From positions 1 to 27,725 of IMG/VR virus record IMGVR_UViG_3300047563_000033: a stretch of DNA of 27,725 nt. One strand, given 5' to 3'. Below are positions 1 to 27,725 of this stretch, piece by piece. The notes beneath the pieces were generated by a model, which saw only the letters and a program-made list of their open reading frames with translations, ran no database searches and was not told where the DNA came from. The DNA comes from a virus. The first letter of the stretch is position 1. Each line of letters opens with the position of its first letter. The position numbers and the translations under genes were made by a program.

Positions 1-1212
1 GTTCTTCTCGATGTGAACGCCGCGTTCCTTCATCTTACGCTTAGAGACATCGTCCAGAACTTTGATATCTTCATCCAAAGTAGCTAACTGTGCATCGATG
101 TCCATGGTATCAACCATGGCTTTATCAATGTCTTTGTCTTTGAGACTAGCGATTACTTCAACAGGCTTATCTACCTGCTTCAAACCACTAGTAAGGTCTA
201 CGCCGTCACCTTGGTCAGGAGTCTCGTCATCGATGTCTTGATCTTCCGTGGTTGCTGGTTCTTCTGGAACATCGTCGGTAAAGACTTCAGCTTCAGTTGG
301 TTCTACGATCAAACTACGCATACCCAGCATGAATTTGAGGAAAACCTTCTGTAGCTGAGAAGCTGTTACTTGTTCAACGGTATTAAATTCCGTTTGATTC
401 AACTCACCTTTGACCCAGCTATTGAAATAACCTAAGTTCAGAACGATTGAGTTACCATCAGGGTTGGTGAACACAATATTGATCTTAGGAAGAGCCGAAC
501 GCTCTAGATCCTTGAAGATACAGTCATGTTCAGCATTTACAATGCCAAGATCAGTGTCTTTAACCTCAATGCTTTCAGGACGCAATAACCAACGATACAT
601 ATTGAGAAGCAGAAGCTCTTCAGGTGTATCAAAGACTTTGAACATTCCAACGTTGTTCTTGTCTTGAAATACACTCAAGATACCGATACTCGGGATATCC
701 TTAGGAACGTTACAAAATACAAAATGGTTCTTGTCGTTTTGCTTGGCAAGATCATTGATCTTCTTAAACATAGAACGACTGATGTTGTACCATTCGTTGT
801 AACTGTTGATAGGAAGTGGTGTGTACGTATAGAGCTTTTGCAAGTAGCTATAGTTATACACCAACAAAGCAGAACTATCAGTTACCGAAGTAATAGGGTC
901 ATGAACGTGTCGGAACTTACGGTTGGTACGTAAGAAATCCCGAGTAAAGTTCTGAAGTACCGTATTATGAAAGCGAGGACTACCTTCCGTATAAGACAGT
1001 TGTTGCTCAAAATCAATGACGGCCTTACGAACGTTATCACCAAGATACATCTTAGAGGTATCTAAGTCTAAATGTTCTTTATCAAAGCTACTAAAGTGAA
1101 GAACACTGTTACTAGGTAACTGTGACAAAGGTTTAGGTGCAGGACTGAGCAACGACTGTAGCCGTCTTGCACCGTGCTGTCGGTAGAATACCGGAAAAAG
1201 AATTGTTGTCAT
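1..1212 (-). CDS. Unknown phage protein, 3' end outside the window (phiKZ gp179-like by position)
   Basis: The reading frame is open for 404 codons from an ATG at 1212 to the left edge, so the C-terminus is missing. The start is supported by AAGG about 8 nt upstream, and it lies 10 nt after the stop of beta-prime exon 2, so the two genes are probably co-transcribed. The protein begins MTTILFPVFYRQHGARRL. It has a mixed, soluble-looking first 300 residues, then an acidic, Pro/Thr-rich linker (about residues 300-345, many D and E), then a charged, probably helical tail. I recognise no enzymatic motif. The place next to a virion RNA polymerase beta-prime fragment matches, from memory, phiKZ gp179, a virion protein of unknown function encoded beside gp178 and gp180. 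That equivalence is inferred from gene order only. Confidence 0.8.
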   Translation of the reverse strand, partial: MTTILFPVFYRQHGARRLQSLLSPAPKPLSQLPSNSVLHFSSFDKEHLDLDTSKMYLGDNVRKAVIDFEQQLSYTEGSPRFHNTVLQNFTRDFLRTNRKFRHVHDPITSVTDSSALLVYNYSYLQKLYTYTPLPINSYNEWYNISRSMFKKINDLAKQNDKNHFVFCNVPKDIPSIGILSVFQDKNNVGMFKVFDTPEELLLLNMYRWLLRPESIEVKDTDLGIVNAEHDCIFKDLERSALPKINIVFTNPDGNSIVLNLGYFNSWVKGELNQTEFNTVEQVTASQLQKVFLKFMLGMRSLIVEPTEAEVFTDDVPEEPATTEDQDIDDETPDQGDGVDLTSGLKQVDKPVEVIASLKDKDIDKAMVDTMDIDAQLATLDEDIKVLDDVSKRKMKERGVHIEKN

Positions 1213-1222
1213 GTATATAACC

Positions 1223-1384
1223 TTAAGAGGTCATGCTGTTAAGTACAAGGTCGGTAATGTCGTTACCTGAACCGAAAGACATCTTACCGTTCACACCCAC
1301 GTAATAGTTCTTGGAATTCAACGTCTTTTTAATTTCAGCCTTAGACTCTTCCGTCCAAACAGCTGTAGCGGAACATGTGTCACC
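1223..1384 (-). CDS. RNA polymerase beta-prime N-terminal fragment, exon 2 (53 residues after the intron)
   Basis: This is the second exon of the gene whose first exon is 1732-3180. It has no start codon of its own. It reads GDTCSATAVWTEESKAEI, then about 35 more residues to a TAA at 1223-1225. Joined to exon 1 it rebuilds ADYD-GD-TCSATAV, the phage form of the universal NADFDGD metal-binding loop followed by the usual small-residue stretch and acidic helix of beta-prime. The third catalytic Asp (D485 of the spliced protein, counting from the Met at 3180) is in this exon, so the unspliced product could not be active. The gene ends shortly after the catalytic loop, as expected for phiKZ-type polymerases, whose beta-prime is split over two genes. 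Confidence 0.85.
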   Translation of the reverse strand, partial: GDTCSATAVWTEESKAEIKKTLNSKNYYVGVNGKMSFGSGNDITDLVLNSMTS

Positions 1385-1731
1385 CTTTATGTCCAGATAG
1401 TTCGTGACGCTATCCCGGTGTGCTCTGACACCCGCCTACAGTCTCCTGTAGGAACAGACCATATCACCACCTTCAGCATTACCTGGTAAGGTGCTTTCTA
1501 CTTCGGAGTTACTAACCCCTACTCCCACTACTGGGATGGTCGTTGAACGTTCACCTGTACGGTGCTTCGCTGCTGATTGACCCTACCGTATGTTTCTTAA
1601 ACTTTCACGCTTACCGTTTCCAGTTACGTTGTAGTACATACGTTTGACAGGTTTTTCCAGCAATTCAAAAAGTTATCATTGTAGAGTTTCTTCTACAGGC
1701 GACAGTTAATAATCTCTATTGAGAATTATCT
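1385..1731 (-). ncRNA. Group I self-splicing intron, 347 nt, no ORF, inside the beta-prime catalytic motif
   Basis: Read on the minus strand, the segment has the complete group I core. P1 is exon CGAU paired with IGS GUCG (1703-1700), with a U-G wobble at the 5' splice site (after 1732) and an extended AU-rich hairpin between. P2 is TGTAGA/TCTACA. P3 is TTGAA/TTCAA. The P element AATTGCTGG is at 1664-1656 and the Q element AATCAGCAGC at 1578-1569; GCTG/CAGC form P4. The R element GTTCAACGACCAT is at 1548-1536 and the S element GATATGGTC at 1465-1457; GACCAT/ATGGTC form P7. P8 is TCCCA-GTAG-TGGGA. P9 is CCTACAG-GAGA-CTGTAGG, followed by two more hairpins. The last base (1385) is G, and exon 2 begins GGU, which can pair with ACU just before the IGS (P10). 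P, Q and R closely resemble the phage T4 td intron (IA-type). It encodes no endonuclease, so any mobility must be helped in trans. Confidence 0.93.
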
Positions 1732-3180
1732 ATCGTAGTCAGCGCCTAGGCGTCCGATATGTGCCACGCTTGGCGACATGGAGTTATAAAAACTGATACC
1801 GGTACTTGGAAACTCATATGCCACGTTACCTGTTTCAGTCCAGTCTGCACCCAGTTCTTTGCGAGTCAAGGATTTAACTGTGGTCTTTAAGTATACGTAA
1901 CTTGGGTAGATACTACCGTACCCTGTAACAGGATAACGTGTTACCAAACAAGGAATAGTCGAAGCATCCTTATAAACCGACAGATACAGTAACTCAGCGT
2001 ACGTAATCGGACGTAGGTATTTCTTATCACGTCCTTCAGGGAGTTCGTTGACATCCTGAACAAAACGATAGTGAACACCATCGTCATAGATCAGTCCCAA
2101 GTAGTATCCGTTGATCTCCAAGGGTTCGTGGCGTAAGTTCTCTTCACTGAACCTTGCAAAGACTTTCTCCAACCCTTCATATGTAGTCCATTCGTCAAAG
2201 TAGTCACTATCTACGTGGATAGCTTCCTTCTGAAGAGTTTTCTTATTCACCAATACCGCAGGTGCGTTAGGTCCTACGAAGACATCACTGATAAAAGTAT
2301 CACGAACATGTTTCACTGCTAACGGCAAGATCATCCGTAGATACTGATACAATCCAATCACAGTCTGGTTAGTGCCTACTGTTTTAGGAGAATGTAATTC
2401 AACCGTATCGGGAATGTGCGAGGTAATCACGTTCCGCGTAGAGTTAAAGACCTTACGAGCTGCCCATTTACCTAAGATAAGTTTAGACTTACCTTCAAGC
2501 ATGTTCTTAATGTAGTCATAGATGTCCATGACTGCAATCTGCAAGTTAAACCGTGCTGAATCAAGATAAGCGGCATTGATCTTGGTGTTGACGTTCTCAA
2601 TCACACCAGAAATAGAAAGCACTTTCAGGTACAGTCCATTGATCTCGTCTTGCGAAGGTTTACCATTAGCATCGATGGTGTAATCTCGCAAACCCGCAGG
2701 CATCACAACTAACTTGTCTAACAAGCAGTTTTCACGGTACTTGTTGATCAACTTGATACTGAACTCACGTTTAGCAGAAGGTCGCTCCTCGAACGTCAGG
2801 TTAGGGAAATGCTTCAAGAAGAAATTATATCCAGTCTCACCTGTTCCTGCGTTGGAGCGAACAAAGTCCTTAAGCTCCGTATCAAATACAGCGTAAGCTT
2901 TGCCAGACATGATCTCACCGTACAAACCCTTCAAATCACAAAGAGTCTTAAACACCACCGGGTGAAATACAGAGACTCGCATGTCAATGTACGAGAACAG
3001 ACGGTTACGTTTCTCCTCGCCTACTTTACCAAAGGTTTCAATTGAGAATAAACCATCTTGGTGGAAGGTTTTGGTACTAGCGGCAAAGATATCGTGGACT
3101 TTAACTGGACGAATATTGCGAACGTCACTATCCTTTAACACGAGTAAATCAATGTTAAAGGGTAAAATATTAGCGGCCAT
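1732..3180 (-). CDS. RNA polymerase beta-prime, N-terminal fragment, exon 1 (probably virion RNAP, phiKZ gp180-like)
   Basis: Exon 1 gives 483 residues; with exon 2 (1223-1384) the product is 536 residues. Beta-prime landmarks appear in order: near the N-terminus DGLFSIETFG then IDMRVSVFHP (compare the bacterial EGLF...FG and hI-L..PV.H signatures); VVMPAGLRDY (the lPV-PP-LRP element); LGKWAARKVFNSTRNVI (the GKRVDfSgRsVI lid/switch element); VTRYPVTGYGS (the NRaPTLHR-like element); and finally ADYD, completed by GD in exon 2. The zinc ribbon between the first two landmarks appears to be absent. Without splicing, translation ends at 1726 after ADYDR. I chose the ATG at 3180 because AGGA lies 7 nt upstream and homology begins right after it; an in-frame ATG at 3246 would add 22 residues that use rare codons such as AGG and ATA. 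Lying divergently beside the giant tail lysin favours the virion polymerase over the non-virion one, an inference from phiKZ gene order. Confidence 0.87.
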
Positions 3181-3276
3181 AGTGGGTCCTAAATGTGGTA
3201 TAAGATAATCCCCAAGCCAAATCCTGTGATGTGACTGTTCCGTCATGTAACCTAGTAAGCCAGTAAAGGGTAACCC

Positions 3277-6200
3277 ATGGCAAAAAAAGAAACATTAAAC
3301 ACTGACAAGTTTGACCTTGACAGTGAGTTAGACTTCGATAGTTTTGGATTTGACGACGTTGACTCCAGAATTAATCCCGAAGTCAAGAAGGGAAGTAAGA
3401 GTCGTAAAGTAGTGACGGATGTCTTTCGTGGCTCCGTCAGTGGTTTCAAAGACGAGTTCAAGAAACCTCAGCTCTTAGCGAAGATGACCAAAGATGCTCT
3501 ACCAAAGAGCTACGGGTCTGTCTTTCAAGCTGCAAGTGAGGTAAGTCAATCTACGTCACGGCTATACGATGAAGCTGTTAAAGAAATTAAACCTCAATTA
3601 GGTCGTATCGCTAAGAAGATTGACCGTTTAGTCCCTGATGAACAAAAGACTCTTAAAAAGATGTCTTCTAAGATCAGTGGTATGTTTGGGGATAACGTAT
3701 CTACGCAAGGTCCTTCTCGTGAAGAACGCATGGACCAAGGTGTGGCTACGGCACTCTCACAAGTGTTCGGTGCGCAGCATGAGGCATCTCTCCAACAGGA
3801 AGCACGCGCTACTGCCGAGACACGTATCAAAGATCAAGTTGAGAGCAAACGCTTTGAATCTAACTTTGGTATCCTGAACACTATTAATGAGAGCACTCAG
3901 CGTATGAGTGCCTATACTGAACGTGTCACGCAAGCTTTCCAAAAGAAGAGCTTGGAACTTCAGTATCGCAGTTACTTTGTTCAAAATGAACTGTTGTCTT
4001 TATCGGGTAAGTTTTATGAGGTTTTTAAGAACCAGAATGAAGCTATCGTAAAGAACACTGGTTTACCTGACTACTTGAAGATCACGATGCATGAGCGTCT
4101 TGGTCAAACTGCTAAGAATAAGTTTGCTGAACGTGCTAACGATTTCTTTTTTGGATCTCAAAGTGTCATTGGTCGTGGGATGAAGAAGATCACCGGTCAA
4201 GCCATGGACTATATGTCCGGGATCAAGCAAGGTATTGAAGCTGCGTTGATGGGTGTTGAGACAGGTGCCGACTTAGCAGAGAACATGGGTAGCATGGGGA
4301 TGAGTAAATCTACCCTTGCAGGTAACGCCCTAGGTGCCAAAGGTGCCGGTATGTTCTCAGGCTGGCTCAGTAAGCAACTCAATAAGTTCTTTGAGAACAG
4401 TGAGAAAGCCAAAGCTGTTCGTCGTGTAGGTTATCAAGCAGGCACAATTGCTAGTAACCTTCCTGGTGCTATCGATACCCTTCAGAAGAGTCAGAAGTAC
4501 AAAGACATGTCCGATAAGGGCGGCGTGATTGGTTTCCTTACCAAAGTCTTTGACTGGACCGCCAATAACTTCAAGGACGAACGTCCTGATGGTAATATTG
4601 AAAACCCAAACAGCATTGGTAGCTTGTCCTTAGGTGGTAAGTTCGATAACCGCACACAACGCAGTATCGTTGAAGTGATTCCTGGATACCTTGCGCATAT
4701 TCTGCGTGAGATCAACATGTTCCGCACTAAGAGTGAAGACTCTCAGTTGCTTCGGTATGATTTCGCTAAAGGAAAGTTCAGTACTTCCAAGGAAATCTAC
4801 AAGTCTATGAATAAGACCTTTAGTGATAAGATCAAGTCTTCGTCACAAGGGTTTAACCTAGATAACCTTGCATCTGAGATCACAGGTGGTGAAGTACTTG
4901 ACGCTAAGTCTGAAGAAGAACTCAAGAAGTTCTACGACGAGATTACTAAAGACAAGTCTATTGAACAAAACAAGACAGGTATCCTAGAGTCTAAGCAATA
5001 CAAAGCTTTGGCTTCTAAGAAACCTGAGTTAGCTTCAATGGTCAGAGGTCGCTTAGATGGTAACAAGTCTAACGGTAAGTATAGTAAGAGCGTGAAGGAG
5101 TTCCTCTTACGTATCAGTAAGATCCCTAACTTTGACTATACCGCTGAGAACATCTTGGCAACTTCTGAGTTTGCTGAGTTACAAAAGCGTAACAAAGGTG
5201 CAGCCAAAGCTGTCCGTGAGTTCTTGGGTAAGCAAAGCTCAGGAGACGATGAACAGAAAGCCAAAGGTCATAACCATCTGACCTCTCGTATGTTAGCAAT
5301 CCGTGGGTCTACACCGGATATCCGCAGTGAGATCCAAGAGTTTGTCAACATGGGTAATGCTGACATCTTGATCAAAGAAGGCGTTCTCATAGAAACCGAT
5401 GACGGTAAGTACAAGATCAATGAGGATAAGTATCACCTCATGGTCGATGCTGGTACTCTGGACGTTAACATGGATGACCCGGTGTCCACACGTATGGGTT
5501 TGAGTGAACGTTTCCAGACATCGGACATGCACGCTAAACAAGGTATCAGTAAGTTCTCGCCTAAGAAAGCCTTAGCCTCTATCCGTAAAACTTCTATTTT
5601 CAACTGGAAGTACAAGAAAGGTAAGGGTAACGACCGTCAACACGTCGGTCCTATGGCCCAAGAGGTTAACCGTAACATTGGTAAAGATGCAGCTCCCGGT
5701 GGAACCACTATTGACTTAGTCAATATGAACGGTAACAACATGGCAGCTATCCAGGCTCTGGCTGAGAAGCAAGAGAACATCATGGATAACGACAAAGGTT
5801 CCGTCTCTATCCTATCCAACATCCGAGACAACATTGCACGTATCGTTGAACTGATTGAAAAGTCCGGTTCGCATAACGCAGGTTCTGGCGTTGGCGATAA
5901 TAGCAGTTATACAGGTATCCTGACATCAATGTTTGGTAATACCGGTAAACTCCTTGGTAAAGGAATGAGTGACATTACTAGCGCCGGTGTTAAAACAGCT
6001 AAAGGTGCAGGTAAACTTGCAGTCAAAACTGGTGAAGGTTTGAGTAAGATCTATGACAAAGTCAAGGATCCCATGCAAGCCACTGCTATTTGGACACTCG
6101 GTAAAGCCCGTGACATGTTCATGAAAGGTATCGAGACAACTGGCGATATCATGTTTGATAAGATCCCTCGTGCTTCCAAATGGCTGTCTGAGAAAGGTGG

Positions 6201-9200
6201 TAAGTTAGGTGAGTGGTTGTCTGAGAAAATCACTGACATGAAAACTATCAGCAAGGATCTCTATATCAAAGGTCGTAAGAACCCAGTTCTTCAGGCTACA
6301 TTGATTCAAGCTGGTTACTATCGTGACCAAGCTACCGGTAAGGTCATTAAGACTGCTAAAGACTTACAGAACCTTAAAGGTAACATTGTTAATGAGTCCA
6401 ACAAGGTTATTGCTACCTTAGAAGATGTTGCCGAAGGACTCCAAGATAACCTTGGTAACAAGGTAAGAACTGGTGCTCAGAAAGCATTGAGTTTCAGCAA
6501 GGCTGCATTGTCCGCTGGCTTTACTGCTGGTGGTAAGTTCCTCAAAGGACTCTTGGGAGGTGCAACTGGTCTCTTGGATAAGGGACTGGAGATGCTTCCA
6601 GCGTCCTTTAAAGCATTGTTCTCAGGTTTGGGTGACATTGGTATTGGTAGTACCCGTATCTACAATGTACTCGTAGAAATGCGTGACATGATGCGCGGCG
6701 GTGCTTCTATGTCTAATAACTCTTCTGATCAAGGTGAACCTGGTGAGTTTGTAGGACCTATGCCGCAAGGACTCTTTGGTAAAATCAAAGACAAGGTCAA
6801 AGGTAAGGTAGGTGCGTTGCAAGACAAACTTACAACCTCTCGTGACAAACGCAACAAGTCTGCCAAAGGCAAGCGCAAAGCACGTAAGGAAGATCTGAAG
6901 CAAAAGGCTTCTAAATCCAAACGTAAGAATGGTGAACCTACGATTGCTGCTGAAGAAGAAACTAAGAGTACTTGGAAAGATAAGCTCTCTGGAGCAGTGA
7001 GTGCTGTCGGTAAAATGACTAGTGACATGAAGACTAAAGCAGCAGCCGCTGTTGGTCCTACTGTTGCTGGTAAAGCAGGAATGCTTGGTGATCGCGTTGG
7101 CTCTTGGAAAGATCGTTTAGTTGCACAAGCTGAACGCGCTAAGAACAGTGCGAAGTCTATGTTACAAGCTGACCTAGCTCCTAAATATCGCTCTCAAGAG
7201 AACGCTATCGATATGATGATCAAGAAAGCCTCTGGCTTATTTGACATGGCTAAAGATGGCTTAGGTGACGCCTTTGGTAAAGCTGGTGACCTCATGGAGG
7301 GTGCTGGTGACTTGATGAGTAAATCTAAAGGTGGTAAGAAGGGCGGCATCATCCGTAGCATGGGTCGAGGTCTATGGGGTGTCACTAAGCTTGCTGGTAG
7401 AGGACTGTTAGGTGTTGGTAAACTAGCAGGCAGAGGAGCTTTAGCGGCTGTTCGTAATCCTCGTGCTGCGCTAACTGCTATCCGTACAGCTGCTACTGTT
7501 GGTAGCTTGATGACCGGTGGCGTGGGTTCTGCTTTATTAGCCGGTGTAAGTGCTGGCATATCAGTAATTGGTGGCATTGTATCTTCGCCATTTGTATTGG
7601 GCGCAGCAGCTGTTGCGCTTACCGCATACGCAGGTTACAAAGGTTATAAGTACTTAACCCGTAACAGCGCTAACGAGCTTGAAGAGATTCGACTCTTACA
7701 GTACGGCTTTACACCTGACTTGAAAGACCACTACCATCTCGGCTTGAAGTTAGAAGCTTACTTGAATGATGGTTGTATTGGTTTTGATGGCAACAAAGCT
7801 ATGCTTCTGGAGAAGAAGGTTGACAAGAAGGAAATGTTGTCTATCTTCTCTATCGACGAAAATGATGAAGAAGCCTGTGCAGCATTCGGTAAATGGTTCA
7901 AAGATCGTTTCAAACCTTTCTTCTTGACTCATGTAACAGCTGTCAATGCTATCGATAACAAAGTTAAGTTAGAAGACGCAACTAAGTTCAAACCAAAGGA
8001 AAAGCTTCAGTATCTAAGTACTATTGGTTTCAATAACGGTCCTTACGGCGAACTCACAAGCCCTACTAAACTCATTCCTACTCTGACAGATACCAAGGAA
8101 GCCACGCTTGCCTTGATTAAGAAACTGACAGATAAGTATGTTGAGTTGACAAAGGTGAAAGAGAAGAAGTCTTCTACTATTGAACCGGAGAAACCCAAAG
8201 CACCTGCTGCGGTAACCGCTCCAAAGGTAGACCCTGTAACTAAACCTGCTGATCTGCGTCCTGGTTCTACCAAACCAAGTGTGGACGGCGGTGATCCGTT
8301 TACAGGTGAAGAAGGTAAGGAAACGATTGTCACTAAAGACTCTGTGCGAGGTGGTAACGGTATACCTAAGCTTACGATGGCTCCAGGTGGACTTGCTGAC
8401 GGCTCTGGTGCCGATCAATACTTACAACTTGGTAAAGGGGTAAGCTTAGCAGGACTGAACCCAGAACTCTTGAAGAACCTTCGTGCTATGGCACAAGAGT
8501 ACGGCGAGCGTACAGGTAAACCTATTACGATTACTTCTGGTTCTCGTAGTACTGCACAACAACAGGCTCTTTACAATAAGAACCCAAGGAAGGCAGCTAA
8601 ACCTGGTAATTCTCTGCATGAGTTTGGACTAGCGATTGATGTGAACTCCTCGGACTTGGATGCTTTGGAAGAAGCGGGACTGATGCGTAAATATGGATTC
8701 ACACGACCAGTGGGCGGTGAGCCATGGCATATGGAAGCTATCGGTATCCAGGGTAACTTGAGTCTTGCTAAGAAAGATGAGAGTTTTGCCGCACAAGCAA
8801 TTGCTGCATCGATCGGTAAGGGTGGTGGTGGAGTCGGTACAATGGACGGTGTACCTTTGGGTAAACGTAACCAAGAACTCTCCATGGCTATTCTGAACAC
8901 GACCTCTGAGCAGATGGCTAAGGTTAGTGATAAGAATGCAGCTACGAAAGCACTCGCTCCTAGAACGGATATTGCGGCTAATGATAGTAATGTCAAAGCG
9001 CCGGCTGGTTCTATTGCAGCGGCTTATGATGACAATAAGCGTATGTCTAAGTACACTGCACCTGCGGTTACTAGTACTCGTCAACCTTCGTTAGTAGCAG
9101 ATGGTGAAACTAAACCGTCTACACAGGTGGCTGCAAAGGCAGATCCTGTTGATCCTAATAACAAGGAAGACGTGAAGAACGCCATCATGAGCATTGCTAA

Positions 9201-10119
9201 GGGTAATGGATCCGACCCCAATGAAGCAGCGCTGATTGCTGCTGTTGAGTCGAGTCTGAATCCTAATGCGAAATCCAATCGTACGTCCGCATCTGGTGCA
9301 TTCCAGTTTGTGAATGATACCTGGAAAGAGCAGATGGGTAAACATGCACGTAAACACGGTTTAGACCCCAACACACCACCGTCTGACTTAACCGCCAGCA
9401 CGTTGATGGCTACTGAATACTTTAAGAGCAATCGCAAAGCTATCAGTAGCGCTAAGGCTAACCCCAATATCACTGACGTTTACTTGGCGCATCTCTTAGG
9501 TGCATCGGGTGCTCGCAAGATATTGAGTGCAGATCCTAACCAGATAGCCGCTCAGATTCTTCCTAAGGTAGCTCGTAAGAATCCTGAGTACTTCTACACT
9601 AACGGTAAAGCTACAACAGTGGCAGAACTGTATAAGAAGATAGATGACAAGTTAGGTAAGGTAGCCCGTGAGAATGGTATCAACATTCCAACAGGTAATA
9701 CCATTGGAACTCCAACAGCAGTACCAAGTGCCGCCGGTACCACTACCGCTAGCGCTGAACCTGTTGCTAAAGTTCCACCGTCTCCAACTGTAACAACACT
9801 GCCACGTGGGTCTTTGGTTAACAATAACCCAACCGTTATATCGCCTTCGACAAGCGGCTCCATGGCACAGTCTACACAGATGGGTACAACAGGGTTCGCT
9901 ACGATGGCTGATACATTGTCTAAGCAATTGGACGTACAGACACAGATGCGAGATATCCTGAAGACGATTGCTGATAAACTTGATCCTGAAGTACTCAAAG
10001 ATTTGAATCAAAAGGTTGGAGCAATGGACAAATCCCAGTACACAAACAGTGGACCGGTAAATAACAGTGCACCAAAGACTGTTCAGTCTGCTATCGACCT
10101 TCGACGAAAAACTGCTTGA
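3277..10119 (+). CDS. Giant tail protein: S74 chaperone, M15 peptidase and lytic transglycosylase domains (phiKZ gp181-like)
   Basis: The protein has 2,280 residues; AAGGG lies 6 nt before the ATG. Order of parts: an acidic N-terminus and a long helical, Lys-rich region (1-740); an S74-type intramolecular chaperone/autoprotease (about 735-840) with Ser749 and Lys754 in SDMHAK, then FNWKYK and GPMAQEV; more helical sequence with a very basic stretch (about 1186-1222) and GRG-L-GV-KLAGRG repeats; a hydrophobic segment (about 1410-1460) that could enter a membrane; an M15-type LD/DD-peptidase (about 1725-1825) with SLHEFGLAID (H1781, D1788) and PWH (H1818); a lytic transglycosylase (about 1965-2110) with catalytic Glu1991 in AAVESSLNP and ASGAFQFVNDTW; and a Pro/Thr-rich tail. 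Together these suggest a tape-measure-like or tail-tip protein that opens peptidoglycan during infection. In phiKZ the equivalent gp181 also lies next to the beta-prime fragment gp180 (recalled, not checked). It stands divergent to beta-prime, with under 100 bases between them. Confidence 0.9.
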   Translation: MAKKETLNTDKFDLDSELDFDSFGFDDVDSRINPEVKKGSKSRKVVTDVFRGSVSGFKDEFKKPQLLAKMTKDALPKSYGSVFQAASEVSQSTSRLYDEAVKEIKPQLGRIAKKIDRLVPDEQKTLKKMSSKISGMFGDNVSTQGPSREERMDQGVATALSQVFGAQHEASLQQEARATAETRIKDQVESKRFESNFGILNTINESTQRMSAYTERVTQAFQKKSLELQYRSYFVQNELLSLSGKFYEVFKNQNEAIVKNTGLPDYLKITMHERLGQTAKNKFAERANDFFFGSQSVIGRGMKKITGQAMDYMSGIKQGIEAALMGVETGADLAENMGSMGMSKSTLAGNALGAKGAGMFSGWLSKQLNKFFENSEKAKAVRRVGYQAGTIASNLPGAIDTLQKSQKYKDMSDKGGVIGFLTKVFDWTANNFKDERPDGNIENPNSIGSLSLGGKFDNRTQRSIVEVIPGYLAHILREINMFRTKSEDSQLLRYDFAKGKFSTSKEIYKSMNKTFSDKIKSSSQGFNLDNLASEITGGEVLDAKSEEELKKFYDEITKDKSIEQNKTGILESKQYKALASKKPELASMVRGRLDGNKSNGKYSKSVKEFLLRISKIPNFDYTAENILATSEFAELQKRNKGAAKAVREFLGKQSSGDDEQKAKGHNHLTSRMLAIRGSTPDIRSEIQEFVNMGNADILIKEGVLIETDDGKYKINEDKYHLMVDAGTLDVNMDDPVSTRMGLSERFQTSDMHAKQGISKFSPKKALASIRKTSIFNWKYKKGKGNDRQHVGPMAQEVNRNIGKDAAPGGTTIDLVNMNGNNMAAIQALAEKQENIMDNDKGSVSILSNIRDNIARIVELIEKSGSHNAGSGVGDNSSYTGILTSMFGNTGKLLGKGMSDITSAGVKTAKGAGKLAVKTGEGLSKIYDKVKDPMQATAIWTLGKARDMFMKGIETTGDIMFDKIPRASKWLSEKGGKLGEWLSEKITDMKTISKDLYIKGRKNPVLQATLIQAGYYRDQATGKVIKTAKDLQNLKGNIVNESNKVIATLEDVAEGLQDNLGNKVRTGAQKALSFSKAALSAGFTAGGKFLKGLLGGATGLLDKGLEMLPASFKALFSGLGDIGIGSTRIYNVLVEMRDMMRGGASMSNNSSDQGEPGEFVGPMPQGLFGKIKDKVKGKVGALQDKLTTSRDKRNKSAKGKRKARKEDLKQKASKSKRKNGEPTIAAEEETKSTWKDKLSGAVSAVGKMTSDMKTKAAAAVGPTVAGKAGMLGDRVGSWKDRLVAQAERAKNSAKSMLQADLAPKYRSQENAIDMMIKKASGLFDMAKDGLGDAFGKAGDLMEGAGDLMSKSKGGKKGGIIRSMGRGLWGVTKLAGRGLLGVGKLAGRGALAAVRNPRAALTAIRTAATVGSLMTGGVGSALLAGVSAGISVIGGIVSSPFVLGAAAVALTAYAGYKGYKYLTRNSANELEEIRLLQYGFTPDLKDHYHLGLKLEAYLNDGCIGFDGNKAMLLEKKVDKKEMLSIFSIDENDEEACAAFGKWFKDRFKPFFLTHVTAVNAIDNKVKLEDATKFKPKEKLQYLSTIGFNNGPYGELTSPTKLIPTLTDTKEATLALIKKLTDKYVELTKVKEKKSSTIEPEKPKAPAAVTAPKVDPVTKPADLRPGSTKPSVDGGDPFTGEEGKETIVTKDSVRGGNGIPKLTMAPGGLADGSGADQYLQLGKGVSLAGLNPELLKNLRAMAQEYGERTGKPITITSGSRSTAQQQALYNKNPRKAAKPGNSLHEFGLAIDVNSSDLDALEEAGLMRKYGFTRPVGGEPWHMEAIGIQGNLSLAKKDESFAAQAIAASIGKGGGGVGTMDGVPLGKRNQELSMAILNTTSEQMAKVSDKNAATKALAPRTDIAANDSNVKAPAGSIAAAYDDNKRMSKYTAPAVTSTRQPSLVADGETKPSTQVAAKADPVDPNNKEDVKNAIMSIAKGNGSDPNEAALIAAVESSLNPNAKSNRTSASGAFQFVNDTWKEQMGKHARKHGLDPNTPPSDLTASTLMATEYFKSNRKAISSAKANPNITDVYLAHLLGASGARKILSADPNQIAAQILPKVARKNPEYFYTNGKATTVAELYKKIDDKLGKVARENGINIPTGNTIGTPTAVPSAAGTTTASAEPVAKVPPSPTVTTLPRGSLVNNNPTVISPSTSGSMAQSTQMGTTGFATMADTLSKQLDVQTQMRDILKTIADKLDPEVLKDLNQKVGAMDKSQYTNSGPVNNSAPKTVQSAIDLRRKTA

Positions 10120-10142
10120 AGTATCATGATATGATGCCAAAT

Positions 10143-10180
10143 AGACCATGGGGCTTCACAGCCCCATGGTCTTCTTTTGG
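10143..10180 (+). terminator. Intrinsic terminator after the giant tail gene
   Basis: A 12-bp perfect stem (10143-10154 with 10161-10172, core GACCATGGGGC/GCCCCATGGTC) has a 6-nt loop TTCACA and is followed by TTCTTTT. It lies 24 nt after the stop of the giant tail gene and upstream of the true start of the next gene. An ATG inside the stem (10148) is in frame with the next gene but should not be taken as its start. Confidence 0.8.
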
Positions 10181-10204
10181 TCTACTATTTTTAAGGATTC
10201 ATTT

Positions 10205-12379
10205 ATGGTGACAAAGAAATTACCTTCATCGCGAACAGTTGAGGTGAATGGGACATATGTCATGTCTCCAAATAGTTCCCTACCTTCGGATTACAATGAG
10301 CAGGTTCTAGATTCCCAATGGACTAAGAATGCGTTTCTATTGAACGACTTAGACATTGGCGATTTGAGTGACCGCACAAACCGTTATTACTCTTCGGCTG
10401 AATCTAAGTTTACGGATGGTCGTTTAGGTTGCAATATTGGTATTAATGCTAGGCCTCAGTTTACTCGGTACAGTGATATCCGTTCCAAAGGTCGTAACAA
10501 CGGTCGCAATGACGTAGCTGTGACTGCTGTAAGTGGTAACCACGGTATGGGACGCTACTATAGTGAAGCCATTGACGATCCGTCGCAAACTATCTACATG
10601 CGCTTTGGTGTACCGCAGTTTAGCGGTATGATGTCATTTCTCTCTCGTGCTTATGATGCGGACATGGTGTCCTTAGCACGCACCGGTCGCGCTACGGGGT
10701 TACTGTATAACGCAGGTAAGATGTTTGGTACAGTAACAGCTGTAACAGCTTTCCCACAGTTAGCTGTCATGGTTATGATGGGTAAAGCATTAAGTTGGGT
10801 ATTCAGTAAACCTACCAGTAAGTTCTATACTGTCAAACCGACTATGCATACCTATTGGGCTTCGGTTGAAAGCTTAGTTAATAACATTGCAGTGACACGT
10901 GGTCTCTTGCCACGGGTAATGAGCAGCGACGGTGACGGCGGAGATCGTTTAGGTCAACCGTATCGTATCGATAGTGAGCAAGTAAGCTACCTCGCTACAC
11001 TGATGCCTGAAGTTTTTGGTTCTGCAAGTAACATTGGCGGTGTAGGAACCGATAACTATATCAACGTGTCTTCTATTGTTAACCGTGCACAGCGTACTGC
11101 TAACCAGATCTTCTTAGCGGAATATCAGGCAGCAAACAATACAACAGCTAGTGATTTCACTGGTTTCTTAAAGCGTGGTTTGACTGGCAAAGGTCAGCAT
11201 AGTACCTATATCACAACCACTACTGGTAATATGTTAACCGGTAACTTGATCGATGGGTATCAAACTATCTCTGCACGTTTGAATAAGTTCTTCATGCTAG
11301 GTGAGTATAAACTTGACACCAATTCAAATGCCACAGAACAAAACCCTCAAGCGCAACCTAAACAAGAAGATACCGCTGACACCAAGTATCCAGATGTAGG
11401 TAAGCCTAATCCTTTTAGTGAACAGTTCCTCCAAAACTTAGATGCTGAGTTCCGTGATGGTGCACAGTTTGCAGTTTTCAAAGTAGATCACACCGGTGCT
11501 ACTCAGGAAGCTTTTGGTAACTCTGTCCAAGAATCTGACCTTGCTGCTAAGATCAACGGTATCTCTTCTACCGCTAGACAGTTACGTTTTACTATGTCCG
11601 ATGGTAACATGACTGGTACCGGTATCGAGGAAATGGTACGAGGTGCAGTGGGCGGTGCTGTGGATGTTCTTAAAGGCGTGGCAGATGGTGTTACTTTAGG
11701 ATTTAGTAACGTGTTGGCCGGTTTAGGCGGTTCAGGTTACATTGATATTCCTAAGCACTGGCAGAGTTCTAGTGCAACGCTCCCAAGGTCATCGTACACA
11801 ATCAAACTTATTAGCCCCTACGGTAATGTGGTATCGCAGATACAAAATATCTATATCCCACTTTGCATGATCTTGGCAGGTACGTTACCATTGTCTACAG
11901 GTAAAGCGTCTTACACAAGTCCTTACCTTTGTCAACTCTACGACCGTGGTCGCTGTCAAGTCCAGAACGGTATGGTAGAATCGCTTTCTATCTCTCGCGG
12001 TACCAGTAACCTTGCGTTCAATACTCGCGGTAACCCGCTAGCTATTGATGTAACGTTCTCGGTTGTAGATTTATCGTCTATCATGCATATGCCTATATCT
12101 TCAGGCGGTCTGTTCTCTACAGATACCAACATGGATAGCGACAACATCATGAGCGACTATATTGCAGTGCTAGCCGGTCAAGACTTATATACGCAGCTTT
12201 ATGCTGTACCTAGGTTAAAACTGGACTTAGCCAAGCAATTGACCAAGGCTAGCCGTCTGTTCTCTCCTGCTGCATGGGCAGCAACAGTGCATGACGCAAT
12301 CCCTAGTGTTATCTCTAACGTTATTGAAGGCTCTAACCGTGGTTCTGCCGTCATTGGCGGTAATGGTTTCCAACAGTAA
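10205..12379 (+). CDS. Virion structural protein, probable baseplate or tail component
   Basis: The protein has 724 residues from the ATG at 10205 (MVTKKLPSSRTVEVNG), which has AAGGA 7 nt upstream. An upstream in-frame ATG at 10148 falls in a terminator hairpin and has no ribosome site. The N-terminal half holds a short hydrophobic stretch (around residues 180-205) and no enzymatic motif. A Gln/Pro/Asp-rich linker lies around residue 385. The C-terminal third (YTIKLISPYGNVV, NIYIPLCMILAGTLPL, GMVESLSISRG, LAIDVTFSVVDLSSIM) has the beta-rich pattern of phage tail and baseplate proteins in which a product must fit a position and bind neighbours. Its place right after the tail lysin also suggests the tail. 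Family-level identity is not recognised; the structural role is inferred. Confidence 0.75.
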   Translation: MVTKKLPSSRTVEVNGTYVMSPNSSLPSDYNEQVLDSQWTKNAFLLNDLDIGDLSDRTNRYYSSAESKFTDGRLGCNIGINARPQFTRYSDIRSKGRNNGRNDVAVTAVSGNHGMGRYYSEAIDDPSQTIYMRFGVPQFSGMMSFLSRAYDADMVSLARTGRATGLLYNAGKMFGTVTAVTAFPQLAVMVMMGKALSWVFSKPTSKFYTVKPTMHTYWASVESLVNNIAVTRGLLPRVMSSDGDGGDRLGQPYRIDSEQVSYLATLMPEVFGSASNIGGVGTDNYINVSSIVNRAQRTANQIFLAEYQAANNTTASDFTGFLKRGLTGKGQHSTYITTTTGNMLTGNLIDGYQTISARLNKFFMLGEYKLDTNSNATEQNPQAQPKQEDTADTKYPDVGKPNPFSEQFLQNLDAEFRDGAQFAVFKVDHTGATQEAFGNSVQESDLAAKINGISSTARQLRFTMSDGNMTGTGIEEMVRGAVGGAVDVLKGVADGVTLGFSNVLAGLGGSGYIDIPKHWQSSSATLPRSSYTIKLISPYGNVVSQIQNIYIPLCMILAGTLPLSTGKASYTSPYLCQLYDRGRCQVQNGMVESLSISRGTSNLAFNTRGNPLAIDVTFSVVDLSSIMHMPISSGGLFSTDTNMDSDNIMSDYIAVLAGQDLYTQLYAVPRLKLDLAKQLTKASRLFSPAAWAATVHDAIPSVISNVIEGSNRGSAVIGGNGFQQ

Positions 12380-12384
12380 ACATA

Positions 12385-12420
12385 AGACACAGGAACTGGC
12401 AGTAGCCAGTTCCTGTGTCT
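12385..12420. terminator. Bidirectional hairpin between convergent genes
   Basis: A perfect 16-bp stem (12385-12400 with 12405-12420, AGACACAGGAACTGGC and its complement) has the loop AGTA. It fills the 51-nt gap between two convergent genes. Neither flank has a strong T-run (ATTATG on the plus side, TTATG on the minus side), so it may act by stem strength, or as an RNA 3'-end stabiliser. Confidence 0.7.
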
Positions 12421-12430
12421 ATTATGTCGT

Positions 12431-13474
12431 TTAAGCAAAAGCCGCCATTGCGTCAAAAGAGTTCATGTTGTACGCTGCCATCATGTAAGTGTCATCGGTT
12501 GCAACTGGGATATCCAATTGACTGTCATTGAAACTATAACCTAATTGTTCAGCGCGTAACACTTCGTCAACCTCACCGTTATATCCGTCGGCAAAGCCAA
12601 CTGAGAGCATACCGTCATATTGACTCATGTTCCAGTTCTCATCTACCAACTCCATAGCAGCTTTACTTCTCACTGCGATATCCGTCAAAGAGGTTCCTTT
12701 AACTTCAGAAGGCATCTTAAAGTTAGCAAAGAAGTCTTTAATGATACCGGGGTTTTCCACTGTAGAATGAAGACCCGCAGCTGCGCCAGAGATATCGAAC
12801 ATACCCAAGACGTTACCGCTACTTGCCAGATAACTCATGATTGCACCAGAGCCACGTGACAAGACATCCTTATTCAAGTCACCAACCAACGCAGAGAAAA
12901 CTCCACACAAGTTCATGTCGTAACCAAACTTACTCAAACTTACCAAGTTCTGTAGCGCCGAATTTAAGTCTTTGTGGTTAGCGGCATAGGCGCCATCGGT
13001 TAACTTATTAAGAACGTCACTGTATTCAGAGCTGGTACAGCCGTCTTTATTGCCTTTGCGTTTCTTACCACCACAATCAATATCGGTGTCATAACGTTTA
13101 CCGATACTACCTGTTCCTAAACCCTTCGTTTGACACTTAGGAGCAAGCTTGTTAAACACAGCTTGTGCTTTAGGTTTGTCTTTCAGTAGACCTGAGACAA
13201 GCTTATCGATGTCTTTGGTAGAGAGTTTACCGATGTCACGGACTTTACCCATGGCATTCTTGGCTGCACGTACGGTACTGTCAACCGCTTGAGCAGCTGT
13301 TACGGTATCTGCTTGCTTAGCGCTATCAAAGAACGCCTGCACTTGAGCAGTGATGTTATCTGAACCAATATTTGGAGAGTTGAGAATATCGCTAGTGTTG
13401 GCAGTGATCATGTCCACAATAGCGACATTCGTCTGTTGATCTAACGATTTCTGTCTTACAGCACTAATAGCCAT
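12431..13474 (-). CDS. Unknown protein, probable virion component (347 aa)
   Basis: The ATG at 13474 has AAAGG 7 nt upstream. The N-terminal 110 residues are Ala/Asp/Lys-rich and helical (MAISAVRQKSLDQQTN). A short Cys-containing, basic segment follows around residues 112-150 (C-Q-T-K, D-C-G-G-K-K-R-K-G, G-C-T-S-S-E) and might bind a metal or be a loop, but I see no known zinc signature. The remainder is mixed helical, with a Gly/Ser/Ala-rich stretch and an acidic, Met/Ala-rich C-terminus. No signal peptide or membrane segment. It is convergent with the baseplate-like gene and sits alone between two hairpins, so it is probably its own transcript. Membership of the particle is inferred from its neighbours only. 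Confidence 0.75.
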   Translation of the reverse strand: MAISAVRQKSLDQQTNVAIVDMITANTSDILNSPNIGSDNITAQVQAFFDSAKQADTVTAAQAVDSTVRAAKNAMGKVRDIGKLSTKDIDKLVSGLLKDKPKAQAVFNKLAPKCQTKGLGTGSIGKRYDTDIDCGGKKRKGNKDGCTSSEYSDVLNKLTDGAYAANHKDLNSALQNLVSLSKFGYDMNLCGVFSALVGDLNKDVLSRGSGAIMSYLASSGNVLGMFDISGAAAGLHSTVENPGIIKDFFANFKMPSEVKGTSLTDIAVRSKAAMELVDENWNMSQYDGMLSVGFADGYNGEVDEVLRAEQLGYSFNDSQLDIPVATDDTYMMAAYNMNSFDAMAAFA

Positions 13475-13529
13475 ATGAAACCTTTGAAGTATACATTACT
13501 ATAAGATAACTGAGGACAAAAAAAGAAGG

Positions 13530-13565
13530 AGATACAGAAGAGGGGTAACGCCCTCTTCTGTATCT
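13530..13565 (-). terminator. Intrinsic terminator, minus strand
   Basis: A 15-bp perfect stem (13530-13544 with 13551-13565, AGATACAGAAGAGGG and its complement) has the loop GTAACG. Read on the minus strand it is followed by CCTTCTTTTTTTG. It touches the stop codon of the 13565-14059 gene, so transcript and reading frame end together. Confidence 0.8.
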
Positions 13566-14059
13566 TAACTTTGTCGACTATCACGAAGAGCTTTTTGCTC
13601 GTCCATATATTTCCAGCTTACTTCCAGATGGTGATGAACCCGCGTCATGAAATGTTTATTAAACGACCAGATGACACAGTTTTTCAAGTCCCACCAGAGA
13701 TCTGTCTTGAGTTGGTAGTCCTCTGCATTCTGGTAGAAATATGTCCGCTCAATGGTATCTTCATTCTTTGCATTGTCCAACCAAATACCTTGTAACACTT
13801 GCATGTACTTACCATAGTCTTCGTCAGATAACATATGGTAGACGCGAAGCGGGGAATCGTTTCGTTTGATGTCGCGAAACGTTACGAGTTTAAACTGGTC
13901 TCGTTGAGCCTGTATGTCACGAAGACCTTTGGCCGTTGCACCAAACTCAAACTCAGCGCGACCCATATAGTCCAAGTCGACAGCCCTACTAAAGCGTTCG
14001 CCCAAGTAGTCGTTCAACGGGCGATTGATTTCACCACGTTGTACTAAATAGATTTTCAT
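13565..14059 (-). CDS. Unknown phage protein with a YMGRAEFEFGA motif (164 aa)
   Basis: The ATG at 14059 begins MKIYLVQRGEINRPLNDYLG. The most striking element is LDYMGRAEFEFGATAKGLRD (residues about 29-48). Very similar Y-M-G-x-A-E-F-E-x-G-A strings recur in small uncharacterised phage proteins, so this is likely a real conserved family, but I know no function. The rest is alpha/beta with several Trp and Tyr (W-W-D-L-K-N and H-H-H-L-E-V-S-W near the end), and no membrane segment. Hairpins flank the gene on both sides (14079-14108 and 13530-13565), so it is probably transcribed alone. Confidence 0.75.
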   Translation of the reverse strand: MKIYLVQRGEINRPLNDYLGERFSRAVDLDYMGRAEFEFGATAKGLRDIQAQRDQFKLVTFRDIKRNDSPLRVYHMLSDEDYGKYMQVLQGIWLDNAKNEDTIERTYFYQNAEDYQLKTDLWWDLKNCVIWSFNKHFMTRVHHHLEVSWKYMDEQKALRDSRQS

Positions 14060-14078
14060 TTTTTAATCTCACGGTAAA

Positions 14079-14108
14079 AGATGAAGAAGGGATATCCCTT
14101 CTTCATCT
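14079..14108. terminator. Hairpin terminator between minus-strand genes
   Basis: A 13-bp perfect stem (14079-14091 with 14096-14108, AGATGAAGAAGGG and its complement) has the loop ATAT. The plus flank is GGTTTTTTATTT; the minus flank is TTTACC, a weak T-run. It separates the gene ending at 14119 from the gene starting at 14059, both on the minus strand. Confidence 0.7.
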
Positions 14109-14118
14109 GGTTTTTTAT

Positions 14119-14760
14119 TTAAGATTCTGAAGTCACACGCGTATCATGGTGCTCTCGTTTATCCGCAGTAGGTGTATCGTGCACGTACTTGTAGATATCT
14201 TTAGAGCTGTTGTCTTTGAAATAGAAGAAGTCTGGATCTCGTTTTTGTTTGATAGCGGAACGGATCTCTTCCATTCCACGAATAAACCAATCGAAATACT
14301 CAGGACGAATTCTGATTTCAGCCTTGTTCAAACGGTAACATTCAAACGGTAGCGTGGACTCACTGACCAAACGATGTAACTCATCACTCTGGTAGATACG
14401 CTGGTACATAGAGTCCAAAATCATGGCACGGAAGTTGATCACACGGTAAACGGTCATCCGCGAAGCTAACTTGAACAACTTTGCACCATGGAGTTTACGC
14501 AGTCGATCGTCACGTTCTACACTTTGAATGTAGTACCAGAACGATTGAATGTTGGAGAACTTCCCAAAGATGGAATGGTTAAACGAAATGTTGGACCCCA
14601 ATTCCAAAGCTTTACCAAGGTATGTTTCACCACAATGACCAATGTTGATATGGTCAACGCCGTCTTGACCCCAGCTCATAGGTGCTGGGAAAGGACGAAG
14701 CAAGGGGTTAGGACCTGTGTAAGGTTTGGGATTACGTTGCATGTTATTGTTGTGCTGCAT
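14119..14760 (-). CDS. Unknown phage protein (213 aa), possibly related to the NADAR/YbiA fold
   Basis: I take the ATG at 14760 (MQHNNNMQRNP), which overlaps the upstream gene by 17 nt; an ATG at 14742, one base after the upstream stop, is equally possible. A GTG at 14889 would overlap that gene by 146 nt and is rejected. The N-terminal part is Pro/Asn-rich. The core contains VDHINIGHCGETYLGKALEL, then FNHSIFGKFSNIQSFWYYI, then NFRAMILDSMYQRI and a Leu/Glu-rich stretch ending RIRPEYFDWFIRGMEEI. The order F-x-H-S-x-F-G-x-F, x-S-x-x-x-F-W, a helix with Ala-Met near a Gln-rich segment is faintly like NADAR-type proteins that act on ADP-ribose-like riboflavin or NAD derivatives. This is a weak resemblance and function is unassigned. 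It is the last gene of the operon that starts at 16506. Confidence 0.7.
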   Translation of the reverse strand: MQHNNNMQRNPKPYTGPNPLLRPFPAPMSWGQDGVDHINIGHCGETYLGKALELGSNISFNHSIFGKFSNIQSFWYYIQSVERDDRLRKLHGAKLFKLASRMTVYRVINFRAMILDSMYQRIYQSDELHRLVSESTLPFECYRLNKAEIRIRPEYFDWFIRGMEEIRSAIKQKRDPDFFYFKDNSSKDIYKYVHDTPTADKREHHDTRVTSES

Positions 14761-15304
14761 TTCCAGAAGCTCGCTTGATTGCAGGGTTGTTGAGTGATTT
14801 AGAGATCTCAGCAAAGATCTCACTACTTGCAAAGTGCATGACCAAGATGTAGCAAACCAAAAGCCATGGGTTATACAGGAGCGCAGCACTCACTGTCTCA
14901 GTAGATGCTGAGATAGATGCTGCGATACTCTCAGGTATCAGACACATTCCCTTGGAGTCAGCTGGATACTTCTTGGAAACAGTAATAGCCTTGGCAACGG
15001 TACTGCACAATGTTTCATCAAAAGAGATGTCACTGTTAGTCCAGAAGAACGTAGAACGTTCAGTCAGGTTCAGTACAAAGTCACGCAAGAGTCCGTTACT
15101 AAATACCCGTGTTGTTAGGCTCTCCAAGTGAACAGGGGTAAAGAACGCATACAGGTTGGTGTCAAAGAACAGTTTGAGAACCTGCTCCAGCAATGCTTGA
15201 CGCAATGTTTCATCTTGTTGGCGCATCAACTCTATCTCAAAGGCGCGCAAAACATCATCGACGATCAGGTTAAGATCGTCTCTCGAGAGGGTTTTGTCAG
15301 TCAT
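14744..15304 (-). CDS. Unknown protein with one hydrophobic segment (186 aa)
   Basis: The ATG at 15304 begins MTDKTLSRDDLNLIVDDVLR. The first 60 residues are charged and helical and the middle is mixed. Near the C-terminus NPWLLVCYILVMHFA (about residues 144-160) is hydrophobic enough for one membrane pass or a buried helix. It starts 3 nt after the 15308-16033 gene ends and overlaps the next gene, so it sits in a four-gene minus-strand operon. I do not recognise the family. Confidence 0.72.
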   Translation of the reverse strand: MTDKTLSRDDLNLIVDDVLRAFEIELMRQQDETLRQALLEQVLKLFFDTNLYAFFTPVHLESLTTRVFSNGLLRDFVLNLTERSTFFWTNSDISFDETLCSTVAKAITVSKKYPADSKGMCLIPESIAASISASTETVSAALLYNPWLLVCYILVMHFASSEIFAEISKSLNNPAIKRASGNAAQQ

Positions 15305-15307
15305 GGT

Positions 15308-16033
15308 TTATTCGAGGTTATCACCTACGTCGTCAATGCTAACTGAGCGCTTGTGTTCAGTGATATGTCCATTTTGATGGTGGAGATAAACACCGAGTGT
15401 AAAGCGCCGCACGTGAAGAAACGACAAGGCTTTGATGAAGACCTTCCAGGTTATGGAAGACTTAAAGAGTTCTTTCTTCAGGTTACCCCGAGTACTAGAG
15501 ATTTCTTTAACGTTGGTTGGAATATTGGCTTTGATGATGTAGTCGGCAATCAACCGCATGAAATGCGTCATCGTTACCCCCGCTTTGAACATGATGTCTT
15601 TGAACATATGTGCAAGGATAGTGTCTGTTTTTACAATTTCATCTGGCAAAACACCTAACTTAGGTTCCAGGTTCACACGGTACAGGACGCTAGCTTCCTT
15701 AACCGCATTTTCATCATCCGATGTTTGGAACTCTACATGTAAACCAATATCAAGCTTACGAACATTGATAACCCGAAGTCCTTTGATGAAGACCTTCCAT
15801 GTCATCACTGAGCGCATTAGCTCTTTGCGAAGATTACCACGAATCGAAGATACTTCCTTCAATTCTTCAGGCGTAGTAGTTCTACGGACATACCTGTCAA
15901 CACAAACTAAGAATCGACCTTCGTCAATAGAGAGTGTTTTCAAGATCTCACGATAGAATACTGGGAGCACACTGTCCACTGACCGAGTTGGGATCGGATC
16001 ATTGTACGGGACTATGAGGTCTTTGATATTCAT
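15308..16033 (-). CDS. Unknown protein made of two tandem repeats (241 aa)
   Basis: The ATG at 16033 overlaps the TGA of the upstream gene (ATGA), so translation is coupled; I see no clear Shine-Dalgarno sequence of its own. Residues about 14-110 and 131-227 are copies of one module. The best match is VSSIRGNLRKEL with TWKVFIKGL (from residue 61) against ISSTRGNLKKEL with TWKVFIKAL (from residue 178), 117 residues apart. The weaker first parts also line up (SVLPVFYREI with TILAHMFKDI). A 19-bp identical DNA block (15430-15448 and 15781-15799) still marks the duplication, so it may be fairly recent or held by gene conversion. The repeats are alpha/beta with a basic strand. No known family recognised. 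Confidence 0.75.
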   Translation of the reverse strand: MNIKDLIVPYNDPIPTRSVDSVLPVFYREILKTLSIDEGRFLVCVDRYVRRTTTPEELKEVSSIRGNLRKELMRSVMTWKVFIKGLRVINVRKLDIGLHVEFQTSDDENAVKEASVLYRVNLEPKLGVLPDEIVKTDTILAHMFKDIMFKAGVTMTHFMRLIADYIIKANIPTNVKEISSTRGNLKKELFKSSITWKVFIKALSFLHVRRFTLGVYLHHQNGHITEHKRSVSIDDVGDNLE

Positions 16034-16506
16034 AGGGTTTTGAGTGTATCCAATATAGATACGAGATTGTTCACTACATCTTTGGTATGACGCAGATTAC
16101 TTTGAACGATGAAAGATGGATCAAGGTTGATCTCATCGATGTGGTATAGTTCGAGAAACCTAGCGCACAGAGGAATAAATTCTTCCATAGTACTTACTGG
16201 TTCTACTGTGAACTGTTTGCGATCTACAAAGAAATCACGAAAATAGATGGTACTTATTTCGTGAGTAACTTGCATTTTGGTAAGTTGCGTCTCTTGGTCA
16301 AACGCATTTATGAGAACTTTCAAGAACTTTTGATAGTCCTCAATTGTAGTTTTACAGACGGATATCTGTACAATACTCATATCTGATGAGAAAATGTTCC
16401 GTAAGCGACTAGGCTCGAAACATTTGTATTCTTCAGCAGCTTTCTCCAAAATACTTTTACTTGGTATTAACTTCTTCGTAAACCATCCTCGAATTATGGG
16501 GATCAT
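16030..16506 (-). CDS. Unknown protein, first gene of a minus-strand operon (158 aa)
   Basis: The ATG at 16506 has a strong AAAGGAGG 4 nt upstream. The protein begins MIPIIRGWFTKKLIPSKSIL and is mixed alpha/beta with a Leu/Val-rich C-terminus. No cysteine cluster, membrane span or nucleotide-binding motif. It is the leader of four overlapping or closely spaced genes (16506 down to 14119), and its upstream region is shared with the divergent gene at 16585. I do not recognise it. Confidence 0.72.
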   Translation of the reverse strand: MIPIIRGWFTKKLIPSKSILEKAAEEYKCFEPSRLRNIFSSDMSIVQISVCKTTIEDYQKFLKVLINAFDQETQLTKMQVTHEISTIYFRDFFVDRKQFTVEPVSTMEEFIPLCARFLELYHIDEINLDPSFIVQSNLRHTKDVVNNLVSILDTLKTL

Positions 16507-16551
16507 GAACCTCCTTTACGATAAGTTTAAAGATAGCTCTCGAATAAAGTA

Positions 16552-16559
16552 TATATTAC
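16552..16559 (+). promoter_or_regulatory. TATATTAC element, possible phage early promoter
   Basis: TATATTAC lies 26 nt before the ATG at 16585, inside an AT-rich stretch (AATAAAGTATATATTACCT). From memory this is the core of early promoters described for phiKZ, recognised by the virion RNA polymerase. The intergenic region is only 78 nt and serves two divergent genes, so a promoter must lie there. One match to an 8-mer is weak evidence on its own. Confidence 0.4.
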
Positions 16560-16584
16560 CTAAGGCATTTAGAAAGGGTTCACT

Positions 16585-16980
16585 ATGTCCGCAAATGACA
16601 TCTTGAGTTTAGAAGACCAGCGTCGTTTAGAGTTCACACTAAAGACTCGCGAAAACATAGTTGGCGCTCTTCTCAAAAAGGGTCCTGTACCCGAAAGTAC
16701 AGAAGACCGTGCGATTTTGATGCAGTCTTTAGACGGCATGGATCGCACTATCCTCTCTCGTGCTAAGATCAAGTCCGATGACAGTAACGCTAAGTCGGAA
16801 GCTGAAATGGCTAAGAGCATTGCTAACCTTTTGCTTCGTGTGGATTCACGTAAACGTACCGCACAACGAGTGGACGATGTATCTGATGCTGTTTTGCCTG
16901 CTATTGACTTGGTCGAAGGTGAAACCTTTATTGGTGTTCAACCTGTCAAGTACAATGACATTATGGGTGACCGAGCTTAA
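16585..16980 (+). CDS. Small unknown, charged helical protein (131 aa)
   Basis: The ATG at 16585 has AAAGGG 6 nt upstream. The protein starts MSANDILSLEDQRRLEFTLK and is mostly helical, with balanced charge through about residue 100 and a short C-terminal strand-like part (GETFIGVQPVKYNDIM). No membrane span, cysteines or catalytic motif. It stands alone on the plus strand between a possible early promoter and a hairpin terminator, so it is probably a single-gene transcript. If the promoter is real it would be an early gene. Confidence 0.75.
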   Translation: MSANDILSLEDQRRLEFTLKTRENIVGALLKKGPVPESTEDRAILMQSLDGMDRTILSRAKIKSDDSNAKSEAEMAKSIANLLLRVDSRKRTAQRVDDVSDAVLPAIDLVEGETFIGVQPVKYNDIMGDRA

Positions 16981-16988
16981 ATGTTGAT

Positions 16989-17030
16989 GATACCTAGAGA
17001 TCCTTTACGGATCTCTAGGTATCTTTTATG
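16989..17030. terminator. Terminator overlapping the end of the convergent gene
   Basis: A 15-bp perfect stem (16989-17003 with 17009-17023, GATACCTAGAGATCC and its complement) has the loop TTTAC and a plus-strand tail TTTTATGG. The TAG stop of the minus-strand gene (17015-17017) lies in the right arm of the stem, so the hairpin also ends that transcript. Confidence 0.75.
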
Positions 17031-17752
17031 GCTTGATTTGCTTTGTGAAAATGTTCTGCTTTGAGAACCAAAGAGAAGTTTTCAGTGTTGATAAATTTCA
17101 GATCTACAAAGGGAGCTACTGCTTTTTGTATTTCAAGGAAGTTATCATGCATGTTCTTACTAACCTGTGTCACGTCGAGTTTACTCATCATCGGTACCAA
17201 TAACGTAACGTCAGGTGCCGTATGTTTTTTCCAGTTACCATTGACTGCATGAATCTCAAGCCAGTCCTCATAATCATACATGATCATAAGAGCAAGATTA
17301 AGCTTAACATATAGAGGGGTAAGTTGCGCTGGTTCTAAGTAAACTGTTTCAATGTCACACATACCGTTAGTCATGTGACGAACACCGTTAACTATCTCAG
17401 CGGCTTCTGCGGACAATAGTTTATACGGATACTCATTGATCACTACAATAGGTTTGTTGTGAAACGGTGTGTTGTTAACATTGCGAAGGGACTCAATAGC
17501 AAACTCTTTGATCAGATTAATCAAGGGTGTCACAAAAGCTTTAGCCAGAGTTCTCTTATCGCGTTTCTTGTAACGTTCTTTGAAGTCGTTAAAGTCTACG
17601 CCAGGAAAACTGTCAGACACTCTTTCGTGATACCCGTGTTTTAAAGCAGCTGTTAATGCGTCCCCTTCCATCTCTGAGAGAACTACAAGACGAGTATCAA
17701 ACAACGCATCTAAGTCAATCAGTAACCGAGTAGGCTTACTTGTGGTTGCCAT
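17015..17752 (-). CDS. Unknown protein (245 aa)
   Basis: The ATG at 17752 is one base after the stop of the upstream gene, so translation is coupled. It begins MATTSKPTRLLIDLDALFDT, where the hydrophobic strand ending in Asp is of the type seen in Rossmann-like or HAD/PIN-like folds, but the other motifs of those families are not evident. The rest is alpha/beta with an Asp/Glu-rich centre (IMYDYEDWLEI). Last gene of a minus-strand group that includes the RecA-like ATPase; its stop lies inside a terminator stem. Confidence 0.72.
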   Translation of the reverse strand: MATTSKPTRLLIDLDALFDTRLVVLSEMEGDALTAALKHGYHERVSDSFPGVDFNDFKERYKKRDKRTLAKAFVTPLINLIKEFAIESLRNVNNTPFHNKPIVVINEYPYKLLSAEAAEIVNGVRHMTNGMCDIETVYLEPAQLTPLYVKLNLALMIMYDYEDWLEIHAVNGNWKKHTAPDVTLLVPMMSKLDVTQVSKNMHDNFLEIQKAVAPFVDLKFINTENFSLVLKAEHFHKANQAIKDT

Positions 17753-17753
17753 T

Positions 17754-18419
17754 CTACAATGTGCTCTTCAAGTGACAAGCTAAGAGGAATGTCTTAACTG
17801 TGTTAGTGGATTCAACGCCGGATGCATAGTTAGCCAACACTGCTTGGTTCACTTTACCGTACTTGCTCAAGATGCCATTTAAAGCAGCATGACCACGTGC
17901 GTCTCCACCTCGGTACTTCATCAATTCCACCATGGTATCCTCTAACCCCATGGCAGCACATACCTGAAGTTCAGGATAAGAGATCTTAGCGCCCTTTGAT
18001 TCACCAGTAGGTTGCCCCGTTAAGGAATCAATCACACGGTTATGCTTAGGAACCGAAATCTTCTTAGTAAGTAACTGCGATGCACGGCGAACCGGTAGAT
18101 CGATGACCAAGTACTCATTAGGAGTCAGGTAAGTAGGAACATCATCCTTACCACCTATCCATAACTTCTGAAAGAACTTATGATCCAATTCTTTGGCAAC
18201 TGCAAGGTTACGTTCAGTAGACAAGCCATTCTTAGAGAAGTTAGGACTGATAATAGCGAGCTTCTTCTTACCTGATTCAAGATCAGTAATGAAAGCATCA
18301 AAGTCTTTATCAGACATTGCGGCGAATATCGTACGATAGATATTACCGTTCTCCGTGTTAGGTGCAATCTTTTCAATGAACTCGACAATAAAACCTTGCG
18401 CTTTAGCACGGTTAGTCAT
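17754..18419 (-). CDS. Protein ending in a module like the RNA polymerase beta C-terminus (221 aa)
   Basis: The ATG at 18419 has a strong AAGGAG about 7 nt upstream. The C-terminal 90 residues follow the end of bacterial beta in order: LTGQPTGESKGAK (from residue 133; beta has VTQQPLGGKAQFGGQ), ISYPELQVCAAMGLEDTMVE (beta has [20 protein letters not shown]), then RGGDARGHAALNGI (beta has KSDDVNGRTKMYKNI), and near the very end ESTNTVKTFL (beta has ESFNVLLKEI). The first 130 residues are unlike beta, and the catalytic lysine segment (GDK-x3-RHGNKG) is absent, so this is not the whole C-terminal beta fragment expected in a phiKZ-type polymerase. It could be an extra polymerase subunit, a paralogous fragment, or a chance resemblance. 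I made the alignment by eye from memory of the E. coli sequence. Confidence 0.7.
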   Translation of the reverse strand: MTNRAKAQGFIVEFIEKIAPNTENGNIYRTIFAAMSDKDFDAFITDLESGKKKLAIISPNFSKNGLSTERNLAVAKELDHKFFQKLWIGGKDDVPTYLTPNEYLVIDLPVRRASQLLTKKISVPKHNRVIDSLTGQPTGESKGAKISYPELQVCAAMGLEDTMVELMKYRGGDARGHAALNGILSKYGKVNQAVLANYASGVESTNTVKTFLLACHLKSTL

Positions 18420-18430
18420 GAGGATCTCCT

Positions 18431-18787
18431 TTAGATCTTAACAGGGAGATGGTTCTCTAATACAAAGGGGAACACCTTATCCTTGAACAGACGCAGCCAG
18501 TCGCTTACCTGACCATCAGGGATCAAGCAGTAACGCTCCTCGGTGGTAGGTTTAGACGAATACATCAATTGCATTGTCCAATAACGGTTCAGCAAGTGAC
18601 GCTGCACTGGAGAGATCTTACCTTCAGCTTCAATAATGAAACGGTTGGTATCAAAGTTAGCAGCTACAGCGGCATGCAAGCCACCGGAGAGCAAAATAGC
18701 GCGAACTTCCTTTACCAAATCAATGTCGTCAGTTGGTTTAGGCAGCTTGAATTGCGCCATCGCAGTTTCATAGTTAGTTTGTGTCAT
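18431..18787 (-). CDS. Small unknown protein (118 aa)
   Basis: The ATG at 18787 begins MTQTNYETAMAQFKLPKPTD. It is a soluble, alpha/beta protein with a central hydrophobic stretch (AILLSGGLHAAVAANF) and no recognised motif. It lies 11 nt before the gene at 18419 and shares its direction, so they are probably co-transcribed. A hairpin (18809-18836) separates it from the HNH gene upstream, so it may have its own promoter in the 105-nt gap. Confidence 0.72.
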   Translation of the reverse strand: MTQTNYETAMAQFKLPKPTDDIDLVKEVRAILLSGGLHAAVAANFDTNRFIIEAEGKISPVQRHLLNRYWTMQLMYSSKPTTEERYCLIPDGQVSDWLRLFKDKVFPFVLENHLPVKI

Positions 18788-18808
18788 TGTTAAAATCTCG
18801 AAAAATAC

Positions 18809-18843
18809 CCATCGGTGACTTCATTGTCACCGATGGTTTTTTA
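18809..18843. terminator. Hairpin with T-tracts on both sides
   Basis: A perfect 11-bp stem (18809-18819 with 18826-18836, CCATCGGTGAC and its complement) has the loop TTCATT. T-tracts flank it on both strands: TTTTTT on the plus strand and GTATTTTT on the minus strand. It should terminate minus-strand transcripts coming from the HNH gene or the ATPase gene. Confidence 0.75.
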
Positions 18844-18892
18844 GTTAAAGTGCGGGATAACCCTTCTTAACTGTTTTGCAATCTTCTTCTAG

Positions 18893-19555
18893 TTAAAGAA
18901 GGTTACTAATAGTAGATCGATACCCGAAAGGTTTTTCCACAGCATCTTCTATCGACCAACCTAATCTTAATCTATCCCGTAATATACCATCTTTAAGATT
19001 ATATTCTCTAGCAAGATCGGCTATTGTATAATCTTTGTTCCTGTATGTTACAATATGATTATTTCTTTTATTATTAGATTGCTCCTCTACTGTTGACCAT
19101 TTGCAATTATTAGGTGTATAATCTCCGTTATTATCTTCCCTATCGATAGAATGTTCCGATGTAGGTCTTGATCCTAAATCCTTATGAAAGTTTTCAAAAG
19201 AATTGCTCCAACTATCGCAAACCTTTATACCTCTCGCTCCGTAATTTGCGTAAGCTTGATCTTTTGGATTTTTACACCTTTGTATCATAGCAGCCCACGC
19301 TCTATATTCGGGCGTATGGGAGAGGCCGTGTGTAGTTAGCAATAACTTTCCGTTAGCCGCATTAGTTTCTTTTTTCAGACAACCGCAACTCCCAGTGTTT
19401 TCAGAATGTAAATTATTACTAGCTACAACCACAGTAACACCGCAGTCACATAGGCAGTTCCATAAGACTCTACCTTTATTGTTTCTTCCGTTCTCTGAAA
19501 GTGCAGTTAATCTACCAAAACGTTGCCCGGATAGATTTTTAACTACGTTAGCCAT
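18893..19555 (-). CDS. Free-standing HNH homing-type endonuclease (220 aa)
   Basis: The ATG at 19555 has AAGGA 8 nt upstream. N-terminal FGRLTAL and a Cys-rich zinc-type segment (C34, C36, C38 in CLCDCG; C57, C59 in SCGCL) are typical of phage HNH proteins. The nuclease core runs YRAWAAMIQRC, YGARGIKVCDSW, then EHSIDREDNNGDYTPNNCKW (H135 to N150 region). The last 50 residues (TIADLAREYNL... WSIEDAVEKP) look like a NUMOD1-type helix-turn-helix for DNA binding. The gene is visibly richer in A and T (ATA, AAT, AAA codons) than its neighbours, a sign of recent acquisition. It lies between two core genes rather than in an intron. It may spread itself at this site, or supply the endonuclease for the ORF-less intron at 1385-1731; neither is shown. 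Confidence 0.85.
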   Translation of the reverse strand: MANVVKNLSGQRFGRLTALSENGRNNKGRVLWNCLCDCGVTVVVASNNLHSENTGSCGCLKKETNAANGKLLLTTHGLSHTPEYRAWAAMIQRCKNPKDQAYANYGARGIKVCDSWSNSFENFHKDLGSRPTSEHSIDREDNNGDYTPNNCKWSTVEEQSNNKRNNHIVTYRNKDYTIADLAREYNLKDGILRDRLRLGWSIEDAVEKPFGYRSTISNLL

Positions 19556-19590
19556 TTGAAAATCCTTGCAGCGTCTATTGAAGCCTTAAC

Positions 19591-21051
19591 TTATTTTCTA
19601 TACTCTTTTTTCACGGTGACATTATCATCGGAAAGCCAATAAGGATGATAGAAGTCCGGACTATCCTTAGGTTTGGCCATATTGACCAAATCCATCGTAC
19701 TTAAAAAGAGCTTAGGATGTGAGTCGTTATTGACAGTCCACCATCCCCGGGTATTTTCAAGAATGAAATCCCAGTCATAACCATTAGCTTTTACGCCGTT
19801 ATAAACTTCTAGTGCAGTAGGTGCATTCAGACTTCTGTGGAATTGACGAACTTGACAAAGTTCAGAAGTAATGTTGAGCGCACGTTGCAGCTTCACATCA
19901 TTGTTGATTTTACCACGCACCGTAGTACGACTAAGCTTACATTCTGGATAGATATCCAAAGCATAATGTTGCAATGTACCTGTGATACCAAAGCGGTCGT
20001 TCTCTTTGATCAAGTGAAATTCAGTCAAAGAAGGGAGAAGTCCTTCGTCCTGAGAGATCACCAGTTCAAGAATGAAGCCGGACGGACCGGCTTTACCACG
20101 CAACAAGATCATAGAGACCAAGTTCAAGTCACAGTCAACGTTACCTACGTCGTTACTATCACGAGGATACTCGGGTCCTTTAGTTCCTTGGTTGATCAAC
20201 TTACTCACAGACTTGGTCTGCCAGAAGTTTGTTGTCAAGAAGAAGAACTTATCAGAGACACCTTTGATTTTGTCTCCTTGAGACATATGCTGCAACTTCT
20301 TGGTAGGAGGCGGTGCATAAGGACCTGAAGCCATGTTGATCTCTTTACCCAGATGGGCAGTGATCAAGGTGAAATTGTTAGCAGCCACTGCTAGGGTAGG
20401 CATCTCCATCATCAGACGGTTCTTAGCCAAACCTTGTCGCATGTAGATAGTGTTACCACCTGTGTCACCGAGTTCATTCTCTTCCATGATCTTGCTAACA
20501 TCTGCTGTTTCAAACTCAGACAGACTATCGACTTCACTGAAGGTCGGTATCAAGATCTCTAATGCTTTACGATCACGGTCTAAGAAGGGAGTCTTAAAGG
20601 TAAGCTTACGACTATTGTCACGCTTTTCTTTCAAGAACTCTTTCTTCTTCTCGAACCATTCGTTACCCAGATACAAGGACTTATCGGTTACAGTCCAAGT
20701 GCCGTCATTCAACACATCACGTTCTTTGAATGTATCAAAACTATAAGTCAAGTCACGAAGACGTTCTTGGTGAATGTTCATTTCTGTGTCGTAGGTATCC
20801 ATGACACAGATCTTAGACGTAGAACCAATACGGTCAGCAGCTGCCAACATCATGTAATGCATGATCGTAGACTTGAAGCTGTTACCAATTCCAGTAACCC
20901 CTGTGATGCTTCCCAAACCACCCAAAATGATCATCTCCCCGTGGATACCCTTGACATAAAAGCCAGTAGGAATATCCAGAGTACCGCCAATATTAATCAA
21001 GGGCTTAACAGCAGGAGCTGCTAATAAATTACTTTTCAACAAATCAGACAT
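19591..21051 (-). CDS. RecA-superfamily ATPase, UvsX-like recombinase (or DnaB-like)
   Basis: The protein has 486 residues; the ATG at 21051 has GGAG 8 nt upstream. A Walker A loop lies at residues 51-62 (GVTGIGNSFKST), close to the GxxxSFKS form of T4 UvsX. It is followed after 20 residues by ICVMDTYDTEMN, which resembles the F-x-D-S-E strand of UvsX and RecA. A later stretch (ANNFTLITAHLGKE) fits the conserved strand ending in a sensor His or Gln, and GDKIKGVSDKFFFLT suits the following loop region. The C-terminal 150 residues are unassigned. Role: strand exchange in recombination or replication restart, or possibly a replicative helicase; UvsX is the better fit. It is the first gene of the minus-strand group, divergent from 21185, with 133 nt between. 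From memory phiKZ carries a UvsX-like gene in a similar setting, not checked. Confidence 0.72.
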   Translation of the reverse strand: MSDLLKSNLLAAPAVKPLINIGGTLDIPTGFYVKGIHGEMIILGGLGSITGVTGIGNSFKSTIMHYMMLAAADRIGSTSKICVMDTYDTEMNIHQERLRDLTYSFDTFKERDVLNDGTWTVTDKSLYLGNEWFEKKKEFLKEKRDNSRKLTFKTPFLDRDRKALEILIPTFSEVDSLSEFETADVSKIMEENELGDTGGNTIYMRQGLAKNRLMMEMPTLAVAANNFTLITAHLGKEINMASGPYAPPPTKKLQHMSQGDKIKGVSDKFFFLTTNFWQTKSVSKLINQGTKGPEYPRDSNDVGNVDCDLNLVSMILLRGKAGPSGFILELVISQDEGLLPSLTEFHLIKENDRFGITGTLQHYALDIYPECKLSRTTVRGKINNDVKLQRALNITSELCQVRQFHRSLNAPTALEVYNGVKANGYDWDFILENTRGWWTVNNDSHPKLFLSTMDLVNMAKPKDSPDFYHPYWLSDDNVTVKKEYRK

Positions 21052-21184
21052 GTAAATCTCCAGCTTCTAGGAAGCCCTTATTGAATCTCACGTACATTTA
21101 TACTGCTTATGTGATGAGCGCAGTGTTCATAGTATGGACTATTGCTAATAGTTTTTCATTTTTTCTTTTTACGGAGTTACTTAC

Positions 21185-22015
21185 ATGTTCGCCATGATCA
21201 AAGACTTCGATACGGACGTTCTGCCTAGCTTGGAGTCTCAGATGGCGAGGCTCGCTCTTGAAGCAGGTGTAATTAACAACGTTATCGAAACCTTCAAAAA
21301 CACAGTTCCTGCCTTAACAGCAGGTTTACTTGAAAAATATAAGAGTCTTGTAGTTGGAGAAGATCTTCAATCGCATGTGCAACAGGTTAAGTTGGAGTTT
21401 GGTAAACTTAAAGTGAAGTTACCTCATACCAGCTTTGTGCAGGCTGGTGAAAACTTAGTGTCTGTACCTGAAGGTTTTCGCGGTGATCTTCTCTCCTATG
21501 TCGAGACATTGAGCAACATGGCTGTGGACGTGTTCCAAGAAGCCAATAAGACATTGGGGGAATATAACTTTGCTCTCTCGGCTTTTATCACTAATAAGGA
21601 AAGTAAGATTTCACTTAAGGATCATACGGATGTTTTTGTTCGAGTAAAAGAACGCCGTGAAAAGTTCACCGATAGCAATCTTCCTAAGCTGAAGCTTAAA
21701 GACGTCGTAGGCCGCTTAGGTGACTTAGAACAACTGGTTCACGGTGTTGACAAACTCAACGTTCAGCGTAAGAGTCAAAACATCAAGGACGTCTCGGCTG
21801 CTGTTAAGAAGTCTTTGGACATGCTCAATTTGATTGTTGCAGATACCAAAGACAACGGTATGTCGCAGATCTCTGGGAATGCCGCTTTGAATATCTCCAC
21901 TGGAGCATATGAAATCGGTAAGTTCGTAGAGTTCATTGCTATCTATCGCTTCCGCGTGGAGCAGTTAGTTAGCTGTGTAGAGAAACTCATGGTTGACTTG
22001 GAAACCAATATTTAA
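21185..22015 (+). CDS. Unknown helical, probably coiled-coil protein (276 aa)
   Basis: The ATG at 21185 has GGAG 8 nt upstream. Almost the whole chain is predicted helix by eye, with heptad-like Leu/Val spacing and many Lys and Glu (for example LESQMARLALEAGVINNVIE and VGRLGDLEQLVHGVDKLNVQ). No cysteine pair, membrane span or enzymatic motif, so a structural or scaffold-type role is plausible. It is the only plus-strand gene between the ATPase and RNase H genes. Its upstream gap (21052-21184) is AT-rich and holds a weak 6-bp hairpin followed by a T-rich run, perhaps part of its leader. Convergent with 22560. Confidence 0.75.
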   Translation: MFAMIKDFDTDVLPSLESQMARLALEAGVINNVIETFKNTVPALTAGLLEKYKSLVVGEDLQSHVQQVKLEFGKLKVKLPHTSFVQAGENLVSVPEGFRGDLLSYVETLSNMAVDVFQEANKTLGEYNFALSAFITNKESKISLKDHTDVFVRVKERREKFTDSNLPKLKLKDVVGRLGDLEQLVHGVDKLNVQRKSQNIKDVSAAVKKSLDMLNLIVADTKDNGMSQISGNAALNISTGAYEIGKFVEFIAIYRFRVEQLVSCVEKLMVDLETNI

Positions 22016-22021
22016 CGTAAC

Positions 22022-22064
22022 ATAGTATCTTCCCTAGGCCTTGTGGACCTAGGGAAGATACTAT
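22022..22064. terminator. Long perfect hairpin between convergent genes
   Basis: A 17-bp perfect stem (22022-22038 with 22048-22064, ATAGTATCTTCCCTAGG and its complement) has a 9-nt loop that can add two more base pairs. The flanks are TTTGCC on plus and GTTACG on minus, so there is no long T-run. It fills the 62-nt gap between convergent genes. Confidence 0.75.
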
Positions 22065-22077
22065 TTGCCAATTGGTA

Positions 22078-22560
22078 TTAGGCTAACGCAGTGCGTGACT
22101 GTTCTTTAAACTGCTTGAGTTGCTTGATCAAAACGACGATGTCGTTAACCATTACTTCAAGCGATCCATATTTCAACCATGCTGGTGCCTGTTGAGCAAA
22201 ATACTCACCAATAGCGGTACAGTCACGGTTGTTCAAGTCTTCGTTGATCAATTCACCTATAGCGACATTACGATCTGTATGAATACATACCTGATCGAAT
22301 AACGCATCTTTCCATATCACAGACTTAATGTACATAGGGAAAGCGAAAGCATCAGGATACTCTGCTAACTTGAATGTTTCATTAAGTTTGGTTACCAATG
22401 TCATGTCGGGATCCCGAACTTGTTGCATCAGACCAAGAATACTGGAGACATAGATAAGGCGCTTCACCTTACGCGGAAGCTTGTTTTCGAGTAAAGCCGT
22501 AAAGCTTCTAGAGAACAAGCCCTTTGTACGTTTAGCTGCCACGGTGGCAATGTTGAACAT
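22078..22560 (-). CDS. Unknown protein (160 aa)
   Basis: The ATG at 22560 begins MFNIATVAAKRTKGLFSRSF. It has a basic N-terminus, a short hydrophobic stretch (LIYVSSILGLMQQV) too short and polar for a confident membrane span, and a helical C-terminus. It follows the RNase H gene by 5 nt and has no strong Shine-Dalgarno sequence, so it is probably translated by coupling. I do not recognise it. Confidence 0.72.
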   Translation of the reverse strand: MFNIATVAAKRTKGLFSRSFTALLENKLPRKVKRLIYVSSILGLMQQVRDPDMTLVTKLNETFKLAEYPDAFAFPMYIKSVIWKDALFDQVCIHTDRNVAIGELINEDLNNRDCTAIGEYFAQQAPAWLKYGSLEVMVNDIVVLIKQLKQFKEQSRTALA

Positions 22561-22565
22561 GTTAT

Positions 22566-24137
22566 TTATTCATGAAGCTGTTTTGGAAAGAAAATCTTAT
22601 CAGCGAAGAAATTAGACCAGATACCTAGACCGGACTCACAGTCAATGACTGTTGCATAGCGGATAGAGTTTTCAGACTCTCGCCATGTGAGCAAATAAAC
22701 GGTCGGCTTATGGTTTTCCAGCTTTTTAAGATTGTTACGTGGTAGTAAGTCAGTTCCCAAGATCAATGGTACTTTGAGCTTAACAAGGGAGCCGTTGTAC
22801 GGTTCCTCAATTTCGATAGCCATATCCCTGAAACCAACAACATACTCAGACTTTAACGTGTAATTGGTCTGAGTATCGCCTTTGACAGTCTTCTCTTCCT
22901 TCTCGTAGAAGGTGGAGGTAACGTCATGGGCGTTCAACTGGATGTTGTTGTCCACTAGATTAAACCCATTTTCCCGATACTGCAGGAACCTATCTAGTAA
23001 CTCTTCTAGAAGGTTGAAGCTCTCAAGTGTCCGCATGGATAAACCTGCGGGATTCACCTCTACAGTTACGGCTTGCTTATCAAAGAAATTGATATTCAAG
23101 TTAGACCTAGTTCCATAGTGATTAGCCTTACTGCTAAGCAAGGAGTACTTGCCGTATTCAGAAAGGTAAGGATAGACGTCTTTAGAGAACACACGGTCAA
23201 GCTTCATCATGATGATAGCGTTGGTATCCATGGCTATCTCATATTGACGGGTCTTCACGTCTTCAATAGCTTGGTCATGTTCTGTGAGCTTGACCACAGC
23301 AAGTCCAGTCTCAGGAATACGTTTACCAATCAACAGGTCAGCACCACCGGTATCTGCTTGGAAGTAATGGCCTTTGATGTTGTACTGATCGACACTATTA
23401 AAGTAGACGCGTTTAAAATTGAGGAAAGGGTGACGGTCAATTTCTTGTTTCCAGTAGCCCTTAGCATCGCTGAGTTTAAATTCAGTGCGACCCACATTGT
23501 CCATAGAGTAGTTGGTACCGATACCAGCTAGGATATCGGCATGGGTATTACCAAATACATCATCGTGACCTTTGACCCAATTCACAGTGACTGTGATACC
23601 TTTGCTCAGCAACTGCTTATACAAAGAGTAAGCACGAATCCACCACAGATGGTTAGTAACCGTAGCGCCGTCTGGTTTCTTCCAGTCGTGACGTTCCCAG
23701 TTACGACACCAATCTGTGATACCGTTCTTAACATATTGACTATCAGTGTAGATACTGATAATGCTCAAACCAAGTTCAGGCTCCGAGAGACGTTCTAACG
23801 AATGAGTCAAAGCTTGCAACTCTGCTTCATTGTTGGTTCCTTGTGACAGGCTAGAACCAAGAAAGTCCAGATACTTAATAACTTCAACAGGTTTTTCAGT
23901 GTCCAAAGGTTTCTTACGACCTACTGGAATGTAACCTTCATTGGTTGCATGGTGACCTTCTGCGACCGTGGGTTTGATACCAGACGCTAAACGGTAGGTG
24001 TAGCCATGACCGCCCCAGCCGATGTAACCGGGGTTGGTGTACTTGCAACTACCATCGGTGTAGATAACTGCACCTAGAATAACGTCTTTGTCCTGAACTC
24101 CCTCGGACGCGGTATCGGCTGTGGAATCGTTCGTCAT
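22566..24137 (-). CDS. RNase H type I with a long unassigned C-terminal part (523 aa)
   Basis: The N-terminal 200 residues are an RNase HI domain with all catalytic residues: D28 in VIYTDGSC, E106 in TNNEAELQAL, D122 in IYTDSQYVKNG, and H181/D191 in KGHDDVFGNTHADILA. WCRNWERHDWKK matches the substrate-binding helix region. It would cut RNA in RNA-DNA hybrids, for example replication primers or stalled transcripts. Bacterial RNase HI is about 155 residues, so some 330 extra residues follow. They begin around VGRTEFKLSDAKGYW and are alpha/beta with no known motif, perhaps a targeting or processing domain. The ATG at 24137 has only a weak ribosome site. phiKZ-like phages carry an RNase H-like gene a few genes from UvsX (recalled). 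Confidence 0.85.
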   Translation of the reverse strand: MTNDSTADTASEGVQDKDVILGAVIYTDGSCKYTNPGYIGWGGHGYTYRLASGIKPTVAEGHHATNEGYIPVGRKKPLDTEKPVEVIKYLDFLGSSLSQGTNNEAELQALTHSLERLSEPELGLSIISIYTDSQYVKNGITDWCRNWERHDWKKPDGATVTNHLWWIRAYSLYKQLLSKGITVTVNWVKGHDDVFGNTHADILAGIGTNYSMDNVGRTEFKLSDAKGYWKQEIDRHPFLNFKRVYFNSVDQYNIKGHYFQADTGGADLLIGKRIPETGLAVVKLTEHDQAIEDVKTRQYEIAMDTNAIIMMKLDRVFSKDVYPYLSEYGKYSLLSSKANHYGTRSNLNINFFDKQAVTVEVNPAGLSMRTLESFNLLEELLDRFLQYRENGFNLVDNNIQLNAHDVTSTFYEKEEKTVKGDTQTNYTLKSEYVVGFRDMAIEIEEPYNGSLVKLKVPLILGTDLLPRNNLKKLENHKPTVYLLTWRESENSIRYATVIDCESGLGIWSNFFADKIFFPKQLHE

Positions 24138-24188
24138 TACTTTTTGTACCGGGTTATTAAATTAGAAATGAGAAACAATATAAAACCT

Positions 24189-24668
24189 CTAGTTACCGGC
24201 CTTAATGTAGTCATCAAGGAAGACCTTTCGCTCATCCTTGGACATGTCGGAGCTGGGTTCTCGTGGTTTAGGTTTTACCACAAGAGGTTCTATATCGTGC
24301 AAGTGCTGTGTATTTTCAACATCGTTCCCGCTATCTGATGGTGCCGGATAGGACTTTTTTACCTTTTCTGGCAAGTCATCGATGTATTTTCTTAGGATAT
24401 CGATTTCTCGTTTATTCTTTCGTATCTGTTTACGGTATTGTTCTTCTCGTTGGATAATGGCATCCTTCAGACGAACTACGTAAATAGATTGATTGACAAG
24501 TCGATACGCCAATAGTGCAGTCGATAACGACAGTGCTATCACAATAAAGAAAACAGCTACCTTGCGAGCATTGAACTTAGAACTGCTATAGTCTAGTTCT
24601 TCTTTGGAATCGAACAGTAATTCACGAATGAACGTGAAGAACATGGTGATAAACGACCATACTGACAT
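24189..24668 (-). CDS. Membrane-anchored coiled-coil protein, possibly inner-membrane spanin-like (159 aa)
   Basis: I take the ATG at 24668 (MSVWSFITMFFTFIREL), which has AAGGA 10 nt upstream; a GTG at 24686 would add 6 residues but has no ribosome site. After a basic segment (NARKVAVFF) there is one strong membrane span, FFIVIALSLSTALLAYRLV. A charged coiled coil follows (IIQREEQYRKQIRKNKREID... EKVKKSY), then a Pro/Asp-rich tail ending in a helix. This type II layout resembles i-spanins (Rz-like) and also generic phage membrane anchors. No lysis neighbour is seen, so the spanin reading is only an option. It is the first gene upstream of RNase H and divergent from 24707. Confidence 0.72.
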   Translation of the reverse strand: MSVWSFITMFFTFIRELLFDSKEELDYSSSKFNARKVAVFFIVIALSLSTALLAYRLVNQSIYVVRLKDAIIQREEQYRKQIRKNKREIDILRKYIDDLPEKVKKSYPAPSDSGNDVENTQHLHDIEPLVVKPKPREPSSDMSKDERKVFLDDYIKAGN

Positions 24669-24706
24669 ATATTTTTTATCCTTCACGAAATAATCAGAGG
24701 GTCACT

Positions 24707-26014
24707 ATGACGACAATAGTCAAAGGTTTTGTTACGGTTAGCGCCTATGTCAACAACACACCAGGGGATACTTCCGCTTTAGGTGAACTCTCGACATGGT
24801 CAAGAACGTACAGCAAAGAGAAAGGTGAGTATCAGTTTAATGATCTCCCTGGATATAAGCTCACCACCTTTAAGGTCACTGATTCCGTCTCTGGTATTCA
24901 GCAAGTTCTTAATTCCGGTGTCGCTCGTCAAATCATCCAAGTGGTGACTGACTGTATCTCGTATGCCACTTCGCATATCCGTCCCTATGAATCATTAGAT
25001 TTCAAAAATACGATTCTGGTGAATTTCTTCCAACGGGTAGCTAATTTGCAAATGGGTGACTTCCGTGACAATGGAACACTTGCATTGCCTGAATGGTTGA
25101 GCTGGGAATCCACGGATAACAGCGGAACTATCGTCAAGATCTGGTTGTCTGATCCTGCATTCCAAGACCAGTACGACGAGTATGAGATTGAGGTTCTTCC
25201 TCCCGTTGACGTTGTCGATCATCTCTTTAACGCTTACAACTTAGCGTTGACAGAAGTGAATGCCCGTACATCCGCACAACTCAGCGACAAGATCCAAACC
25301 TTGAAGGGTGAGAACCCTGAGACGTTCCTACGTATGATGGACTTCAAGTTCATCAACAGTTTGAATACAGCTCAGATCAACAAGACTACATGGGCGGTTC
25401 TGATCTACGGTAAGGTAGGGGATAACATCGACAGTATCAAGGATGCTATCGTTGAATATGTCCTGGCAAACAGTACGCACACTAAAGCTGAATGGGAAGT
25501 TATTCTTCCTGAGATCTTTAAACGTACAGAGTTTGTACTCCTTCCTCGTTGGGATAAGATCTCTATTCCTAACCTAGGTAACCTCTCTAGCCTGTATAGC
25601 AGTGCTGTGAATCCTAACGAGTCTATCACCTTTGCTAAACGTGCTATTAACTTCTATCCTGAAGCCTATATCACTAATAACGTAACGGTATTTCCTTACG
25701 ATTACAAGGCAGTGTCTATCGTAGCAGTGAATGGTAATACCAACATCGAAGGGTTTGAAACTCTGTTCGGTATCTTCAGTGACTACATTCCTGTACCTAC
25801 CACCTCTGCTGACTTTAACCGGATGCAAGTAAAGACTCAGGATTGGATGATTCTCTTGGAGAAGCTCTTGATCATTGCTGAAACTGCAACTATCTACACC
25901 AGTGTACCTCTGTATGCTCGTAAACAGTACCGTAATGGTATCTTGTATGTCTCGGCCATGTTCGATAACGTCAACTATCTGGTTGCCGCTAAGAGTAACG
26001 CCTTGTACGCATAA
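24707..26014 (+). CDS. Probable virion structural protein (435 aa)
   Basis: The ATG at 24707 has AGAGGG 6 nt upstream. The protein begins MTTIVKGFVTVSAYVNN, has no catalytic motif or membrane span, and shows the alternating beta-strand and loop pattern common in phage structural proteins (for example KIWLSDPAFQDQYDEYEIEV). The C-terminal part is rich in Asn, Tyr and Val. The next gene starts 8 nt after its stop, so they form an operon. The assignment is by character and context. Confidence 0.68.
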   Translation: MTTIVKGFVTVSAYVNNTPGDTSALGELSTWSRTYSKEKGEYQFNDLPGYKLTTFKVTDSVSGIQQVLNSGVARQIIQVVTDCISYATSHIRPYESLDFKNTILVNFFQRVANLQMGDFRDNGTLALPEWLSWESTDNSGTIVKIWLSDPAFQDQYDEYEIEVLPPVDVVDHLFNAYNLALTEVNARTSAQLSDKIQTLKGENPETFLRMMDFKFINSLNTAQINKTTWAVLIYGKVGDNIDSIKDAIVEYVLANSTHTKAEWEVILPEIFKRTEFVLLPRWDKISIPNLGNLSSLYSSAVNPNESITFAKRAINFYPEAYITNNVTVFPYDYKAVSIVAVNGNTNIEGFETLFGIFSDYIPVPTTSADFNRMQVKTQDWMILLEKLLIIAETATIYTSVPLYARKQYRNGILYVSAMFDNVNYLVAAKSNALYA

Positions 26015-26022
26015 GGAGTACC

Positions 26023-26637
26023 ATGCAAGCTATTATCCCTACGATAGGATCGAGTGGGTACTTTATCTTACGTGCTCCTTTTGATTCGCTCATCTTAAAC
26101 GGTGAGCGTTACACCTGTAAAGCAGTTCGCAAGATCAGTGACTATTTGGTGAACAATGAGACTCCGCTTGCGGATATCTATGTCGCCAATGGTCTCACTG
26201 AGGTTCAATATGATGAAGATCTCAAGAACGACGTCAGTATTGTATCATTGCAAGCCAGTACAGGTCATTGGGTATACGTACCCGCTACGTATATCACGCA
26301 GCTCCCGGTGGTGAACGGAATAGCCTATCGCTCATTGATGCTAGGTGTTTCCTTACCACCCATGCCCGCTGATAAGAACCTGACCCATGTTGAGACCGCC
26401 GTAAAGAATGTGATCACAGACTTACTCGGTGTCGCAGCAGGTACTAAGTTCGTAGAGACGTCTAAGGTTGTGCTGATTGATAGTGTTAAGCATAAGACTA
26501 CGCAAGCAGCACGGGACGCTATCATAGCGGGTAATACCACAGATAGAAGCCGCCTTAATCAAGCGTTGACTACGATCGATCAGTTAGTACAGAAGATCGC
26601 TGTGTTAGAGCAGTACATCGAAGACCATCAAGTCTAA
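26023..26637 (+). CDS. Probable virion structural protein (204 aa)
   Basis: The ATG at 26023 has AAGGAG 5 nt upstream, 8 nt after the preceding stop. It begins MQAIIPTIGSSGYFILRAPF. The first 125 residues are beta-rich (GHWVYVPATYITQLPVVNG), while the last 50 form a helix with heptad-like spacing (LNQALTTIDQLVQKIAVLEQ), which could drive oligomers. Such a beta head and coiled-coil tail suits a small tail or baseplate accessory protein. I do not recognise the family. Confidence 0.68.
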   Translation: MQAIIPTIGSSGYFILRAPFDSLILNGERYTCKAVRKISDYLVNNETPLADIYVANGLTEVQYDEDLKNDVSIVSLQASTGHWVYVPATYITQLPVVNGIAYRSLMLGVSLPPMPADKNLTHVETAVKNVITDLLGVAAGTKFVETSKVVLIDSVKHKTTQAARDAIIAGNTTDRSRLNQALTTIDQLVQKIAVLEQYIEDHQV

Positions 26638-26645
26638 GAGCATAA

Positions 26646-26679
26646 GACTACCAGGATACCCTAGGGTATCCTGGTAGTC
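26646..26679. terminator. Perfect 34-nt palindrome between convergent genes
   Basis: GACTACCAGGATACCCTA and the rest of the site form an exact palindrome centred on CTAG. It lies in the 49-nt gap between the 26637 stop and the convergent SbcC-like gene, with no long T-run on either side. It is likely to work as a terminator; a protein-binding site is a less likely reading. Confidence 0.65.
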
Positions 26680-26686
26680 CGTATGT

Positions 26687-27725
26687 CTAATGAAGTTTAA
26701 CGTGTTTATTGTACGCTAGGTCATTGGGTAGCTTGATGTTACTCGCATGAAGAACACAGATGTCGGCGTTGGTAAGACTTCCATAAGCATTCTCATAGTG
26801 AGACACCATGAAGATTTGAGAGAAGTTAGAAGAGTTAATGATGTTACTGATACCTGCTTGTGCGGATTGGCGGTGAGCAGCATCTAGTCTAGCTCCAAAC
26901 TCATCTAGGACTAAAGGCGCTTTCTCCAGTCCCAGGTACATCATGTTAACGACCTTGAATGCCAAGTCAATGATTTCCTTCATGCCAGCGCTTCCCTTGG
27001 AGATATCGGGAACTAGGTTACTAGGATCAGGATCATCGTTAATACGGACCTGAAACTTGTAATCTAAATCCACTCCGTTATCTTCGGAAGGAATAATAGG
27101 AACTAGTTCCATAGGGTAGAGCCATATCTTTTTGATGAAATGATTCATCTGTGCAAGGAAATGGTTGATAAACCCTGTCAGTCCTTTAGCAATCAAACCT
27201 TCCGTCGGAGAGAGTTCATCGATCGCTATCTTTAAGAGTTCAGATTTCTCAGTAAGTTCTTTCAGATTTAACTGGATATTCATAATGATGGCACGTTGAA
27301 TATCCTGCTTAGCAATCGTTTGTTCTCGATCGGTAAGTTCCATGTGAACTTGCTGAATCACAGAGTTTAAAGTCTCCATCTTAACTGCGTTCACCATCTC
27401 GCTTGAGAGGTTCTCCCTTGTTTGAACAAGAGATTCCAACTCTATGGCCACCGCGTTCATATTCTTCAGGGTCACTTTATACGACTGAAGTTTAGAGGAT
27501 TGCTGTCTGACTTGTTGGAGTTCAGCGTTAAGATTATGAAGCTTCTCATGAAGTTCTTCGGTATGTTGGATAAAGGAAGCAACGTTAGCCTCTTGATTAT
27601 CTACCAAGGTTTTCTTCAATGCTAATGTTTCACTCAAACGTTTTTTAACCTGCTCTTGTTTCAGAAGAACTTGCAGGTCTCCCTTTAACGTCTCAATGAT
27701 CGTAGGGATCCTCTTAGGTTGATCA
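26687..27725 (-). CDS. SbcC/Rad50-like ATPase, C-terminal part, 5' end outside the window
   Basis: The frame stays open to the right edge (upstream reads DQPKRIPTIIETLKGDLQ), so the TTG at 27637 is not the start and the N-terminal part with Walker A is off the window. The visible part shows a long coiled coil (Gln/Glu/Lys/Leu-rich, about 27300-27725), then the ABC signature SKGSAGMKEIIDLAF, Walker B APLVLDEFGARLD with the following D-loop-like LD, and the H-loop MVSHYE. These are the SMC/Rad50/SbcC class features. In phages such proteins (T4 gp46 and relatives) pair with a nuclease to process DNA ends for recombination. A partner nuclease is not in this window. It converges on the 26637 gene. 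Confidence 0.82.
   Translation of the reverse strand, partial: DQPKRIPTIIETLKGDLQVLLKQEQVKKRLSETLALKKTLVDNQEANVASFIQHTEELHEKLHNLNAELQQVRQQSSKLQSYKVTLKNMNAVAIELESLVQTRENLSSEMVNAVKMETLNSVIQQVHMELTDREQTIAKQDIQRAIIMNIQLNLKELTEKSELLKIAIDELSPTEGLIAKGLTGFINHFLAQMNHFIKKIWLYPMELVPIIPSEDNGVDLDYKFQVRINDDPDPSNLVPDISKGSAGMKEIIDLAFKVVNMMYLGLEKAPLVLDEFGARLDAAHRQSAQAGISNIINSSNFSQIFMVSHYENAYGSLTNADICVLHASNIKLPNDLAYNKHVKLH

Follow-up and report, generated by a model that had tools for sequence, protein, structure and literature searches.

The stretch of DNA analysed here (the window) is a 27.7 kb (27,725 nt) IMG/VR fragment of an uncultivated jumbo phage. The giant tail protein gene that it carries, the domains of its product and the adjoining genes are as follows:

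1435-1721, minus strand: group I intron (Rfam RF00028, 70.8 bits)
1726-3246, minus strand: first exon of a phiKZ gp180-type RNA polymerase piece (37-42% identity to gp180 orthologs)
3277-10119, plus strand: gp181-type giant tail protein (single open frame, 2280 aa, 245 kDa)
3277-4956, plus strand: conserved N-terminal module of gp181 proteins, residues 1-560 (PHROG match and relatives)
5521-5844, plus strand: internal S74 domain, residues 749-856 (Pfam PF13884, AF2 model and fold matches)
7522-7632, plus strand: hydrophobic, membrane-segment-like stretch, residues 1416-1452 (hydropathy scan)
8455-8730, plus strand: M15/VanY peptidase domain (Pfam match at residues 1727-1798) with conserved H1781, D1788 and H1818 (Pfam, alignment)
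9190-9447, plus strand: SLT lytic transglycosylase domain (residues 1972-2057) with conserved E1991 (Pfam, alignment)
10148-12379, plus strand: ORF in the place of phiKZ gp182 (position and size; no informative Pfam match)

The group I intron interrupts the phage RNA polymerase gene inside the catalytic NADFDGD motif, the upstream exon ending in ..LGADYD and reading restarting at GDTCSATAV...

By sequence, the giant protein is an ortholog of phiKZ gp181 and SPN3US gp239, because it matches PHROG 3201 (phrog_3201; E 1.6e-202, best stretch residues 1-947), its nearest named proteins come from phiKZ-type jumbo phages, SPN3US gp239 matches it in separate parts (N-terminal, middle and SLT; E 9e-19 and 2e-14), and the gene order is that of this group. 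The RNA polymerase piece lies upstream and divergent (minus strand) and the gp182-type gene downstream, neighbours equal to those in 201phi2-1, PCH45, Goslar, SPN3US and others. The window protein thus shares with phiKZ gp181, SPN3US gp239 and 201phi2-1 gp276 its N-terminal module, found in 113 sampled gp181-type ORFs longer than 900 aa, as well as its size, SLT domain and gene order beside RNA polymerase pieces and a gp182-type gene. The literature labels proteins of this type either as a needle-like cell-puncturing hydrolase or as the tail tape-measure protein: a review presents phiKZ gp181 as a muralytic, putatively trimeric, needle-like device for puncturing cells (PMC5380687), the annotation of 201phi2-1 gp276 reads putative cell-puncturing virion protein, and SPN3US gp239, detected in the virion tail by mass spectrometry (PMC10052503, PMC5105663), is the tail tape-measure protein in mass-spectrometry papers (PMC10052503, PMC5105663, PMC5694885). 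An earlier note, made from the sequence of the window alone, had called the protein a giant tail lysin, a description refined here to a protein of lysin and tape-measure type. The hydrophobic stretch at residues 1416-1452 fits a tape-measure role and proves nothing. A segment of about 60 residues with the pattern D.Y..G...P.L.A....G.Y.D..TGK.I... was also seen at residues 993-1050 (window about 6250-6430, plus strand), and it occurs once or twice per protein in many gp181s.

The S74 domain lies between the N-terminal module and the hydrolases, with the following elements:

5518-5523, plus strand: predicted scissile bond T748-S749 (by homology, as the S74 cut lies directly N-terminal to the dyad serine; PMC10769870, PMC3742440)
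5521-5523, plus strand: candidate catalytic Ser749 of the dyad (invariant in the 14 gp181 S74 copies and 56 other aligned copies)
5536-5538, plus strand: candidate catalytic Lys754 of the dyad (invariant in the same 14 and 56 copies)
5647-5661, plus strand: GPMAQ motif of the S74 core, residues 791-795 (conserved in gp181 copies)
5716-5844, plus strand: residues 814-856, the long helix that closes the S74 domain and may form a trimeric coiled coil

The earlier note had proposed an S74-type chaperone domain here from SDMHAK (residues 749-754, nt 5521-5538), followed by FNWKYK and, from residue 791, GPMAQEV. These motifs were found in that order, and Pfam Peptidase_S74 (PF13884) matched residues 749-798 with 36.3 bits (cut-off 22; E 6.8e-9). 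The proposed start of the domain at nt 5521 was retained, but its proposed end at nt 5790 was too early, as the model extends to about residue 856 (nt 5844) with a long C-terminal helix. The claim that the domain sits in mid-protein with two hydrolase domains behind it was also borne out by Pfam (VanY/M15 at 1727-1798 and SLT at 1972-2057): 1,532 residues run from Ser749 to the end of the protein. The motif chain SD...K-(25-60)-GxxAQ[ED] arose in 22 of 20,000 shuffles of the window protein (about 0.1%) and is therefore suggestive only when taken alone. This frequency is what a chance resemblance could appeal to, but that reading, to which we give practically no credence, is already refuted by the profile match, a confident S74 fold and 14 orthologs; the profile, fold and relatives together place the S74 identity far beyond chance.

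Structure prediction agreed with the fold expected from the note. An AF2 monomer model of residues 739-857, built with a 70-sequence alignment, reached a pLDDT of 91.8 and superseded an earlier run on residues 681-871 with 11 sequences (pLDDT 57.5). The model consists of short helices, a two-stranded element and a long C-terminal helix (model residues 76-118, corresponding to 814-856), which occupies the place of alpha4 in MYRF (PMC8326128). The only Foldseek matches with E < 0.001 were the three chains of the MYRF ICA structure 7dc3. A second structure aligner also placed 7dc3 first (Z 9.2 over 108 residues, 16% sequence identity), followed by the T5 L-shaped fibre 4uw8 (6.8), endosialidase 3gw6 (6.7) and GA-1 3gud (6.6), all of them S74 structures, and the next chain was unrelated (Z 3.9). 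These middling Z values are backed by sequence, since the family profile picks up PDB entries 8jov, 7dc3, 3gud and 6f45. According to both profile and model, the window domain is a member of the S74 family, having the S74 fold with a long terminal helix. Upstream, residues 681-740 were predicted with low confidence to be mostly helical, and a beta-helical stalk was not evident.

To place this domain among gp181 proteins, 80 IMG/VR contigs fetched through the neighbouring RNA polymerase gene, and thus blind to S74, were searched, and four of their gp181s carried the domain (L031, L032, L033 and L059). Further S74-bearing gp181s were added by searches with the S74 region itself, giving 13 further orthologs from uncultivated phages with the domain at the corresponding place, or 14 in total after removal of duplicates. 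Pfam S74 was matched in all 14 copies, each of them internal, with at least 1,348 residues after the matched stretch. A rescan of the 113 gp181-type ORFs gave an all-or-none result (S74 E < 1e-29, or else nothing better than about 0.3). Among the 98 gp181s sampled for the tree of the N-terminal module, 14 had the domain, a frequency that describes the sampled contigs only. None of 14 named-phage gp181 orthologs sampled had an S74 domain or, by Pfam, an M15 peptidase domain, whereas the window protein has S74 at 749 to about 856 and M15 as well. Named-phage searches with three gp181 S74 regions matched no jumbo phage, and the sole record above 100 kb was a weak match to a Synechococcus phage baseplate (E 0.05); single-sequence patterns from the window's own S74 region, which were too specific, gave no matches in the viral-contig search. 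Both M15 and SLT domains were matched by Pfam in all 14 S74-bearing gp181s, and the presumed M15 metal ligands H1781, D1788 and H1818 and the SLT glutamate E1991 were invariant in them.

The S74 copies of the 14 gp181s have diverged to a mean pairwise identity of 34% (range 22-53%), and only 11 of 119 alignment columns are invariant, S749, D750 and K754 among them. The Ser-Asp-x-x-x-Lys pattern is kept in all 14 proteins while the residues between vary freely; in GPMAQ, G, M, A and Q are found in 14 of 14 and P in 13 of 14. An apparent loss of the dyad in L023 proved wrong, as an insertion splits it from the domain body and SDINVK is kept about 90 residues before GPMAQ. One earlier search used the dyad as one of two patterns, but most copies were found by the GPMAQ and AP..ID patterns with the dyad excluded, and its conservation is therefore not a search artefact. 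Serine, aspartate and lysine that stay invariant among freely varying neighbours form a pattern of catalysis. The alignments thereby support indirectly that the gp181 S74 domain, intact over deep divergence, is an active autoprotease.

In a tree of the N-terminal module, from which S74 was excluded, the S74-bearing gp181s clustered (5 changes, versus a mean of 13.4 after shuffling, with 0 of 500 shuffles as low). Twelve of the 14 fell in one set together with two members without S74, L018 and L020, the latter having a disordered-looking linker instead. In the tree of the S74 domain, 13 of the 14 gp181 copies formed one branch (support 98/95) nested among copies at the C-terminal end of their proteins, and the L145 copy lay outside it, on a long and uncertain branch. 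The simplest reading of these topologies would be that the domain was captured once, then inherited and lost a few times, although gain and loss cannot be told apart on the trees. The earlier note had pointed to trimeric tail spikes as the usual bearers of such domains. As a refinement of this, the nearest S74 relatives examined form the ends of proteins that are internal to the virion or ejection-like: those C-terminal copies that were tested fall in PHROG 8003 (virion structural, head and packaging), L174 falls in PHROG 4287 (DNA ejection protein), and two annotated examples adjoin a gene for an internal virion protein or virion-associated component and a DarB-like gene. From these assignments and neighbours, the domain seems to derive from virion proteins of an internal or ejected lineage and not from tail spikes. 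The virion proteins of phrog_8003 and phrog_4287 (for example Klebsiella phage LASTA gp04 and Ochrobactrum phage POI1126 gp26) share the same GPMAQ-type S74 lineage, but there the domain ends proteins of 360-550 residues. The DNA-ejection-type protein of L174 (9104-12172; 1,023 residues) has S74 at 308-356 and more than 600 residues after it, which makes it a possible second internal case outside gp181.

Endosialidase NF, the T5 L-shaped tail fibre and the GA-1 neck appendage share with the window domain the SDxxxK dyad, the G..AQ motif and the fold, but their S74 domain is C-terminal and released, whereas 1,532 residues follow the predicted cut in the window protein and no stalk is evident before it. 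The MYRF ICA, the best fold match, is also in mid-chain and cuts its protein into two parts; it differs in being eukaryotic and in freeing a transcription factor from a membrane. A C-terminal position is what phage S74 domains usually have, but the family does not demand it, as MYRF, an accepted relative, is internal too. Splitting a chain from within is known for S74 in eukaryotic MYRF; for a tail lysin or tape measure of a phage the arrangement is new, and searches of open-licence papers turned up no mention of S74 in either gp181 or a tape-measure protein.

In the known cases, S74-type domains first form a trimer by means of a C-terminal coiled coil and only afterwards cut before the serine (PMC8326128, PMC10769870), and mutation of the serine or lysine abolishes cutting (PMC3742440, PMC10769870), as do S587A and K592 mutants in MYRF, where the cut is in mid-chain (PMC3742440). 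By analogy, the S74 domain, inserted between the conserved N-terminal module and the remaining chain, would hold three gp181 chains in register with the help of its C-terminal helix, and after trimerisation Ser749, aided by Lys754, would attack the T748-S749 bond. The part lengths given in the earlier note for this cut are correct, with calculated masses of 83.4 kDa (748 aa) and 161.9 kDa (1,532 aa). The C-terminal part would open with the S74 trimer and close with the M15 and SLT cell-wall hydrolases. The tail would probably keep both parts together up to infection, and the part with the hydrolases, no longer linked, could then move independently; a freer hydrolase part during injection seems the most natural idea for the purpose of the split. 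T4 gp5 is a trimeric, lysozyme-bearing needle that is cut in maturation with both parts retained, so that a two-part needle has a precedent, although with different chemistry.

A gp181 of this type is probably produced as a single chain that is then divided into two, because its cutting residues have not changed in 13 distant relatives. Cleavage itself appears likely on this comparison and a division of roles between the parts plausible; family, fold, dyad, internal position and conservation were computed, and from these we infer trimer, cleavage and separation of roles. The listing of phiKZ gp181 as a putative trimer (PMC5380687) and the working mid-chain domain of MYRF (PMC3742440) support the proposal. 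Counting against it are the many gp181s without S74, L018 and L020 in the same branch included, the beta-helical stalk that S74 chaperones usually follow and of which the low-confidence helices upstream of this one give no clear sign, and the L145 copy outside the gp181 S74 branch. Since most gp181 orthologs lack S74, those of all sampled named phages included, the cut cannot be required for gp181 function in general. On balance, a gp181-type protein with a competent mid-chain S74 domain that trimerises, cuts and leaves two parts is, with moderate confidence, our best explanation of the whole. The more specific proposal that in one phiKZ-like branch the tape-measure or tail-lysin protein self-cleaves in mid-chain through a captured trimerising S74 domain, yielding a tail-anchoring part and a separately delivered hydrolase part, is offered tentatively, as somewhat doubtful in its full extent.

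Other functions can be imagined for the domain. It might only trimerise or align the chains, with cleavage slow, absent or inconsequential and the dyad kept as support of the fold; holding a trimer together in this way would fit a cell-puncturing protein that is putatively trimeric (PMC5380687), and relatives of gp181 do manage without any cut. However, the dyad is invariant in all 14 proteins while the residues between it change freely, L023 keeps it although an insertion separates it from the domain body, and published serine and lysine mutants of S74-type domains stop cutting (PMC3742440, PMC10769870), so we regard a clamp without a meaningful cut as rather unlikely. If the cut does occur, S74 and everything downstream might be released, as usually happens to the S74 part of tail spikes and fibres (PMC8326128), and the virion would keep only the N-terminal 748 residues. 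The discarded part would then hold both hydrolases, whose active-site residues are invariant in all 14 copies, and hydrolase domains serve in the virion in phiKZ gp181 (PMC5380687). The loss of 1,532 residues would make little sense, and the conserved content of both parts speaks against discarding the C-terminal one, leaving release improbable. It is more improbable still that S74 is a decaying passenger of a recombination event with no present function: its spread is patchy (14 of 98 sampled gp181s), but core and dyad are intact in 14 of 14 copies that share 22-53% pairwise identity, and both trees indicate long shared descent.

Phage S74 domains are usually seen as aids to folding at the C-terminus that are discarded afterwards. 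The one described here stands in mid-chain in a giant tail protein, flanked on either side by conserved domains, and is intact over deep divergence. If it cuts, a single gene would yield a tail lysin in two parts by a programmed step, a parallel to MYRF in animals, and it would give a direct handle on which part of a gp181-type protein stays in the tail and which enters the cell.

Some further observations concern individual contigs. In L021 (9400-20327), the gp181-type gene is split into many frames, with near-identical repeats around 12800-14100, and the broken frames are probably contig assembly or read errors. The gp181 of Burkholderia phage FLC6 (L007, 4414-10530) has a tape-measure-like GEAGPEAIMPL where the S74 insertion aligns; this motif was dropped as a general replacement of S74, because besides FLC6 it was found only in L075 among the sampled gp181s. 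Elsewhere in the window, a 220-aa ORF (18893-19555, minus strand) resembles by eye an HNH-type homing endonuclease, with no Pfam match, and a 523-aa protein (22566-24137, minus strand) contains an RNase H domain (E 6.2e-24) plus a long C-terminal part.
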